From NCBI RefSeq assembly GCF_003287285.1, contig NZ_QMIG01000010.1, forward strand, positions 62,001 through 126,000: a stretch of 64,000 bases of DNA, written 5' to 3'. Made by a program: the position numbers and the translations under genes. The notes under the pieces are model-generated. The model was not told the DNA's origin and did not search any database. It saw only the letters and a program-made list of their open reading frames with translations. The number at the start of each line of letters is the position of its first letter. Within the stretch, counting starts at the first letter, position 1. This stretch comes from Phytoactinopolyspora halophila. GTDB lineage: Bacteria > Actinomycetota > Actinomycetes > Jiangellales > Jiangellaceae. This document shows positions 1-64,000 of this stretch, piece after piece.

Positions 1-1
1 G

Positions 2-271
2 GCAGCGAACATCGGCCAGCTCGTCCGTTTCAACTGCCCGGCACAAGCTGCGGGCGACCAGATGCTCGTGCCGGCCGCAGCCAACGGCCAGCCGGCGTTC
101 GGCCTGTACATGCGCGACAGCAACGGCGACTACCAGGCGTTCCACTTGCAGGTGCTGGATGTCACGCCGGCGGGCGTCTCGCACGTCGCGGCGTTCTTCG
201 ACCCCAGCTTGTTCCGGGTCTTCGGCCTTCCAGAGACGTGGCCAGCGGGGTTGCGGCCGCCGCGGCGGTGA
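2..271 (+). CDS. SigJ-like ECF sigma factor, C-terminal SnoaL-like domain (5' truncated)
   Basis: Only the last 89 codons are in the window; the reading frame is open from base 2. The segment ANGQPAFGLYMRD, then AFHLQVLDV, then HVAAFFDPSLFRVFGLP is the pattern of the SnoaL/NTF2-like domain that closes many actinobacterial SigJ-type ECF sigma factors. The sigma2 and sigma4 domains would lie upstream, outside the window, so the family call rests on this tail alone. The next gene starts 10 bases later on the same strand, so the two are probably co-transcribed. A free-standing SnoaL-like protein is the main alternative. Confidence 0.6.
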   Translation, partial: AANIGQLVRFNCPAQAAGDQMLVPAAANGQPAFGLYMRDSNGDYQAFHLQVLDVTPAGVSHVAAFFDPSLFRVFGLPETWPAGLRPPRR

Positions 272-280
272 GGGGCGGAT

Positions 281-886
281 ATGACCAGCCACACTGCCGT
301 GACCGAGGGCGTAGCCCTGCTGGAACGCGCGATGAGCTACGCCCTCGGTGTACTGTCCCGGGTCGGCCCCGAGCACATGGGCTCGTCCACGCCGTGCAGG
401 AGCTGGGATCTTCGTGACCTTCTCCTCCATGTGGACGATTCGCTGGCGGCGCTGGGTGAGGCCGTGGACGGCGGCGCCACGAATGCGACCGGCGGGAAGG
501 CCGGAGCCGTGGCGACACCCGGCGGCACGGTCACGGCCGTACGTGAGCGTGCCTGCACGTTGCTTGGTACGTTGAGCGCTCCGGAGCGCTCAACGTACGC
601 GGTCGTCGGCGATCAGCCCGTGAGTTCCGGGCTCGTCGCCGTCACCGGCGCGGTCGAGGTGGCGGTCCACGGATGGGACGTGGCCCGCACCTGCGGGGTC
701 GATCATCCTGTCCCCGTGGCATTGTCCGAAGAACTCTGCGAGTTCGTGCCATCGCTGGTCAGCCGGGCCGATCGGGTCACCCGTTTCGCGCCGCCGGTCG
801 AGCTGCCGCCGGGGGCGGATCCGTGTGCACGCCTGGTGGCGTTCCTGGGCCGGAATCCGTCGTGGCCGGATCGGGCTCGTCGCTAG
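281..886 (+). CDS. TIGR03086-type metal-binding DinB-like protein
   Basis: 201 aa. The N-terminal half has the helical maleylpyruvate isomerase/DinB-like pattern, with the typical TPCRSWDLRDLLLHV segment around residues 38-52 and a second histidine in HGWDVARTCG near residue 129. These histidines probably belong to the metal site of the fold. Related proteins include mycothiol-dependent enzymes, but no substrate can be named here. GAGGGG lies just before the ATG. It follows the SigJ-like gene by 10 bases. Its last 110 bases overlap the convergent MFS gene. Confidence 0.7.
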   Translation: MTSHTAVTEGVALLERAMSYALGVLSRVGPEHMGSSTPCRSWDLRDLLLHVDDSLAALGEAVDGGATNATGGKAGAVATPGGTVTAVRERACTLLGTLSAPERSTYAVVGDQPVSSGLVAVTGAVEVAVHGWDVARTCGVDHPVPVALSEELCEFVPSLVSRADRVTRFAPPVELPPGADPCARLVAFLGRNPSWPDRARR

Positions 887-2300
887 ACCCGTCGTGACCG
901 GAACCGGGACGAGACGAACGCGATGTGCGCAGGGCCATCACGGTGGCGCTCGCCAGGGTGGCGAGCGCCACCAGGAGGAGGGCCCCGGTGCGCAGGGCGG
1001 TGGTCCCGCCACCGGACAGCGACCACGCCAGGGCACCGAGCGCGGGGCCGAGGGAGAACCCCAGCGTCCGGAAGAGCGACGACACCCCGCCAGCGGTGCC
1101 GGCCATCGATCGGGACGCGGACGCCAGGATGGCTGCCGAGATCGGACCCGCGAACAGACCTTGACCGGTGCCGATCAGCGCTAGCCGCCATGCGACGTCG
1201 AGCGGGTGCGGATCGGTCCCGAGGAGGAAGATTCCCATCGCTCCGGACAGCGTGATCATGCCGCCGGTGAGCAACACCGGCCAGTACCCGTACCGATCGG
1301 CGAGAACTCCGGCCAGGGGAGAGATCGTGGCCATCGCGAGTCCGAGAGCCAGCAGGACGAGCCCGGCCATGGTGGCACTGCGCTGGAATATCTCGATGAA
1401 GAAGTACGGCATCAGGAAGTTGGTCGCGGCAAAGCCAGATGTCATGAACATCAACGAGACGACCATGAGTCCCACCCGTGGCTGCCGGAGGAAGGCGGTG
1501 ACCGGCCTCGACGCGGGCAGGCGTGTCCACGCGGCGGCGGCGAGCACGGTGAACGCGCCCAGTGCCGCCGGGAAGGCAGCCTGGCCGGGATTCTCGCCCA
1601 GGAGCGTGAGTCCCAGCATGAGCGCTCCGACGGCGCCGCCGAGAACGAGCGCTTCGCTCACGAGGTGCCGGTCGGGAATCGGCAGGGCTACCTGCCCGCG
1701 CGCTCCGGAAGGTATGGCGCGATGGCCCAGCCACATGGCGAGCAGGACGATCGGCAAGCTGACGGCGAAGATCGGACGCCAGCCATAGTTCTCCGCGAGC
1801 GTGCCCCCGAGTGCGGGCCCGACCATGCCGGAAAGCGGGATGAAAGTCAGGATCACGCCCATCGCCCGGCCCCGGTGTTCGGCCCGGACGCTCGTGGCGA
1901 TCACCGGGAATCCCAGCACCGCCACCAGGGCCGCGAAGATCCCTTGGAGAGCACGGCTCCCGATCAGCGTCTCGATCGTGGGCGCGACCATGACCACCAG
2001 GCTGGTCACGCCGTAGCCGGAGACGGCGAAGAAGTAGGCGGCACGGATCTGTGCCCGGTCGATCCAGCGGCCGACCGGAATACCCAGTGCGACCATGGGG
2101 AGGAAGTACGCGAGCATCACCCACTGCGTCACGCTCGGGGACGCGTCGAACTCGGCGCCGACGACGGGAAGAGCGACGGCGACGATCGCCATGTCGAGGG
2201 CGACGAGCACGATGGCGCTCGCGGCTACGATGACAGCCTTCCAGTTGGTTGCCGGGATGTCGTCGGACTCCCCGTGTGTCGTGGGATGTGTCGTGGTCAT
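777..2300 (-). CDS. MFS drug/efflux transporter
   Basis: 507 aa. The protein opens with a short polar stretch, then AIVLVALDMAIVAVALPVVG, the first helix typical of DHA-type drug:proton antiporters. QWVMLAYFLPMVALGIPVG follows, and then a run of hydrophobic helices to about residue 455, consistent with at least 12 membrane spans. The C-terminus is a hydrophilic Gly/Pro/Asp-rich tail of about 50 residues. AAGGAG sits 7 bases before the ATG at 2300; an open frame continues upstream but covers the flavin reductase gene. It lies 41 bases behind that reductase, so the two probably form an operon. Substrate unknown. Confidence 0.85.
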   Translation of the reverse strand: MTTTHPTTHGESDDIPATNWKAVIVAASAIVLVALDMAIVAVALPVVGAEFDASPSVTQWVMLAYFLPMVALGIPVGRWIDRAQIRAAYFFAVSGYGVTSLVVMVAPTIETLIGSRALQGIFAALVAVLGFPVIATSVRAEHRGRAMGVILTFIPLSGMVGPALGGTLAENYGWRPIFAVSLPIVLLAMWLGHRAIPSGARGQVALPIPDRHLVSEALVLGGAVGALMLGLTLLGENPGQAAFPAALGAFTVLAAAAWTRLPASRPVTAFLRQPRVGLMVVSLMFMTSGFAATNFLMPYFFIEIFQRSATMAGLVLLALGLAMATISPLAGVLADRYGYWPVLLTGGMITLSGAMGIFLLGTDPHPLDVAWRLALIGTGQGLFAGPISAAILASASRSMAGTAGGVSSLFRTLGFSLGPALGALAWSLSGGGTTALRTGALLLVALATLASATVMALRTSRSSRPGSGHDGSSDEPDPATTDSGPGTPPGVHTDPPPAAARPAARNG

Positions 2301-2341
2301 CGAGAGCTCCTTGCGAATCTGGCGACGGTGCTCACGCCGGG

Positions 2342-2914
2342 TCACGCCGCCGTCATGGCCGGATCGAAACGGGCGGCGAGCTCGCCGATCAGGCCGGTGC
2401 ATTGCTGGCGGAACTCGGGAGCTATGAGCCTGCTCGCGGCGTCGAATTGCTGGAAGGCTTGAGGAACGGCGAGCTCGCTGCCGACGAGCTCGGCGCCGAT
2501 GATGGTGAGCACCCGGCGAAGGCTTTCCTGGGCCCAGGCCGCGCCATAGGGCGTCGGGCTGGCGCTCATCGTCGCGACCGGCTTGCCTTCCAGTACTGCG
2601 CTGCCCCGCGGGCGTGAGGCCCAGTCCAGCGCATTTTTGAGCTGGCCGGGGATGGATCCGTTGTATTCCGGAGTCGCGATCAGTGCCGCGTCGGCCTGCG
2701 CGATCGCGCTGCGGAGGTCGGCGACCGCTTCCGGCACCGGCCCGTCCTCCAGGTCTTCGTTGAAGGCCGGGATCCGGGCGAGCCCATTCCAGACGTCGAG
2801 GTTGAGCCCCGGTGGTAGTTCGTGGGACACGGCATGGAGTAGCTGCCGATTGAAGGACTCGCGGCGAAGGCTTCCGGGGATGCCGACGATGGTGATAGCG
2901 CGTTGCGAATTCAC
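2342..2914 (-). CDS. NADPH-dependent FMN reductase family protein
   Basis: 190 aa flavodoxin-like quinone/chromate/azo-reductase family protein. GIPGSLRRESFNRQLL near residue 10 is the FMN phosphate-binding loop. The segment ATPEYNGSIPGQLKNALDW is the family hallmark that contacts the flavin ring. I chose GTG at 2914 because GAGGAG stands 8 bases before it; an in-frame ATG at 2983 would add 23 atypical residues and has no good ribosome site. It is the first gene of a pair with the MFS transporter. A reductase plus exporter suggests detoxification of a quinone or similar compound, which is inference. Confidence 0.85.
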   Translation of the reverse strand: MNSQRAITIVGIPGSLRRESFNRQLLHAVSHELPPGLNLDVWNGLARIPAFNEDLEDGPVPEAVADLRSAIAQADAALIATPEYNGSIPGQLKNALDWASRPRGSAVLEGKPVATMSASPTPYGAAWAQESLRRVLTIIGAELVGSELAVPQAFQQFDAASRLIAPEFRQQCTGLIGELAARFDPAMTAA

Positions 2915-2931
2915 GTCGAATGCTCCTCGTG

Positions 2932-2961
2932 GACACCGGCCGGTCGGTCCGGCCTGGTGTC
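2932..2961. promoter_or_regulatory. Inverted repeat in the leader of the flavin reductase operon
   Basis: GACACCGGCCGG at 2932-2943 pairs with CCGGCCTGGTGTC at 2949-2961 with one bulged base and a 5-base loop. It lies just upstream of the Shine-Dalgarno sequence of the flavin reductase gene and between that gene and the LuxR-family gene. No T-run follows on the minus strand, so it is not a standard terminator. A repressor operator or a leader hairpin is more likely. Confidence 0.45.
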
Positions 2962-3036
2962 TACGAGATTCGCCGTAAGCCATGCCTGACGCATGGGGAC
3001 GCGGCCGTATTTCTGGGTGCCGGCCGGGCGGCCGAA

Positions 3037-5928
3037 CTAAGAATCCACGAGTCCGAGGCGGTACGCGGTGGCCGCCGCCTCCGTCCTGTTGGTCAGGCCG
3101 AGCTTGGCCAACACGCGGGAGACGTGGACGCTCGCCGTCTTGGCGGAGATGAACAGCTCGGCCGCGATGTCGTGATTGTCCCGTCCGGAGGCGACGAGGC
3201 GCAGCACGTCGAGCTCCCGATTGGTGAGCCCGAGCTGGACGCGGACCCGCTCCACCGGGTCGGTGTCCTCCACGTCCGCGCCCGGGAGGGTGATCCTGGC
3301 TCGCCGGGCGAGGCGGGCGATCGCGTCCCGAAGCGGCGCGGCGCGAAGGTCGGCCACCAGAGCGTCGGCGCGCCGCAGCGCCTCCGCGGCGGCGTCTCGA
3401 TCGTTGTCGACCGCCACAGCCGTCTCGGCGAAGCCCAGAAGCGCGCGCGCCAGCTCGAAGGGATCACCGGTGTTCTCCCAGGCCCGGACCGCGGATTGCC
3501 ATGCCTCGCGATCGTCCTTCCCCTCGGCCCGTGCGGTCTCGGCGTGAAACACGTGCCGGTGCGCGTCCTGCACGGGGCCCACCACCTGCATGGTGTCCGC
3601 ATGGGAACGTAGCGTCGTCAAGAGGTCGGCATCACCTGCGGCACCTGCTGCCCGGGCGGCGGCGACCAGGAACGGCCAGGAGAAGCGGGACGGCTCATGC
3701 ATGTCGTTCTCGGCGACGATCTGCCGGGCTCGGGCACATGCCTGTTCACCGTCGCCCTGATGAAGGAGGAGCTCGATCTCCAGGCAGGCCGTCGGGAAGA
3801 CGAGACTGGCCCCGCCTTCGGCGACGCCCCGCCCGGTCTCGACGGCCAGCTGGGCGGGCGAGGTGTCGCCACGGGCCAGCGCAATCATCGCTTGCTGGCG
3901 CCACAGGTCGGCCCGGATCAGCGGTGGCGGCGCCAGGGCCAGGTATTCGTCGGCGACCTGCCATGCCTCGTCCCACCGGCCGAGCGAGACGAGCGAGCTC
4001 ACCAGGCTGATCGCCTGCGGGCCAGCGAAGATTCGGGTGACGCCTGCCTCGGCCGCGGCGTTCAGGCCACGCCGCGCGACCGCCGCCGCGCGTTCGTACT
4101 CGCCGTATGCGTCCAAGAGGTGAGTCTCCGCGTGAAGTGCCCGCATGAGCAGGTAGTGCGCGCCGCGGCTGTGCGCGATGGCCTGCGCTTCGTGCAGGCA
4201 CGGAAGCTGCGCTTCGAGATCCCCGAAACGTGACTGGAGAGTGGCGAGTAGTACCAGGCTGAATACCTCGCTTTCCCGGTCCGCATGCCGGCGGGCGAGC
4301 GTCAGCGCGTCCTCGCCGACGCGTCTCGCTTCGTCGTGCGCGGGAATGTCCATCAGCCGGGATGCGAGCGCGGAGAGGACACGCGCCCGGCCGGGTTCGT
4401 CGTGCGGGACGATCCTGGCGGCGGTGCGGAGGTCATCGAGATCGCCTCCGCTGCCGAGCACGCGGAGCAGGCCGCCACGTAGCGTCAGCAGCCGGGCCGA
4501 TCGCACCGGGTCGTCGCCGAGCTCGGCCAGTGCTTCGGTGGCCAGGTGCACTCCCCGCTCCGCCTCGCCTGCCAGGCGTGCGGCCTCGGCCGCGCGTTCC
4601 AGCACTGCCGGATGGTCGAGGCCGATTCGGGTGGACGGATCGTCGACGTGATCCCAGAGCTGGAGCACGCGTTCGAGCATGCCCAGCTGTTCGGTGTGAG
4701 CCAGGGACTGCGCGGTGTGGGCGGCGGCATGCCATGCTGCCGCGAGCGCGCGGGTCGGCTCGCCGGCCTGATGCCAGTGATGGGCGAGATCGAGCACGGA
4801 GCGTCCGTCCGGGCCCAGGGACGGAGCGGACTCCAGAGCTTCGGCGTAGCGCAGGTGACGTCGGATTCGATCACCTGGTAGCTGGTCGTCATACACGGCA
4901 TCCCGGATGAGCGCGTGCCGGAATGCGTACGCCTCGCCCTCGACTCGTAGCACGTTGGTGGAGACCGCCGGTCGGAGGGCGGCCGAGAGCGCGGCGTCGT
5001 CGAGACCCGTGACGGCGGCCAGCAAGCGGTGCTCTACTCGTACGCCGCCGACGGCGGCCACCTGCACGGCATCCGAGGTCTCGGCCGGAAGCCGGTGGAT
5101 GGGTGCGAGCAGCAGGTCCTGGAGGGATCTCGGCGGTGCCGTATCTCCCGGGCCGCTCTCGGCTAGGAGGGCCTCGACGAACAGGGGGATGCCATCACTG
5201 CGCCGGTATACGTTGGCGATGCGCTCCGCTGACGGCGTGGCACCGAGCAGGTGCCGTGCCTGCTGGTTCACCTCGTCCCGCGTGAGGCGGGCCAGTTCCC
5301 GGCGATTTACCCATGCCACCCGTTCCAGCTCGGCGAGCGAAGCCCGGAGCGGATGCGAGCGATCGAGCTCGTCCGAACGGTACGTGACGATGATCAATAG
5401 TCCGGGTGTGGACTGCTGGTTCCGGACGAGGAAGTCCAGAAGATCGCAACTCGAGGCCGCGGCCCAATGGGCGTCCTCGATGACCAGCACGGTTGTTTCG
5501 TTCCTGGCGATGTTGCCGAACAACGCCAGGACCTCTTCGAACAGCCGTGCCCGAGCCGTGCTGGTGTCGGTGCCGGTGTCGGTGCGGCCGAGGGCCGGCA
5601 GGACGCGGGGAAGCTCTCCCGCTGTGTCGCCGGGCAGCAGCTCGCCGAACGACTCCTGGCCCAGCACGGACAGCAAATCGCGCAATGCGGCGGTGAACGG
5701 TGCGAAGGGAAGCCCGTCGGCGCCGCGCTCGGAACACCCTCCGATGAGGATCCGGGTCCGGCTGGCGACCTGCCCGGCGAACTCCTGGACGAGCCGGGTC
5801 TTTCCGATGCCCGCCTCGCCGCCGACGAGAATGGTGGCCGCAGATCCCGCGCGCACCCGCTCCAGCGCGTCGGTGAGTGCGGCGAGATCCGTACCGCGCC
5901 CCAGAAGAGACGGGCTCACGGTGGTCAT
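3037..5928 (-). CDS. LuxR-family (LAL) AAA ATPase transcriptional regulator
   Basis: 963 aa, the usual size for large ATP-binding LuxR regulators. The N-terminus has LLGRGTDLAALTDAL and then Walker A GGEAGIGKT at about residues 36-44. Walker B-like TTVLVIEDAHWA is near residue 140. A long TPR-like helical region follows, and a C-terminal LuxR helix-turn-helix (LTNRELDVLRLVASGRDNHD onward) occupies the last 65 residues. I start at ATG 5928, which has GGGGGA ahead. The gene precedes the reductase-MFS pair on the same strand with 122 bases between, so it may control them; no target is proven. Confidence 0.9.
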   Translation of the reverse strand: MTTVSPSLLGRGTDLAALTDALERVRAGSAATILVGGEAGIGKTRLVQEFAGQVASRTRILIGGCSERGADGLPFAPFTAALRDLLSVLGQESFGELLPGDTAGELPRVLPALGRTDTGTDTSTARARLFEEVLALFGNIARNETTVLVIEDAHWAAASSCDLLDFLVRNQQSTPGLLIIVTYRSDELDRSHPLRASLAELERVAWVNRRELARLTRDEVNQQARHLLGATPSAERIANVYRRSDGIPLFVEALLAESGPGDTAPPRSLQDLLLAPIHRLPAETSDAVQVAAVGGVRVEHRLLAAVTGLDDAALSAALRPAVSTNVLRVEGEAYAFRHALIRDAVYDDQLPGDRIRRHLRYAEALESAPSLGPDGRSVLDLAHHWHQAGEPTRALAAAWHAAAHTAQSLAHTEQLGMLERVLQLWDHVDDPSTRIGLDHPAVLERAAEAARLAGEAERGVHLATEALAELGDDPVRSARLLTLRGGLLRVLGSGGDLDDLRTAARIVPHDEPGRARVLSALASRLMDIPAHDEARRVGEDALTLARRHADRESEVFSLVLLATLQSRFGDLEAQLPCLHEAQAIAHSRGAHYLLMRALHAETHLLDAYGEYERAAAVARRGLNAAAEAGVTRIFAGPQAISLVSSLVSLGRWDEAWQVADEYLALAPPPLIRADLWRQQAMIALARGDTSPAQLAVETGRGVAEGGASLVFPTACLEIELLLHQGDGEQACARARQIVAENDMHEPSRFSWPFLVAAARAAGAAGDADLLTTLRSHADTMQVVGPVQDAHRHVFHAETARAEGKDDREAWQSAVRAWENTGDPFELARALLGFAETAVAVDNDRDAAAEALRRADALVADLRAAPLRDAIARLARRARITLPGADVEDTDPVERVRVQLGLTNRELDVLRLVASGRDNHDIAAELFISAKTASVHVSRVLAKLGLTNRTEAAATAYRLGLVDS

Positions 5929-6005
5929 CAGCGAATCCCCCGGTCCTTGGGCATGTGCCGAACCATGCGCCATCTTACGCGGGCGGCGGACCGGGATGGG
6001 CGGGG

Positions 6006-6764
6006 TCAGTCCAGGTAGAAGATCCGATCGTGATGTTCGGCCAGGTGCTTCTCGTTCCACTCCGAACCGCCGTCGAGATTCGCCGAGAGGAACACGGGAG
6101 GGGTGATGTCGCGAGCCAGCAGGCCGTCGATGATCGCGGCGACCAGGGCGTGGAGAACGGCAGCCGCGGTCACTCCCGACGCCGGACCGAACGGCTGGGG
6201 CACGCCGTCAGCGGACAGGAGGGCGTCGCCCTTCGGCACCTTGGTGTCCAGCACGATGTCGCTCACGTCGACCAGCCGCTCTCCCGACTCGTCGCGGGTG
6301 GGCACGTCCGCGTACGACGACGAGGTGACGGCGAGGACGGTGGCGCCCAGTTCCCGGGCGCGCCGGGCGGTTTGCACGGGCATCGCGTTGCGGCCGGAGA
6401 GTGAGACGACGATCAGTACGTCGCCGGATCGTACCGGGCTGGTGTCGACCAACGCCGGGCCGTAACCGGAGAGCCGTTCGAGCTGTGACGTCAGCGTCGC
6501 CGGGCGTACGGTCATGCCGTCGAGACCGGGCGCGAGCAGGGGGTTGACCAGCATGAGCCCACCCGCGCGGTAGACGATTTCCTGGACGGCGAGGGCCGAG
6601 TGGCCGCAGCCGAACGCGAAGAGCCGCGCCCCGCCGGCGATCTGTTCCGCGATCCGGTCGCCGGCCTCGGCGAGGGCAGGGCTCTCTTCGGAGGCGACGC
6701 GTTGCAGGATCTCGATCGCCGCATCGAGGTAGCGGCGGGGCGCTGGGGACGCGATTTCTGTCAC
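6006..6764 (-). CDS. SIS domain protein (UPF0309-like)
   Basis: 252 aa. SIS (sugar isomerase) fold: ARLFAFGCGHSALAVQEIVYR near residue 46 forms the first phosphosugar loop, and VLIVVSLSGRNAMPV near 120 is the S-x-S-G-x-N sugar-phosphate motif. The whole protein resembles the UPF0309 family. GTG at 6764 is preferred because GGAG lies 6 bases before it. It is divergent from the PTS operon across a DasR-like site. It therefore probably acts on the phosphorylated sugar that the PTS imports, as isomerase, etherase or deaminase; which one is not visible. Confidence 0.8.
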   Translation of the reverse strand: MTEIASPAPRRYLDAAIEILQRVASEESPALAEAGDRIAEQIAGGARLFAFGCGHSALAVQEIVYRAGGLMLVNPLLAPGLDGMTVRPATLTSQLERLSGYGPALVDTSPVRSGDVLIVVSLSGRNAMPVQTARRARELGATVLAVTSSSYADVPTRDESGERLVDVSDIVLDTKVPKGDALLSADGVPQPFGPASGVTAAAVLHALVAAIIDGLLARDITPPVFLSANLDGGSEWNEKHLAEHHDRIFYLD

Positions 6765-6819
6765 AGCATCTCCTGACGAATCGAACATGTGATGGTCTGT
6801 TACGGAAAGCGTTGTGAGT

Positions 6820-6835
6820 GAAGGTCTAGACCACT
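6820..6835. promoter_or_regulatory. DasR/GntR-type operator (dre-like) between SIS and PTS genes
   Basis: The 10-base palindrome GGTCTAGACC (6823-6832) followed by ACT matches 13 of 16 positions of the DasR responsive element AGTGGTCTAGACCACT as I recall it; only the three leftmost bases differ. Further TGGTC half-sites lie at 6794-6798 and 6853-6857. The position between divergent SIS and PTS genes fits joint repression by a GntR/HutC-type regulator responding to an amino-sugar phosphate. No such regulator is in the window. Confidence 0.6.
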
Positions 6836-6898
6836 ACAGTCTCAAGCATAAAGTGGTCGACGAGGGTCCATGCCAGCGAGCCCGTGGAGGATATGGCC

Positions 6899-8344
6899 GT
6901 GGATGTGCTCGAGTTCATCGCCACGAACGTGTTCAACGAGGTGGCGATCCTGATCGGCCTGATCACGATGATCGGGCTGCTGCTTCAGCGTAAGCCGGTG
7001 GAGGATCTGATAGGTGGCGCCATCCGGGCGACCATCGGGGTGCTCATCCTGTTCATCGGCGTCGACGTGTTCACCGGTGGCCTCGAATCGTTCCAGGCCA
7101 TCGTCGCGAGCGCCGTCGGGCTCGACCCGCCGGAGGCGAGTAACACGCTCGACCAGTTCCTCGGCGAGCACGGCAGCAACGTCGCGCTCGTCATCACGTT
7201 CGGCTTCGTCATACACCTGGTCCTGGTCCGGGTGTTCAAGACGCGGTACGTGTACCTGACCGGTCATCTGCTGTTCTGGATGGCGGTCGTGATCACCGCG
7301 TGCCTGGTCCAGGCTTTCGGGGATATCGACCAGTGGCGGATCGTCCTGGTGGGCTCGATCATCGCCGGATGCTACTGGACCATCCAGCCGCTGTTCATCG
7401 CGCCCATGATGCGCCGGGTGATCTCCTCCGACGATTGGGGCTACGCGCACACCAGCTCGTCGGTGGCCTGGCTCGGCGGCAAGGTCGCCCCGCTCGTGGG
7501 TGATCACCAGCAGCATGACGTCGAGAACGTCCGCATGCCGCGCCGCCTGTCCTTCTTCAAGGACGTCACGGTCTCCACCGCGGTCGTCATCGGCGTCATC
7601 ATGCTGATCGCGATCGCGTTCGCCGACCAGGGTGTGGCCAGCGAGCAAGCCGCGAACTACGACCCCGAGGTGAACACCTGGGTCTGGGCGGTCATCGCGG
7701 CCTTCCGATTCGCGGCCGGCATCGCCATCCTGCTCTACGGCGTCCGGATGTTCCTCGCCGAGATCGTGCCGGCCTTCACCGGCATCAGCGAGAAGGCGAT
7801 CAAGGGCTCGCGGCCAGGCCTCGACGTGCCCACCATCTTCCCGGTGGCTCCGAGTGCCGTCATGGTCGGGTTCGTCTCCACCACAGCGACGTTCCTCATC
7901 CTCATGGGTGTCTTCGCCGCGCTCGGCTGGTTCGTGCTCGTCCCGCCGATGATCATGTTGTTCTTCGTCGGCGCCGGCGCCGCCGTCTACGGCAACGCGT
8001 TCGGCGGCTGGCGTGGCTCGGTCGTGGCCGGAGCCATCACCGGAGTCGCGCTCGCCTTCGGGCAGTGGGCCGGATGGCACATGCTCGCCGACACGGCCCC
8101 GGAGCTGGCCACGCTGGCAGATCCCGACTGGTACATCATGATGCTGGTGGTCCTCGGGCTGAGCGAGCTGTTCTCCGGGTTCGGCGCCAACGCCGTGCTG
8201 CTCGTCGCCCTCGTGGTCGCGGTCGCGTTCGGGGTGTGGTTGTGGACCGTCAAGCGGATACAACGACGTGCCGGTGAACCGGTCACCGGTCTGGAGCCAG
8301 AATCGGATGTGACCGATCCCTCCTCTCCAACGAAAGAGCGGTGA
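6899..8344 (+). CDS. PTS system IIC component, ascorbate/UlaA type
   Basis: 481 aa membrane permease subunit with about ten or more hydrophobic spans. The first is NEVAILIGLITMIGLLL; the motif ATIGVLILFIGVDVFTGGL follows, and GNAFGGWRG lies near residue 365. The overall pattern is that of UlaA/SgaT-like IIC proteins. GGAGG at 6886-6890 is 8 bases before the GTG at 6899. In-frame ATG 6893 and GTG 6884 are possible but badly spaced. It is followed 6 bases later by IIB, then IIA. The sugar is unknown; ascorbate-type transporters carry several sugar acids and alditols. Confidence 0.85.
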   Translation: MDVLEFIATNVFNEVAILIGLITMIGLLLQRKPVEDLIGGAIRATIGVLILFIGVDVFTGGLESFQAIVASAVGLDPPEASNTLDQFLGEHGSNVALVITFGFVIHLVLVRVFKTRYVYLTGHLLFWMAVVITACLVQAFGDIDQWRIVLVGSIIAGCYWTIQPLFIAPMMRRVISSDDWGYAHTSSSVAWLGGKVAPLVGDHQQHDVENVRMPRRLSFFKDVTVSTAVVIGVIMLIAIAFADQGVASEQAANYDPEVNTWVWAVIAAFRFAAGIAILLYGVRMFLAEIVPAFTGISEKAIKGSRPGLDVPTIFPVAPSAVMVGFVSTTATFLILMGVFAALGWFVLVPPMIMLFFVGAGAAVYGNAFGGWRGSVVAGAITGVALAFGQWAGWHMLADTAPELATLADPDWYIMMLVVLGLSELFSGFGANAVLLVALVVAVAFGVWLWTVKRIQRRAGEPVTGLEPESDVTDPSSPTKER

Positions 8345-8350
8345 GTTGCG

Positions 8351-8665
8351 TTGAGTACGTCGTCGCCGGGACCCGATCGCCAGCTCGCGGTGCTGACCGT
8401 GTGCGGCGTGGGCATGGGCAGCAGCCTGATCTTGCGCATGAACGCCGAGAAGGCGCTGAAAGCGCTGGGTGTGAACGCGAAGGTCGAACACACAGACCTG
8501 TCGTCGGCACGCGGAATGCGCGCCGACGTGATCATCGCGCAGGGCCTGCACACCGAGGACCTCGGGGGAGCCGCGCCCGTCATCGTCCCGATCTCCAACT
8601 TCATGGACGTGGACGGGTTGCGAAACCAGCTCGACGAAGCGTTGCGCGCGCAAGGGTGGCTGTGA
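8351..8665 (+). CDS. PTS system IIB component (ascorbate/lactose-type fold)
   Basis: 104 aa. TVCGVGMGSSLILRM carries the phosphorylated cysteine at about residue 18 in the C-G-x-G-x-G-S-S context of ascorbate-type IIB subunits. The domain accepts phosphate from IIA and passes it to the sugar at IIC. The only in-frame start near the beginning is TTG at 8351, with weak ribosome binding, so translational coupling to IIC is likely. Its TGA shares one base with the ATG of IIA. Confidence 0.85.
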   Translation: MSTSSPGPDRQLAVLTVCGVGMGSSLILRMNAEKALKALGVNAKVEHTDLSSARGMRADVIIAQGLHTEDLGGAAPVIVPISNFMDVDGLRNQLDEALRAQGWL

Positions 8666-9144
8666 TGGCCGACGCCGGGAACGCTGTCGTGATCGATGCG
8701 GTCACCGGTGTGCCGGCCGGGGACTGGCGGGCGGCCATCACGGAGTCGTGCCGCCCGCTACTCGATGCCGGCGCCGTGACGGATCGCTATCCCGCCCGCT
8801 GCGTCGAGCTCATCGAGGAACATGGCCCGTACGTGGTGCTCGCACCCGGGCTGGCACTGGCGCACGCCCGGCCCGAGGACGGCGTCAAGCAGCTATGCCT
8901 GGCGTCGGCGACGCTGGCGGAACCCGTCGAGTTCGGTCATGCGGACAACGATCCGGTGGATCTCGTCCTCGCGTTCGGCTCGCCGGACGATGCGCAGCAT
9001 CTTGGCTTGCTCCAGGCCCTGGCCGAGCACCTGCTGACAGGGCTGGCCGACACGCTGCGCCAGAGCACGGACCGCGAGCAGGCGATCCGCGCGCTCGAAC
9101 GGGTGGCGCACAGCGTGGAGCAGGACGCCGGGGACGGTACCTGA
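8665..9144 (+). CDS. PTS system IIA component (mannitol/ascorbate-type)
   Basis: 159 aa. The fold matches the PTS EIIA type 2 domain. The phosphorylatable histidine is in PGLALAHARPEDG, about residue 67, and a conserved Asp/Ser pattern (VLAFGSPD) follows near residue 105. It takes phosphate from HPr and hands it to IIB. The start overlaps the IIB stop as TGATG. An in-frame GTG nine bases upstream is possible. It ends the PTS operon; the convergent lactate permease ends 37 bases away. Confidence 0.85.
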   Translation: MADAGNAVVIDAVTGVPAGDWRAAITESCRPLLDAGAVTDRYPARCVELIEEHGPYVVLAPGLALAHARPEDGVKQLCLASATLAEPVEFGHADNDPVDLVLAFGSPDDAQHLGLLQALAEHLLTGLADTLRQSTDREQAIRALERVAHSVEQDAGDGT

Positions 9145-9181
9145 CGGCACCGGAAGGGCGCCGAACCGAGACGGACGCAGC

Positions 9182-10789
9182 TCAGGTGAGCTGGACGAGG
9201 ACGCCGCCGACCACGGCCAGGAGAAGAACGAACATGGGAAGGAGGCAGCGGCGGATGATCCGGCCGACGCTGTCCACGGCGCCGACAGCGGCGGCACCGA
9301 TCAGCACGACGACGGGCGCGATGCTGTTCCCGACGTTGCTGCCGGCGGCCTGCGCCGCGACGAGCAGCTCCGGGCGCACGTCGACGAGCCCGGCCACCTC
9401 GGCTTGCAGGGCAGCGAAGAGCGCATTGGATGATGTGCTCGAACCGGTCATGAACGATCCGACGGCGCCGACGGCGGGGGCGACGACGGGGTAGGACGCG
9501 CCCGCGACGTCGGCGATGCCGGTGGCCAGGGTGGTGACCATGCCGCTGTCCACGAGCACCATGGCCAGGGCACCAAGCAGGAGGGTGGTGGGCGCCGAGC
9601 CGCGGACAGCGGTCAGCCAGTCCCGTATCACCGCGCGATTGTCGGTGCCCCGCCACCTGCCCGTGTACCGGTACGTGAGCCAGCCGAGCGCGCAGGCCAG
9701 CACGATGTAGGAACCGGGATGGCCGAGCAGCGGAATCGGCAGGTACGCATCGACGGGCTCGTTCACCCATCCCCGCCCCGTCATCGTCTGGCCGAACGCG
9801 GGCGCCAGCTCCAGGGTCCCGGTGACGAATTGGCGGCTGGGCGGAATGAGGAAAATCGGAAGCACCAGGAGGAGCAGGTAGCCGTACGGGGCCAGGATGA
9901 TAGCCGACCGTCCTGCGGAGAACGCCTGGGAGGGCCGGTGCGGCGGGTTTTCCGAGTTCTCTGAGCCAGCCGGATCGGCGCTCGAGGCAGCGGCGTCGTT
10001 GTCGATACGCTGGCGCGCTTCGATGATCCGCTTCGAGACGAGGACGAGCAGGCCGGCCGTGCCCGCGGCGAGCGAAGCCACGGCGGGTACCGCCGTGGCG
10101 CCGACGATCAGCGTTCCGGCCATGGCCGGGCCGGCTGTGAGCAGCAAGGGGGCACCTTGCCGGAGCCTGGCGAGCCCGCCGTCGATCAGGAGGACCAGAC
10201 CACCGGCCAGGACCGCGTTGACCGCGAGGAGGGCAGCCGTACGCGTGGCCAGCGCGTCCTGTGCCGTGACGCCGAAGCCCGCGGTGAGCGAGGCCATGTA
10301 GAACGACGAGCCCATCGAGCCGAACGTGACCGACCAGTGATAGCCGACGAGGGGCAGGACGACGGCGCGGACCTTGTCGTAGCCAACGAGGAGCAGCAGC
10401 GGCGCGCACACCGCAATCGGGGTACCGAACCCGGCCACGCCCTGGACGAAGCTCGGGAAGATCCAGGCCAGGAGCAGGACTCGATCGGCGGGACGTGGAA
10501 GGTAGTGCGCGAAGGTTTCACCGAGCCGGTCCATGCCGGCGGCGCTGGCGAGGCGGTACAGGAGCAGCGCGGGGACGATCACGCAGAGGATCCACAGGCC
10601 GAGCCAGAGTCCTTTGGCCACGCCGGTCGCGAGCGTGTCGAGGGGTGATTCGAAGAGCCATACCGCCAGCACGACGGCGATGGCGAGCGCGGTGGCCGCC
10701 GACCAGACGGTCTTCAACCGGCCGAGGAGAACGAGCAGGAACAGTGCCAGGACCGGCAGGAGCGCGGCCAGCCAGAGTGCGTCACCCAT
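9182..10789 (-). CDS. L-lactate permease (LctP family)
   Basis: 535 aa polytopic membrane protein with about a dozen spans. FPSFVQGVAGFGTPIAVCAP near residue 110 and the conserved YHWSVTFGSMGSSFYMA near 149 are LctP hallmarks. The C-terminal motif GSFMTGSSTSSNALFAALQ near 440 is also typical. It imports lactate, and in related proteins glycolate, with protons. It is divergent from the gamma-glutamyltransferase-like gene with 114 bases between. No lactate dehydrogenase is adjacent, so its pathway partners lie elsewhere. Confidence 0.9.
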   Translation of the reverse strand: MGDALWLAALLPVLALFLLVLLGRLKTVWSAATALAIAVVLAVWLFESPLDTLATGVAKGLWLGLWILCVIVPALLLYRLASAAGMDRLGETFAHYLPRPADRVLLLAWIFPSFVQGVAGFGTPIAVCAPLLLLVGYDKVRAVVLPLVGYHWSVTFGSMGSSFYMASLTAGFGVTAQDALATRTAALLAVNAVLAGGLVLLIDGGLARLRQGAPLLLTAGPAMAGTLIVGATAVPAVASLAAGTAGLLVLVSKRIIEARQRIDNDAAASSADPAGSENSENPPHRPSQAFSAGRSAIILAPYGYLLLLVLPIFLIPPSRQFVTGTLELAPAFGQTMTGRGWVNEPVDAYLPIPLLGHPGSYIVLACALGWLTYRYTGRWRGTDNRAVIRDWLTAVRGSAPTTLLLGALAMVLVDSGMVTTLATGIADVAGASYPVVAPAVGAVGSFMTGSSTSSNALFAALQAEVAGLVDVRPELLVAAQAAGSNVGNSIAPVVVLIGAAAVGAVDSVGRIIRRCLLPMFVLLLAVVGGVLVQLT

Positions 10790-10903
10790 GGAGATGGCGA
10801 TGGAGACGGCATTTGACGGGGCGCTGTTCGGTCACGCGCACAACCATAACGGTCGGCTTCGGGGCTGCCGGATCGGCGATCGTCACCGAATCGATCCTCT
10901 AGT

Positions 10904-12703
10904 GTGGTGCCCGTGGTTACGCGATCACCGGAATTCACGACCCGCCCCCAGCTCGCCGGGACTGTCGGGATGGTGGCCTCGACACACTGGCTGGCCTCAC
11001 AGGCAGGGATGGCCGTCCTGGAACGCGGTGGGAACGCGTTCGACGCGGCTGCGGCAGCTGGCTTCGTCCTGCAGGTGGTCGAGCCCGAGATGAACGGCCC
11101 CGGCGGTGAGGTGCCGATTCTGGGGTGGCCCGCTCGGGCGCAGGAGCCGTTCGCCGTGTGCGGGCAGGGAACCGCCCCCGCCGCGGCCGACATCGCGTCG
11201 ATGCGCGAGCTCGGGCTCGATCTCATCCCCGGAACCGGGCTGTTACCCGCCTGCGTGCCCGGCGCGTTCGGTGCCTGGATGACGCTGCTGCAGCGCTACG
11301 GCACGCTCGGGCCAGGCGCGGTGCTGCGATACGCGATCGAGTACGCCGGCGGCGGCTTCCCGATCGGGGCGTCGGCGGTGCGCACCATCTCGGGCGTCGC
11401 GCCGATGTTCCGGGAGCACTGGCCGAGCTCGGCCGAGCTGTGGCTGGACGGCGACGGTCCGCCGGAGCCGGGACGCCGCGTCGTCAATCGTGCTCTGGCC
11501 GAGACGTACCAGCGGATCGTCGACGAGGCGGAAGCCGCGTCGCGGCACCGGGACGAGCAAATCGAGGCGGCGCGCCGGGCCTTCTACGAAGGGTTTGTGG
11601 CCGAGGCGATCGTGCGCCAGATGGCGACCGCGGTGATGGACGCGAGCGGGCGCGCGCATCGCGGCCTGCTGGATCACGACGATCTCGCCGGCTGGACGGC
11701 CAGCATCGAAGTGCCGGTGGCTCACGATTACCACGGCCACACCGTCTACAAGGCCGGTCCGTGGAGCCAGGGCCCGGTCTTCCTGCAGCAGTTGGCGTTG
11801 CTCGACGGCTTCGACCTGGGGTCGATGGGACCGTGCAGCGCCGAGTTCATCCACACGGTGATCGAGTGCGCCAAGCTCGCATTCGCCGACCGCGAGGCCC
11901 ATTACGGCGATCCGGCCTTCGCCGACGTGCCCCTGGCCGATGTGCTCTCGCCGGAGTACGCGGCCGAGCGCCGCGCCCTGGTCAGCGACGACGCGGATAC
12001 GGGTGACCTCCGGCCCGGCGCACCCGCAGGCTACGCGCCGCGGTTGCCGTCGGTTCGGCCCGTTCCCGAGTTCTCCGCGTCGAGCGGTGTGGGGGAGCCG
12101 ACGCTCGGCCCGATCGGCGGGGACACGTGCCACCTGGACGTCGTCGACCGGCACGGAAACGTGGTGTCGGCGACCCCGAGCGGTGGGTGGCTGCACGGCT
12201 CGCCGGTGATCCCGGATCTCGGGTTCTGCCTGGGGACGCGAGGCCAGATGTTCTGGCTGGATGAGGGGCTGCCGAACTCGCTGGCGCCGGGCAAGCGGCC
12301 CCGGACAACGCTCACGCCGTCGCTGGCGAGACGGAACGAGAACGGCGACGTGATCGCCTTCGGCACCCCCGGGGGTGACCAGCAGGATCAGTGGTCCCTG
12401 CTGTGGTTCCTGCGCCACGTCCACCACGGCATGAACATGCAGGAGGCCATCGACGCACCGGCATGGCACAGCGCGCATTTCACGTCGTCGTTCTATCCCC
12501 GGGCTGCCTATCCCGGACGGCTGCACGTCGAGGCCAGGGTTGGCGACGACGTGGTCGCGGCGTTGCGGGAACGCGGGCACGACGTGGTGGTGGATGATGA
12601 CTGGTCGCTGGGCCGGATGTCGGCGGCCAGCTGGTCCCGCGACGGCCTGCTCCGAGCTGCAGCGAACCCCCGGGGTATGCAGGGTTACGCTACCGGTCGC
12701 TGA
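10904..12703 (+). CDS. Gamma-glutamyltransferase family protein
   Basis: 599 aa Ntn-hydrolase precursor. The large-subunit region shows MAVLERGGNAFDAAAAAGF near residue 36. The predicted self-cleavage site and nucleophile is the Thr in GGDTCHLDVVDRHGNVVSAT near residue 407, where classical GGT has TTH; here the second Thr is Cys. The glycine-rich GTPGGDQQDQW near 488 supports the fold. Family members cleave gamma-glutamyl compounds. I see no clear signal peptide, unlike periplasmic GGTs, so it may be cytosolic. GTG 10904 is the first of several possible starts. Its end overlaps the next convergent gene by 14 bases. Confidence 0.85.
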   Translation: MVPVVTRSPEFTTRPQLAGTVGMVASTHWLASQAGMAVLERGGNAFDAAAAAGFVLQVVEPEMNGPGGEVPILGWPARAQEPFAVCGQGTAPAAADIASMRELGLDLIPGTGLLPACVPGAFGAWMTLLQRYGTLGPGAVLRYAIEYAGGGFPIGASAVRTISGVAPMFREHWPSSAELWLDGDGPPEPGRRVVNRALAETYQRIVDEAEAASRHRDEQIEAARRAFYEGFVAEAIVRQMATAVMDASGRAHRGLLDHDDLAGWTASIEVPVAHDYHGHTVYKAGPWSQGPVFLQQLALLDGFDLGSMGPCSAEFIHTVIECAKLAFADREAHYGDPAFADVPLADVLSPEYAAERRALVSDDADTGDLRPGAPAGYAPRLPSVRPVPEFSASSGVGEPTLGPIGGDTCHLDVVDRHGNVVSATPSGGWLHGSPVIPDLGFCLGTRGQMFWLDEGLPNSLAPGKRPRTTLTPSLARRNENGDVIAFGTPGGDQQDQWSLLWFLRHVHHGMNMQEAIDAPAWHSAHFTSSFYPRAAYPGRLHVEARVGDDVVAALRERGHDVVVDDDWSLGRMSAASWSRDGLLRAAANPRGMQGYATGR

Positions 12704-13796
12704 CGGGTGGCCCGGGTGCGCTGGACGACGTGCCGCTGGCTCGCTCATGTGGTGTGACATCCGGGGGCTCGACGCCGGCAGGCTCCGGCGGCGGGTTCTC
12801 GAGTAGCCGCAGCCGGTAGTTCAGCACGGCGAGCGCGACGAGATTGACCACCACACCGGGCAACGCATCGAGCTCCCGGACGGCGAAGTTGAACACCTGC
12901 CCGATCAGGATGTTGAACAGTACCGCGTACCGGAATGCGCGCAGCCCACGTTGCTGATCTCGCCGCCAGTACAGGAAACCGGCCACGATGACGCCAGTTG
13001 TCAGCAAGGCCCAGCCGAGGCGGATGACCCGGATCGTGGTGATGTTCCCATAGTCTTGATCGAGGAAGATCCGGAAAAGATCCACCAGTGGGTCGATTGC
13101 CTGAATGGCGAGAACGGCGCCGACGGCGACGTAGGCGGCCCTGCTGCGCACGATGGTCCGCACAACCCGCAGCACGTGCTGGCGGAGGGCGGCGTATCGC
13201 CCTGCTCGGTGCCGGGCGGCCGGACTCGCCTCGATCAGCTCCTGCACCGCGGCCACGGCGCGATCGTTCGCACCGTGCGTCCTGGCCGCGTCGACGAGTT
13301 GCCGTGCCTCGGTACGGGCGACGTGGTTGAGCCCGCGCAGCTGTCCTGCCGCAGCGATGACCGTCGCGTTGGCGAGGTCTGTCGCGGGGTTGTGCCGCGG
13401 GCGCTCGGACATCCAGTGCATGACCAGCACGAGCGCGACGAAGATGACATACATGATCGCGAATGACGGCTGGAAGAAGTAGTCGTTGTCGGCTGTCACG
13501 AACTTGCCGACCTCGTCGATGAACAGGCCGAATCCGACGCCGCCGAGGAAGGCGGCGAGCTCCTTCACGCGCGGCCCGATAAACCCGAGCAGGAGTACGT
13601 GCGACACCAGCATGAGCAGGCCGCCCCACAGCATGTGCGCGATGTGCAGGCCGTCACTTCCCAGCTGCGGATAGTCCATGAGGATCAGGTAACCGCGGGT
13701 GGCCAAGATGGCGCTGACAGCAGCGACAACGAACAGCTCCAGCCGGACGACAGCATGGATGTCCTGGCCAAGTCGCAGCCGAGAACTGATAGGCAT
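12690..13796 (-). CDS. Multi-span membrane protein of unknown function
   Basis: 368 aa. Four hydrophobic spans fall in the first 130 residues, including LFVVAAVSAILATRGYLIL and a segment reading GGVGFGLFIDEVGKFVTADN near residue 85. A soluble helical region (about 140-215) is followed by more spans in the C-terminal third. The charged DEVGKF inside a membrane pair is a recognisable conserved-looking motif, but I know no function for it. GGAG lies 8 bases before the ATG. It overlaps the end of the gamma-glutamyltransferase-like gene by 14 bases, tail to tail. Confidence 0.75.
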   Translation of the reverse strand: MPISSRLRLGQDIHAVVRLELFVVAAVSAILATRGYLILMDYPQLGSDGLHIAHMLWGGLLMLVSHVLLLGFIGPRVKELAAFLGGVGFGLFIDEVGKFVTADNDYFFQPSFAIMYVIFVALVLVMHWMSERPRHNPATDLANATVIAAAGQLRGLNHVARTEARQLVDAARTHGANDRAVAAVQELIEASPAARHRAGRYAALRQHVLRVVRTIVRSRAAYVAVGAVLAIQAIDPLVDLFRIFLDQDYGNITTIRVIRLGWALLTTGVIVAGFLYWRRDQQRGLRAFRYAVLFNILIGQVFNFAVRELDALPGVVVNLVALAVLNYRLRLLENPPPEPAGVEPPDVTPHERASGTSSSAPGPPVSDR

Positions 13797-13985
13797 CGGT
13801 CGACTCCTGTACTGACTCCACGGCTATGGTAGGTCGCACCGGATGATCGACGAGTGTAGCGCCGACCCGCACCCGGGAGGCCCACGCTCGCGGTCGCGAT
13901 CCGGGCGTGCCGGCCGTGCCGCCGGCGCGTTGACGGTCGGCAGCACCGGTGCGATGCTGCTGGCCGGCGAGCGGAGGCTGACGAG

Positions 13986-14819
13986 ATGGACACGACGGAG
14001 ACGACGGACACGCCACCGTCTGGTATCGAAGATGAGCGGGTTGGCGTGTCGCTCGTTGGTGATCTGTTGCGGCGGGCCCGGGAGGAGGGCCGGTTCGAGG
14101 TGGTCCGGCTCACCGACGAGGAGCTCACCGTCCTGGATGGCGTCGATTCGGCGCAGGTGGCGCCACGACCCTGGTTCACCACCCTCGACGCGTCCACACG
14201 CGAGGTGGCGCTCGCCGTGGCGCTGCGGGGCCTGGCCATGCGGGGCCTGGTCGGGTCCTCGGTGATCGAGGACACCAGCGGCGACGTGTCGCTTGAGCTC
14301 GACGACGACGTCCACGCCACCCTGGTCGCCCGTCGCGCCGCATCCGAGATCATCATCGCCCATCGCCGCACGCAGCACGCTTCCTGGTCGAAAGTCTGCT
14401 ACGTGCAGGGAAGCGCCGGCGTGGTCGAGGAAGACGTATCTCCCGGCGGTGTGCACACGCTCTGGGCCGGCCCGAGTGAGAGTATCGTCGAGTCCGTGGC
14501 CGCCTTCGCCGACCCCGAGTACGCAGCAGCTGAGGACCCTGGCGGTGATGTGCGGGAGGTGCCGCTGGGCGATGTCGCGGCGGGAACGGAAACGATCGAA
14601 CCGCTTGACGCGCACCTCGTGACCGTGATTGTCGCGGTCGGACTCGACACGGACGGGGAGAGCATCGAGAACCGGGTGTCCGTGCATGTCGGCGACGCGG
14701 GTGTGCAGGTCGTGCGCTCGATGACGGGCGACAAGAACGTGGCCCGGCTTGAACCGGTCTCTCGTGCTGGCCTGCGCACGGTCGTCGCCGATGTCATCGG
14801 CCGGGAAGAGCGCGGATGA
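13986..14819 (+). CDS. Conserved-looking hypothetical protein, coupled to next gene
   Basis: 277 aa soluble acidic protein I do not recognise. Residues 60-100 look like a small helical, winged-helix-like segment (DASTREVALAVALRGLAMRG). Residues 125-165 and 205-265 look like alpha/beta segments. No signal peptide or membrane span is visible. GGAGG lies about 8 bases before the ATG. Its TGA overlaps the ATG of the following membrane protein gene, so the two are translationally coupled and probably work together. The overall layout loosely recalls ESX-associated EspG-type proteins, but I would not claim that. Confidence 0.7.
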   Translation: MDTTETTDTPPSGIEDERVGVSLVGDLLRRAREEGRFEVVRLTDEELTVLDGVDSAQVAPRPWFTTLDASTREVALAVALRGLAMRGLVGSSVIEDTSGDVSLELDDDVHATLVARRAASEIIIAHRRTQHASWSKVCYVQGSAGVVEEDVSPGGVHTLWAGPSESIVESVAAFADPEYAAAEDPGGDVREVPLGDVAAGTETIEPLDAHLVTVIVAVGLDTDGESIENRVSVHVGDAGVQVVRSMTGDKNVARLEPVSRAGLRTVVADVIGREERG

Positions 14820-15553
14820 GCGGCCGGCACCGGTCGTACGTGTTCGACGAGCACGCCGCTGGCCGGCTGCGCTACCAGGAACATCACCGGCCCGGCCCGA
14901 TTGCCCTGGTGGTCCTGGTCGTCGCTCCCGGCGTCGTGCCTGTGATCTTCCGCGATGATGTCACGAGCATCGGCATCGGGCTGTTCTACTACGGGGTCGC
15001 GCTGTTCTTCCTCGTCCTGCTCTACCTCTCGGGTTGGATGAACCGGATCAAGGTGTACGATCACGCCGTCGTGCTGGACACGGCATGGCCCGGCGGTGCG
15101 CCGTACGTTATCCCGCTCTCGACGATCGACCCGGGCCGCGTCCGTTACCATCGGCGCGCCAACTTCATCGGCCGCCGCATGGGCCAGGGCAAGCGCCACG
15201 TGCGCACCGGTCCGTACGCGAGTCAGGCGATCACCTTCGACGGGCTCAGCCCGCGGGTGGCGCGCCGGCGCGCCAGTGACGTCCCCGAAGCCCAGGCGGA
15301 TCGCGTCCGTCCCGGGGCCCGCACCGTGCAGGTGGACGGCGGGGACGGCCAGACCCTCGACCTCGAAGTCGAGACGTGGGTCGTCGCGACCGGCACACCC
15401 CGGCGCCTGTTGCGTGCACTGGAGCAGGCACTCGTCGACGCCGGACGCCCGGAGGCTGCCGGAATGGCGGAGCGGTTGCTGGCCGACCCCGTCGTGGAGC
15501 GGTGGCGACAGCCGTTGACCGAGGACGAGATCTATCGCGACCGCGCAGGCTGA
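14816..15553 (+). CDS. Hypothetical protein with two membrane spans and PH-like region
   Basis: 245 aa. Two adjacent spans lie at about residues 24-42 and 48-70, followed by a soluble C-terminal domain. MNRIKVYDHAVVLDTAWPGG and the strands after it resemble bacterial PH-like domains that follow a membrane hairpin. The last 40 residues form a helix-rich tail. The start overlaps the stop of the previous gene by four bases (ATGA). Function is unknown; a membrane-anchored partner of the upstream soluble protein is the simplest reading. Confidence 0.7.
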   Translation: MSGRHRSYVFDEHAAGRLRYQEHHRPGPIALVVLVVAPGVVPVIFRDDVTSIGIGLFYYGVALFFLVLLYLSGWMNRIKVYDHAVVLDTAWPGGAPYVIPLSTIDPGRVRYHRRANFIGRRMGQGKRHVRTGPYASQAITFDGLSPRVARRRASDVPEAQADRVRPGARTVQVDGGDGQTLDLEVETWVVATGTPRRLLRALEQALVDAGRPEAAGMAERLLADPVVERWRQPLTEDEIYRDRAG

Positions 15554-15566
15554 TCACTCGTGCTGA

Positions 15567-16757
15567 TCACTCGTGATAGAGGAGCACGTCGTCACCTGCC
15601 CACGCCGCGGGTGAGGCGGGCCGGGGCGATCCCGCCAGCTCCGTCTGCTCCGGGTCGTCGCCCGCATCGATCGTGGCGCGCAGCGTGCCCGATCCCCAGA
15701 GCAGGTCGATGAAATACGCACGGGAACCGCCCGCAGTGGGCTCCCGCCAGCCGAAGTCCCCCGGATACAGCTGGGCCAGGGTGTGCAGCATGACGACGGC
15801 CGTGTGCACGGGCCGGAACTGGAACCGGTCCGTGATGTACACCTGGACTCCACGGACGAGCTCGTGCGCGTGTTTGTGAAACGTGGGCGTGAAGCGAACG
15901 TCGCGGAAGCGTGCCCCCGGAAGCTCTCGCTCGTTCAGCGCCCCGGCCCATCGCCCGTCGACGTAGGGCGCACCGATCAGTTCGAAGGGTCGCGTGGTTC
16001 CCCGGCCTTCGGACAGGTTGGTGCCCTCGAACAGGCCGGTACCGGGATAGACGAGAGCCGTGTCCGGGGTCGGGATGTTCACCGACGGCATCACCCATGG
16101 CAGCCCCGTGTCGTCGATGTGCATCGAGCGCTGCCAGCCGCTCATGGTGACGACGTCGAGGTCGGCGGGCCGCCCGGCGTCGTCGGGAACCGCGGTGCGG
16201 TTCAGGTACCGGGCGAGCTCGCCAGCGGTCAGGCCGTGCCGGATCGGAATGGAGTGGCGGCCGACGAAGCTGGAATACGCGGCGTCGAGGAAGGGGCCTT
16301 CTGGATTCCGGCCGGTGATCGGGTTCGGGCGGTCGAGAACGACGAATCGCAGGTCGAGGCGGGCGGCCGTGACCATGAGGTCGTACATCGTCCAGACGTA
16401 GGTGTAGAACCGGGTGCCGATGTCCTGGATGTCGAAGAGCAGGCAGTCCACGCCGGAGGACGCGACCAGCTCGTCCAGGTCCCGGCCGCTGCGCTGGTAC
16501 GTGTCGTACAGCGGGAGCCCGCTCTCCGGGTCCCGGGCGCCGGTTTCGCTCGCCCCGGCCTGGGCCGTGCCGTGCAACCCGTGCTCGGGACCGAACAGTG
16601 CGGTCAGTGGCACGCCGGACGCCAGCAGTGCCTCGATGTTGCGTCCGAGATCGGGCAGTGCCCCCGTGTAGTTGGTGATCAGGCCGAGGCGCTCTCCGTC
16701 GGTGAGGCTCGGGACGTCAGAGAGCCGTTCGACGCCGATTCTCGTTCGTTCGTTCAC
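15567..16757 (-). CDS. NamZ-like exo-beta-N-acetylmuramidase (DUF1343)
   Basis: 396 aa. The family hallmarks are present: LGLITNYTGALPD, then LFGPEHGLHGTAQAGA near residue 67, then LLFDIQDIGTRFYTYVWTMYD near 110, and VLDRPNPITG. DUF1343 proteins include NamZ, which releases N-acetylmuramic acid from peptidoglycan fragments. GTG 16757 has GAGG about 8 bases ahead; the open frame upstream is not protein-like. I see no signal peptide, so this copy may act in the cytoplasm or use another export route. No MurQ etherase gene is nearby. Confidence 0.88.
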   Translation of the reverse strand: MNERTRIGVERLSDVPSLTDGERLGLITNYTGALPDLGRNIEALLASGVPLTALFGPEHGLHGTAQAGASETGARDPESGLPLYDTYQRSGRDLDELVASSGVDCLLFDIQDIGTRFYTYVWTMYDLMVTAARLDLRFVVLDRPNPITGRNPEGPFLDAAYSSFVGRHSIPIRHGLTAGELARYLNRTAVPDDAGRPADLDVVTMSGWQRSMHIDDTGLPWVMPSVNIPTPDTALVYPGTGLFEGTNLSEGRGTTRPFELIGAPYVDGRWAGALNERELPGARFRDVRFTPTFHKHAHELVRGVQVYITDRFQFRPVHTAVVMLHTLAQLYPGDFGWREPTAGGSRAYFIDLLWGSGTLRATIDAGDDPEQTELAGSPRPASPAAWAGDDVLLYHE

Positions 16758-16896
16758 GTAGGGGTCCTCGCTTGTGTCGAGAGCGTGCGCGGAAGGCGGA
16801 TGCACGGGCGAGGCTAGTCCTTCCTGTCGCTTGCACGTGAGTTCGCTCCGAACGGGGTAAGGGGAGGGGAAGTCCGCACCGTTTCGGAGGCGAGAG

Positions 16897-17244
16897 ATGA
16901 GTGAGCGCGAGCAGCTCCCGATCGATGGATATGACCAGATGCCGGTCGACATGTTGCGGGATGCCATCCGTCCGCTGGGCGAGCACGACCTGCAGGTGCT
17001 GCTCGACTACGAGCGCGCGCACGCTGATCGTCCGCAGGTCGAAGAGATCTTGACGAGCCGGATGGCGGAGCTGGAGGCCGGGGCGCAGCCGACGTCGGGG
17101 CGCCCGCCGTCGGGACATCCGCGGCCGGAGGACGAGCGTGGCCAGCAAGACGTCGGGCCACAGAAGCAGGCCGATCGGATGGTTCCGCCGTCGCACGGCG
17201 ACCCGGCCAACCGCGAGCGACCCCGGCTGGGACCGCACGGGTAA
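16897..17244 (+). CDS. Small protein, DUF8129/lipid-droplet-associated-like
   Basis: 115 aa. The first 60 residues (LPIDGYDQMPVDMLRDAIRP, then LQVLLDYERAHADRPQVEEI) match the short helical domain seen in mycobacterial lipid-droplet-associated-like proteins as I recall them. The second half is disordered and rich in Pro, Gly, Arg and Gln. It stands alone between the divergent NamZ-like gene and a convergent lipoprotein gene. Function in this organism is unknown. Confidence 0.65.
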   Translation: MSEREQLPIDGYDQMPVDMLRDAIRPLGEHDLQVLLDYERAHADRPQVEEILTSRMAELEAGAQPTSGRPPSGHPRPEDERGQQDVGPQKQADRMVPPSHGDPANRERPRLGPHG

Positions 17245-17300
17245 CGCCGCGATGTCCGGATCCCACCCGGCGGGTACGTGCTGTAGCTGCTGGTGGCCAG

Positions 17301-17906
17301 CTACCAGCGGTCGTCTGCTGGGGGAGGTGCGGGCGCCGGTGACGTGCAGAGCTTGAAGGCGCCATTGTGATCCAGCCGGTAGTCGTAGACCCGGTCTCCG
17401 GCCCGTACCTCCACCTGGTACCCGTCGACGAGCGCCTGGGTGTACATCTTGCCCGGTTCCGGGCAGCCCAATGAGCCGTCCGACCACTGGACGGCCCGGG
17501 CGCGAATGACCTCGACCTCGTCCGCGTCCGAGCGCCCGGCGGCGTCAGCGAGAACCTCGTCGAGATAGTCCGCGGGTACCTCCCCGGTGACCGGCGGCCC
17601 AGACGGATCGGGCGAATCGGGTGTCGGGCTCGGTTCCGGAGTGACCTCCTTCGGTGTCCGCCGCTCGGTCGGGGTGGGGGCGGGAGTTTCGTGATCGCCG
17701 GTCGCGTTGTCGGACACGGTGGCCTCCGGGGTGGAATCGCGCGGCTCGCCGGAGGGCGGCGGCTCGGGGGTGCCCGTGCGCAGCATCGCTTCGGGTGAGC
17801 CGGCCGATGGCCGGGTGCTCGCGACGTCATCGTCCGCGCCGCATGCGCTCACTCCGAGCGCGAGCGTCGTTGCCGCCGCGACCAGGATCGCCGCAGTCGT
17901 TCTCAT
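17301..17906 (-). CDS. Secreted lipoprotein of unknown function
   Basis: 201 aa. A lipoprotein signal peptide is clear: basic MRTTAAIL, a hydrophobic core, and the lipobox GVSAC at residues 18-22, giving a lipidated Cys. A Pro/Thr/Glu-rich linker of about 75 residues is followed by a small globular domain (about 105-190) with SDGSLGCPEPGKMYTQ and VEVRAGDRVYDYR. Such domains occur in uncharacterised actinobacterial lipoproteins. The open frame extends upstream past the ATG but without a signal sequence, so I use 17906. Confidence 0.75.
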   Translation of the reverse strand: MRTTAAILVAAATTLALGVSACGADDDVASTRPSAGSPEAMLRTGTPEPPPSGEPRDSTPEATVSDNATGDHETPAPTPTERRTPKEVTPEPSPTPDSPDPSGPPVTGEVPADYLDEVLADAAGRSDADEVEVIRARAVQWSDGSLGCPEPGKMYTQALVDGYQVEVRAGDRVYDYRLDHNGAFKLCTSPAPAPPPADDRW

Positions 17907-18024
17907 GGGAATGGGACGTGGCTGCCGGTATCCGTGGTTCCCCGTGACACGTGTCGGGTTTGTCCGCGCCACGTTCTCGCGTACACGTCCTCGCCTCGCC
18001 GGGCCGCGCGGTCGCCGTCGTCGC

Positions 18025-19659
18025 TCATTCCCGGCCGGCCCGAGCCAGCAGCGCCACGTGCAAGGACGTGACCGACTCGGGATCGGACAGGTCGACACCG
18101 AGGACACGTTCGATCCGGGACAGCCGTTCGTAGAACGCCGGCCGGGACAGGTGGACGGCATCGGCGGCGGCACTTTTGTGCCCGCCGTGCTGGAGGAAGG
18201 CGCACAGGATCGCCATCAGGTCGGTGCCGTGCCCGTGGTCGTACGCGACGAGTGGCCCCAGCTCGCGCTCGGCGAAATCGGTCAGCCGCTCGTCGTCCCG
18301 GAGCAACTGGATCAGCCCGCGCAGCCGCACGTCTCCCAGCCGGTGGCAGGCCACGTCGGCGCGGCCGGAGGCGCGTAGTGCCGCCGACGCGACGTGACGG
18401 GCCTCGGCAAGGCTGCGGCGAACCGCCGGGGCGTCCTCGACCGTCGTCCCGGCGCCGACGACGATCGGTATGGGCCGCGGCGCGGCGGCGACGGCATGGT
18501 GCAGCCGGCGTGCGAGATCGTCTACGGCGCCGGTGACGCCGGTGTCACGGGGCATCGACAGCAACGCCCGGACGGCCTCGTCGTCGACGACTCCGACCAG
18601 GGCAGGGATCCCGGCACGGCGTGCGGTCCCGGCCGTGATCTCCGCGAGGTCACGCAGCCGTTCCTGAGTTGCGAACGCGGGCGCGGACGTGGGCACGTCG
18701 CCAGTGGGGAGGGCGACGATTCCGACCAGGAGACGGTCGACGAGCGGAACTCCGGCGGCAGCGCATCGGGCCACCAGTTCCTGATTCACGTCGTTACCCG
18801 AGGTGAGCGAGCCGAGCAAGGTCCGATGGGTCTGGCGTTCCAGGCTCTCGCGGTCCCGGGCCGCGAGCCGTTGCAGGGCCAGCGCCGACGCCCCTCGTTC
18901 GGCGAGGACGACGAGACGGTTCGGCGGCTCCTCCGGGCAGATGAGGATCAAGCGGCCCCAATCGTCCCCGCGTGCCCCGACGACGGTGACGAGCCAGCCG
19001 GCGGCGTCGTCGTAGGCGGTGCGCTCGGCGAACTGGTCCGTGACGACCGCGCGCGATCTGTTCTCCCAGTCGTCCAGAACCTCGGTGACGTCGGCGTCCC
19101 CGAGATCGAATCCGAGGATGTGGTGCCGTGTCGACTCAAGTACCACGGGTAGTCCGGAGATGCGCCGGATCTCGGCCAGGATCTGGGCCGGCTCCGCGCC
19201 GGAGACACTGAGTTCGGTGAAGGTGCGGTGCATCTGGTCGGCGGCGCGCAGCTCGGCCAGTTGGGTATCGACGACGCGCTCGGCCACGGCCTCGGTGACG
19301 CGTGCGAACCGCACCTCGCGGGCCCAGGCGATCAGGGGGAGGCCGGCGTCTTCGCAGGCGTCGACCATGGCTTCCGGAAGCTCGTCGGTCCAGCGCCGGC
19401 CCAGCTCGACGATGAGCCCGGCGGCCCCCGCGGTGACGAGATCGGCCACGTAGGCGGCCAGGCCCGCGTCGTCGGCGGGTAACGCGATGCCTGTCGTGAG
19501 GACGAGGTCGCCACCGCGAAGCAGGCGCGCGATGTCGGAGACCTCGGCAGAATGTACCCAGCGAACCCGCCGGTCGAGCCCGCTGGCGCCGGCGATGACG
19601 CGGGGCCGTCCCTGCCGCACTTCGGGCATGGCGACGACATCGGTGACGCTCGGCAACAT
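18025..19659 (-). CDS. PucR-family transcriptional regulator, probably controls ald
   Basis: 544 aa. The N-terminal purine-catabolism-type domain starts at MLPSVTDVVAMPEVRQG and has LLRGGDLVLTTGIALP near residue 49. A GGDEF-like middle follows. The PucR C-terminal helix-turn-helix (FLQHGGHKSAAADAVHLSRP) lies near residue 490. GAGGAGGGG lies before the ATG at 19659. It is divergent from alanine dehydrogenase. In Bacillus subtilis the PucR-type AdeR activates ald, so an AdeR-like role is likely by context. Confidence 0.88.
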   Translation of the reverse strand: MLPSVTDVVAMPEVRQGRPRVIAGASGLDRRVRWVHSAEVSDIARLLRGGDLVLTTGIALPADDAGLAAYVADLVTAGAAGLIVELGRRWTDELPEAMVDACEDAGLPLIAWAREVRFARVTEAVAERVVDTQLAELRAADQMHRTFTELSVSGAEPAQILAEIRRISGLPVVLESTRHHILGFDLGDADVTEVLDDWENRSRAVVTDQFAERTAYDDAAGWLVTVVGARGDDWGRLILICPEEPPNRLVVLAERGASALALQRLAARDRESLERQTHRTLLGSLTSGNDVNQELVARCAAAGVPLVDRLLVGIVALPTGDVPTSAPAFATQERLRDLAEITAGTARRAGIPALVGVVDDEAVRALLSMPRDTGVTGAVDDLARRLHHAVAAAPRPIPIVVGAGTTVEDAPAVRRSLAEARHVASAALRASGRADVACHRLGDVRLRGLIQLLRDDERLTDFAERELGPLVAYDHGHGTDLMAILCAFLQHGGHKSAAADAVHLSRPAFYERLSRIERVLGVDLSDPESVTSLHVALLARAGRE

Positions 19660-19690
19660 CGCCCCTCCTCGCTCACCTCGCCCTCCCCCT

Positions 19691-19747
19691 CCGCTGATCA
19701 TGAACACTAACCGGCCACATGGGTCCGTAAGTGTTCATGATCAGCGG
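19691..19747. repeat. Dispersed palindrome, copy A
   Basis: Perfect 18-base arms, 19691-19708 and 19730-19747, centre on TGATCATGAACACT. The centre reads AACCGGCCACATGGGTCCGTA. Copies B and C in this window share the arms and the centre pattern. This copy lies in the divergent region between the PucR regulator and ald, so it is not simply a transcript end. It extends right up to the regulator's leader. Confidence 0.85.
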
Positions 19748-19793
19748 AGAGAGGGTGTGTCTACGGGATGTAAACAAGTTTAGAGAATTCCCG

Positions 19794-19806
19794 ACAGAAT
19801 GTCTGT
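19794..19806. promoter_or_regulatory. Inverted repeat in PucR-ald divergent region
   Basis: ACAGA-ATG-TCTGT is a perfect 5-base inverted repeat 120 bases upstream of the ald start. It is a candidate operator for the divergent PucR regulator. The assignment is inference from position only. Confidence 0.3.
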
Positions 19807-19926
19807 TGCTCCCGTCTCATTGTTCGGCTTCGATGGTGGTACGGGAGGTCATGGCCCATACCCGCGAGGCCAGCCCTCGTCATACCCGAACCATCCGCCC
19901 GTATCAGCCGAGCCCAAGGAAGCATC

Positions 19927-21057
19927 GTGAAGATCGGTGTCCCCCGCGAGCGCAAGAATCACGAGTACCGCGTCGCCCTCACGCCCGCCGGCGTGCACGA
20001 GCTGACCGGCCACGGCCACGAGATCTACGTGGAGCGCGGCGCCGGTGAAGGATCGTCGCTTCCCGACGACGAGTACCTCGCCGCCGGCGCGAAGATCGTC
20101 GACACCGCCGAGGGTGTGTGGGACGAGGCCGAACTCGTCCTGAAGGTAAAGGAACCGATCGCCGAGGAGTATCCACGGATGCACCCCGGCCAGGTGCTGT
20201 TCACCTACCTTCACCTTGCCGCCTCGCGCGCGTGCACGGACGCTCTCCTGGAGCGCGGCGTCACGGCGATCGCCTACGAGACCGTCCAGCGCGACGACGG
20301 GAGCCTTCCCCTCCTGGCGCCGATGAGCGAGGTGGCCGGTCGGCTGGCCCCGCAGGTCGGTTTCTACCACCTCATGCAGTCCTCCGGCGGGCGAGGAGTG
20401 CTTCCGGGGGGTGTGCCCGGAACCCGTCCCGCGAACGTCGTCGTGATCGGTGCCGGTGTCGCAGGTATGAACGCCACCGCCGTCGCGGCGGGGATGGGCG
20501 CGAACGTCACGATCCTCGATCTGGACCTCGACCGGCTACGATCCGCCGACGCTCTCTACGGCGGCAGGGTGAACACCGTCGTCTCCAACGCCTTCGAGAT
20601 CGAGCGTGCCGTGCTCGGCGCGGACCTCGTCATCGGCGCGGTCCTGGTTCCCGGAGCGCACGCTCCCCGGCTTGTCTCCACCGATCTCGTCGCCGGGATG
20701 AAACGTGGTGCCGTCCTGGTGGACATCGCTGTCGATCAGGGAGGCTGTTTCGAGGGCTCGCGGCCGACGACGCACGACGACCCGACGTTCCGGGTGCATG
20801 ATGCCGTGTACTACTGCGTGGCCAACATGCCCGGAGCGGTGCCGGCCACGTCGACCTACGCACTCACCAACGCAACCTTGCCCTACGCCGTGCGGCTGGC
20901 CAATCACGGCTGGGAGGATGCCCTGCGCACGGACGCGGCGCTCGCGCGCGGGCTGAACACGTACGCGGGCCGGCTGACGAACGCGCCGGTGGCGCGGACC
21001 TTTGGCCTCGACCACGACGACGTGGCGACCGTGCTGGGTGGTTCGGGCCAGCCCTAG
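19927..21057 (+). CDS. ald: Alanine dehydrogenase
   Basis: 376 aa, the usual length. It opens MKIGVPRERKNHEYRVALTP, the classic start, with the substrate-binding Arg and the Lys in LVLKVKEP near residue 74. HLMQSSGGRGVLPGGVPG and the NAD-binding GAGVAGMNA near 180 follow. It converts L-alanine and NAD to pyruvate, ammonia and NADH. GTG start with AAGGA 7 bases ahead. Its divergent PucR neighbour is the probable regulator. Confidence 0.97.
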   Translation: MKIGVPRERKNHEYRVALTPAGVHELTGHGHEIYVERGAGEGSSLPDDEYLAAGAKIVDTAEGVWDEAELVLKVKEPIAEEYPRMHPGQVLFTYLHLAASRACTDALLERGVTAIAYETVQRDDGSLPLLAPMSEVAGRLAPQVGFYHLMQSSGGRGVLPGGVPGTRPANVVVIGAGVAGMNATAVAAGMGANVTILDLDLDRLRSADALYGGRVNTVVSNAFEIERAVLGADLVIGAVLVPGAHAPRLVSTDLVAGMKRGAVLVDIAVDQGGCFEGSRPTTHDDPTFRVHDAVYYCVANMPGAVPATSTYALTNATLPYAVRLANHGWEDALRTDAALARGLNTYAGRLTNAPVARTFGLDHDDVATVLGGSGQP

Positions 21058-21136
21058 CGCGTCCGATCCCGCAGGTGGGAATGTCCTGACCGCGGGCGGG
21101 TATGCCTTGTGGCACGACTCGTCGAGAGGGGGAAGG

Positions 21137-21604
21137 ATGACACCTGCACCCGAGCAGCCCGATGGACCGGCGGCCGTGAGTGGCCCGGTGCGCCAGGCGA
21201 CGTACGTGGTCGCCACGGCGTTCCTGGTGATCGGCGTCCTCGGCTTCGTGCCGGGTGTGACCGCCGAGTACGACGAGATGCGGTTCGCAGGTCCGGATTC
21301 GAACGCCCAGCTCTTCGAGCTGTTCACCGTGTCGATCCTGCACAACGTCGTGCACCTGGTGTTCGGCGTGGTCGGCATCGTCATGGCGCGCGGTGCCCGG
21401 CCGGCGCGCATCTACCTGATCGTTGGCGGGCTGATCTATCTCCTCCTGTTCATCTACGGCATGCTTGTCGAGCGGGGAAGCGATGCTGACATCGTCCCGC
21501 TGGACGAGGCGTCGAACTGGCTACACCTCGGCTTGGCGATCGCCATGGTGCTGCTCGGCCTCCTCCCCAGCACGCGACGGGGAGGTCACCGCGCCGCAGG
21601 CTGA
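21137..21604 (+). CDS. DUF4383 membrane protein
   Basis: 155 aa with four membrane spans (about residues 22-42, 66-88, 95-113 and 128-146). FTVSILHNVVHLVFGVVGI is the conserved DUF4383 pattern. The ATG has GGGGAAGG ahead of it. It lies 79 bases after ald, possibly in the same transcript. Function of the family is unknown to me. Confidence 0.8.
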   Translation: MTPAPEQPDGPAAVSGPVRQATYVVATAFLVIGVLGFVPGVTAEYDEMRFAGPDSNAQLFELFTVSILHNVVHLVFGVVGIVMARGARPARIYLIVGGLIYLLLFIYGMLVERGSDADIVPLDEASNWLHLGLAIAMVLLGLLPSTRRGGHRAAG

Positions 21605-21618
21605 GCGCGCCGCTCGTG

Positions 21619-22419
21619 TCACTCCACCCGGCTGCCGTCTATCTCGATCTCGATTCCGGGACCGGAGAAACAGAGGTGGCCGCGGACCTTGAGCGCGTTT
21701 TCGAAGGGGTCCAGGTAGGACCACGCCGTGTCCTCCCACACCTGGTCCTCGATCCGGAGCGTGTGGTACGTCGCGGTCCCCTTGTACGGGCACACCGTTC
21801 GGGTGGAACTGGTGTGGAGGAGATCCTCGCGGACGTCCTCCGGCGGGATGTAGTAGCGGTTGCGCAGTCCCGTCTCGGAGAGCAGCATCGGCCGTCGCGT
21901 CTCGGCCACGGGCACGTTGTCGGCGACGACGCGAACGTGCCGGCTCGATTGGCGGACATCGACCCGGTGGTACGGGTCACGAAGGTGGCCCTCGATCTCC
22001 TCGTCCTCGTCGAACCAGGAGTCCATCGCGTCGAATTGCAGCGCGTAGTATCCGGCCAGCCATGACGCCCGTTCCGTCGGGTCGCGGTAGGCCCAGACGG
22101 CGTTGTCGGCGACCCGGCCATCGACCCGGATCGACCAGTACGACGCGTCTCCCTTGAACGGGCATCGAGTCCGGTGATCGGTCGGTTCCAGCAGATCCAT
22201 GCGGACGTCGTCTTCCGGGACGTACAGCTGGGGCAGGTACGCCGTCTCGTGCAGTTGCTTTGCCCGGCGGCTGTCGATGATCTCCGTGCCGGCGAAGATG
22301 GCCCGTACCCGGCGGGGAAAATCGCTCAACAGCAAGCGATGCTCGGGGCCGTCGATGGTGTAGTTGACCGCCTCGGGCGGCCGGCCCGACAGGGGGCCAC
22401 GGTTGAGAGTCAGGGTCAT
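21619..22419 (-). CDS. DUF427 protein with two tandem domains
   Basis: 266 aa. Two DUF427 units are visible. The first has IFAGTEIIDSRRAKQLHE, then YVPEDDVRMDLLEPTDHRTR and CPFKGDASYWSI. The second has VRVVADNVPVAETRRPMLLS, then YIPPEDVREDLLH and CPYKGTATYHTL. Each carries the C-P-(F/Y)-K-G motif of the family. The domain is a small beta structure with no firm function. It stands 29 bases after the phosphoribosyltransferase-hydrolase gene on the same strand. Confidence 0.88.
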   Translation of the reverse strand: MTLTLNRGPLSGRPPEAVNYTIDGPEHRLLLSDFPRRVRAIFAGTEIIDSRRAKQLHETAYLPQLYVPEDDVRMDLLEPTDHRTRCPFKGDASYWSIRVDGRVADNAVWAYRDPTERASWLAGYYALQFDAMDSWFDEDEEIEGHLRDPYHRVDVRQSSRHVRVVADNVPVAETRRPMLLSETGLRNRYYIPPEDVREDLLHTSSTRTVCPYKGTATYHTLRIEDQVWEDTAWSYLDPFENALKVRGHLCFSGPGIEIEIDGSRVE

Positions 22420-22448
22420 GTCGCGCTCCCGTCATGTCTGGCGTGCTG

Positions 22449-23825
22449 TCAACTGCTGTCCGATACGTCGAGGTGGGTCCGGAACCACGTCGTGGCGAGA
22501 TCGCCGACCTGTTCGAGCGCGCCGGGCTCCTCGAACAGGTGCGTCGCCCCGCGCACGATCTCCAGCCGGTACGGTGCGGTCATCGCGGCGAGAGCGCGCT
22601 CGTTGAGTTCTCGCACCTGCTCGTCGCGCCCGCCGACGATGGCCAGCGTCGGCGCCCGGACCTCACGAATCAGGTCACCGGCGAGATCCGGTCGCCCGCC
22701 TCGGGAGACGACGGCGCCGACGCGCTCGGGGTGGCGAGCCGCCGCGACGAGCGCGGCCGCCGCGCCCGTGCTCGCGCCGAAGTAGCCGAGCGGGAGCTCC
22801 CCGGTCGACGGTTCGCCGGCCAGCCATGCGGTGGCGAGCTCCAGCCGCTCGGCGAGCAACCCGATGTCGAACCGCAGATGGGCGGTGCGCGCGTCTGCTT
22901 GCTCCTCGGACGCGGTCAGCAGGTCCATCAGCATGGTCGCGAATCCGTGGGAGTGCAGGGTCTGGGCGACCCACCGGTTGCGCCGGCTGTGGCGGCTGCT
23001 GCCGCTGCCGTGTGCGAACAGCACGACGCCGCGTGCGCCATCCGGGACGACGAGGTCCCCGTACACGGTGCCGACGTCCGGGACCTGGAGCGCGACGGTT
23101 CGCTCACCGGGCGTGCTTTCCTGGGGATCGTGGCCGGTGCGCCGGCCGGCATCGGTCCCGCCAGAACCGCTCGTGGCGGATGTGCCACCTGCCGCTCTGG
23201 ATTCGGCCAGGACCGTGGACACCTCGTCGTCGCTGGTCTGCCGGAAATCTTGATACCACGCGCCGATCCCGTCGAGAACGCCGGGCGTGACGAGCGCGAT
23301 CACGGCATCGGCGACGCCGGAGAGGCGGCGGAGCGTGTCCTGCGGGCACACCGGCACGGCGACGACGAGCCGGCGGGGACGGTGGCCACGTAGCGCACGC
23401 AGCGCCGCCTCCGCCGTGATTCCGGTGGCCAGCCCATCGTCGACGAGGACGACGTCGCGGTCTTTCAGCGGGGGCAGCGGGGCCTGCCCGCGGTAGGTCT
23501 CGACCCGGCGGGCGAGTTCACGCCGTTCGTCGTCGGCTAGCTGGCGCATCTGGTCAGGGCCGATGCCGAGCCGCCGTTCGGTGCCGGTCACGACGACCTC
23601 GTCGCCGCCTTCGGCAATGGCGCCGATGCCGAGTTCGGGCTGGCCGGGCGCGCCGACCTTGCGGGCCACGAAGACGTCGAGCGGGGCGTCGAGCGCGGAT
23701 GCGACGTGGGCGGCCACCGGAATCCCGCCACGGGGGAGGCCGAGGACCACCGGATCGTCGAACGTCTCGCCTTCCAGCCTGGCCGCCAGGCGGCGGCCGG
23801 CATCATCGCGGTCTCGGAATGTCAT
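22449..23825 (-). CDS. Phosphoribosyltransferase fused to alpha/beta hydrolase
   Basis: 458 aa. Residues 1-205 are a type I phosphoribosyltransferase-like domain with VVLGLPRGGIPVA near 27 and the PRPP-binding loop VVLVDDGLATG near 125. A polar linker of about 40 residues (roughly 205-245) follows. The rest is a dienelactone hydrolase-like alpha/beta hydrolase with GVVLFAHGSGSSRHSRRNRW, the nucleophile Ser in YFGASTGAA, an Asp in AIVGGRDEQ and a His in RGATHLFEEPG. The ATG has GGGAG ahead. Such fusions occur in several phyla, but the reaction is not known to me. Confidence 0.85.
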   Translation of the reverse strand: MTFRDRDDAGRRLAARLEGETFDDPVVLGLPRGGIPVAAHVASALDAPLDVFVARKVGAPGQPELGIGAIAEGGDEVVVTGTERRLGIGPDQMRQLADDERRELARRVETYRGQAPLPPLKDRDVVLVDDGLATGITAEAALRALRGHRPRRLVVAVPVCPQDTLRRLSGVADAVIALVTPGVLDGIGAWYQDFRQTSDDEVSTVLAESRAAGGTSATSGSGGTDAGRRTGHDPQESTPGERTVALQVPDVGTVYGDLVVPDGARGVVLFAHGSGSSRHSRRNRWVAQTLHSHGFATMLMDLLTASEEQADARTAHLRFDIGLLAERLELATAWLAGEPSTGELPLGYFGASTGAAAALVAAARHPERVGAVVSRGGRPDLAGDLIREVRAPTLAIVGGRDEQVRELNERALAAMTAPYRLEIVRGATHLFEEPGALEQVGDLATTWFRTHLDVSDSS

Positions 23826-24000
23826 TGCTCGTTCTCCCTCGACTCTTGCATCCCTGGATACCCGCTTTGCCGCGGCGCCAACAGGCACCGGGCGTCCAGC
23901 TCCGGGTGATCCCCGAGACGCCCCGGAAATATCCTGTCCGAGCCCGGAAAATGGGGAGTGCCGGCTCCCGGCATGGGACGATCCGGGATAGCGTGGCGCC

Positions 24001-24918
24001 GTGCCAGTAATTACAACCCAGGAGCTGACCAAGCGATACGCACAGGTCACCGCACTGGACCGGCTCACCGTGCAGATCGGGTCCGGAGTGGTCGGGCTGG
24101 TCGGAGCCAATGGCGCGGGCAAGTCCACGCTGATCAAGATCTTGATGGGCCTGGTCGAACCGACGGCCGGACGCTGCGACGTGCTCGGCTTCGACCCGGC
24201 CACCGACGGTCCCCGGTTGCGCAGCCAGATCGGGTACATGCCGGAACACGACTGCCTGCCCGCGGACATCTCGGCCACCGAGTTCGTCGTTCACATGGCC
24301 CGGATGTCCGGGATCCCCGCGAACGCGGCACGCGAGCGTACAGCCGACACGCTCCGCCACGTCGGTCTCTACGAGGAGCGTTACCGGCCGATCGGTGGCT
24401 ATTCCACCGGGATGCGCCAGCGCGTCAAGCTCGCCCAAGCGTTGGTTCATGACCCCGAGCTGGTGTTCCTGGACGAGCCGACCAACGGGCTGGATCCGAG
24501 TGGCCGCGACGAGATGCTGATGCTGATCCGGCGGATCAACGTGGAGTTCGGCATCTCGGTTCTCGTCACGTCACACCTGCTTGGCGAGCTGGAACGGATC
24601 GCAGACCACGTGGTGATCATCGATGGCGGTTCGTTGTTGCGGTCGTCCTCGACGTCCGAGTTCACGCAGGCGAGCCAGCAGCTCGCCGTGGAGGTGACCT
24701 CGGGTACCGGAGCGGTCACGGAGGTGCTGACCGCGGCTGGCCTCGACGTCAGCGTGGACGGCCGGATCCTCGTGGTGGAGCTGGCCGGCGACGAGACCTA
24801 CGACGTCGTGCGCGATGCCGTCGCGAAGCTTGGGCACGGGCTGGTCCGGCTCGAACCGCGGCGGCATCGGATCGCCGAAGTCTTCGAAGGAGGGGTGGCC
24901 GGTGCCGGAACAACCTGA
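24001..24918 (+). CDS. ABC transporter ATP-binding protein (first of two)
   Basis: 305 aa. Walker A GANGAGKST at residues 35-43, signature YSTGMRQRVKLAQAL near 134, Walker B LVFLDEPTNGLD and a switch His in LVTSHLL. The C-terminal 80 residues are the usual regulatory tail of ABC-2 exporters. The GTG start has no ribosome site, but GATAGC lies a few bases upstream, so a leaderless transcript is likely. It overlaps the next permease gene by 17 bases. Substrate unknown. Confidence 0.9.
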   Translation: MPVITTQELTKRYAQVTALDRLTVQIGSGVVGLVGANGAGKSTLIKILMGLVEPTAGRCDVLGFDPATDGPRLRSQIGYMPEHDCLPADISATEFVVHMARMSGIPANAARERTADTLRHVGLYEERYRPIGGYSTGMRQRVKLAQALVHDPELVFLDEPTNGLDPSGRDEMLMLIRRINVEFGISVLVTSHLLGELERIADHVVIIDGGSLLRSSSTSEFTQASQQLAVEVTSGTGAVTEVLTAAGLDVSVDGRILVVELAGDETYDVVRDAVAKLGHGLVRLEPRRHRIAEVFEGGVAGAGTT

Positions 24919-25882
24919 TCACGAGCCGGTGCAGCCGGAGCCCGGCGCGGGGCCGGCTGCTGGGTCCGCACCGGATGGTGCGACGGGCTCGGCGGCGCCG
25001 TCGGGTGTCATCCACGACATTGGCTATCGGGGGTACAACGGGCCGCGCCTCGGACGCGGCGCGATTGCGCGTGCGCTGTTCGTCCACAACTTGCGGGGTA
25101 TGTACGGGCTGGGGCGATCCGGCCGGTCCAAGGTGTTGCCGTTCGGGTTGTTCGCTGTCATGTGCATGCCCGCGCTCATCATGGCTGCCATCGCCGTCGT
25201 GCTTGCCCAGCAGGGCCTGATGTCGCAGCTTCCGGTGCCGTACTCCCGCTACGCCGTGATACTCCAGGCGGTGACGGCCATCTTCCTCGCGGCGCAGGCT
25301 CCCCAGGTTGTCTCCCTCGACCTGCGGTACAAGACCATCCCGCTGTACCTGTCGCGGCCGCTGGAGCGCGTCGACTACGCCGTGGCCAAGGCCGGTGCCG
25401 TGGCCACGGGGGTGTTCATCCTGCTGGCCACGCCGCTCGTGGTGCTGTATGTCGGCGCGCTGATCGCCGAGTTCCCGGTCGGCGAGCACACGGCCGACTT
25501 CGTGCTCGCGCTGCTCGGCGCGGCGTTGTTCGCGCTCGTGCTATCGGGGGTCAGCGTCTTGATCGCGTCGTTGACTCCCCGGCGCGGGTTCGGCATCGCG
25601 GCAATCGTCACGGTGCTGGCGTTGAGCACGGCCGTCGTCTCCGCCCTGCAGGGCATCGTGGGACATGCTGAAGGGAACATGACCGCTGCCGGGTGGATCG
25701 GCCTGTTCTCCCCGTTCACGTTGGTGGACGGTGTCCAGGTGTGGGCGTTCGGCGCGAGCTCGTCGGCGGCAGCCGGGCCTCCTGGAAATGGCGGTGGCGC
25801 GGTCTTCGCGCTCGTCACGCTGGCGGTCATCGCTGGCTCCTTCGCTCTGCTGGTCCGCCGCTACGAGAAGGTGGCGACATGA
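24902..25882 (+). CDS. ABC transporter permease (first of two)
   Basis: 326 aa. A Pro/Gly-rich N-terminus of about 38 residues is followed by GYRGYNGPRLGRGAIARALF and six membrane spans, the pattern of ABC-2 type permeases. GGAGG precedes the GTG at 24902, inside the end of the ATPase gene. It probably pairs with the ATPase just upstream. Confidence 0.85.
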   Translation: MPEQPDHEPVQPEPGAGPAAGSAPDGATGSAAPSGVIHDIGYRGYNGPRLGRGAIARALFVHNLRGMYGLGRSGRSKVLPFGLFAVMCMPALIMAAIAVVLAQQGLMSQLPVPYSRYAVILQAVTAIFLAAQAPQVVSLDLRYKTIPLYLSRPLERVDYAVAKAGAVATGVFILLATPLVVLYVGALIAEFPVGEHTADFVLALLGAALFALVLSGVSVLIASLTPRRGFGIAAIVTVLALSTAVVSALQGIVGHAEGNMTAAGWIGLFSPFTLVDGVQVWAFGASSSAAAGPPGNGGGAVFALVTLAVIAGSFALLVRRYEKVAT

Positions 25883-25904
25883 TGTGCTCGGAGAAGGTGG
25901 TCGT

Positions 25905-26822
25905 ATGACGGTCATGACCGTAGCGGACGTGTCGCGGTGGTTCGGCAACGTCGTCGCGGTGAACGACGTGACGATGTCCGTCGGTCCGGGCATCACCGGC
26001 CTGCTCGGCCCGAACGGTGCCGGAAAATCCACGTTGATCAACATGCTCGCCGGGTTCCTGCCCCCGTCGGCAGGAACGGTGACGCTCGATGGCGCCCCGG
26101 TGTGGAAGAATCCACAGATCTACCGCTCGATCGGGCTGGTTCCCGAACGGGAGGCCGCATACGACGTGCTGACCGGTCACCAGTTCGTCGTGGCCAACGC
26201 GGAGCTGCACGGCCTGCCGGATGCAGGTGCGGCGGCGCAGCGGGCGCTGGCCACGGTGCAGATGGAGTACGCGCAGGACCGCAAGATCGGCGGGTACTCG
26301 AAGGGGATGCGCCAGCGGATCAAGATGGCCTCGGCGCTGGTCCACGAGCCGAGCGTGCTCCTGTTGGACGAGCCGTTCAACGGCATGGATCCCCGCCAGC
26401 GCCTGCACCTGATGGAGCTGTTGCAGGCCATGGGGGCCGAGGGGCGCACGGTGCTGTTCAGCTCGCACATCCTCGAAGAGGTCGAGCGGCTGGCCAGCCA
26501 GATCGAGGTGGTCGTCGCCGGCCGGCACGCCGCATCCGGCGATTTCCGGGAGATCCGGCGGTTGATGACCGACCGCCCACACCGCTATGTCATCAGTTCG
26601 AGCGATGATCGCGCGCTCGCCGCGGCGTTGATCGCCGACGGCTCGACGACCAGCGTCTCGCTGGATTCCACCACCGAGACGCTGGAGGTTGACGCGGTCG
26701 AGTTCCTGCCGTTCGCGGAGCTGGTGCCACGGGTGGCGCGCGATGCCGGTATCCGGCTGTATCGGGTCAGCCCGGCTGACGAGTCCCTGGAGAGCGTCTT
26801 CTCCTACCTGGTGGCGATATGA
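25905..26822 (+). CDS. ABC transporter ATP-binding protein (second of two)
   Basis: 305 aa. Walker A GPNGAGKST at residues 35-43, signature YSKGMRQRIKMASALVH, Walker B VLLLDEPFNGMDP and the switch His in LFSSHILEEVE. It is similar to the first ATPase of this operon, so the four genes look like a duplicated ATPase-permease pair. It starts 22 bases after the first permease gene. Confidence 0.9.
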   Translation: MTVMTVADVSRWFGNVVAVNDVTMSVGPGITGLLGPNGAGKSTLINMLAGFLPPSAGTVTLDGAPVWKNPQIYRSIGLVPEREAAYDVLTGHQFVVANAELHGLPDAGAAAQRALATVQMEYAQDRKIGGYSKGMRQRIKMASALVHEPSVLLLDEPFNGMDPRQRLHLMELLQAMGAEGRTVLFSSHILEEVERLASQIEVVVAGRHAASGDFREIRRLMTDRPHRYVISSSDDRALAAALIADGSTTSVSLDSTTETLEVDAVEFLPFAELVPRVARDAGIRLYRVSPADESLESVFSYLVAI

Positions 26823-26874
26823 GGGGGTCGGAAGTGAGGTTCGTGTCGAACGGCGAATGGCGCAGGAGGCTCGC

Positions 26875-27594
26875 GTGCTGAACCCCACGATCGTCCGGTT
26901 GACCGCGCATGGACTCCTCGGCGGGCGACGGCTGCTGGTGCTCGGGTCGCTGTCGTTGCTCATCGTGGCACTTGCCGTGCTGTTGCAAGTGTTCGCGGGA
27001 GTCAACGAGGCGGACGCGGCGGACTTTTTGCAGGGTGTCTCCTTCGGCACGCTGTTGCCGCTATTCGGGTTGATCATCGGCACGGGCGTCATCGGCTCGG
27101 AGATCGACGACGGCTCGATCGTCTATGTGCTGGCAAAGCCGGTTTCCCGGGCTGTGATCGTGCGCAGCAAGTTGGCCGTTGCCGTGGTCGCCATGGTGCT
27201 CTTCGCCGTGGTCCCGACAATCCTGGCCGCATTGATCATGGCTGGAAATACGCCGGGATTGGCGATGGCGTTCGGAGCCGGAGCGGTGGTGGCCGGCATC
27301 GTCTACAGCGTCATCTTCTTGTTGCTCGCCATCGTGACCCGGCATGCCGTGATCTTCGGCCTCGTCTATGCCCTGGGCTGGGAAAGCCTCGTCGGCAGCT
27401 TCGTGCCGGGCGCCCGGGAGCTGAGTGTGCAGCAGTGGGCGCTGTCGATCATAGATGCCGTCGAGACGGACGGATTCGTGACCGCGCATGTTGATCTAGG
27501 AGTGGCGATCGTGCTCAGCGTCGTGGTCATCGGCCTGTTCACCTGGTTGGCAGGACGGCGGCTAGCCGCCATGACGTTGTCCACCGAGGAATAG
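26875..27594 (+). CDS. ABC transporter permease (second of two)
   Basis: 239 aa with about six spans. It has the ABC-2 permease pattern GTGVIGSEIDDGSIVYVLAKP near residue 67, where the conserved E and the L-x-K-P turn mark the family. GGAGG lies 7 bases before GTG 26875; an in-frame ATG at 26857 lacks a site. It closes the operon. With two ATPases and two permeases the complex could be a heteromeric exporter or two separate ones. Confidence 0.85.
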   Translation: MLNPTIVRLTAHGLLGGRRLLVLGSLSLLIVALAVLLQVFAGVNEADAADFLQGVSFGTLLPLFGLIIGTGVIGSEIDDGSIVYVLAKPVSRAVIVRSKLAVAVVAMVLFAVVPTILAALIMAGNTPGLAMAFGAGAVVAGIVYSVIFLLLAIVTRHAVIFGLVYALGWESLVGSFVPGARELSVQQWALSIIDAVETDGFVTAHVDLGVAIVLSVVVIGLFTWLAGRRLAAMTLSTEE

Positions 27595-27625
27595 TCAGCC
27601 GCCGTACCGGGCTCCGCGGTAAAGG

Positions 27626-27655
27626 TATACTGGACCGAGTACAGTAATGCTGTAC
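27626..27655 (+). promoter_or_regulatory. Promoter -10 and operator of the DapB-like dehydrogenase operon
   Basis: A -10-like TATACT (27626-27631) is followed at about +1 by the inverted repeat GTACAG-TAATG-CTGTAC (27639-27655). A repressor bound there would block transcription. The two XRE-cupin regulators encoded by the operon are the obvious candidates. No clear -35 box was seen. Confidence 0.5.
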
Positions 27656-27685
27656 CTCGCCCGGCCGTATCTGGAGGAGCCTGAC

Positions 27686-28777
27686 ATGACCACGACGCCC
27701 GTACCACCTCGGGTCGACCACGACGGCACGTCGGAGCGCGACGGACATGGAGACGAGGAACCCATCGACGTCGTGCACGTCGGTCTCGGCCCGATCGGCC
27801 GTCAGGTTCTGGAGTACGTGACCGGCCGGCGCCGTTACCGCAGCGTCGGGGCCGTCGACATCGACCCCGATCTGGCCGGCCGGCCGCTGCGCGACATGCT
27901 GGGCGCCGACACGGATGCCGGGCCCGGTGGCGACGCTCCCGGGCCAGAGGTGCGCGTTGCCGCGGACGTCGGCGAGCTGGGGCCAGCCCGGCCCGGAGCC
28001 GTCGCCGTGCACTGCGCCGGATCCTCCCTGGAACGGGTAGCGCCGTCGTTGCGTGCCCTGCTGGCCGCCGGATACCACGTCGTGTCCACGTGCGAGGAGC
28101 TCTCGTACCCGTGGGCATCGCAGCACGAGCTGGCCACCGAACTCGACCGCGTGGCCCGCGCCAACGGCCTCGTCGTGTTGGGTACCGGCGTCAACCCGGG
28201 ATACTCGATGGACTACCTCCCGGTCGTCATGGCCGCCGCACAGCGTTCCGTACGCGGCGTCGGGGTCCACCGCGTCCAAGACGCCGGGCAGCGTCGGCTT
28301 CCATTGCAGCGCAAGGTCGGCGCAGGGCTCGGTGTCGACGAGTTCGCCGAGCGGGTGCGTGAGGGGAGCATCCGCCACGTGGGCCTGCCCGAATCCGCGC
28401 GGATCATCGACCGGGCGCTGCGCTTGGGCTGCACGGACTTCACCGAGACGATCGATCCGCTCGTCGCGAGCTCTCCGGTGGCCTTCGGCGGCGGCACCGT
28501 CGCCGCCGGTCACGTCCTCGGGATTGACCAGCAGGTGCTCGGTACGCGCGGGGGAGACACCGTGATCAGGCTCCACCTGCAGATGGCCGTGGGTCTCGAT
28601 GACCCCAGGGACGTGATCACACTTGACGGCGAGCCAGGCCTCGAGACGGTCGTCCGCGGCTTGCACGGAGACGCGGCGACCGCGGCCGTCGTCGTCAACT
28701 CGCTGGGACGCGTCCGCGTCGCGGCCCCGGGGCTGCGGACTGTCGACGAGATTCCGGCCTCGCCCCTGAACCTGTGA
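27686..28777 (+). CDS. DapB-like NAD(P)-dependent dehydrogenase
   Basis: 363 aa. A disordered N-terminus of about 25 residues precedes the Rossmann start DVVHVGLGPIGRQVLEYV. VVSTCEELSYPW near residue 134 and TGVNPGYSMDYLPVVMAAA near 168 recall the 2,4-diaminopentanoate dehydrogenase and DapB-like amine dehydrogenase group. The substrate could be a diamino acid or a related amine. GGAGGAG lies before ATG 27686; an ATG at 27647 falls inside the operator and is unlikely. Two XRE-cupin genes follow closely. Confidence 0.75.
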   Translation: MTTTPVPPRVDHDGTSERDGHGDEEPIDVVHVGLGPIGRQVLEYVTGRRRYRSVGAVDIDPDLAGRPLRDMLGADTDAGPGGDAPGPEVRVAADVGELGPARPGAVAVHCAGSSLERVAPSLRALLAAGYHVVSTCEELSYPWASQHELATELDRVARANGLVVLGTGVNPGYSMDYLPVVMAAAQRSVRGVGVHRVQDAGQRRLPLQRKVGAGLGVDEFAERVREGSIRHVGLPESARIIDRALRLGCTDFTETIDPLVASSPVAFGGGTVAAGHVLGIDQQVLGTRGGDTVIRLHLQMAVGLDDPRDVITLDGEPGLETVVRGLHGDAATAAVVVNSLGRVRVAAPGLRTVDEIPASPLNL

Positions 28778-28796
28778 ACCGGCCGGGACGGAGCTG

Positions 28797-29360
28797 ATGG
28801 GAGTCGACCCGGAACCAGACGCCGTCGGGGAACGCATCCGGATGCGGCGTCGTGAGCTGGGGCTCACGCTGCAAGACCTCGCCCACCGGACCGGGTTTTC
28901 GAGGAGTTTCCTGAGCCAGGTCGAGATCGGGCGATCGCGGCCGTCGGTGAGCGCCCTGGCACGGATCCGCTCCGCGCTCGACATGACGACGTCGATGTTC
29001 ACCGCCGACGAGCCGGATCGCCGCGTTCGTGTGGTGCGCAAGGACCGGCGCAAGGCGGTGGCGTATCCGGGCGGGCGCCACCCCCTGGAGCTGCTCACAC
29101 CGGACCTGCAGCGCCGGTTCGAAGTCACCCTCTCGCACGACGCCCCGGGTCCGTGGCACGATGCCGAACCACCCGAGCCCGCCGGAGAAGTGTTTGGATT
29201 CGTCCTGGAGGGTGCCTACGAGATCGAGATGGATGCGGAGGTCCATACCGTGCGCACGGGTGACAGTATCCATGCCACTCCCCGGGGGCCGTATCGCGTG
29301 CGGGTGGCGAGCGACGGGCCGGCCCGCGCCATCTGGATCGCGATCCCACCGGCCTTCTGA
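28797..29360 (+). CDS. XRE-family regulator with C-terminal cupin (first)
   Basis: 187 aa. Helix-turn-helix at about residues 10-65 (ERIRMRRRELGLTLQDLAHR, then FSRSFLSQVEIGRSRPSVSA). The cupin domain in residues 85-185 has GFVLEGAYEIEMDAEVHTVRTGDS. The metal-binding histidines usual in cupin motif 1 are not obvious; the motif reads AGEVFGFVLEG. It probably senses a small molecule and represses its own operon. Its TGA overlaps the ATG of the second XRE-cupin gene. Confidence 0.88.
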   Translation: MGVDPEPDAVGERIRMRRRELGLTLQDLAHRTGFSRSFLSQVEIGRSRPSVSALARIRSALDMTTSMFTADEPDRRVRVVRKDRRKAVAYPGGRHPLELLTPDLQRRFEVTLSHDAPGPWHDAEPPEPAGEVFGFVLEGAYEIEMDAEVHTVRTGDSIHATPRGPYRVRVASDGPARAIWIAIPPAF

Positions 29361-30058
29361 TGGCGAATGCAGGTGACGGCGCGGCGATGAACGAGCCGCG
29401 AGACTCGCGAGACTCGCGGGAGACGGCAGGGCCGGCGGGGCAGGGAGTGAGCCGTGCCGAGCTGGGCCGGCGGCTTCGTTCCATCCGACAAGCGCAGGGA
29501 TACAGCCTGCAGAACATCGCCGAGCAGGCCGGGCTTTCCAAGAGCTTCGTCAGCCAGCTGGAACTGGGACACACGGCTGCGTCGCTGGGGACGCTCAAGC
29601 GGATCTGCGCCGTGCTCGACATCCCGGTGTGGGCGCTGCTCGACGATGAGCCCGACAAGCCTGGCGGGCCGGGCGAGCCAGGAGATGCTCCGGGAGCTCG
29701 TGACGGGGAGTCCGGGTCGGGCTCGGTGGCGATCGTGCGGCACGACCGGCGCAAGGTTCGCCGGTATCCGGGTTCGGACACCGAGATATCGCTGCTGACG
29801 CCGGATCTCGACCGAAAGATCGAGGTCACGTTGAGCGTGCTGCAGCCCGGTGAGGGCTACGGGCACGAGACCTACACCCACCGGGGCGAGGAGTTCGGCC
29901 TCGTCCTGTCCGGCACGTACGAGGTGACCGTAGACGGGGTGGCGTACGTGCTGGAAGAAGGCGACAGCATCTACTTCTCCAGCCGGTTGCCACACCGCAC
30001 CCGCGCCCTGGGCGACACTCCGGTCACGACGTTCTGGGCCGTCACGCCTCCCTCGTAA
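29360..30058 (+). CDS. XRE-family regulator with C-terminal cupin (second)
   Basis: 232 aa. Helix-turn-helix at about residues 32-88 (RLRSIRQAQGYSLQNIAEQA, then LSKSFVSQLELGHTAASLGT). A Gly/Pro-rich linker and a cupin follow. HETYTHRGEEFGLVLSGTYE has the H-x-H-like and E residues of a metal-binding cupin, unlike its upstream neighbour. The paralogous pair is encoded back to back (TGATG). An internal ATG at 29387 is an alternative start. It may bind the operator ahead of the dehydrogenase alone or with its partner. Confidence 0.88.
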   Translation: MANAGDGAAMNEPRDSRDSRETAGPAGQGVSRAELGRRLRSIRQAQGYSLQNIAEQAGLSKSFVSQLELGHTAASLGTLKRICAVLDIPVWALLDDEPDKPGGPGEPGDAPGARDGESGSGSVAIVRHDRRKVRRYPGSDTEISLLTPDLDRKIEVTLSVLQPGEGYGHETYTHRGEEFGLVLSGTYEVTVDGVAYVLEEGDSIYFSSRLPHRTRALGDTPVTTFWAVTPPS

Positions 30059-30115
30059 GCGCCGAGCGCCAGAGATCCGAGAGCGTCCGTCCGGCCGATG
30101 TCGGAGAACGGCAGT

Positions 30116-31444
30116 TCAGTGCGCCGACGTGACGTCGTCGTGCCCTCGGGTTGCCTCGTCGTGCCCGCGCGTGGCGCCGTCGTCCCCGCCGCCAGGTGCG
30201 AGCTCCTGCAGGATCGTTTCGAGCCGGTCGAGGTGTGCGCGGATCCACGGCAGCTCGGTGGGCTCCTCGGCAGCGAGGGCGGCACACTGCTCGGCCTCGT
30301 CGGTCCCGTACAGCATGCTGGTGGCCAGCCGGATCCGCAGCGCCTTGTCGCCGCCTTCGAACTCGGCGCCCGGCACGGTGCCCATGCCGTAGCTGTCCAG
30401 CAGGTATGTGGCCAGCTCGGCTCCGCTGGTGACACCGTGGGCCGCGAGGTGTTCCCGCCAGGGCTGGAAGTCCGGGTAGAGGTAGAAGGCGGCCTGCGGG
30501 GTGGGCACGGGGATGCCGGCACTGGTCAATCGGTCGCACACGGCCCGGGCGACGGCGCCGTGCAGCCGGCGGCTGCGATCGACCCGCTCGACTAGCTGGT
30601 CGGGTTCGCTGAGGGCGAACGCCGCTGCGTGTTGCACGGGTGTGGCGGGACTGGACCAGATCTCGCTGGCCACGCCCGCGACACCGGAGTGCAGCTGCTG
30701 GCCGGCCGCGCTGTCGGGGAAGCGGGCCAGGCCCATCCGCCAACCGCCCAGCGCGAGGTTCTTGCTCAAGCCGGTGGTGACCACGGTGCGTTCCGGAGCG
30801 AATTCGGCGGGGCTGTGCACGAGCGTCACGTCGTCGTGCACGAGGTCCCGGTAGATCTCATCGGAAACGATCACGAGATCGAGTTCGCGCGCGACCTCGG
30901 CGAGCCGTTCGACGGTGTCCCGGGAGGGAACGGTGCCGGTGGGGTTGTCCGGGACGGTGACGATGACGGATCGCACATCCCGACCCAGCGATCTGGCCTG
31001 GGTCACGGCCGTCTCCAGCAGTTCGGGCTGCGGGACGCCGCCCTGGCCCGGCGCCGCGGGTACGTGAACCGGCTGGGCACCCGTGAGGCGTGCCTGGGCC
31101 GCGTAGCTTACCCAGCTGGGTGCGGGGACCACGACGTCGCCGCCGAGGCTGAGCAGAAGGCCGTAGAGCAATGGCTTGCTTCCCGGGCCGACGATCATCA
31201 GGTCGGGATCGGCCGGCAGCGCGCGCCGTTGCCAGTAACCGGCGGCGGCGGTGCGGAGTTCGGGTAACCCGGTGACGGGCCCGTAGCTGTTGTGATGTCC
31301 GTGCGCCGACAGTGCCTCGCGCAGGGCCGGATGGACGGGTAGGCCGGCCTCGCCGAATCCGAGCGGAAGTACCGGGAGACCGGCGCGGCGGCGCTTCTCG
31401 AGAGCCTCGTTGATCGCCAGCGTCGCTGATACGGGCACGGACAT
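30116..31444 (-). CDS. PLP-dependent aminotransferase, class I/II
   Basis: 442 aa fold-type I aminotransferase. The substrate region NSYGPVTGLPELR near residue 49, VPDNPTGTVPS near 167 and the PLP lysine in TTGLSKNLALGGWRMG near 226 are all present. The last 30 residues contain a His/Asp repeat (ATRGHDEATRGHDD). The ATG at 31444 lacks a good ribosome site, so the transcript may be short-leadered. It is divergent from the LysR gene, which is its probable regulator. The substrate is not visible; aspartate-like and branched-chain enzymes share these motifs. Confidence 0.88.
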   Translation of the reverse strand: MSVPVSATLAINEALEKRRRAGLPVLPLGFGEAGLPVHPALREALSAHGHHNSYGPVTGLPELRTAAAGYWQRRALPADPDLMIVGPGSKPLLYGLLLSLGGDVVVPAPSWVSYAAQARLTGAQPVHVPAAPGQGGVPQPELLETAVTQARSLGRDVRSVIVTVPDNPTGTVPSRDTVERLAEVARELDLVIVSDEIYRDLVHDDVTLVHSPAEFAPERTVVTTGLSKNLALGGWRMGLARFPDSAAGQQLHSGVAGVASEIWSSPATPVQHAAAFALSEPDQLVERVDRSRRLHGAVARAVCDRLTSAGIPVPTPQAAFYLYPDFQPWREHLAAHGVTSGAELATYLLDSYGMGTVPGAEFEGGDKALRIRLATSMLYGTDEAEQCAALAAEEPTELPWIRAHLDRLETILQELAPGGGDDGATRGHDEATRGHDDVTSAH

Positions 31445-31561
31445 GCGTAAACAACTCCGAACTGTGTCTCGGGGATCGGATACGTGTGCTATCACTCAGC
31501 ATGCCGTACTAAGAGCATCGCAACAAGCGATTCTTTTTTGGGTATACATTAAGCTGTACTT

Positions 31562-32512
31562 ATGCTTGATTTCCAACGCCTTCGTGTGCTCCGAGAATTC
31601 GCCCGACGCGGGACAATTGCGGCAACAGCGCAGGCTCTCGGATACACGGCGTCGGCGATCTCCCAGCAGCTGGCCAGCCTGGAGCGTGAGATCGGCACGG
31701 CGCTGCTCGACCGCCACGCCCGCAGCGTCGAGCTGACCGACGCCGGGCGGCGGCTGCTCGGTCATGCCGACGGAATTCTCAGCGCTGTCGAGGCAGCCGA
31801 GTCCGACGTTGCGGCTGCAGCGGGCGAAGCGGCAGGCCAGATCACCGTTACCGCGTTTCCTTCCGCTGCTGTGGCATTCGCGCCGCGGCTGGCAGGTGGC
31901 CTCCGGCCACACCGGCGGGTGCAGCTCGTCCTCCGGCAAGCCGCCGGTGCGGTCGGCACGCGGAGGGTCAGCACCGGCGATGCCGACGTCGCTCTGGCCG
32001 AGGGCTGGTCCGGCAGCGTGCCGGACTCGCTCGGTGGGCGCCTGAGGGTGCGCCGTCTCCTGCGGGATCCGCTGGTCCTGGCCGTGCCCAAGCGACATCG
32101 CCTGGCCGACCCGGAACGGCCGGTCGAGCTGGCAGCGCTGCTCGACGAATCGTGGATCGTCGCGCCGCCGGGCGAGCCGTCGCGTGGGGGAATCGAGCAG
32201 TTGCTCGCGCCCTATGGGGGTGCTCCCGCAGCGGCATGGGAGTTCGAGGGCCAGGGCACGATCCTGAGCCTGGTGGCGCGTGGCATCGGCATCGCCGCCG
32301 TTCCCTCACTTGCCCTGGCACTGCGCACGGGTGGTGTGCGATTCCGCCAGCTTCCGGAAGACGTGCCGGTGCGAGATATCTACAGTGTCGTACGGACCGC
32401 CAGCATCGAGCGGCCGTCCGTCGCCGTGACGTTGAAGGTCCTCGCCGATGCCGCCACCACGGTGGAGCGAGAGCTCTCTTCCCTCCTGGAGTCCAGGAAT
32501 GGTGCCCGCTGA
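31562..32512 (+). CDS. LysR-family transcriptional regulator
   Basis: 316 aa. The N-terminal winged helix (LRVLREFARRGTIAATAQAL, then YTASAISQQLASLEREIGTA) is typical. An effector-binding domain begins near residue 90 (GQITVTAFPSAAVAFAPRL). A TATACA box lies 20 bases before the ATG, so the leader is very short. Divergent placement from the aminotransferase suggests that gene is its target. The 117-base intergenic region must carry its binding site. Confidence 0.9.
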   Translation: MLDFQRLRVLREFARRGTIAATAQALGYTASAISQQLASLEREIGTALLDRHARSVELTDAGRRLLGHADGILSAVEAAESDVAAAAGEAAGQITVTAFPSAAVAFAPRLAGGLRPHRRVQLVLRQAAGAVGTRRVSTGDADVALAEGWSGSVPDSLGGRLRVRRLLRDPLVLAVPKRHRLADPERPVELAALLDESWIVAPPGEPSRGGIEQLLAPYGGAPAAAWEFEGQGTILSLVARGIGIAAVPSLALALRTGGVRFRQLPEDVPVRDIYSVVRTASIERPSVAVTLKVLADAATTVERELSSLLESRNGAR

Positions 32513-32572
32513 AAGGGTGCACCGCTGAAGGCCGGGTGCGTGGTCTGTTGTGGCATGCGCGTGCGCGCCACG

Positions 32573-32920
32573 TTATTCTTCTTGTTGGGGGCGGAGCGGG
32601 TCGTGGCCGACGTTCATCAACCGGTGGCGGCGCCGTTCGTCGGTGGACAGTTCCTCGCGCGGCTGTGCCGACGTCTCTTCTTCGACCACGTCGATGACTT
32701 TCTGCATGACGATGAGATCATCGCCCGTGAGGTCGGAGCGGCGCTTGCCGAGGATCGATAGGACGGCGAGCCCCAGCGGTGCTGGCCCGGACGGGCCAGG
32801 CTGCGGTGTGAGATCCGGTTCGACCCCGAGCCACTCGCGTAGCTCTCGCGAGGTCATGTTCACGACCTCGTGAAAGCGGTCCCAGAGTGCCTCGACTTGG
32901 GGAGAGGTGTGGGTCGCCAT
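32573..32920 (-). CDS. DUF3140 protein
   Basis: 115 aa. VEALWDRFHEVVNMTSRELR near residue 9 is the start of the DUF3140 domain, followed by a helical segment DDLIVMQKVIDVVEEET. The C-terminus is basic and Arg-rich. It is divergent from the group-2 sigma factor with 226 bases between. The family has no assigned function that I know. Confidence 0.8.
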   Translation of the reverse strand: MATHTSPQVEALWDRFHEVVNMTSRELREWLGVEPDLTPQPGPSGPAPLGLAVLSILGKRRSDLTGDDLIVMQKVIDVVEEETSAQPREELSTDERRRHRLMNVGHDPLRPQQEE

Positions 32921-33077
32921 GGTGCTACCTGTCACCACTTCTATATGGGGAACATGGGACATTTGACGATTTGAAGAATGCTTTACCCGCATGATGCTGA
33001 CCCATGCGTGAGTGTCATCGTGGGGTACTCGTGGGAACGGTTTCGACGAAGGTGTCACGGAGACGAGCAGCGACAAT

Positions 33078-33104
33078 GGGAATAAGCGCGACATGCCTGA
33101 CGTC
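33078..33104 (+). promoter_or_regulatory. SigR/SigH-like promoter of the group-2 sigma gene
   Basis: GGGAAT at 33078-33083 is followed by 18 bases and GTC. The SigR-family consensus is GGGAAT-N18-GTT, so only the last base differs. The start codon is 43 bases further on. In mycobacteria sigB is driven by stress ECF sigma factors, which makes this placement sensible. Inferred by eye. Confidence 0.45.
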
Positions 33105-33146
33105 ACGCACGGGTAGTGAGAAAGAGAGAGGAGGTGGGAGCAACCG

Positions 33147-34139
33147 ATGGCACTCGTAAACGGACATGACAATGGTACTGCCGCGCAGCGTGAGGAGCCA
33201 CGTGAGCAGGACGAGGATTACGATCTCGTCGGGCAGTACCTGAAACAGATCGGTTCGACCGCCTTGCTCTCTGCCGAGGAGGAAGTCGAGCTCGCGAAGC
33301 GGATCGAGGCCGGACTCTATGCCTCGGAGATCCTGCGTGCCGTCGACGCGGGTGAGCGTGATCTACCCGAGGGCGTGCAGCGTGCAGAACTCGAGGCCAT
33401 CGCTGACGACGGCATGGCGGCGAAGGACCACATGGTTCGGGCGAACCTCCGGCTCGTCGTCGCTGCGGCGCGCAAGGTCTACCGCAACACCGGTATGTCC
33501 TTCTTGGACGTTGTCCAGGACGGCAATCTCGGCCTGATCCACGCCGTCGAGAAGTTCGACTACGCGCGCGGATACAAGTTCTCCACCTATGCGATGTGGT
33601 GGATTCGGCAGGCGATCGAGCGTGGCCGGACTGAGAAGGCGAGAACGATCCGGCTGCCCGCGTACCAGGTCGAGAGCATCTCCAAACTGGCACGCGCGGA
33701 GCGCAAGCTGCAACTGAAGCTAGGTCGCGAACCGACCCCGGAGGAAGCGGCCGAAGAGGCGGACATGACCGTCGACCGGGTCGAGAATCTGCGAGAGCTC
33801 TCGCGAGATGTGATCAGCCTGGATACACCGGTTGGTGACGAGGGCAACGCCAACGTCGGCGACCTCATCGAGGACACGGAGGTGCTCCAGGCGCCGGATG
33901 TCGCGGAGTTCCAGGCCCTGGGCCAGGAGCTGCGAGCGATCGTGGATACCCTGTCGCCACGCGAAGCCATGATCATTACGTTGCGTTTCGGCCTGCACGA
34001 CGGGCGGCAGCACTCGTTGCAGGAAGTCGGCGAGCGTGTCGGCCTGACCAAGGAGCGGGTCCGCCAGCTGGAGAAGCAGGCCCTGGCCGACCTGCGGGAT
34101 CCGGCCCGGCACGAGCCTCTCCTCGAATGGGCCAGCTGA
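33147..34139 (+). CDS. Group-2 RNA polymerase sigma-70 factor (SigB/HrdB-like)
   Basis: 330 aa. Region 1.2 LVGQYLKQIGSTALLSAEEE, region 2 VVAAARKVYRNTGMSFLDVV with GLIHAVEKFDYARGYKFSTY, then AMWWIRQAIERG. Region 3 is near residue 175 and region 4 is GLTKERVRQLEKQALADLR. No long region 1.1 is present, so this is not the housekeeping factor but a non-essential group-2 type as in SigB of mycobacteria. GGGAG lies 6 bases ahead of the ATG. A SigR-like promoter upstream suggests stress control. Confidence 0.93.
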   Translation: MALVNGHDNGTAAQREEPREQDEDYDLVGQYLKQIGSTALLSAEEEVELAKRIEAGLYASEILRAVDAGERDLPEGVQRAELEAIADDGMAAKDHMVRANLRLVVAAARKVYRNTGMSFLDVVQDGNLGLIHAVEKFDYARGYKFSTYAMWWIRQAIERGRTEKARTIRLPAYQVESISKLARAERKLQLKLGREPTPEEAAEEADMTVDRVENLRELSRDVISLDTPVGDEGNANVGDLIEDTEVLQAPDVAEFQALGQELRAIVDTLSPREAMIITLRFGLHDGRQHSLQEVGERVGLTKERVRQLEKQALADLRDPARHEPLLEWAS

Positions 34140-34155
34140 ACCCTTCCCCACCCTT

Positions 34156-34210
34156 CCATGATCATGAACACTAGCTGACCATAGAGGTCGAGTAGTGTTC
34201 ATGATCATGG
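34156..34210. repeat. Dispersed palindrome, copy B
   Basis: Perfect 18-base arms CCATGATCATGAACACTA and its reverse complement, at 34156-34173 and 34193-34210. The centre is GCTGACCATAGAGGTCGAG, with GACC and GGTC pairing inside. It lies between the convergent ends of the sigma factor and yjbQ genes, where it could end transcripts on both strands. Confidence 0.85.
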
Positions 34211-34211
34211 G

Positions 34212-34625
34212 TTATGCGGCGGGGAGGAAGGACAGGCGGAACCTGCGGTGCTGGTTGTCGACGTTGGTGTCGACGAGCACGACACTCTGCCATGTGCCGA
34301 GATCGGGCTCACCGCCGTCCACCGGGATCGACATCGACGGAGCGATGAACGCCGGTAGAACGTGATCGCGTCCGTGGCCGGGGCTGCCATGCCGGTGCCG
34401 ATAGACGTCGTCGGGCGGGAGCAGCCGGTCGACGGCATCGGCGAGGTCTGACTCGCTGCCCGCTCCGGTCTCGATGATCGCGAGTCCTGCCGTCGCGTGG
34501 GGTACGAACACGTGACACAGGCCGTCACCGTGGCCGCGACAGAACCGCCGTATCTGCGCGGTGAGGTTGGTTACCAGCTCGGTGCCCGTGTGTATCTCGA
34601 ACGTTTCGCTTTTCACACTCCCCAT
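34212..34625 (-). CDS. YjbQ/UPF0047 family protein
   Basis: 137 aa. The family pattern is complete: VFVPHATAGLAIIETG near residue 40, YRHRHGSPGHGRDHVLPA near 75 and the final SVVLVDTNVDNQHRRFRLSF. Some members have a thiamine-phosphate synthase activity in vitro, but the cellular role is unclear. ATG 34625 is preceded after 2 bases by a 16-base palindrome. The gene runs convergent to the sigma factor gene. Confidence 0.9.
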   Translation of the reverse strand: MGSVKSETFEIHTGTELVTNLTAQIRRFCRGHGDGLCHVFVPHATAGLAIIETGAGSESDLADAVDRLLPPDDVYRHRHGSPGHGRDHVLPAFIAPSMSIPVDGGEPDLGTWQSVVLVDTNVDNQHRRFRLSFLPAA

Positions 34626-34627
34626 TG

Positions 34628-34643
34628 TCACGCGTACGCGTGA
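34628..34643. promoter_or_regulatory. 16-base perfect palindrome ahead of yjbQ
   Basis: TCACGCGTACGCGTGA is perfectly palindromic and ends two bases before the yjbQ start codon. Its position over the translation start could make it an operator near a leaderless transcript start. No regulator can be assigned. Confidence 0.4.
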
Positions 34644-34760
34644 ACTCCGGGGCAGGGTCAGGGCTGTCCCTGAGGCATGGACCGGCGGCGGCGAGGACAA
34701 TCGAAAGAAGTCAGGGAGAAAAGTCAGCTGGATGACACCTGACGAATGAAGGAGAGGGCG

Positions 34761-34949
34761 ATGAATATGTCCACAGGAATGAAGCTCCTCATCGGAGCTG
34801 GCGGCGTCCTGCTGGCATGGATGTTGCTGCCGTTCTGGTTCGTGCTGCTCGTGCTGGTGGGGCTCCCGGTGGCGGCTTATCTCATGCTCGACGATTCCCA
34901 GCGTCGGCGCCTGAAGGGCCATGCTCGCCGCCGCTCCATCGATCACTGA
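34761..34949 (+). CDS. Small membrane protein
   Basis: 62 aa. LLIGAGGVLLAWMLLPFWFV and LLVLVGLPVAAYLML form one long or two short membrane spans, followed by a basic tail QRRRLKGHARRRS. GGAGAG stands 6 bases before the ATG. Unknown small membrane proteins like this are common near actinobacterial membrane genes. The DUF368 gene follows 54 bases later. Confidence 0.65.
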   Translation: MNMSTGMKLLIGAGGVLLAWMLLPFWFVLLVLVGLPVAAYLMLDDSQRRRLKGHARRRSIDH

Positions 34950-35003
34950 ACCAGGGCTGAGGGCCGCACCCTGCCCGCCTTTGGGTGGGGTTAGTGTGCC
35001 GGG

Positions 35004-36080
35004 GTGGCTATGGATGAGACCGGAGCGGCGAGGCGTCGGACGAGGGACGAGGGAGACGTCGAGCGTGACGATGTGGCGCGGGCGGCGAGGCGTCGGACGA
35101 GGGACGAGGGAGACGTCGAGCGTGACGACGTGACTGGAGGCGCCGAGCGTGCCTCGTGGTCGGCGCGGGCACTGAACCTGGTACGCGGCGGACTGATCGG
35201 CACGGTCGAGACGGTGCCGGGTGTGAGCGGCGGCACGGTGGCGCTGGTGGTGGGCGTCTACGAAACGATCATCACCTCGGCGGGGCATTTCCTGTCCGGT
35301 TTGCGCTTGGCGATCGCGGACGGCGTCCGTGGCCAGGGGTTGTCTCGCTCCGCCGCCGAGTTCCGGCAGGTCGCGTGGAACACGATCGTGCCGCTGCTTG
35401 CCGGGATGTTCGCCGCGCTCGTGATCATGGCGCGGCTGTTGGAGACGTGGGTCGAGGACTATCCGGTACAGACCCGGGCATTGTTCTTCGGTCTGGTGCT
35501 CGCGTCGCTGTGGGTGCCCTTTTCGATGGTTGGCCGGTGGGCGCTGCGGGATGTCGCTACGGCTGTCGTTGTGGCGATCGCGGCGTACGTGGTGGTCAGC
35601 ATCCCACCCGGAAATATGGAGTCGACGCCATTGGTGATCGTGCTTGCTGCGGCGGTCGCCGTGTCGGCTCTCGTGCTTCCCGGCCTGTCGGGGTCTTTCC
35701 TGTTGCTGACGTTCGGGTTGTACGAACGTACGCTGTCGGCGGTCAATGATCGCGACATGGCGTATCTGGGGTTGTTCATGCTGGGCGCCGCCATCGGGCT
35801 GGTGTCGTTCGTCAAGCTACTCCAGTGGCTGCTGGAACATCACCGGCGCGTCGCGCTCGTCGTTCTCACCGGTGTGATGGCGGGATGCCTGCGGGCGTTG
35901 TGGCCGTGGCAGGACGACGATCGCTCGTTGGGGGCGCCGGCGGATGACGCGGGAACGGCTGCTCTCCTCGGCGTTGTGGGGTTCCTCGTCGTGGCTGTCT
36001 TTCTGGTGATCGCGCGGCGTTTCGCGTCGACGAAGGTCGCTGCCTACCAGCCCGGATCGACGTCTGGCACCCCCGCCTAG
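35004..36080 (+). CDS. DUF368 (PopT-type polyprenyl-phosphate transporter) protein
   Basis: 358 aa. After an unusual charged N-terminus the DUF368 core starts at LNLVRGGLIGTVETVPGVSG, with GGTVALVVGVYETII after it. About eight or nine spans follow, including VLPGLSGSFLLLTFGLYERT near residue 226. DUF368 proteins have been identified as polyprenyl-phosphate recyclers (PopT) in other bacteria. Residues 8-45 are two in-frame copies of a 19-residue unit AARRRTRDEGDVERDDV. GTG start with a TAGTGT box 6 bases upstream suggests a leaderless transcript. Confidence 0.88.
   Translation: MAMDETGAARRRTRDEGDVERDDVARAARRRTRDEGDVERDDVTGGAERASWSARALNLVRGGLIGTVETVPGVSGGTVALVVGVYETIITSAGHFLSGLRLAIADGVRGQGLSRSAAEFRQVAWNTIVPLLAGMFAALVIMARLLETWVEDYPVQTRALFFGLVLASLWVPFSMVGRWALRDVATAVVVAIAAYVVVSIPPGNMESTPLVIVLAAAVAVSALVLPGLSGSFLLLTFGLYERTLSAVNDRDMAYLGLFMLGAAIGLVSFVKLLQWLLEHHRRVALVVLTGVMAGCLRALWPWQDDDRSLGAPADDAGTAALLGVVGFLVVAVFLVIARRFASTKVAAYQPGSTSGTPA
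35025..35128. repeat. Tandem 57-base repeat inside the DUF368 gene
   Basis: Bases 35025-35071 recur exactly at 35082-35128 (47 identical bases, period 57). It is in frame and doubles a 19-residue charged segment at the cytoplasmic N-terminus. The near identity points to a recent duplication. Confidence 0.9.
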
Positions 36081-36346
36081 CTCGTAGTCGAGCCAACGGC
36101 CGATTTCACCGGCCGGTATACGCGGGCGGGTCGCTCTCCACCGCATGACGACCACCGCTTTGACCGGCACGGATGCCGCCACGTTTGCGTAGATGCGCAC
36201 GCCGTGTGGGCGTCGCATGGCCAGCAGGTGTGTGGGTATGTCGGGGACATCGGGGGCCACGGAGATCCGGAAGGGGCCGATGTGGAACCTGGAGCTCTGT
36301 CTACTGGCGTGCTGGCCGGCATCTGCTCGGGTGGGGTGATGCCGTG
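36081..36346. other. Intergenic stretch without a confident gene
   Basis: 266 bases between DUF368 and the symporter. Open frames exist on both strands, but none has a ribosome site or a recognisable domain. The minus-strand frame ending inside DUF368 reads protein-like for about 60 codons, which could be a gene remnant. Confidence 0.4.
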
Positions 36347-37933
36347 ATGGAGGATGTCAACGTCGCCACGGTCGATCTTCTCGTGGTCGTGGCTTACGTC
36401 GTCGGGATTTTGATCGTCGGCTTCTGGGTGGGCCGAGGGCACGAAACCACGGACGGCTACTTTCTCGCCGGGCGCCGCGCGGTCTGGCCGCTGATCGGTT
36501 TCGGTCTGATCGCGGTGAATCTGTCCGGGACGTCATACGTGGGCGTCGCGGGTGCCGGATACGAGGAAGGCGTCGCGGTCTGGAACTACGAATGGATGGC
36601 CGCGCTGGTTCTGGCGTTCTTTGCCCTGTTCATTTTGCCGTTCTACCTCCAGACGAAGATCAGTACGGCGCCCGAGTTCTTGCGCAAGCGCTACGACCGG
36701 CGGTCACAGACCGTGTTCTCGGTATTCACCGTCTTCACAGCCATGTTCATCGACGCTTCCGGAGCCATGTTCGCGGGCGCGATCACGCTTGCCGTGTTGT
36801 TTCCGGAGATCCCGCTGGGTGTGCTGATCGTGGGCATGGCATTGCTCGGTGGCATATACGTGATCATGGGTGGGCTCCGTGCCGTCGAGATCACCGATAC
36901 CGTCCAGGGCATCCTCCTGCTGATCGCTGGCGGTGTGCTGTTCTTTCTTGTCTTCAACGAGATCGGTGGTTCGTGGACGGATATTGAAAGCGCCGCGCCG
37001 GAAGGCGGGATGACCATCGCTCCCGAATCCGGGAATGATTTCCTGCCGTGGCCGGGAATCTTCACGGGTGTCGTGTGGCTCGGGTTCTATTACTGGACGA
37101 CCAACCACATCGCGGTGCAGAAGATCTTGTCGGCACGCAGCGTGAACCACGGCCGGTTCGGTGCGCTGTTCGCCGGTCTCATGCAGCTGCCGTTGCTGTT
37201 CCTGCTGGTCATGCCCGGCTTGATGGGCAGGGAGCTCTACGGGGACATCGACAGTCCGGATCAGATCTGGCAGATGCTCGTCGTCGATTTCTTGCCGACC
37301 GGAGTCCGTGGCCTCGTGCTCGCGGCGCTCGTGGCAGCGTTGATGTCGACGCTCGATTCCGTCCTCAACGGGGCGGCGAGCCTGGTCACCAACGACATGA
37401 TCAAGGTGCGATGGCCACGGATGTCGGAGCGCCGATTGCTCGTTCTCGGCCGGCTCATGGTTGGCGTGTTCATGATCGTCGCAGCCGTGTGGGCGCCGCA
37501 GATTGCCGAGTTCCCCACCATCGTGGAGTACTTCCAGTCCTTCCTCGGCGCGATCACGATGCCGGTGGTCGTGGTCTTCCTGGGCGGCATCTTCTGGCAC
37601 CGTGCCACGGCGCCCGCGTCGTTCATAACTCTCGTGATCGGGTTTCCGGTCGGCCTGGCGGCGTTCATCGCGAACGAGATCGTGGGGGTCATCGACATCC
37701 AGTTCTTGTACCTCACCGGGCTCATGCTGGCCTTCAGCATCGCGATCTTCGTCTCCGTGACGGTGGCGACCGAGCCGCCACCGCGCGAGCACATCCGTGA
37801 TGTCATCTGGTCGCGGGCGACCATGCGCCAGGAGACGCACGATCTCCGGGAGGTCCCGCTGTGGCGAAACCACCGGGTCTATGCGGTAGGGCTCATCATC
37901 GTCACGCTGCTGTCGCTGATCCCGTTCCTCTGA
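36347..37933 (+). CDS. Sodium:solute symporter family protein
   Basis: 528 aa with about 13-14 spans. Helices such as LLVVVAYVVGILIVGFWVGR, the AGRRAVWPLIGFGLIAVNLSG region near residue 42 and SAxx-like ALMSTLDSVLNGAASLVTND near 332 are typical of the SSS/SGLT type. The ATG at 36347 begins the family-like sequence MEDVNVATVDL; an open frame upstream is not protein-like. It resembles sugar symporters more than proline or acetate ones, but the substrate is not certain. Confidence 0.88.
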   Translation: MEDVNVATVDLLVVVAYVVGILIVGFWVGRGHETTDGYFLAGRRAVWPLIGFGLIAVNLSGTSYVGVAGAGYEEGVAVWNYEWMAALVLAFFALFILPFYLQTKISTAPEFLRKRYDRRSQTVFSVFTVFTAMFIDASGAMFAGAITLAVLFPEIPLGVLIVGMALLGGIYVIMGGLRAVEITDTVQGILLLIAGGVLFFLVFNEIGGSWTDIESAAPEGGMTIAPESGNDFLPWPGIFTGVVWLGFYYWTTNHIAVQKILSARSVNHGRFGALFAGLMQLPLLFLLVMPGLMGRELYGDIDSPDQIWQMLVVDFLPTGVRGLVLAALVAALMSTLDSVLNGAASLVTNDMIKVRWPRMSERRLLVLGRLMVGVFMIVAAVWAPQIAEFPTIVEYFQSFLGAITMPVVVVFLGGIFWHRATAPASFITLVIGFPVGLAAFIANEIVGVIDIQFLYLTGLMLAFSIAIFVSVTVATEPPPREHIRDVIWSRATMRQETHDLREVPLWRNHRVYAVGLIIVTLLSLIPFL

Positions 37934-38022
37934 GGAGCTACGTGCCACCGGTGTGCGCTGCAGGTGCGGCCGGAACCGCGGCGCCCACGTTATCGGCGCC
38001 ACGCTGCGGGTAACGCGAGTTC

Positions 38023-38226
38023 ATGGATGTTTCCCAGCGCGGATCACGCGGCAGGGTGCGAGAAGACCCCGAAGGAAACGGCCCTGCCGAGCGTTCGGAC
38101 GATGAGGGTGATTTCGCCGAGGAGCACACGAGTATGACCCTCGCCACCGAGATGGATGGCGGTCCGGAAGGCATGCGCGAACCGGAGTCGCCGGAGGGAC
38201 GCGGCGGCGACGGCGGCATGGACTGA
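38023..38226 (+). CDS. Possible small acidic protein
   Basis: 67 aa, rich in Gly, Glu and Asp, with no hydrophobic segment. It fills part of the 394-base gap between the symporter and the epimerase, and codon third positions are mostly G or C. No ribosome site precedes the ATG, so it may be chance. Nothing else was seen in this gap. Confidence 0.3.
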   Translation: MDVSQRGSRGRVREDPEGNGPAERSDDEGDFAEEHTSMTLATEMDGGPEGMREPESPEGRGGDGGMD

Positions 38227-38327
38227 TCCCTTCCCGGGCCCGTGCCCGCCCCCGTCGTGCGTTGATCGACGAAGATCGGGGGAGGGAGCGAGTTTGGCCG
38301 GAGCGATGCTGGGTAGCTGCTCTTGAC

Positions 38328-39347
38328 ATGAGAGTGGTTGTCACGGGTGCCACGGGAAACGTCGGAACCAGCGTCGTCGAGAGTCTCGCGGAGCATCCCG
38401 AGATCGACGAAATCGTGGCGCTCGCGCGGCGGAACCCAGAATGGCGATCACCCAAGGTGACGTTTGTCGCGGACGACATCCGTTCCAGGAGGCTGGTGGA
38501 TCACTTCCGGGGAGCATCCGTGCTCGTGCACCTCGCGTGGGCGTTCCAGCCGACGCACGACCCGATCAAGACCTGGGATACCAATGTCATGGGCAGCATT
38601 GGGGTGTTCGAGGCCGCCGCGGCCGCCGGCGTGAGCGCGCTCGTCTACGCGTCGTCGGTGGGTGCCTACTCCCCGGGGCCGGGCGAGCATGTCGACGAGA
38701 GCTGGCCGACGCACAGCTTGCCCGTGGCCGCCTACGGGAGGGAGAAGGCCTATCTCGAGCGCTATCTCGATGCTTTCGAGCTGCGCCATCCCGAAATGCG
38801 GGTCGTCCGGCTGCGCCCATCGTTCACCTTCAAACGCGAGTCGGCGAGCGAGCAGCGGCGAATCTTTGCCGGGCCGCTGGTTCCCCGGGTGCTGATGCGG
38901 CCCGGACGGCTTCGCGTCTTACCTCTGCCGCCTGGGTTGCGGTTCCAGGCACTGCACACCGCCGACGCGGCGCAGGCGTACAGGTTGGCAGTGACGAGTG
39001 ACGCCCGAGGTGCCTTCAACGTCGCGGCAGAACCGGTCATCGACGGCTCGGCACTCGCGACGCTCTTCGGCGCGCGGACCGTCCCGGTGCCGCCGACAGC
39101 GTTGCGGATGGCGCTTGCCGGAGCATGGCGGTTGCGGCTGGCGCCGGCCGACGAGGCGCTGCTCGCGCTCTTCCTTCAGTTGCCGACGCTTGACACCAGC
39201 CGGATTCGCCGCGAGCTGGGATGGGAGCCGGCCCGCAGTGGCGTCGACGCGTTGCGCGAGATGTTGGAGGGCCTGGCCGACGGGGCAGGTGCCGCCACTG
39301 AACCGCTGCGACCAGATCGGAAGTTGCCCGCTGATCATGAACACTAG
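38328..39347 (+). CDS. NAD-dependent epimerase/dehydratase family protein
   Basis: 339 aa extended short-chain dehydrogenase. The NAD-binding start is MRVVVTGATGNVGTSVV, then ADDIRS, SSVGAYSPG with the catalytic Ser, and the Tyr-Lys pair YGREK near residue 142. No substrate-specific motif was recognised. It has no ribosome site and may be leaderless. Its last codons and stop (39345-39347) lie inside dispersed palindrome C, so the C-terminal ADHEH is encoded by the repeat. Confidence 0.88.
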   Translation: MRVVVTGATGNVGTSVVESLAEHPEIDEIVALARRNPEWRSPKVTFVADDIRSRRLVDHFRGASVLVHLAWAFQPTHDPIKTWDTNVMGSIGVFEAAAAAGVSALVYASSVGAYSPGPGEHVDESWPTHSLPVAAYGREKAYLERYLDAFELRHPEMRVVRLRPSFTFKRESASEQRRIFAGPLVPRVLMRPGRLRVLPLPPGLRFQALHTADAAQAYRLAVTSDARGAFNVAAEPVIDGSALATLFGARTVPVPPTALRMALAGAWRLRLAPADEALLALFLQLPTLDTSRIRRELGWEPARSGVDALREMLEGLADGAGAATEPLRPDRKLPADHEH

Positions 39348-39382
39348 TCGGCCACATAGGCCGACTAGTGTTCATGATCAGC
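39330..39382. repeat. Dispersed palindrome, copy C
   Basis: Perfect 24-base arms, 39330-39353 and 39359-39382, with a 5-base loop ACATA. The outer part is GCTGATCATGAACACTA and the inner part GTCGGCC. It is the most complete of the three copies. It lies between the convergent epimerase and ABC permease genes, and the epimerase stop codon is inside its left arm. Confidence 0.9.
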
Positions 39383-39399
39383 TGGAGAAGGGGGCGGGG

Positions 39400-40221
39400 T
39401 CAGGCGGATCGCTGATACGTACGGAAGGCCCGGGTGGCGACCCAGCCCATGATGAGCGCCGCCGCGCAGAGCAGCCCTCCCCGGGTCGCGATGACCTCCC
39501 AGTCGGTGCCTTCCAGCAGCGCTTCGCGGCTGGCGACCGCCGCCCAGTTGACCGGGTTGAACGAGGCGGCCGTGCCGACCCAGTCCGGCATCAGCTCGGG
39601 CGCCATGAGCGCGGAGGACAGGAACATCAGTGGCAGGGCAATGAACATTGACATGCCGATGAGCGACTCCTGGGATCGCAGCGTCAGCGCCATGGCGCAG
39701 GACAGCGCGGCGAAGAAGATCGCGAGCAGGACCGTTGCCGCGATGACGGTGAGCACACCCCCGGCACCACCCTCGTAACGGGCACCGATCAGGAACGCGA
39801 CGCCGAGGATGATGGCCGACTGGACGATGGTGATCACTGATTGGTAGGCGAGGATGCCGTTGATCAGAGCACCGCGGCTGACCGGCGAGGTGAGATTGCG
39901 GTCCATGACCCCTCGCGTCATGTCCTCGATGAAGCTCGTCCCCGCCCAGTTTGCCGACATGAGAGCGGTCATCACGACGACTCCAGGTGTGAGGTACGTG
40001 ATGTATGAAACGTCCCCGAATCCGGGGAGGTCGGCGACGCGTTCAAAGAGCTGGCTGAACAGCAGCAACCAGACCATGGGCTGGGCCAGCGTGAACGCCA
40101 GGTACGCCGGCTCGCGGCGCAAGATGCGCAGTGACCGCCCGGCCAGATAGAACGTGTGGGGAATCGTGCGGGATGTAACGCGGGACGCCGTGGGGGACGT
40201 GGTGCGGGACATCGTCGACAT
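39400..40221 (-). CDS. ABC-2 type permease, DrrB-like
   Basis: 273 aa with six spans. A short Ser/Thr-rich N-terminus is followed by LAGRSLRILRREPAYLAFTL, a DrrB-like opening. YLTPGVVVMTALMSANWAG and the family turn around VMDRNLTSPVSRGALI follow. The start shares one base with the stop of the ATPase gene (TGATG) and has AAGGAGG ahead. With the ATPase it forms a drug or lipid exporter like DrrAB. PadR upstream is the probable repressor. Confidence 0.9.
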   Translation of the reverse strand: MSTMSRTTSPTASRVTSRTIPHTFYLAGRSLRILRREPAYLAFTLAQPMVWLLLFSQLFERVADLPGFGDVSYITYLTPGVVVMTALMSANWAGTSFIEDMTRGVMDRNLTSPVSRGALINGILAYQSVITIVQSAIILGVAFLIGARYEGGAGGVLTVIAATVLLAIFFAALSCAMALTLRSQESLIGMSMFIALPLMFLSSALMAPELMPDWVGTAASFNPVNWAAVASREALLEGTDWEVIATRGGLLCAAALIMGWVATRAFRTYQRSA

Positions 40222-41255
40222 CACGCTGCCTCCTTCGTTCCGGCCTCGTCGGCGGCGCGGAAGGAGCGGCCGGCGTGGCGCAGGTAGACGTCGTCGAGTG
40301 ACGGTCGTGCGAGAGTGACCGAGGCGATCTCGACCCCCGAGGAGTCGAGCGCCACCAGCGTCCGGGCCATGTTCGACGCACCGTCGGTGACGTTGGCCCG
40401 CAAGGTGGCGTCGTCGACGCTGACATCGTGTACGCCGTCGATCGCCGTCACGGCGGCGACGGCCACGTCGCGCGCCTCGGGATCGGCGAGCTGGATCTGG
40501 ATGGTCTCGCCTTCGAGTTGGCCCTTGAGCTCATCCGGCGTGCCGGTAGCGACGACGCGGCCGTGGTCGATGATGACGAGGTTGTCGGCCAGGTTGTCGG
40601 CCTCTTCGAGGTAGTGGGTTGTGAGTACCACGGTGAGCCCGCTGGTCTTGGACAGGCCGGCTATCTCCGCCCACATGTCGGCCCGCGCCTCGGGATCGAG
40701 CCCGGTCGTGGGTTCGTCGAGGAAGAGCACCTGCGGATGGTGAATGAGCGCGAGCGCGACGTCGAGCTTGCGCTGCATGCCGCCCGACCATTTCTTGGTG
40801 AGCCGGTTGGCCGCCTCGGCCAGGCCGAATCGCTCCAGGAGCTCGGTGCCGCGCCGGGCGATCTCCTTCTTGGGCATCCCGTAGATGCGGCCTTGCAGGC
40901 TCAGGTTCTCCCACCCGGTGGCGGTGGGATCGAAGCACGGCTTCTGTGGCACGTAGCCGATGGCATGCCGGACGGCTGCGGCGTCGCGCTCGACATCGAA
41001 CCCGGCGACGCGGGCGTGACCTTCGTCCGCGCGGGCCAGCGTGGTCAGGATCTTCGTGGTGGTGGACTTGCCGGCACCGTTCGGTCCCAGCATGCCGAAG
41101 ACCGTGCCGGCCGGAACGGAGAGACTGATGCCGGCCAGCGCGTGGACGGCCTTGTCTCCCGTGCCGTAGGTCTTCGTCAGGTCGATCGCCTCGACGGCGA
41201 TGTCCGGCGGCGCCGTGGACTCGGGCGCGACGCGGACGTGCTGATGTGTGGACAT
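40221..41255 (-). CDS. ABC transporter ATP-binding protein, DrrA-like
   Basis: 344 aa. Walker A GPNGAGKST near residues 58-66, signature WSGGMQRKLDVALALIH near 150, Walker B VLFLDEPTTGLDP and switch His in LTTHYLEEAD. The C-terminal 100 residues (QIQLADPEARDVAVAAVTAI onward) match the regulatory tail of DrrA-type daunorubicin-resistance ATPases. Co-transcribed with the DrrB-like permease. The PadR gene lies 180 bases upstream on the same strand. Confidence 0.92.
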   Translation of the reverse strand: MSTHQHVRVAPESTAPPDIAVEAIDLTKTYGTGDKAVHALAGISLSVPAGTVFGMLGPNGAGKSTTTKILTTLARADEGHARVAGFDVERDAAAVRHAIGYVPQKPCFDPTATGWENLSLQGRIYGMPKKEIARRGTELLERFGLAEAANRLTKKWSGGMQRKLDVALALIHHPQVLFLDEPTTGLDPEARADMWAEIAGLSKTSGLTVVLTTHYLEEADNLADNLVIIDHGRVVATGTPDELKGQLEGETIQIQLADPEARDVAVAAVTAIDGVHDVSVDDATLRANVTDGASNMARTLVALDSSGVEIASVTLARPSLDDVYLRHAGRSFRAADEAGTKEAA

Positions 41256-41435
41256 GGCTCTCCCTTGGCAAGAACTGGTGGGTGGAGCCGATGCCGGAGA
41301 CGTGTGACCTATCCTGGACGGTGGAGCCCTAGGAGTAGGTCCCGTGCTCGGGAATCGACTCCGGGGATACTGGATGGCCCCTGGCCGTGGTGTTGGCGCA
41401 TCGGCGGCCGGGGGTCGTTTGCGTGGTGACGGCGT

Positions 41436-42131
41436 CTAACCGCCGTCGTCGGCATTCGTCTCGGTGAGCCAGGCGTGAACCTCCTTGAACTCGTCGGCGA
41501 GCGTGCTCTCGATCTCCTCGTGCGATTTGCCTGCCGCACGCAGCTCGTACATGCGGCGCCACATGTCGACTCCGTCGAAGGTGCCGGAGCGCAGCTCGGC
41601 GAGCAGGTTCTGTACGAACTCGATCTCCGCTGCACGCAGGGCGAGCTCGTATTCGTGCTCGATCGCGAACAGCCGGGGCAGCCCCATCTTGGCAGTCTCG
41701 CGCATCAGGCCGGAGCCGTATTCGTACTCTGCCCGCAGGCGCTCCAGTCGTTGTTCGAGGAGGCGGATCACATTGTCGACCGGCAACGCCGGCATCAAGG
41801 ACAGGGCCGCTTCGAACTGCGGGTACTCCTTGGCTGGCGTGCCGAGGAGTTCGCCGAGCCATTCGATCATCGTGGTGCGACCGGTGTCGGTGATCGTGTA
41901 CACGGTCCGTTCCGGTCGCTTGCCTTCTCGTGTCGTCTCCTGCGCCTCTATCAGGCCTCGTTTCTGGAGGGACTCGACGACGGAATACAGCGAGCCGTAG
42001 TTGAGCTTGATGCTTTCTTCCTTGCGGCGCTCCTTCAGCGTGGTGGAGATCTCGTAGGGGTGCATCGGGCGCTCGTGCAGCAGCGTCAGGACGGCTAGAG
42101 CCAGCGGGTTGGACGGGCGTTTGGCCGCCAT
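41436..42131 (-). CDS. PadR-family transcriptional regulator
   Basis: 231 aa. The winged helix NPLALAVLTLLHERPMHPYE, then NYGSLYSVVESLQKRGLIEA at residues 43-62, is the PadR signature. The long C-terminal half is helical and makes the dimer. GGAGAT lies 6 bases before the ATG. It precedes the DrrAB-like exporter and probably represses it and itself; the promoter at 42190-42217 carries a candidate operator. Confidence 0.93.
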   Translation of the reverse strand: MAAKRPSNPLALAVLTLLHERPMHPYEISTTLKERRKEESIKLNYGSLYSVVESLQKRGLIEAQETTREGKRPERTVYTITDTGRTTMIEWLGELLGTPAKEYPQFEAALSLMPALPVDNVIRLLEQRLERLRAEYEYGSGLMRETAKMGLPRLFAIEHEYELALRAAEIEFVQNLLAELRSGTFDGVDMWRRMYELRAAGKSHEEIESTLADEFKEVHAWLTETNADDGG

Positions 42132-42176
42132 GCAGATCTCCTTCCTGCGCTCTGCCTCGAGTGCTCGAAGTGAATT

Positions 42177-42217
42177 ACTCTGATTAGAGTATTAGTGTCA
42201 GGGCAGACGTTGTCAAA
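42177..42217 (-). promoter_or_regulatory. padR promoter with inverted-repeat operator
   Basis: On the minus strand TTGACA (42212-42217) is followed after 16 bases by TAATAC (42190-42195), a strong sigma-70-type promoter. The inverted repeat TACTCT-N4-AGAGTA (42177-42192) covers the -10 and start region, as expected for autoregulation by PadR. The promoter lies immediately beyond the stop codon of the GDPD gene (42219). Confidence 0.65.
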
Positions 42218-42218
42218 C

Positions 42219-42932
42219 TCAGCGGGAAGGGCGGAGTGACTTGAGGAGCGACAGGTCCTTGCTGACCACGCCGGTGACCTCGAGATCGTGAGCTTCGGCC
42301 AGGTGTTCTGCGGTGTCCACCGGCCACGTGAAGACATGCTCCACGTGGTAGCGCATCTCCGTCACGAGCTGTCGCGTCAGCAGCGTGCGGTGTACGGCGC
42401 AACCGAAGATCGGGCGCTGGTTCGGCCACGACGGCTGACCCTTGCGCAGTAGCTCGCGTAGCCGCTCCACCATGGGCCAGCTGCCGGCCGAGAGCACCGG
42501 GCGGACCTTGGGCAGCTCCGCGAATGCCTTGAACATCCACCAGTGCGGTGTAGACACCGTGATCGTCGTGTCTGGTGCGTGTTCGCTCAAGACCTCGGCG
42601 ACCGCCGGCGCCAACGCGGGACGGAATCCTTTGAGGTCGAGAAGCAAGCGGTGACGGTTCTCGCCCACCTCGGCCAGCAGGTCGGTGAGCGTGGGGATGG
42701 CGGCACTGCGACGCGGAACGACGTCACCTGGATGCCACAGCAGCCGGGGGCCGAGGGCCTTCAAGTGACGCACTTCGGGGGTTCCCCTGAAGAGCCGGAC
42801 ATCCGCTTCGATGAGATCCACATCGGTGTCGAGCGCCGCTCGAAGTGTCGTCGTGTCGTTGGCGGCACGGTGGGCGATGGTGAGGATGCCAGCTCCGCCG
42901 CGTCCAACCGTGGAATCGCCGCTGTTCGTCAT
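42219..42932 (-). CDS. Glycerophosphodiester phosphodiesterase family protein
   Basis: 237 aa. The start ILTIAHRAANDTTTLRAALD gives the HR pair, and VDLIEADVRLFRG supplies the E-x-D metal ligands. RLLLDLKGF follows near residue 91, with the Lys of the second motif. It would release glycerol-3-phosphate from deacylated phospholipids. No signal peptide, so probably cytosolic. The family barrel is slightly shorter than usual. Confidence 0.85.
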   Translation of the reverse strand: MTNSGDSTVGRGGAGILTIAHRAANDTTTLRAALDTDVDLIEADVRLFRGTPEVRHLKALGPRLLWHPGDVVPRRSAAIPTLTDLLAEVGENRHRLLLDLKGFRPALAPAVAEVLSEHAPDTTITVSTPHWWMFKAFAELPKVRPVLSAGSWPMVERLRELLRKGQPSWPNQRPIFGCAVHRTLLTRQLVTEMRYHVEHVFTWPVDTAEHLAEAHDLEVTGVVSKDLSLLKSLRPSR

Positions 42933-42991
42933 GGGTTGCGTCAGACTCCCGTCCTTCGCGTGTAACCTCGCCGAGTCACGGTGGGTTCTGA

Positions 42992-43004
42992 CGTCATTAT
43001 GACG
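42992..43004. promoter_or_regulatory. Inverted repeat upstream of the GDPD gene
   Basis: CGTCAT-T-ATGACG is a perfect inverted repeat 60 bases upstream of the GDPD start. It could be an operator. No -35/-10 pair was assigned with confidence. Confidence 0.3.
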
Positions 43005-43044
43005 CCCATCACGCCACACAAGCCATGGCGAGGGCCGCCAACAC

Positions 43045-43779
43045 TCAGAGGTCGGCTGCCGACCACACCGTGTCAGTGCCGGTGACGAGCTCGATGCGGG
43101 CAGCTGATGCTCCGGGAGCGGGCATGACCCATGTCGCTCCCTCGTCCGGCAGGTGCCAACGCCCCAGTGTGACGGTCTCGCCGTTGTCGAGGCGGGCCCG
43201 GCATTCGTAGGTCTTCCCTCCGTAGCCGCCTGCGACGGTGACGACCAGGACCTGTTGCTCGTCGAGATAGCTGAGCGCCGCCGTGCCGACGAGCTCGCCA
43301 TCCGGCGTCGCCAGCGGTGTTCCCGCGGAGGCGTCGTAGACGCTGGCCGGTGCCTCCTCGTCGGGCGAGTCGACCGCGAGCGTGCCGCCGATTCCGAGAG
43401 TGACGCCGAGCGTGCACGCGGCTGCGAGCTGGGCGAGGGTGCGCCGGCGAGGACGGCTCGCCGATCCGCCATGACCGGCGTACTCGGTGTGGACTGCATC
43501 CTCCGGGCCGTCAGGGTGGCCGGACGGTGTGGTCGAGGACGTGGTGGATCCGGCCGGGGGCAGCATCGCGGCGAGAACGCCCCGCTCGAAGCCCGGCGGC
43601 GGTTCGATCCTCGGTGTGGCAGGAAGGATGTGATCGACGCTCGTGGCAAGCGCGTCGTACTCCCGTTTGCAGGGATGGCATGTCGACAGGTGGTGCACGA
43701 GATCGTGTGCCTCGGTAACGGGCAACTCACCCAAGACGAGATCGAGCAGCCTGTCGTCACCTGGATGTTGCTCAGTCAT
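43045..43779 (-). CDS. Anti-sigma factor, RskA-like zinc finger protein
   Basis: 244 aa. The N-terminal zinc-binding anti-sigma motif is HHLSTCHPC (H-x3-C-x2-C) near residue 29. A single span ACTLGVTLGIGGTLAV near 122 follows. The C-terminal extracytoplasmic domain (VVTVAGGYGGKTYECRARLD) resembles the RskA sensing domain. It holds the ECF sigma encoded just upstream, whose gene it overlaps by 8 bases, and would release it on regulated proteolysis. Confidence 0.88.
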   Translation of the reverse strand: MTEQHPGDDRLLDLVLGELPVTEAHDLVHHLSTCHPCKREYDALATSVDHILPATPRIEPPPGFERGVLAAMLPPAGSTTSSTTPSGHPDGPEDAVHTEYAGHGGSASRPRRRTLAQLAAACTLGVTLGIGGTLAVDSPDEEAPASVYDASAGTPLATPDGELVGTAALSYLDEQQVLVVTVAGGYGGKTYECRARLDNGETVTLGRWHLPDEGATWVMPAPGASAARIELVTGTDTVWSAADL

Positions 43780-44347
43780 GGTGTTCCTCCAGGAGCTCGC
43801 GCATGCGACGCAGGCCGGTGCGGATCCGGGTCTTGGCAGTGCCCAGCGGAATTCCCTCGTGACGGCTCACATCGGCGGCTGGACAGCCGGCGATGACCGC
43901 AAGAATGACCGCGCGCGCCTGTTCCGGCGCGAGCTCGTTGAGCCGCCGGATGGCGGCTTCGGCTTCGAGGCGGTGCAGTGTGGTGTCGGTGGGATCCGGG
44001 ACATTCAGAGTGCCATGAATGAGCCTTTCGAGTGCTTCGCCATCGGTCGGCACGGTCCGCCGCATCCGGACGGCGTCGATGGCGGCATTCCTGGTGATGG
44101 TCAACAGCCAGGTCAGGGCCGAGGCACGGCGGGGGTCGAAGGTAGCGGCGGCACGCCAGGCGCGGACGAAGGCTTCCTGACTGACGTCTTCGGCCATTGA
44201 CGAGTCTCGTGTGATGGACAGGGCCAGGCCGAACACGGCGCTCTGAAACCGGCGCACGAAGGCAGCGGCTGCCAGGTGGTCGCCGAGGGTCAGGCCCTCG
44301 ACGAGAGCCGCATCGGAGGCGCGGTCGGCGTGGGTGAACATTTGCAC
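43772..44347 (-). CDS. ECF RNA polymerase sigma factor (SigK-like)
   Basis: 191 aa. Region 2 is RRFQSAVFGLALSITRDSSM, then AEDVSQEAFVRAWRAAATFD. Region 4 is APEQARAVILAVIAGCPAAD, then GIPLGTAKTRIRTGLRRMRE. It forms a pair with the RskA-like gene downstream. TATTCT lies 5 bases before the GTG at 44347, so the transcript may be leaderless; an ATG two codons later is the alternative start. Confidence 0.9.
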   Translation of the reverse strand: MQMFTHADRASDAALVEGLTLGDHLAAAAFVRRFQSAVFGLALSITRDSSMAEDVSQEAFVRAWRAAATFDPRRASALTWLLTITRNAAIDAVRMRRTVPTDGEALERLIHGTLNVPDPTDTTLHRLEAEAAIRRLNELAPEQARAVILAVIAGCPAADVSRHEGIPLGTAKTRIRTGLRRMRELLEEHHD

Positions 44348-44628
44348 ATTCGAGAATACGGCTGAATGCGTCGAAGAGATTGCACGATCTCGACAGAGGA
44401 GATCATCTTCGCATCGGAAGGGCTCCGATGTGTGCAGTTCTAAACGACTCTATTTCGAGACTGTGAGTGTCCGGAAATATTGCGCATACCAACTTCTGGA
44501 ACGAGAAGAACTTCAGTCCCCACGGGTGAGCCCGGAACGGCGTAACGGAAGCGTATCGGTTACGCCACGGCTGCATAGAGCGGGAATATTTTGGCGGTTT
44601 GTGCGCACTTCGGAGCACTTCACACGGA
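44348..44628. other. Intergenic stretch without a confident gene
   Basis: About 280 bases between the ECF sigma gene and the cold-shock terminator. It has lower GC than its neighbours and presumably carries the ECF gene's promoter. I see no ORF with a ribosome site, no RNA gene and no repeat. Confidence 0.4.
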
Positions 44629-44664
44629 AGGCGCCCCGCCAGGCCGGAGGCTGACGGGGCGCCT
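44629..44664 (-). terminator. Terminator hairpin of the cold-shock gene
   Basis: AGGCGCCCCG (44629-44638) pairs perfectly with CGGGGCGCCT (44655-44664) around a 16-base loop. It lies 80 bases beyond the cold-shock stop codon. A short TTCC follows on the minus strand rather than a long T-run, as usual in actinobacteria. Confidence 0.6.
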
Positions 44665-44744
44665 GCGCTTTCAGTGTGGGTCGGCGTACAGGCCGACCCG
44701 GCGTTCCGGTGAATTCTGGAGCCGGAACGCCACAATATGGGATC

Positions 44745-44948
44745 TCAGAGCGGGCGGACCTGATCCGCCTGCGGGCCCTTCGGTCCCTGTGTGATCTCGA
44801 ACTCGACCCGCTGATTTTCGTCCAGCGTGCGGTAACCATCCTGCTGGATGGCTGTGTAGTGCACGAAGACATCGGCATCGCCGTTGTCTTGCGCGATGAA
44901 GCCGAAACCCTTCTCGGCGTTGAACCACTTGACGGTTCCCTGTGCCAT
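44745..44948 (-). CDS. Cold-shock protein, CspA family
   Basis: 67 aa, standard length. [20 protein letters not shown] contains RNP1 (KGFGFI) and [10 protein letters not shown] contains RNP2 (VFVH). It binds single-stranded RNA and DNA as an RNA chaperone. AGGAGG lies 9 bases before the ATG. Its leader is long (about 187 bases) and structured. Confidence 0.97.
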
Positions 44949-44960
44949 GTTCTTTGTCCT

Positions 44961-45032
44961 CCTAGGGGACGGTATGTGGGGCCGCACCTTACGGCCCCGG
45001 CTGCTGCTGCCGTCTCCCGCTACCGTGCTAGG
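44961..45032 (-). ncRNA. Structured 5' leader of the cold-shock mRNA
   Basis: In mRNA sense, CCUAGCACGGUA at the upstream end (45032-45021) pairs with UACCGUCCCCUAGG (44974-44961): 6 bp plus 5 bp with an internal loop. The 3' part runs into the Shine-Dalgarno AGGAGG. A hairpin GGGGCCG/CGGCCCC (44978-44998) lies between. Another segment GGGAGACGG competes for the same CCGUCCC, so two folds are possible, as expected for a temperature-responsive leader. Confidence 0.5.
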
Positions 45033-45141
45033 CACAGAGAAGCGAAAAACGCCCGCGCTAACATTCCACGGGCTGTCAAGGACGTGCGAGGAACTGTTAC
45101 TGCAACCGCGCAAACAGTACCACCTTGTGCCCGCGCCCCGC

Positions 45142-45169
45142 AGCATACGATGTTCATTCTATTTGTCAA
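45142..45169 (-). promoter_or_regulatory. Promoter of the cold-shock gene
   Basis: On the minus strand TTGACA (45164-45169), 16 bases, then TATGCT (45142-45147). This is close to the housekeeping consensus and gives a start near 45135, about 187 bases ahead of the start codon. Confidence 0.6.
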
Positions 45170-45229
45170 AGGTCCGTTCCCACACGATGAACACGTCGTA
45201 CCGCAATGCGTGGAATGAAGATCAGAACG

Positions 45230-45910
45230 TTAGGGAAGTTTCCAGTCCACCGGATCCATACCCCGAGCGCGCAAAATCTCGTTAGCGCGGCTGAACGGCC
45301 GAGATCCGAAGAATCCGTTCTGTGCCGACATCGGACTCGGGTGGGGTGATTCGATGCATGGCGTCTCACCGAGCAGGGGGCGCAGGTTGCGCGCGTCGCG
45401 GCCCCACAAAATCGCCACGAACGGTTTATCCCGGGCGACCAAAGCACGAATTGCCTGTTCGGTGACCGTTTCCCACCCCTTACCGCGGTGCGATGCTGGC
45501 TGCCGAGGTGCCACGGTCAGCGCCCGGTTGAGCAGGAGCACGCCGTGCTCGCTCCAGCGCGTGAGATCCCCGTTGCTGGGCTCGGGAAAGCCGAGATCGT
45601 TGGCGTACTCCTGGAAAATGTTGACCAGGCTCGGCGGTAGCGGCGAGACGTCGGGCGCGACGGAGAAGCTGAGGCCCACCGCGTGACCCGGTGTGGGGTA
45701 GGGATCCTGGCCCACGATGAGCACCCGCACGTCATCGAACGGCTGGTGAAAGGCCCGCAAGACGTTCTCGCCGGCGGGGAGGTACGAGCGACCGGCTGCG
45801 ATCTCGGCACGCAGGAACTCACCCATCGCCGCGATCTGCCCTTCGACCGGTTCCAAGGCTCGGGCCCAGCCGGGGTCGACGAGCTCGTGTAGAGGGCGTG
45901 CGTCTGCCAT
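45230..45910 (-). CDS. ung: Uracil-DNA glycosylase, family 1
   Basis: 226 aa. The catalytic water-activating motif [17 protein letters not shown] is near residue 67, [10 protein letters not shown] near 124, and the minor-groove loop [18 protein letters not shown] near 190. It removes uracil from DNA as the first step of base excision repair. The length is normal. It is followed on the same strand only by the cold-shock gene, 281 bases away. Confidence 0.97.
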
Positions 45911-45974
45911 GGCGCCTCAGCCTAGAACACGCGCGGTGCGATCCGGGGACGGCACGGCGAAATCGCGGGTGTGA

Positions 45975-47402
45975 TCACGGGGCATGCCGCGAGGTCGAGC
46001 TCTCGTCCGGCGATTCTCCGCTCGGAGACCTTTCGCGCCGGACGTCGCCAAGCGCTGCGTTTAGCTGGGGTGGGGCGATGACGAGGGCGGCAACGGCGAT
46101 GATGAGCGGTATCGGAGCAGTCCAGAGGAGTACGGCGGAGTAGGAACCGGCCACCTGGTGGACGAGCGCGAAGAGCAGCGGTCCGAATGCCGTGGAGCCG
46201 ACCGATACCGCGACGACGAGCCCGCGGATGGCACCGAGCTGTGCGGTGCCGAAGTAGCGTGGGAACGTCGTCGCCTCCAGCACGCGCATCCCGCCACCGG
46301 CGCCCCCGAGCAGCGCTCCGAAGAGCATGGCGGAAATTCCGGGACTGATGCGGGTGCCCCATACCAGGCCGACGGCGAGCATGACCATCATCACGGTGAT
46401 CAGCCAGCGCGGGCGTACCCGGTCGGCCAGCGCCCCGGTGGCCAGGGTGACCAGGAGCATCGCGATCGTCTGCCACACGAAGTTGCCGGCCGCCTCGGTG
46501 GGAGTGAGACCACGCTCGCCGAGAAGGCTGATCTGGTGGAAGTTGACTCCGGTCGACAGGAGCCCGCATGCGGCGACTCCGGCCGCGATGACCCAGAAGT
46601 AGGGGGTGCGTGCGGCTTCAGCCCGGCCGGCACCCCACTCGGCCGATTGGCGCGTGCCGTCGTCGCGGGCTGTATCGCCGTCGGGAAGCTGGCCCAGGTC
46701 AGCAGGGCGATCCCGCATCCCGAGCAGCGCGATCGGGACGACGATGGCCCAGATGAGAACCCCTTCCACCAGCCACGCGGTGCGCCAGCCCTGGCTGGCG
46801 ACGAACCCTTCGAGGGCCACGGGGGTCAACGAGATTCCCAGCGCTCCGATCGCGGAGACGATCCCGGTGGCGAATCCGCGCCGCCGGGTGAACCACAGCG
46901 CGGCAGCACTGGTGGCGGTCAGGCCGAGCGCCCCTTGGCCGGCGAGCCGGATGCCGGCGAAGCCCACGGTGAGGCCCACGATCTCGCTGACGGCGGCGAG
47001 CCCGATGAGCACGGTGCCGAAAACGGCGCCGATGGCTGCCATGGTGCGGCGGATACCGAAGCGGTCGAGGGCGCGACCGACCCACGGTATGGCGGCCGCA
47101 CCGGTGAGAGTGCCGATCAGGTACGCGGTGGAGATCGCCGAGCGGGAAATCCCGAGCTCGGCGATCATCGGGTCGATGAAGATTGAGACCGCGGCGGTCT
47201 GGCCGGGTGCCGTGGCCGCGAGGGCGATCGTCGCGTAGACGACGATGTGCCAGCCGTAGAAGCGATCGGGAGCGCGATATGAGGAGGGGCGATATGAGGA
47301 CGGGCGGGGCAGGGCGAGTGCAGGCAAGCTTGGCTGCTCCGGGACTGGCTGGTCTGGTGAACCCGCACACCGCGGTGTGTGCTCGGTCTGTGCGGAGACC
47401 AT
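45975..47402 (-). CDS. MFS transporter, oxalate/monocarboxylate-like
   Basis: 475 aa, 12 spans. YGWHIVVYATIALAATAPGQ near residue 49, then GISRSAISTAYLIGTLTGA and GRALDRFGIRRTM, which is the loop 2-3 signature, match the OFA/monocarboxylate branch of the MFS. The N-terminus has a Pro/Ser-rich run with the repeated SYRPSSYR. It starts 18 bases before the end of mtnP, so the two are probably co-transcribed. Its substrate may be an organic acid. Confidence 0.85.
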   Translation of the reverse strand: MVSAQTEHTPRCAGSPDQPVPEQPSLPALALPRPSSYRPSSYRAPDRFYGWHIVVYATIALAATAPGQTAAVSIFIDPMIAELGISRSAISTAYLIGTLTGAAAIPWVGRALDRFGIRRTMAAIGAVFGTVLIGLAAVSEIVGLTVGFAGIRLAGQGALGLTATSAAALWFTRRRGFATGIVSAIGALGISLTPVALEGFVASQGWRTAWLVEGVLIWAIVVPIALLGMRDRPADLGQLPDGDTARDDGTRQSAEWGAGRAEAARTPYFWVIAAGVAACGLLSTGVNFHQISLLGERGLTPTEAAGNFVWQTIAMLLVTLATGALADRVRPRWLITVMMVMLAVGLVWGTRISPGISAMLFGALLGGAGGGMRVLEATTFPRYFGTAQLGAIRGLVVAVSVGSTAFGPLLFALVHQVAGSYSAVLLWTAPIPLIIAVAALVIAPPQLNAALGDVRRERSPSGESPDESSTSRHAP

Positions 47403-47419
47403 GTTACGTCATCGTTATG

Positions 47420-48268
47420 TCAAGCGAGACGGGAGATGGCGGATATCGCCCCTCGCAGCACCTCTCGTACGCGATGAACGTTCTTCTCGAAGACCTCGAA
47501 GACGGTTTCCTGGGTGACGGGCTCCACACCGGGAACGCCTTCCAGCCCCGCGTCGTAGTCGGTGACGAGAGCGACGCCGGCGAACCGAATACCCGCCTCC
47601 ATGGCCAGGGCGGCTTCGGGGTATTGGGTCATGTTCACCACGTCCCAGCCGTTGGCGCGGTGCCACGCCGACTCCGCTCGGGTGGAGAACCGGGGACCGT
47701 TGGTGACGACGACGGTGCCGCTGTCGTGTACCGAAACGCCTGCGGTGGCGGCGGCCTCGACGAGGACGCGGCGCAGCCCGGGATCGTAGGGCTCGGCGAA
47801 CGGGATGTGCCGTGGCCCGTCGTCGAAGTGATCGTAGAACGTGTCGGCTCGCCCGGTGGTGCGGTCGACGAGCTGGTCGACCACGACGAACTCGCCAGGG
47901 CGGATGTCAGGTCGAAGGGAACCCGCCGCAAACGGAGCGAGAAGTGCCCGTACTCCCAGCTGGCGCATGGCGTCGATGTTGGCCCGGTAGTTCACCCGAT
48001 GCGGCGGTAGCGTGTGGCCGGTGCCGTGCCGTGGCAGAAAGGCGACACGCACGCCGTCGACGGTGCCGATGGTGGCCGGAGCCGAGGGCGTGCCCCATGG
48101 CGTATCCAGCTCCACCGATCCGGCATCGTCGAGGAACGTGTAGAAGCCCGAGCCACCGAAAACACCGATCGCAGCATGGGCCGTGGCGGGGATGTCGTCA
48201 CGGGCCTCGTGCTGGATCTCGTCCTGGCCGGTGTGCGCCGTCCGCGGCTCTCGTGGCTGATCGGTCAC
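47420..48268 (-). CDS. mtnP: S-methyl-5'-thioadenosine phosphorylase
   Basis: 282 aa. GVFGGSGFYTFLDD is the phosphate loop, LPRHGTGHTLPPHRVNYRAN near residue 84, GPRFSTRAES near 198 and NMTQYPEA near 218 complete the active site. It cleaves methylthioadenosine to adenine and methylthioribose-1-phosphate. GAGGAGG lies 7 bases before GTG 48268, so that start is chosen over the ATG at 48295. An MFS gene follows on the same strand. Confidence 0.95.
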   Translation of the reverse strand: MTDQPREPRTAHTGQDEIQHEARDDIPATAHAAIGVFGGSGFYTFLDDAGSVELDTPWGTPSAPATIGTVDGVRVAFLPRHGTGHTLPPHRVNYRANIDAMRQLGVRALLAPFAAGSLRPDIRPGEFVVVDQLVDRTTGRADTFYDHFDDGPRHIPFAEPYDPGLRRVLVEAAATAGVSVHDSGTVVVTNGPRFSTRAESAWHRANGWDVVNMTQYPEAALAMEAGIRFAGVALVTDYDAGLEGVPGVEPVTQETVFEVFEKNVHRVREVLRGAISAISRLA

Positions 48269-48349
48269 GCTGATCCTCCTCGCGTCGGTTGTCATCGCGG
48301 ATCCCGGCGTGTTCGCCGGGCGGGTGCCGGTCGGTTCGCGCCTTCCGGG

Positions 48350-49000
48350 TCAGGGAGATGCGCGCAGCTGGGCGCGCATGTCCCTGATGGCCTGAACCGT
48401 GCCGCGGACGGTGCCCGTCACTTTACTGTTGCCGATGCGCGGGCGGTACGGAACCGTTCGTTCGACGATTCGCCAGCCGGCATGGCCCGCGCGCAGAACC
48501 ATCTCCAAGGGCCAGCCCGACCGCCGGTCGGCGATGTCCAGGGCGATGAGCGCCTCCCGCCGGGCGGCGCGCATCGGGCCGATATCGCTGACCCGCGCTC
48601 CGCAGTTCCGCTGGACCTGGTGTGCCAGGTACCGGTTGGCAATCCGGACGTGGGGCGGAAGGGCGCCACTCGCGGGCTGCCGCGCGCCGAGTGCGAGATC
48701 CGCGGCTCCCGTGGTGATCGGCTCGACGACCACGGGGAGGTCGCGGGGGTCGAGCGAGGCATCGCAGTCGAGGAAGCAGACGACCGGGGCCGTCGCGGCG
48801 GTGAGGCCGGCGAAGCACGCCGCGCCGAATCCGCGACGCCCCTCGTGGATCACGCGTGCACCGCAGGCGGCGGCGACGTCCGCCGAGCCGTCACTGGAGC
48901 CGTTGTCGACGAGGATCGGGTGGTAGCCGGGCGGTATCCGGCCGAGCACCCACGGTATGGCGTCCCGCTCGTCGAGCACCGGAAGGATCACGTCGATCAC
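48350..49000 (-). CDS. Glycosyltransferase family 2 protein
   Basis: 216 aa. VIDVILPVLDERDAIPWVLG is the GT-A start, followed by ILVDNGSSDGSADVAAACGA and the DxD-like motif VCFLDCDASLDP. The C-terminus has GYR-like GIRRAVPYR equivalents (VERTVPYRPRIGNSKVTGT) as in dolichyl-phosphate or polyprenol sugar synthases. No membrane spans. GTG at 49000 follows the end of the DUF2064 gene by 4 bases, so they are coupled. Confidence 0.9.
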   Translation of the reverse strand: MIDVILPVLDERDAIPWVLGRIPPGYHPILVDNGSSDGSADVAAACGARVIHEGRRGFGAACFAGLTAATAPVVCFLDCDASLDPRDLPVVVEPITTGAADLALGARQPASGALPPHVRIANRYLAHQVQRNCGARVSDIGPMRAARREALIALDIADRRSGWPLEMVLRAGHAGWRIVERTVPYRPRIGNSKVTGTVRGTVQAIRDMRAQLRASP

Positions 49001-49004
49001 GCGT

Positions 49005-49739
49005 TCACCCCGGGTGTGCTCGATACGAACTCGCGGCGCCCGCCGTTTCGGGTCGCATGCCGATCCCGCTCCGGCCGGCGTGCTGGCGGGCAGCCAGGTG
49101 AGCATCGCCGATCGAGTCGACCGCCGTGGCCGTGTGCGAGCCGGGAATGAGCGCCGCGATGGCGCGGGCGTCGTCGGCATCGTCGAGATCGCGCAGCGTG
49201 CGCATGGTGCGCACGGTCATCCCCAGCGAGCGCAGCCGTGCGGCCTGTGCCCGAGCGGTGTACTGGCTGCTCATCGGTACGCCATGAAACATCTGGGACA
49301 GGACACCGGGATCCCGCTCGCTTGCCGCGATGGCCCACCAGCCGCCGTCTTCGGCCGGTCCCAGGGCCGCGTCGGCGGGTCCGGGCAGAACCGTGGCGAG
49401 CGAATCGTGGATCAGCTCGGCGGTGATCTGGGGGGTGTCCATTCCGATCTGGATGCCTGGGCCACCGGCGTGGGCCCAGGCGGCGGCAAGGCGCTCGTTG
49501 AGCGAGCCACTGACCTGGTGAACGATCTCGAATCCGGACGGCAACCATGGTCCCGGCTGCCCATCCAGGGCGAGGATGCGCCGGTCGACGTCGCATCGGG
49601 CGATGGTCTCCAACGTGTCGGCCAGCGCAGCCGTGGCGATCTCCGTGGCTTCGACGGCCGAGTAGCGGGGGCAGAGCCTGGTCTTGGCGTACCCGGGCAC
49701 GGGTGCCTTGGCGAGGACAAGAACGTGCGACATGGCCAT
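49005..49739 (-). CDS. TIGR04282/DUF2064 glycosyltransferase-like protein
   Basis: 244 aa. HVLVLAKAPVPGYAKTRLCP is the nucleotidyl/glycosyl-transferase start, IQIGMDTPQITAELI near residue 97 and LGPAEDGGWWAIA near 127 are the DUF2064 hallmarks. Family members transfer sugars in arsenosugar or related pathways and often stand beside a GT2 gene, as here. ATG 49739 and ATG 49733 are both possible. Confidence 0.9.
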   Translation of the reverse strand: MAMSHVLVLAKAPVPGYAKTRLCPRYSAVEATEIATAALADTLETIARCDVDRRILALDGQPGPWLPSGFEIVHQVSGSLNERLAAAWAHAGGPGIQIGMDTPQITAELIHDSLATVLPGPADAALGPAEDGGWWAIAASERDPGVLSQMFHGVPMSSQYTARAQAARLRSLGMTVRTMRTLRDLDDADDARAIAALIPGSHTATAVDSIGDAHLAARQHAGRSGIGMRPETAGAASSYRAHPG

Positions 49740-49852
49740 GACGCTAGGTGTGCACCGCGCCGTCGTTCCTTACGATGCGCGAAAGTCTTCGCCCAGAACG
49801 CGACACGGCGTGCCGAGATCAGTCATGGTGTTCCCATGATGGGGAGCAAGGC

Positions 49853-50619
<767 letters not shown>

Positions 50620-50623
<4 letters not shown>

Positions 50624-51903
50624 TCAAACGCCCGCTGACGACGTTGGCCATCCTGGCCTCGGCACTGGTCGTCGCCGGAACCATCGCCGTGGCTTCTGGC
50701 GTGCCCGTCGACGAGATCCTCGTGCTGCTCGGCGTGACCCTGCTCGCGTCCCTGATCGCCTCCGTCTTCGGCGGTATGGCGTTGCGCATCTTCCGTGGTC
50801 GCCCGGTGCGGGTCCAGATGCTGGTGGTCGCGCTCTCGGCAGTGCTGGTGGCCGTCACCGGCGTTGTCGCCGCCGCGTTGGCGATGTTCATCTCGCGGCA
50901 CGACCTCATGGCGCTGGTGATCGTCCTGGTCGTCTCCACTGGCGTCGCCGTGGGGTCGGCCCTCCAGCTCGGCGACGACATCGACACCGGAACGCGTGAG
51001 GTCGGTGATCTCGCCCGCACGATGGTTGGCGACGGCGGAGCCGTCGCCATGGAACGTCCGGCCACGATGACCGGTCCCGGGGAGCTGGTCAAGCTGGCCA
51101 CGGAGCTTGCCGCCGTCTCGGACAGGCTAGAGGAGTCTCAGCAGCGTGAGCGTGCGCTGGAGGCGTCTCGGCGCGAGCTGATCGCGTGGGTCTCGCACGA
51201 CTTGCGGGCACCGCTTGCCACGATCCGGGCGATGGCGGAGGCTCTCGACGATGACGTCGTCGACGATCACGAGACGATCGTCACATATCAGCGACAGATC
51301 CGCTCCGACGCGGAGCGGCTGACGGAACTGGTCGAGGACCTGTTCGAACTGTCCCGTATCAACAGCGGCGCGGTCCATCTCGGCGCGGAGAAGGCGGGGC
51401 TGGCTGACGTTGTGGCTGACGCGGTGGCGGGCACCACGTCGTCGGCGGAGATCGCTGGGGTTGAGCTTGTCGAGCGGATCGGCGAGCTGCCTCCGATCGA
51501 GGTCTCGGCTCGGGAGTTCTCCCGAGCTCTGGAGAATGTCCTGGACAACGCCCTGCGGCATACCCCGGGCGGCGGGTCGGTCGTCGTCGAGGCGGGCACC
51601 GTGGGCGGGGCCGCCGTGGTCTGCGTTTCCGACGAATGCGGTGGTATCCCGGAAGACGATCTCCCGCGCGTCTTCGATGTCGCGTTTCGCGGCGACGACG
51701 CACGCCGGCGCGACGCCCGCGGCGGTGGACTCGGGCTAGCGATCACGCGGGGTCTCGTCGAAGCGCATGCCGGGTCGGTGTCGGTGGCCAACCAGGCTCG
51801 CGGTTGCCGTTTCACCATCCGGGTGCCGGATGACGCGACGCAGGCCAGGGAGGCGACGGAGACCGAGCGTGCCGGTGTGCCAGATGGCGATCCGGCGTGG
51901 TGA
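50620..51903 (+). CDS. Sensor histidine kinase
   Basis: 427 aa. Four spans lie in the first 115 residues, with almost no extracellular loop, so it probably senses within the membrane. The H-box is LIAWVSHDLRAPLATIRAMA near residue 187. N box is NVLDNALRHTPGGGSV, and the G boxes VSDECGGIPEDDL and GGGLGLAITRGLV follow. It pairs with the response regulator upstream and sits ahead of the GT-C protein and epimerase genes it may control. Confidence 0.93.
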
Positions 51904-51916
51904 GGCCCGGGACCAC

Positions 51917-53287
51917 ATGCGCCGCGCGGGTGCTGTCGCGCGCCGGGTCAGGTCCCGAGCGCGCTGGTGGCCCCGGCTGGACCGGCGAACGGTGCTCGTC
52001 CTCGCTGGATGGGCCATCCTCCTCGTCGCCGTCCGGCTGCTGGGACTGTATGTAGCCGCCACTCGTGAGGGGGACCTGAAACTCGGCGCCATCCCGCTGT
52101 ATGGCACCTGGGACTGGGCGCTGACCTGGGGGTTGCTCGCACCGGTGGTGGCCGGTGCCGGGTTGGTGGCCTGGTTGCCCTGGCTGTGCCGCAGCTGGTC
52201 CTGGCGGAGCGTGCTGGCCGCGACCGCCGGTGCGGGCGTGGTGTTCAGCCTCGCACTGGCGCTCGCCGAGACGCACGGCAGCGTGTGGTTGGATATCCAC
52301 AACAACTACGCGCGCTACATCACGTTCGTCGACGACGCTGGCGTCGGGCCGTTTCTCGACGGCTACACGCAACGCCAGCTCGTCACCGACCAGCCGGTGC
52401 ATCTGCGATCGCACCCGCCGGGCGTGTTGCTGTTCTTCTGGGCTGCCGCCCGCGTCGGGCTGGACGGTCCGTGGTTCGAGAACGCCACGGCGATGGTGGC
52501 CGTGGCGGTGGCGATCGTCGCGGCGCTGGCGATCCTGCGCGACGTCGCCGGTGAACGTCGCGCCCGGGATGCGGCGCCGTTTCTGGTGGCCGCTCCCGCG
52601 GCGGTGTGGCACACGAACGCTGACGTCCTTTTCGGCGGGGTGGCCCTGGCCGGTGTCGCATGTCTGATCCTGGCGACCAGCCGGACCAGCGGAACCGGGC
52701 GATCGGCGATGCTGTACACGCTGGGCGGTGGGTTGCTGGCGGGCATCGCCCTGCTGCTGTCGTTCGGTGTCGTGTTGCTGGCGATCCCCGTCGTGGTGAT
52801 CGCCGTGTGGCGGCACCGGCAGGGGTTCCGCGCCGCATGGTGCGTCGTGGCGGGTGGCGTCGTCGCGATCACGGTGGTGTTGCTTCCCGCGGTGTGGGGC
52901 TACTGGTGGCTCGACGGGTTCGAGGCGACACGCGAGCGATACCACGGCGGCGTGGCCAGCGTGCGGGGGTACTGGTACTTCGTGCTGGCCAACGTGGCGG
53001 TGTTCGCGTTGGCACTCGGGCCGGCGATCGCCGTGGCGCTGGCCCGCCTGCGTGACCTGCGGGTATGGCTCGTTGCCGGATCCGGGCTCGCCGTCGTGGC
53101 GGTGGCCGATCTGTCCGGTATGTCGTCCGGCGAGACCGAGCGGATCTGGCAGCCGTTCATGCCGCTGGTGCTGCTCGCCGGTTGCGCTCTGGGGCGAGAA
53201 CGCCCCCTCGCGGACGTGCGTGGCTGGGTGGCAGTGCAGGTGGTGGTCACCGTGGCGCTTGTCGCGGCGTTGCGGGTGCCGTGGTGA
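51917..53287 (+). CDS. Polytopic membrane protein, GT-C glycosyltransferase-like
   Basis: 456 aa with about ten or eleven spans. After a basic N-terminus the first span is VLVLAGWAILLVAVRLLGLY. An extracytoplasmic loop reads TDQPVHLRSHPPGVLLFFWA near residue 152, which recalls the mannosyltransferase/ArnT-like GT-C group. It is 13 bases after the kinase gene and 28 before the epimerase. A polyprenyl-linked sugar donor is likely but not shown. Confidence 0.7.
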   Translation: MRRAGAVARRVRSRARWWPRLDRRTVLVLAGWAILLVAVRLLGLYVAATREGDLKLGAIPLYGTWDWALTWGLLAPVVAGAGLVAWLPWLCRSWSWRSVLAATAGAGVVFSLALALAETHGSVWLDIHNNYARYITFVDDAGVGPFLDGYTQRQLVTDQPVHLRSHPPGVLLFFWAAARVGLDGPWFENATAMVAVAVAIVAALAILRDVAGERRARDAAPFLVAAPAAVWHTNADVLFGGVALAGVACLILATSRTSGTGRSAMLYTLGGGLLAGIALLLSFGVVLLAIPVVVIAVWRHRQGFRAAWCVVAGGVVAITVVLLPAVWGYWWLDGFEATRERYHGGVASVRGYWYFVLANVAVFALALGPAIAVALARLRDLRVWLVAGSGLAVVAVADLSGMSSGETERIWQPFMPLVLLAGCALGRERPLADVRGWVAVQVVVTVALVAALRVPW

Positions 53288-53315
53288 GAGCCGACGACGA
53301 GAAGGGATGGGTGCA

Positions 53316-54353
53316 ATGCGCGTGCTGGTGACGGGTGGTGCCGGATTCATCGGCAGCCATGTGGTGGAGCAGCTGGTCGAGCAGGGAGCCGAGGTCGTCG
53401 TGCTCGACTCGCTCGCGGCACACGACGCCCCTCCGGAGTACCTGCCGCCCTCGGTGGACATGCGCGTCGCCGACCTGCGTGACGAGGAGGCCGTCCGGCG
53501 GGCGGTGGGAGACGTCGACGCCGTGAGCCACCAGGCGGCACGGGTCGGCCTGGGTGTCGATCTCGACGACGTCACGGCCTATGTGGCCGACAACGATGCC
53601 GGCACCGCTGTCCTGCTGCGAGCGCTGTGGCGCCGTTCGTTCCGGGGCCGGCTCGTCGTGGCGTCGTCGATGGTGGTGTACGGCGAAGGGCGGTACCGAT
53701 GCTCGCGCCACGGTGACGTGCTCGCTGGGCCCCGACTGGCCGAAGACCTGGAACTGGGGCGATTCGAGCCGCCGTGCAGCCGCTGTGGTGCCCCGCTGTC
53801 CTGGGCGCCGGTCGGCGAGGAAGCGCCAGTCGATCCCCGTAATGTCTACGCCGCGACGAAGGTTCACACGGAGCAGCTCGCCGCCGTCTACGGTCGCGAG
53901 AGCGGTTCCCCGGTGTGCGCGTTGCGGTACCATAACGTGTACGGGCCGCGAATGCCCCGGGACACGCCATACGCGGGGGTTGCCAGCATCTTTCGCAGCG
54001 CTGTCGAGTCCGGCAGGGCTCCGCGCGTTTTCGAAGACGGCGGGCAGATGCGAGACTTCGTCCACGTCCACGACGTGGCCCGGGCGAACGTGCTCGCGCT
54101 GAACTCATCGTGGCAGGGCGCGTGCAATGTCGCCAGTGGACAGCCGCGCAGTGTCCACGACATGGCGCGTGCCCTGAGTGGATGCGGCGAGGGTGCTGAT
54201 CGGCCGGCGCCCGTCGTCACCGGGGAGTTCCGGCTGGGCGATGTCCGGCATGTGGTCGCGTCGCCGGCGCGGGCCGCCGAAGCGCTCGGTTTCGAGGCCA
54301 CGATAGGTTTCGAGGAGGGAATGGCTGCATTCCGGAACGTACCGTTGCGCTAG
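53316..54353 (+). CDS. NAD-dependent nucleotide-sugar epimerase with Cys-rich insert
   Basis: 345 aa. MRVLVTGGAGFIGSHVVEQL binds NAD; the catalytic Ser is in VVASSMVVYG, and the Tyr-Lys pair is NVYAATKVHTE near residue 178. Between them an insertion carries C129-x2-H132 and C154-x2-C157, a possible zinc site. The pattern is like nucleotide-sugar 4-epimerases such as dTDP-rhamnose epimerase. Start ATG 53316 has AAGGG 9 bases ahead. It belongs to the glycosylation cluster. Confidence 0.9.
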   Translation: MRVLVTGGAGFIGSHVVEQLVEQGAEVVVLDSLAAHDAPPEYLPPSVDMRVADLRDEEAVRRAVGDVDAVSHQAARVGLGVDLDDVTAYVADNDAGTAVLLRALWRRSFRGRLVVASSMVVYGEGRYRCSRHGDVLAGPRLAEDLELGRFEPPCSRCGAPLSWAPVGEEAPVDPRNVYAATKVHTEQLAAVYGRESGSPVCALRYHNVYGPRMPRDTPYAGVASIFRSAVESGRAPRVFEDGGQMRDFVHVHDVARANVLALNSSWQGACNVASGQPRSVHDMARALSGCGEGADRPAPVVTGEFRLGDVRHVVASPARAAEALGFEATIGFEEGMAAFRNVPLR

Positions 54354-54431
54354 TCTTCATCTTGTTCCTCTAGCATTTTTCTTGGTTCAACTGACCTGAC
54401 CATCGAGACCGTCCCTGTGAGGGAGATCCTC

Positions 54432-55052
54432 GTGCGCCTACGCATGCGCCTCTCATCAGGTGATTCCATCTTCTATGACCTCTTCACGGCAGCGGCGCTG
54501 AACCTGCGCGACGGTGTGCGGGTGCTCTCGGAGGCGCTGGCCCCCGACGCCGACCGGGCGGCTCTCGTGCCTCGGCTCAAGGACATCGAGCACGCCGGTG
54601 ATGAGCACACGCATGACATTGTGCGCAGGGTGAACTCCGGAGCGAAGACGCCCTTCCACCGTGATGACATCTATCGTTTGGCCGGCGGGATCGATGACGT
54701 CCTCGATGATGTCGAGGCCGCGCTCGATCTCATGGTGTTGTACCGGATCAAGGAAATGCCCACGGGGATCGCGGCCGTCGTCGACGTGCTCGATCGTGCG
54801 GCCGATCTCACGGCGGAGGCGATGCCCCGGCTGCGCACCGCGAATGAGCTGACCAAGTACTGGATCGAGATCAACCGGCTGGAGAACGAGGCGGATCAGA
54901 CCTATCGGCGGTTACTGGCGCACATCTTCTCCGGGGAGTACGACGCGCTCACGGTGCACAAGCTGAAAGACGTGATCGAGATCCTCGAATCGGCGGTCGA
55001 CGGGTTCGAGCGAGTGGCAAACATCGTGGAGCAGATCGCGCTCAAACAGTGA
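54432..55052 (+). CDS. DUF47 (PhoU-like) protein
   Basis: 206 aa, the usual length for this family. DSIFYDLFTAAALNLRDGVR opens the helical bundle, and KDIEHAGDEHTHDIVRRVN near 50 and HRDDIYRLAGGIDDVLDDVE near 76 carry its metal-binding E/D residues. DUF47 proteins usually accompany low-affinity phosphate transporters (Pit), but no pit gene follows. GGGAG lies before GTG 54432; a GTG at 54417 is an alternative start. It faces the polyphosphate genes. Confidence 0.9.
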   Translation: MRLRMRLSSGDSIFYDLFTAAALNLRDGVRVLSEALAPDADRAALVPRLKDIEHAGDEHTHDIVRRVNSGAKTPFHRDDIYRLAGGIDDVLDDVEAALDLMVLYRIKEMPTGIAAVVDVLDRAADLTAEAMPRLRTANELTKYWIEINRLENEADQTYRRLLAHIFSGEYDALTVHKLKDVIEILESAVDGFERVANIVEQIALKQ

Positions 55053-55081
55053 TCCGAGCATGGTGCTCGGGTGAGAAACGT

Positions 55082-56641
55082 TCAACCGACGAATCCGCTC
55101 TCCTCGGTGACCCGGCGCGCCTCGGGCCAGATCGAAGCGAAACGCGACTGCGCCGTCCCGGCGTATGCCAGCTCGAGCTGGCCCAGCGCGTCGAGCGCGG
55201 CGCCGAATTCCGGCTTGGCCACCTGTCGTGCCAGGTCGTGGAGGTAAGCACCGGCCTGCACCGCATCCTGGTGTTCGCCGAGCACGTCGGTCAGCCGCTC
55301 GGCTTGCCGGGCGCAGGTCCGGGCCGGCTCGCCGAGGGCGGTCGCCGCCGCGTCCGCGGCGTAGCGGCTGCGTTTCGCCCGCAGCCGGACCGCGTGCCAG
55401 TCTTCGACGGGCGAGCTCTCACCCAGCTCGTCGGCGTCGGCGCGTAGCCGCTTCCATTCCTTGTTCACCAGGCGCGGGACAACAACACGCGTGGGATCGG
55501 CTGCACGGGCGGTCAACGCCGGCCCGTTCGCGGCCGCGACGAGCGATTCGTGCAAGGCGAGATAGCGATCCGAGTCGAGGATCTGCCAGGCGTTCTCCCG
55601 AGCGTCGACGATGGCGGTGCCGAGTTCGGCGTCGAGGAGATCACGGAGTGCATCGGTGGAGACCCCGTGCGGAAGGCTGTCGGGGGAGATCTCCGATGCG
55701 TGCGCGATGAGCCGCGAGTGCAGCACTTCCTTCTCGCGGAGGGTGCCCAGGCCCCGGGCGAACCAGGCAAGCTCATCACGCAGTCCGCTCGCCCATCCGG
55801 ACTCGAGGAGGGGACGGAACGTACGCAGGGCGGAACGCAACCGGCGAGCGGCGACCCGCATCTGGTGGACGGGCTCGCCATCGTCGGGATCGCAGCGGAA
55901 CGCGATGTCGGCGAAACGCAGCGCCCTTACCTGCGCTGCCAGATAGGAAGTCACGGTGTCGCCCGCCGCGTCGTCGAGACCCGGCTCCGGTGGTGCGCCC
56001 ACCTCGGGTGGTGCGGTAGCGGCCGGACCCAGCGAGCGCACCACCTTGGCGACGAACTCGCCGCTGACGGCTCCAGCGGACGCCAGCGCGTCGGCGACGC
56101 GTGCCAGCGCCGGTCCGCCGTCACGTTCTTCGAGCTCGAGCTCGCGGAAGCGTGCGGTGGTCGTCCCGTACGTGTCGAGTACGTGCACCGCGTCGTCGAC
56201 GAGCTCGGCGACGGCACGTCCGGCATCGTTGCGCAACAGCCATGCGGACCGGTGAGTTCGTAGCGTGGCGGCATGCTGGACGCGTGCATCCCGGAGGATC
56301 ACCCGCACGACGTGGGTGAGTTCGTCGGGCGGAGCGTCGTCGCCAACCGAGAGCGGCAGGCGTACCTCGGTGCGGACTCCAGGGAAGGCGCGACGCTCGG
56401 GAACCTTGAGATGCCACCCCTCGTCATCCCCCGTTCGCCTGCGTAGCGTGATGCCTTCGCGGGCGAGACGCAGATCTGGGGTGTCGAAGTACGCGGATTC
56501 CAGGTCCCGGAGCCCGAGCTCCTCCATGTCGGCCACACCGTCGATGGCGCGCAGGTCGGGAAGCTGGAAGAGGCCGTGGATGCGGAACTTCTGCTCCACC
56601 TCTCGTGCCGTTTCGGGTCGATGCGTCTGCTGGGAGGTCAT
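55082..56641 (-). CDS. CYTH-CHAD domain protein
   Basis: 519 aa. The CYTH domain (about 12-210) starts [17 protein letters not shown] with the E-x-E-like EVEQKF motif, then [20 protein letters not shown]. It would act on triphosphate or polyphosphate. The CHAD domain (about 240-510) has the His/Arg helices [20 protein letters not shown] and [20 protein letters not shown] that bind polyphosphate. Its start overlaps the PPK stop (ATGA). Confidence 0.93.
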
Positions 56642-58716
56642 GGGTTCGTCCTCCGCCGCTTCCTGCGCTCGATCAGCTCGTGCTGGAGATCGGTCAATGC
56701 CTCCCCATCGCTGTCGGTGTGCTTCCTCTCCCACGTTCCGTCGGGCCGCAGGTGCCAGGCCGCGGTGGTGGGGTCAAAGGCGAGGTCGAACAGGGCATCC
56801 AGATCCCGCAAGTGTTCCGGGTCGCGGAGCTGGACCATGACCTCGACGCGGCGATCGAGATTGCGATGCATGAAGTCGGCGGAACCGATCCAGCACTCCG
56901 GATCACCGCCGTTGTGGAAAGCCATGATGCGGGAGTGCTCGAGGAACCGTCCCAGGATGCTGATCACCCGGATGTTCTCGGAGAGCCCTGGAACACCGGC
57001 GCGCAACCCGCAGATGCCGCGGACCCAGATGTCGACGGGAACGCCCGCCCTGGACGCGTCGTACAGGGCGTCGATAATCGCCTCGTCGACCAGCGAATTC
57101 AGCTTGAGCCGGATGCGTGCGGGGCGCTGTGCCAGGTGATGCTCGACCTCGCGATGGATCCGCTCGAGTATCCCGGTGCGCAGGGAACGCGGGGCCACCA
57201 GGAGCCGCTCGTACTCGGATTCGATCGAATATCCGGAGAGTGAGTTGAACAGGTGATTGGCGTCCTCCGCGACGCCGTCGTCGGCGGTCAGCAGGCCGAG
57301 GTCCTCGTAGAGGCGTGCCGTCTTGGGATGGTAGTTGCCCGTTCCGATGTGGGTGTAGCGGCGGATGCCGATCGTCTCATCCCGTACGACGAGGCAGAGC
57401 TTGCTGTGGGTCTTCAACCCGACCAAGCCGTACACGACGTGCACACCGGCCTCTTCGAGCTTGCGTGCCCAGGTGATGTTCGCCTGCTCGTCGAATCGCG
57501 CCTTGATCTCCACGAGCGCGAGAACCTGCTTTCCCGATTCGGCGGCGTCCACCAGGGCGTCGATGATCGGCGAGTCACCACTGGTGCGGTAAAGCGTCTG
57601 CTTGATGGCCAGAACCCGCGGATCGGCGGCGGCCTGTTCGATGAAGCGCTGGACGCTGGTGGAGAACGAGTCGTACGGGTGATGCACCAGAACGTCGCCC
57701 TTGGATATGGCCGAGAACATGTCCGCGGGGGCGGCGGATTCGACGTCGGGCAGATCCCGGTGCGTGGCCGGCAGGAAGGGGCGATGTTTCAGTTCGGCGC
57801 GGTCGAGCTCGGCGATGCTGCTCAGGCCGGTCAGATCCAGCGGGCCGGGAAGTGAGAACGTCTCGTGCTGGCTCACTCCCAGCTCGCGTTGCAAGAGGTT
57901 CAGCACGTGCGCGTCGACGGTCTCCTCCACCTCCAGGCGCACGGCGGGCCCGAAGCGGCGGCGCATCAGTTCGCGTTCCATCGCGGTCAGGAGATTCTCG
58001 GCATCGTCCTCTTCCACCTCGACGTCTTCGTTGCGCGTGACCCGGAACATGTGATGTTGCAGGATCTCCATTCCGGGGAAGAGGGACGACAGGTGGATGG
58101 CGATCACGTCTTCCAGCGGGACGAAGCGTTGCCCGGCCACGGGCAGGAACCGGGGAACGTTGGAGGGCACCTTGACCCGGGCGAAGTGCTCGGTGTGGGT
58201 GTTGGGGTTGCGCACCATCACCGCGAGGTTCAGGGAGAGTCCGGAGATGTACGGGAAGGGGTGCGCCGGGTCGACGGCCAGGGGCGTCAGGACGGGGAAG
58301 ATCCGTTCCCGGAAGAGGGTGTGCAAGCCGGCCCGCTCGTCGTCGTCGAGATCTTCCCAGTGGGTGATCTCGATACCCTCCTTGACGAGTGCCGGGTGGA
58401 CGTCGTCGCGAAAGCAGGTGAGGTGGCGCCGCATGAGCTCGTAGGAGTGCTCCAGGGCTCGTTCGAGCACCTCGCGTGGTAGCAGGCCGCTCACGGCGGG
58501 CACGGCCACGCCGGCCGCGATGCGGCGTTTCAGACCGGCGACGCGAACCATGAAGAACTCGTCGAGGTTGCTGGAGAAGATGGCGAGGAACCGGACCCGC
58601 TCGAGGAGTGGCAAATCCCGGTCTTCTGCCAGTTCCAGTACCCGCGTGTTGAAGGCCAGCCAGGACAGTTCGCGGTCGAGATAGCGCTGCTCTGCCTGCG
58701 GCTGGTCTACGGCCAT
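56638..58716 (-). CDS. ppk: Polyphosphate kinase 1
   Basis: 692 aa. [20 protein letters not shown] and [20 protein letters not shown] open the protein. The autophosphorylated His is in [20 protein letters not shown] near residue 455, and a second His is in [20 protein letters not shown] near 605. It makes polyphosphate from ATP reversibly. ATG 58716 gives the typical start; an open frame continues upstream through palindrome D but is not protein-like. The CYTH-CHAD gene is coupled behind it. Confidence 0.96.
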
Positions 58717-58747
58717 GCCTTCAATGATCCCACGCCACCTCTCTTCA

Positions 58748-58835
58748 GAATGATCATGTTTGGTAGGTTTTCCCGAGCCGTAAGACGCCTGTAAACATGG
58801 TACGGCTCGGAGAAACCTGCCATACATGATCATTC
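58748..58835. repeat. Long imperfect palindrome, related tip (copy D)
   Basis: 35-base arms 58748-58782 and 58801-58835 match at 31 positions, with an 18-base loop. The tips read GAATGATCATG, sharing TGATCATG with the three palindromes A-C, but the inner arm is different. It lies between the MshD stop and the PPK start, on the same strand as both, so it may end the MshD transcript. Confidence 0.75.
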
Positions 58836-58887
58836 AGGTCATTCGGGTCGGGATAGTCGCGAAATGATCGGAACGGCCACGGGGCGT

Positions 58888-59790
58888 TCAGCCCGCGCGG
58901 TGATAGGCGACGTCGATGCCGTACTGCGTGAACCCGAGCCGTTCGTAGACCCGGCGTGCCGCGGCGTTGTCCCCTTCCACGTACAGCATCAGCTCCTCCA
59001 CCCCCGGTTGGCTGGCGAGATATCGCAGTCCGGCGGCGGTCAGATACGAGCCGACACCCTGGCCGTGCGCATGTGGCGCGACGCCGAGGACGTACACCTC
59101 GCCGACGCGGGTGCCACCGGGCTCGCCCGACGCCGGAGGGTGAATCTTGGTCCAGTGAAATCCGAGCAGCTCACCGGACGCGTCGACGGCGAGAAAGAAC
59201 CCGGCGGGATCGAACCACGGCTCGGCCTCGGCCTGGTGGAGATCCTCCAGAGTGCGACTGCCCTGTTCGGGATGCGACGCGAAGGCCGCGGCATTGACGC
59301 GGAGCCAAGCGTTCTCGTCGTGGCCGGGCTCGAAAGTGCGGACGGTGACGCCGGGCGGCGGCTCGATCGCCGGAACCGGGACGGACGCATCCCGACGGAG
59401 CTGCAAGAGTTCGCGTGCCCGGTGGAGACCGTGCCGCCTGGCCAACGTGCGAGCGGCAGGGTGGTCGCCGTGTGACCAGAGCCACAGCTCGCCGTCCACG
59501 CGCCGCAGTAGCTCGGCGAGCAACTCGCCGCCGTGCCCCTGGCCCCGCCGCTCGGGGTCGACGAGCAGTTCGGCCGCGCGCCGCTCTCCCTGGTCAGCGA
59601 CGAATGCGGCGCCGGCGAGCTCTCCATCATCGTCGGCACTGAGCGCGAGCCGGGTCTGGCCCGCGGTGGCCCGGTGCCACAGATCGTCCGCGAAGGGGTC
59701 CCGTCCATCGACGGCACGGGCGCGATCAGCCAGTTTCCCGAGCCGCTCGATCGTCTCCGGGTCGAAGTTCGTTCTTTGAAAAATGCTCAC
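58888..59790 (-). CDS. mshD: Mycothiol synthase
   Basis: 300 aa with two GNAT domains. The C-terminal one is complete: GEVYVLGVAPHAHGQGVGSY near residue 225, then LMLYVEGDNAAARRVYERLG. The N-terminal half has LLVDPERRGQGHGGELLAEL. It acetylates Cys-GlcN-inositol to finish mycothiol. GTG 59790 has no ribosome site; GATGAT 7 bases upstream suggests a leaderless transcript. It follows the glnR gene, an order I recall from mycobacteria and streptomycetes. Confidence 0.93.
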   Translation of the reverse strand: MSIFQRTNFDPETIERLGKLADRARAVDGRDPFADDLWHRATAGQTRLALSADDDGELAGAAFVADQGERRAAELLVDPERRGQGHGGELLAELLRRVDGELWLWSHGDHPAARTLARRHGLHRARELLQLRRDASVPVPAIEPPPGVTVRTFEPGHDENAWLRVNAAAFASHPEQGSRTLEDLHQAEAEPWFDPAGFFLAVDASGELLGFHWTKIHPPASGEPGGTRVGEVYVLGVAPHAHGQGVGSYLTAAGLRYLASQPGVEELMLYVEGDNAAARRVYERLGFTQYGIDVAYHRAG

Positions 59791-59830
59791 CACGGCATCA
59801 TCGCGCAACGCCGCGTCGAGACGGCATCGG

Positions 59831-59884
59831 CCTCCGGACCAGTACCGACCTCTGGACCAGCGTCGACCTCTGGCCCAGTGCCGA
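59831..59884. repeat. Three tandem 18-base repeats upstream of mshD
   Basis: CCTCCGGACCAGTACCGA, CCTCTGGACCAGCGTCGA and CCTCTGGCCCAGTGCCGA follow each other exactly (59831-59884). They lie between the mshD start and the glnR stop. The function is unknown; protein-binding sites or a coding remnant are both possible. Confidence 0.8.
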
Positions 59885-59930
59885 TCGGCACGGGCGGTCA
59901 CTGATCACAGGCGGCCGGTCCCGGGTTCGC

Positions 59931-60737
59931 TCAGGCGTCCAGCCGGATCGTGTCGTTGGACGGCGTGGAAAGCGTGTGCGCTCCGGCGGCATCGGCCGGG
60001 CGAGGGTCGTCGGGCACGTCGACGCCGGCCGGAGCCGTCGACGAGTTGGTCCGCCGCGGGTTGCGTTGCTGGGGTGGAACGAAGCGGTAGCCGACGTTTC
60101 GTACGGTGCCGATCAGGGCCTCGTGCTCGGCGCCGAGCTTGGCACGCAGCCGCCGGACGTGAACGTCGACGGTGCGGGTGCCCCCGAAGTAGTCGTAGCC
60201 CCACACCTCCTGCAGGAGCTGCTCGCGGGTGAAGACCCTGCCCTGATGCTGGGCGAGGAACTTCAGCAGCTCGAACTCCTTGTAGGTGAGCTCCAGAGTG
60301 CGGCGGCCGACCCGGGCGGAATACGTGGCTTCGTCGATCACGAGCTCGCCGGAACGGATCTCGTTGGGTTCTTTCGACGTCGCGGCCGCGAGCTTGCCCT
60401 GGGCGAGCCGGAGCCGGGCTTCGACTTCGGCCGGGCCCGCAGTGTCGAGGAGGACGTCGTCGATGCCCCACTCGGCGGTTACGGCGGCCAGGCCACCTTC
60501 GGTGGTGACGACCATCAGCGGGACGTCCACTCCGGTGGTGCGCAGCAGGCGGGTCAGGCTGCGGGCCTGCGAGAGATCGCGGCGGGCGTCGACGAGCACG
60601 ATGTCGCCGCGTGGCGCGTCGACGAGCGCGGAGCTCTCAGCCGGCATCACTGTCACGTCATGAAGGAGTAGCCCGAGCGCTGGCAGCGTGTCCTCGGCGG
60701 ACTGCGACGCCTGGCTGAGCAGCACGATCGTTGCCAT
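59931..60737 (-). CDS. glnR: GlnR-type orphan winged-helix response regulator
   Basis: 268 aa. The receiver-like domain ([20 protein letters not shown]) has a weak phosphorylation pocket. The winged helix is almost letter for letter that of GlnR from streptomycetes as I remember it: [20 protein letters not shown], then [18 protein letters not shown] and [11 protein letters not shown]. It controls nitrogen assimilation genes. The C-terminal 40 residues are disordered. AGGAGA lies 8 bases before the ATG. Neighbouring mshD and MoaD support the orthology. Confidence 0.92.
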
Positions 60738-60773
60738 CTGCGATCTCCTATCGCCTCCGGCCGCAAACACGAA

Positions 60774-60803
60774 AGGACCTGGGAGCGCCATTGCCCAGGT
60801 CCT
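60774..60803 (-). terminator. Attenuator-like hairpin in the glnR leader
   Basis: AGGACCTGGG (60774-60783) and CCCAGGTCCT (60794-60803) form a perfect 10 bp stem with a 10-base loop. On the minus strand it is followed by TTTCGTGTTT, like an intrinsic terminator, 36 bases before the glnR start codon. It could attenuate glnR or be an operator. Confidence 0.5.
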
Positions 60804-60939
60804 CACCTCCCAGGAAGGATATCGGACGGAGGCGATGCACGTACAACTGGCACGTGCCGCACCTTTCGACCCGTCGTCGGCGAGCCCGGTCGAGCTGGAG
60901 TCGCCTGCGCTGGCCGCCGGATGTGATGAGATGGACGAC

Positions 60940-61206
60940 ATGGCTAAGGTGACGCTGCGGTACTGGGCAGCGCTTCGTGCGGCAGCAGGTGTGGCCGAGG
61001 AGACGTTCGACGCCACCACCCTGCATGAGGCGCTGGCCGCGGCACGGGCCGAACACGGTGAAGACTCCCGGTTCGCGGCAGTATTGAGCATCTGCACCGC
61101 CGTCGTCGACGAGACGCCTGCCGGCTCGCAAGATCCGGTCCTCGTTCCCGTGTCCGAGGGATCCGTTATCGAGTTGCTCCCGCCGTACGCGGGTGGCGGA
61201 GGCTGA
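60940..61206 (+). CDS. MoaD/ThiS-family sulfur carrier protein
   Basis: 88 aa ubiquitin-like fold: [20 protein letters not shown] at the start and [13 protein letters not shown] at the end, with the C-terminal Gly-Gly that becomes a thiocarboxylate. It could supply sulfur for molybdopterin or another sulfur-containing product. An ATG at 60931 is an alternative start. It is divergent from glnR and followed 105 bases later by the DoxX operon. Confidence 0.9.
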
Positions 61207-61311
61207 ACGAGGCAGAGCCGCACAGGCTTTCGCACTTCGTAAGGATCACGCCGGGCGTTTCCGTGTTTCAGTCGAATCGACGACGAACCGCGAGAGATCG
61301 GGACGCGATCG

Positions 61312-61857
61312 ATGACGGTGGACACGGCGAGCACGGTGGAGCCTCGCGAGCCGCTGGCGAGCTCGCGATCGAGCATCTGGCTGCTGGCTGCGGCCCGAAT
61401 CGGCGTGGCGCTGATGTGGATCGACAACGCGTCGTGGAAGCGACCACCGGAATTCGGCCGGGGCGAAGAGCCGCGAATGCTCTACGCCTGGACGCTGACG
61501 GGCGTGGAACACGAGGTCTTCGCCCCGTATGCGTGGCTGCTGGACAACGTCGTCCTGCCGAACTTCACCTTCTTCGGGTGGGCGGTGCTGATCGTTGAAG
61601 CATCGCTCGGCGCCTTCTTGTTCATCGGCCTGCTGACCAGGGCGTGGGCGCTCATCGGCATGGCGCAAACGGCCGTCATCGCGCTGTCGACGCTCAACGC
61701 GCCACACGAGTGGTACTGGGCCTACCTGCTGATGTTCCTGGTCCATCTCATGCTGTTCGCCACCGCAGCCGGACGTTATGGGGGATTGGACGGCGTACTG
61801 CGCCCGATCTGGCGGCAGGCGGGAAGGCTTACGCCCCTGTTGGAGAAGGCGTCATGA
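61312..61857 (+). CDS. DoxX-family membrane protein
   Basis: 181 aa with four spans. [20 protein letters not shown] and LYAWTLTG with [20 protein letters not shown] resemble the DoxX/DoxD type proteins of thiosulfate:quinone oxidoreductases. It could pass electrons to or protect a quinone pool. Its stop overlaps the next gene's start (ATGA). Substrate unknown. Confidence 0.75.
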
Positions 61858-62264
61858 ACGAACGTTCCTGTCGCAGGGCGTGCCTGGCGCTGGGATCGGC
61901 GTCGGTGGCCAGCGTGGTCTTCGTCGTCGAGGGTCTCGGCGACTTCCGGTTCATGCGGGTGAGCGGAGCCGCGCTGGTGATCGCGCTGGTAGCCGGTGTG
62001 CTGGCCATGTCGGCCGGTGGGTTCGCGCGCGCATGGCCGGCTGTCACGGCAGGCATCGGTTTCGTGGGGGCCGCCGTATTCCAGGTGATCTCGGTTGCCA
62101 TGGGCCGCGACTGGTTGGGCGCCAGCCTCAGTACGGCGTCGTTCTGGCTGGGGCTCGGTGTCGGCCTCATCGTTGTCGGCTGCGCGCTATCCGCCACGCG
62201 TACCGGTCACGACGGACGTGCCAGACACGACGGACGAGAGAAGGAAGAGCATGGATCTAGCTAG
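61854..62264 (+). CDS. Small membrane protein of unknown function
   Basis: 136 aa with four membrane spans (about residues 11-28, 35-55, 62-82 and 92-115) and a basic tail RARHDGREKEEHGSS. No family was recognised. It is translationally coupled to DoxX upstream and overlaps the acyl-CoA dehydrogenase gene by 14 bases, so all belong to one operon. Confidence 0.7.
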   Translation: MNERSCRRACLALGSASVASVVFVVEGLGDFRFMRVSGAALVIALVAGVLAMSAGGFARAWPAVTAGIGFVGAAVFQVISVAMGRDWLGASLSTASFWLGLGVGLIVVGCALSATRTGHDGRARHDGREKEEHGSS

Positions 62265-63387
62265 GGCACTTGAGCCCGTCCTCGACGCCGCGCGCGAGAA
62301 CGCCAGCGATGTCGACACCAACAGCCGGTTCCCGCACGAAGCGGTTGCCGCCTTGCGGGAAAGCGGCTTGTGCGGTTTGACCGTGCCGTCCGAAGCCGGT
62401 GGCATGGGCTGTGGGCCGGAGGAGCTCGTCACGGCGGTCGCCCGGATCGCGGCAGCCTGCGGTTCGACCGCCATGGTCTACCTGATGCACGTCAGCGCCA
62501 CCATGACAGTGGCCGCGGCGCCACCGAGTGGACAGCCGAAGCTGCTCGAACAGCTCGCTGACGGCACGGCGCTGGGCACGCTGGCGTTCTCCGAAACCGG
62601 CTCGCGGTCCCACTTCTGGGCGCCCACGTCCCAGGCTCGTGCCGACGGTGCCACGGTCGAGCTCGCGGCCCCGAAGAGCTTCGTCACGTCTGCGGGGCAC
62701 GCGGACGTCTACATCGTCTCTACGCTCCAGCCGGCGGCGACGTCCGCTGAGAGCCCGGGTGTGGACATTTACGCCATCCCCGGCGACCGGTCTGGAGTCA
62801 CGACGGCAGGATCCTGGCAAGGCCTGGGTTTGCGCGGCAACGCATCGGCGCCGATGAGGTTCGAGCTCGAAACCGGCGACGGGGACCGGCTCGGAGCGGC
62901 GGGCGGAGGCTTCGCGCTGATGCTCGAGGCCGTGCTGCCCTGGTTCAACCTGGGCAATGCCGCGGTGTCGCTGGGGTTCGCGAAGGCCGCGGTGGACGCT
63001 GCTATCCGCCACGCGTCGGGCGCACGGCTGGAGCATCTCGACGAGTCGCTGGCGCAGCTGCCCACCATTCGTGCGCAGCTGTCCCGGATGTCGCTGGATC
63101 TCGCCGCGACCGAGGCGTATCTCGGTGCGGCGGCCCGGAGCATCGCTGCGCCGGACGACGCGACGACGCTGCACGTGCTCGGTGCGAAGGCGTACGCCAA
63201 CGACGCCGCGCTGCGGATCACGGACGCCGCGATGCGGGTGTGTGGTGGCGCCGCCTTCTCCCACCACCTGCAACTGGAACGTTTCTTCAGGGACGCCCGG
63301 GCGGGGAGCGTCATGGCCCCCACCGCCGACGTCCTCTATGACCTCTATGGCCGGGCGCTCGCCGGGCTTGCGCTGTTCGAGAACTGA
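62251..63387 (+). CDS. Acyl-CoA dehydrogenase family flavoprotein
   Basis: 378 aa. An all-alpha N-terminus (HEAVAALRESGLCGLTVPSEA) is followed by a beta core with GTLAFSETGSRSHF near residue 110 and a C-terminal helical domain with VCGGAAFSHHLQLERFFRDA and PTADVLYDLYGR. The FAD and acyl sites are typical, but the position of the catalytic Glu is not clear by eye. AAGGAAG lies before the ATG. It is followed by a PhnD-like protein after 13 bases. The family includes oxygen-using monooxygenases of the DszC type, and those too may fit. Confidence 0.88.
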   Translation: MDLARALEPVLDAARENASDVDTNSRFPHEAVAALRESGLCGLTVPSEAGGMGCGPEELVTAVARIAAACGSTAMVYLMHVSATMTVAAAPPSGQPKLLEQLADGTALGTLAFSETGSRSHFWAPTSQARADGATVELAAPKSFVTSAGHADVYIVSTLQPAATSAESPGVDIYAIPGDRSGVTTAGSWQGLGLRGNASAPMRFELETGDGDRLGAAGGGFALMLEAVLPWFNLGNAAVSLGFAKAAVDAAIRHASGARLEHLDESLAQLPTIRAQLSRMSLDLAATEAYLGAAARSIAAPDDATTLHVLGAKAYANDAALRITDAAMRVCGGAAFSHHLQLERFFRDARAGSVMAPTADVLYDLYGRALAGLALFEN

Positions 63388-63400
63388 AGGGTTACCTGCC

Positions 63401-64000
63401 ATGGCCGAATCGCTTCTCGTCGGAGCCGTCGCCTACACCCCGAATATCGTGCTCATCTGGGAGGGCCTGCGCGACTATTTCGCCGACGGCCCGATCGAGA
63501 CGGACTTCGTGCTCTTCTCCAACTACGGGCGTCAGGTGGACGCGCTCCTCGATGGCACCATCGACGTCGCCTGGAACACGAACGTGGCGTGGGCACGCAC
63601 CGTCTTTCAGACGGATGGCAGGTGTCAGGCGCTCGCGATGCGCGACGTGGACGCCGCCTTCCAGACCGTATTCGTCACCCGAGCCGGCAACGAGTTCGAC
63701 GAGCTGGCCGACCTGCGTGGCCGGAGGCTTGCCCTGGGCTCCAGGGATTCCGCGCAGGCGGCGATCCTTCCCGTCCAGTACCTGCGCGACGCCGGGCTGG
63801 CGGACGGTGAGGTGGAATTCGTACGGCAGGAGTCGGATATCGGCAAGCACGGCGACACCGGGCGTAGCGAGCTGGATGCGATCCGGTTGCTGATGGACGA
63901 CGAAGCCGACGCGGCCGCGATCGGTATCAACACGTGGGAAGCTATCGGCCGCGAAGAGCTCATGCCGGGGGCACTGGCCGAGTTCTGGCGCTCGCCCCGG
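63401..64000 (+). CDS. PhnD/SsuA-type substrate-binding protein (3' truncated)
   Basis: 200 codons to the window end. LLVGAVAYTPNIVLIWEGLR opens a type II periplasmic-binding fold, and VDALLDGTIDVAWNTNVAWA and FVTRAGNEFDELADLRGRRLALGSR match PhnD-like phosphonate-binding proteins. No signal peptide or lipobox is visible at the start. It may therefore be cytosolic, or have another start. It closes, as far as seen, the DoxX-acyl-CoA dehydrogenase operon. Confidence 0.8.
   Translation, partial: MAESLLVGAVAYTPNIVLIWEGLRDYFADGPIETDFVLFSNYGRQVDALLDGTIDVAWNTNVAWARTVFQTDGRCQALAMRDVDAAFQTVFVTRAGNEFDELADLRGRRLALGSRDSAQAAILPVQYLRDAGLADGEVEFVRQESDIGKHGDTGRSELDAIRLLMDDEADAAAIGINTWEAIGREELMPGALAEFWRSPR

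Follow-up and report, generated by a model that had tools for sequence, protein, structure and literature searches.

An operon at the 3′ end of a 64,000-nucleotide stretch of Phytoactinopolyspora halophila DNA (the window; G000:C77:62001-126000, from an assembly of 5.04 Mb) encodes the protein families of the uncharacterised Mycobacterium tuberculosis genes Rv1678–Rv1681, and operons of this kind are repeatedly physically linked to a methylthioxylose-type gene cassette. The operon does not encode a transporter, and we see an even chance that it is a sulfur-linked enzyme module, putatively cytosolic and membrane-assisted, that serves a methylthio-pentose pathway through a reaction that we infer. 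Gene content, family membership, lost transport and dehydrogenase hallmarks, a TusA-derived domain and the linkage itself are the established grounds for this reading. The gene set has already been catalogued and left unexplained; what is new is that it is tied to the methylthioxylose cassette on the one hand and to sulfur carriers of the TusA/DsrE type on the other.

The operon encodes the Rv1678–Rv1681 protein families

The initial annotation described four genes overlapping or lying within 13 bases of one another and cut by the window end, and both coordinates and Pfam matches agree (Table 1). The two membrane-protein ORFs overlap by 4 bases, the acyl-CoA-dehydrogenase-like ORF overlaps the second of them by 14 bases, and the PhnD-like ORF begins after a 13-base gap. 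On L002, which carries the sequence past the window, the truncated PhnD-like gene runs on to a stop at window-equivalent 64216 (L002 7217), and a radical SAM gene at window-equivalent 64210-65235 (L002 7211-8236) overlaps its 3′ end, making this an operon of five genes. The initial gene set was thus right as to four members, but it lacked the fifth, because the window stops before it, and overlooked both the Rv1678–Rv1681 identity and the upstream cassette. Further 3′ on L002 lie a protein without a Pfam match, a thioredoxin-like protein, a DUF4395 protein and a rhodanese; genes assigned to none of the named families should be taken as provisional, since the codon-position GC caller behind them at times picks the wrong strand. 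No tRNA was found in L002.

Because four of the proteins pass NCBIfam cut-offs (Table 1; radical SAM protein, Rv1681 family NF049973, 508.3 bits, cut-off 380), we identify the gene set, at the level of sequence families, as the Rv1678–Rv1681 set with Rv1678 split in two. A single fused gene spans the DoxX-like and Rv1678 C-terminal parts in locus L067. The radical SAM protein has 282 relatives in the genome collection, the best 80 of which were kept for locus counts, and the neighbourhood search that had been proposed finds the same set recurring among these 80. By hand count, the PhnD-like gene adjoins the radical SAM gene in all of the best 80 of 282, a flavoprotein gene is present in 72 of them and a DoxX match above 60 bits in 68; among the eight loci without the flavoprotein it is truly absent or moved in L091, L097, L132 and L135, which have ample upstream sequence. 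These best 80 relatives belong to Actinomycetota, plus two MAGs (L139 and L146) that we take to be Dormibacterota. The Rv1680 family passes its cut-off in 8 of 296 class genomes, and in a ninth genome, G028, the gene is broken and scores below it. Separately, MerA-like genes lie near 6 of 95 loci and heavy-metal ATPases near 5 of 80, mostly as weak or scattered matches.

Our literature search, which covered a set of PMC papers, found no function for the Rv1678–Rv1681 set as a unit and no proposal linking it to methylthioxylose, its cassette or TusA/DsrE-type carriers. The accessible part of PMC5499769 deals only with rv1676/dsbF next to the set and with Cmr, which regulates that region.

Table 1. 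Cassette and operon genes in the window
Feature	Coordinates	Strand	Evidence
Methylthioadenosine phosphorylase (MTAP)	47420..48295	-	48% identical to L060 MTAP, itself over the NF005876 cut-off
GT2, MtxS (Rv0539)-like	48365..49000	-	Profile match E 8.7e-98 at G000:C77:110365-110997; 72% identical to L057
DUF2064 (TIGR04282/CofC-like) nucleotidyltransferase-fold protein	49005..49739	-	Pfam DUF2064 66.6 bits
GT-C-type membrane glycosyltransferase, MtxT-like position	51974..53284	+	65% identical to L057 gene; Pfam PMT_2 22.5 bits, under cut-off 26.1
GalE-like epimerase	53316..54350	+	77% identical to the gene directly 5′ of the operon in G004/L057
DoxX/DoxD-like membrane protein, N-terminal half of Rv1678-type protein	61312..61857	+	Pfam DoxD 29.4 bits (cut-off 22.7)
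Membrane protein, C-terminal half of Rv1678	61854..62264	+	NF049986 85.7 bits (cut-off 50)
Flavoprotein of acyl-CoA-dehydrogenase fold, Rv1679/FadE16 family, with Ala356 in place of the catalytic Glu	62251..63387	+	NF049984 645.9 bits (cut-off 600); alignment to solved dehydrogenases
Putative cytosolic PhnD-fold protein, Rv1680 family	63401..64000, on to window-equivalent 64216	+	NF049985 496.1 bits (cut-off 400); pocket residues; orthologue model

Operons of this family are repeatedly linked to a methylthioxylose-type cassette

Methylthioxylose caps the lipoarabinomannan of M. tuberculosis and is used in diagnosis. A cassette of this type spans 47.4-54.4 kb of the window, 7 kb upstream of the operon, and holds MTAP, GT2, DUF2064, GT-C-type and GalE-like genes together with a two-component pair. 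The same cassette genes occur at locus L193 of G099, inferred to be a Mycobacterium, ordered like what we take to be the M. tuberculosis arrangement Rv0535–Rv0541c. In the part of PMC8780516 available, MtxS (Rv0539) makes lipid-linked methylthioxylose, and MtxT (Rv0541c) transfers it to lipoarabinomannan. Taken alone, the five cassette genes suggest that nothing is missing on the way from MTA to a lipid-linked pentose, which counts against a part for the operon in it.

We searched the flanks of the operon loci (up to 8 kb per side, many contigs being shorter) with the window's cassette proteins. At least one cassette gene was present at 20 of the best 80 of 282 loci, compared with 0 of 20 control regions from ten family-carrying genomes, and at least two at 15 of the best 80 of 282; the other 60 loci had none within flanks of up to 8 kb per side, which counts against the tie. 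The 15 loci with two or more come from Glycomyces, Phytoactinopolyspora, Streptomyces, PHSC20C1, a Propionibacteriaceae MAG, Agromyces, Arthrobacter, Mycolicibacterium and Ca. Aeolococcus, and their gene order varies. In L057, GT-C, GalE-like, DoxX, Rv1678 C-terminal, flavoprotein, PhnD-like and radical SAM genes are contiguous on one strand; L139 runs from MTAP through GT2 and a membrane protein to flavoprotein, PhnD-like and radical SAM genes without interruption, and L209 from flavoprotein, PhnD-like and radical SAM genes to GalE-like, GT2 and DUF2064. In L138 (Mycolicibacterium pyrenivorans), cassette genes stand on either side of the operon. Physical linkage of operon and cassette recurs among these loci.

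By hand count, 127 of the 296 class genomes contain an MtxS-like match of at least 250 bits. The operon is missing from about 118 of these 127, from which it follows that the cassette can do without it. Conversely, all nine class genomes with a PhnD-like gene have a strong MtxS-like match, and the two genes lie less than 20 kb apart in five (G000, G004, G007, G062 and G099); five of the nine come from the same family as the window and so are not independent. Among 29 further family-carrying genomes, an MtxS-like match of at least 200 bits was found in 23, the exceptions being G512, G505, G535, G309, G339 and G308. For operons of type A, the window's type, the match is present in 19 of 20 genomes (nine of the class, 9 of 10 in the G175 family, and G603), a raw count that ignores kinship; the type A genome G308 had no strong MtxS-like match.

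Flavoprotein, membrane and radical SAM components point to a probable link with sulfur

The flavoprotein has the N-terminal, middle and C-terminal Acyl-CoA_dh Pfam domains. In our alignment, what we take to be the catalytic glutamate position of solved dehydrogenases is Ala356, within an invariant VMAP (Ala in 82 of 82), and what is presumably the alternative base position of the isovaleryl-CoA dehydrogenase type is the invariant Phe232. We reject canonical fatty-acid oxidation on the missing glutamate, and an ordinary β-oxidation enzyme is, by these alignments, unlikely. Distant NCBIfam matches, well under cut-off, include acryloyl-CoA reductase, 3-sulfinopropanoyl-CoA desulfinase and SfnB. 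The DoxD thiosulfate:quinone oxidoreductase equivalog NF041179 scores 22.6 against a cut-off of 300.

The radical SAM protein (Pfam, 91.3 bits) has a CX3CX2C motif that is invariant in 38 of 38. Its N-terminal domain matches a TusA-like set (HH 94.6%, E 6.5e-8; the set includes one outlier row, L210, in the wrong frame), whereas only a stand-alone protein of L187 exceeds the TusA Pfam cut-off; on this profile evidence we judge the domain to be TusA-derived. The TusA active-site cysteine has been lost from type A radical SAM proteins, which leaves the idea that the domain transfers sulfur unsupported for the window's protein. Those of types B and C have a conserved Cys at the site taken for the TusA cysteine, and sister operons with this cysteine occur in the family of G175 (Nocardioidaceae). 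Type B operons (G175, G380 and G416) combine the radical SAM gene with a fused Rv1678, an exported TIGR04553 lipoprotein and ABC genes, the TIGR04553 family having been shown for G175 and the permease by Pfam in L186. In type C (for example, L187 and L191), the genes beside that of the enzyme encode DoxX/Rv1678, DsrE and a TusA that stands alone. In a further set of operons the radical SAM part gives way to a diiron domain resembling AurF, which is joined to a TusA-like domain; in P0001, AurF scores 31.5 bits and TusA 17.6 bits, under cut-off. The fusion of TusA with radical SAM, and its diiron replacement, would be an uncommon way of building an enzyme that handles sulfur or selenium. A Foldseek search with the radical SAM model ranked BlsE and SkfB on top and AbmM 12th, at 20% identity. 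AbmM and AbmJ belong to albomycin biosynthesis. According to passages of PMC12691670, AbmM swaps sulfur for oxygen in a pentose ring using its own iron–sulfur cluster, and the available text of PMC9032320 proposes a D-ribo to D-xylo change for AbmJ.

These components bear out in outline the redox pathway of the initial annotation, through the flavoprotein, the DoxX/DoxD membrane protein and the radical SAM enzyme. Its other suggestion, small-molecule sensing, finds no support, as the operon encodes no regulator; the cassette upstream does hold a two-component pair.

A general sulfur redox or scavenging module, acting on thiosulfate, sulfinate or persulfide and not tied specifically to the sugar cassette, would account for the DoxD-like protein, the remote desulfinase and SfnB matches of the flavoprotein, the TusA and DsrE genes of sister operons, and the TlpA-like, CcdA-like and ArsR-rhodanese genes near 6, 5 and 5 of 95 loci, respectively. 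It leaves unexplained, however, the recurrent contiguity with MTAP, GT2, DUF2064, GalE-like and GT-C genes, and we regard it as improbable, though worth keeping in view.

Less probable still is a selenium-handling module, in which the wider family would hand selenium on after its uptake, by way of TusA/DsrE-type carriers, to an enzyme. Of the genomes tested, all 11 with the diiron variant and all 6 of type B or C have selenophosphate synthetase (SelD) above its cut-off (G628, which lacks this radical SAM protein, was left out of these classes), compared with 81 of 296 class genomes; it lies about 6-30 kb from core genes in G512, G173, G380, G416 and G274, the type B lipoprotein belongs to the 'putative selenate' family TIGR04553, and the window's genome itself has SelD. 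Yet SelD is present in just 7 of 14 type A genomes tested and absent from G004, where operon and cassette are joined, so selenium is no requirement of type A. To our knowledge, M. tuberculosis also lacks SelD. Selenium may be relevant for the sister variants.

It is quite unlikely that the link is mere housekeeping, with MTAP placed near the operon to recycle 5′-deoxyadenosine from radical SAM enzymes. MTAP is indeed close to several radical SAM operons, but among the best 80 of 282 loci GT2 is linked in 12 and DUF2064 in 17, against 3 for MTAP, and the diiron variant, which makes no 5′-deoxyadenosine, is still near MTAP in L211, L214 and L216 (probably one lineage).

The PhnD-like protein lacks the hallmarks of a phosphonate importer

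The complete PhnD-like protein scores 99.1 bits with Pfam Phosphonate-bd. As first noticed from the window, it has neither an export signal nor a lipobox: the 60 in-frame codons 5′ of 63401 contain no hydrophobic stretch, so no mis-assigned start hides a signal peptide there, the start site is equivalent among relatives, and a structural model of the orthologue from Phytoactinopolyspora endophytica (mean pLDDT 92.7) already enters its first strand at residue 5. The stretch read downstream of the operon in L002 holds neither an ABC permease gene nor an ATPase gene.

The nearest solved structures are PhnD1 and PtxB. In the portion of PMC10284923 available, the phosphate ligands of PhnD1 are Tyr44, Ser124-Thr125-Ser126, His156, Asp203 and Tyr204. 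By sequence-profile alignment, as distinct from coordinate superposition, only Tyr42 and Ser117 of these pocket residues are retained. The Thr of the STS motif is replaced by Ala118 (45/46) and its last Ser by Gln or His119 (34 and 12 of 46), while the capping pair becomes His203 (46/46) and Cys204 (45/46). Asp116 precedes the motif in all 46 sequences; the oxyanion-motif His is out of register, with an invariant His150 nearby. The Asp-Ser and His-Cys pairs are also kept in four divergent diiron-type proteins.

The protein therefore has no export signal or lipid anchor, no STS-His motif with capping Asp-Tyr and no adjacent permease or ATPase, whereas the binding protein of type B sister operons is a lipoprotein. 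A separate PhnCDE system lies on contig C74, where a PhnE-type permease pair stands beside a lipoprotein PhnD and an ATPase (these two assigned by protein inspection). An ABC importer for phosphonate, phosphite or sulfonate, with a signal that annotation has cut from its binding protein, would fit the PhnD1 and PtxB fold matches and the structure-based label 'putative phosphonate transporter component' that Rv1680 bears in the accessible text of PMC8562490, but the absent in-frame signal, replaced pocket motif, lack of adjoining ABC genes and genuine PhnCDE elsewhere in the genome make it highly improbable, in keeping with the initial view that this is not a transporter. The linkage of operon and cassette also cautions against listing Rv1680 among phosphonate transporter components or efflux genes, as is done in passages of PMC8562490 and PMC12195134.

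A proposed role in methylthio-pentose metabolism

For a module serving the methylthio-pentose pathway, we infer the substrate, the order of steps, the electron flow and the product. It would act on a sulfur-bearing pentose, or a precursor of one, built by the cassette from methylthioadenosine. By analogy with AbmM and AbmJ, the radical SAM enzyme might abstract hydrogen from a sugar or nucleotide intermediate; the PhnD-fold protein, whose pocket contains His203-Cys204, could hold or convert a small substrate; the flavoprotein may oxidise or oxygenate that substrate without the usual glutamate base; and the membrane protein DoxX/Rv1678 would pass electrons to or from quinones. These individual assignments are guesses, each improbable when taken singly.

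More broadly, and tentatively, the family could represent a new chalcogen enzyme system in which a flavoprotein lacking the usual base, a binding-protein fold that stays in the cytosol and a TusA-based radical SAM (or diiron) enzyme together place or modify sulfur, or selenium in some variants, on a pentose destined for the cell surface. If so, methylthioxylose biology, that of M. tuberculosis included, would have a part that has so far gone unrecognised. As Rv1678–Rv1681 are unexplained genes of this pathogen, the linkage to the cassette offers a direct and cheap test in relatives.

Comparison with known systems

All four protein families of M. tuberculosis Rv1678-Rv1679(FadE16)-Rv1680-Rv1681 are common to the window operon, in which two genes correspond to the single Rv1678. 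The MTAP, MtxS-like, DUF2064, GalE-like and GT-C genes of the Rv0535–Rv0541c cassette (MtxS, MtxT) are likewise present in the window, although in a different order, and whereas operon set and cassette are far apart by gene number in M. tuberculosis, they are 7 kb apart here. With PhnD1 and PtxB, the window's binding-protein homologue has the fold and Tyr42 in common, but it is putatively cytosolic and has SAQ and His-Cys where they have STS and the capping Asp-Tyr. AbmM is a structural match to the radical SAM model, but at only ~20% identity and ranking below BlsE and SkfB; we know of no TusA domain in AbmM or AbmJ. An analogy of organisation is offered by the futalosine pathway, in which the cytosolic binding-protein-fold enzymes MqnA and MqnD stand beside the radical SAM enzymes MqnE and MqnC and a nucleosidase, all from families other than those of the window operon.

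Diiron-type variants of the operon

In the ACAD–SBP operons of L062–L065 and L210–L216 (loci of relatives carrying variants of the window operon), a fusion of TusA-like and AurF-like diiron domains substitutes for the radical SAM protein. SelD (selenophosphate synthetase) was present in all of the genomes tested with these diiron-type operons (11 of 11), and at L215 the operon is adjoined by selA-, selB- and selD-like genes, whose proteins were read by eye, with SelD also recovered by cut-off search. Beside the diiron-type operon and a cysteine desulfurase at L064 lies a formate dehydrogenase in two open frames separated by a gap, which looks like a selenocysteine enzyme.

Other operon arrangements

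Three operons (L091, L097 and L135) lack the flavoprotein, and their PhnD-like gene is directly preceded by DoxX. The G028 operon copy (L061) has broken frames in the PhnD-like and radical SAM genes alike. The genome that carries L217 does not belong to the class of the window; a single operon there encodes MTAP, GT2, DUF2064, a methyltransferase and a radical SAM protein of a different kind, together with a DoxX-like protein, ACAD, SBP and a MetE-like protein. In the window, a ThiS/MoaD-like gene lies 106 bases upstream of the operon start.

Coordinates of features in the window and related loci
Feature	Position	Strand	Pfam match
ThiS/MoaD-like gene	window:60961-61206	same as operon	ThiS, 24.4 bits
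Operon with MTAP, GT2, DUF2064, ACAD and SBP	L217:1924-10470		
Formate dehydrogenase	L064:12422-15760
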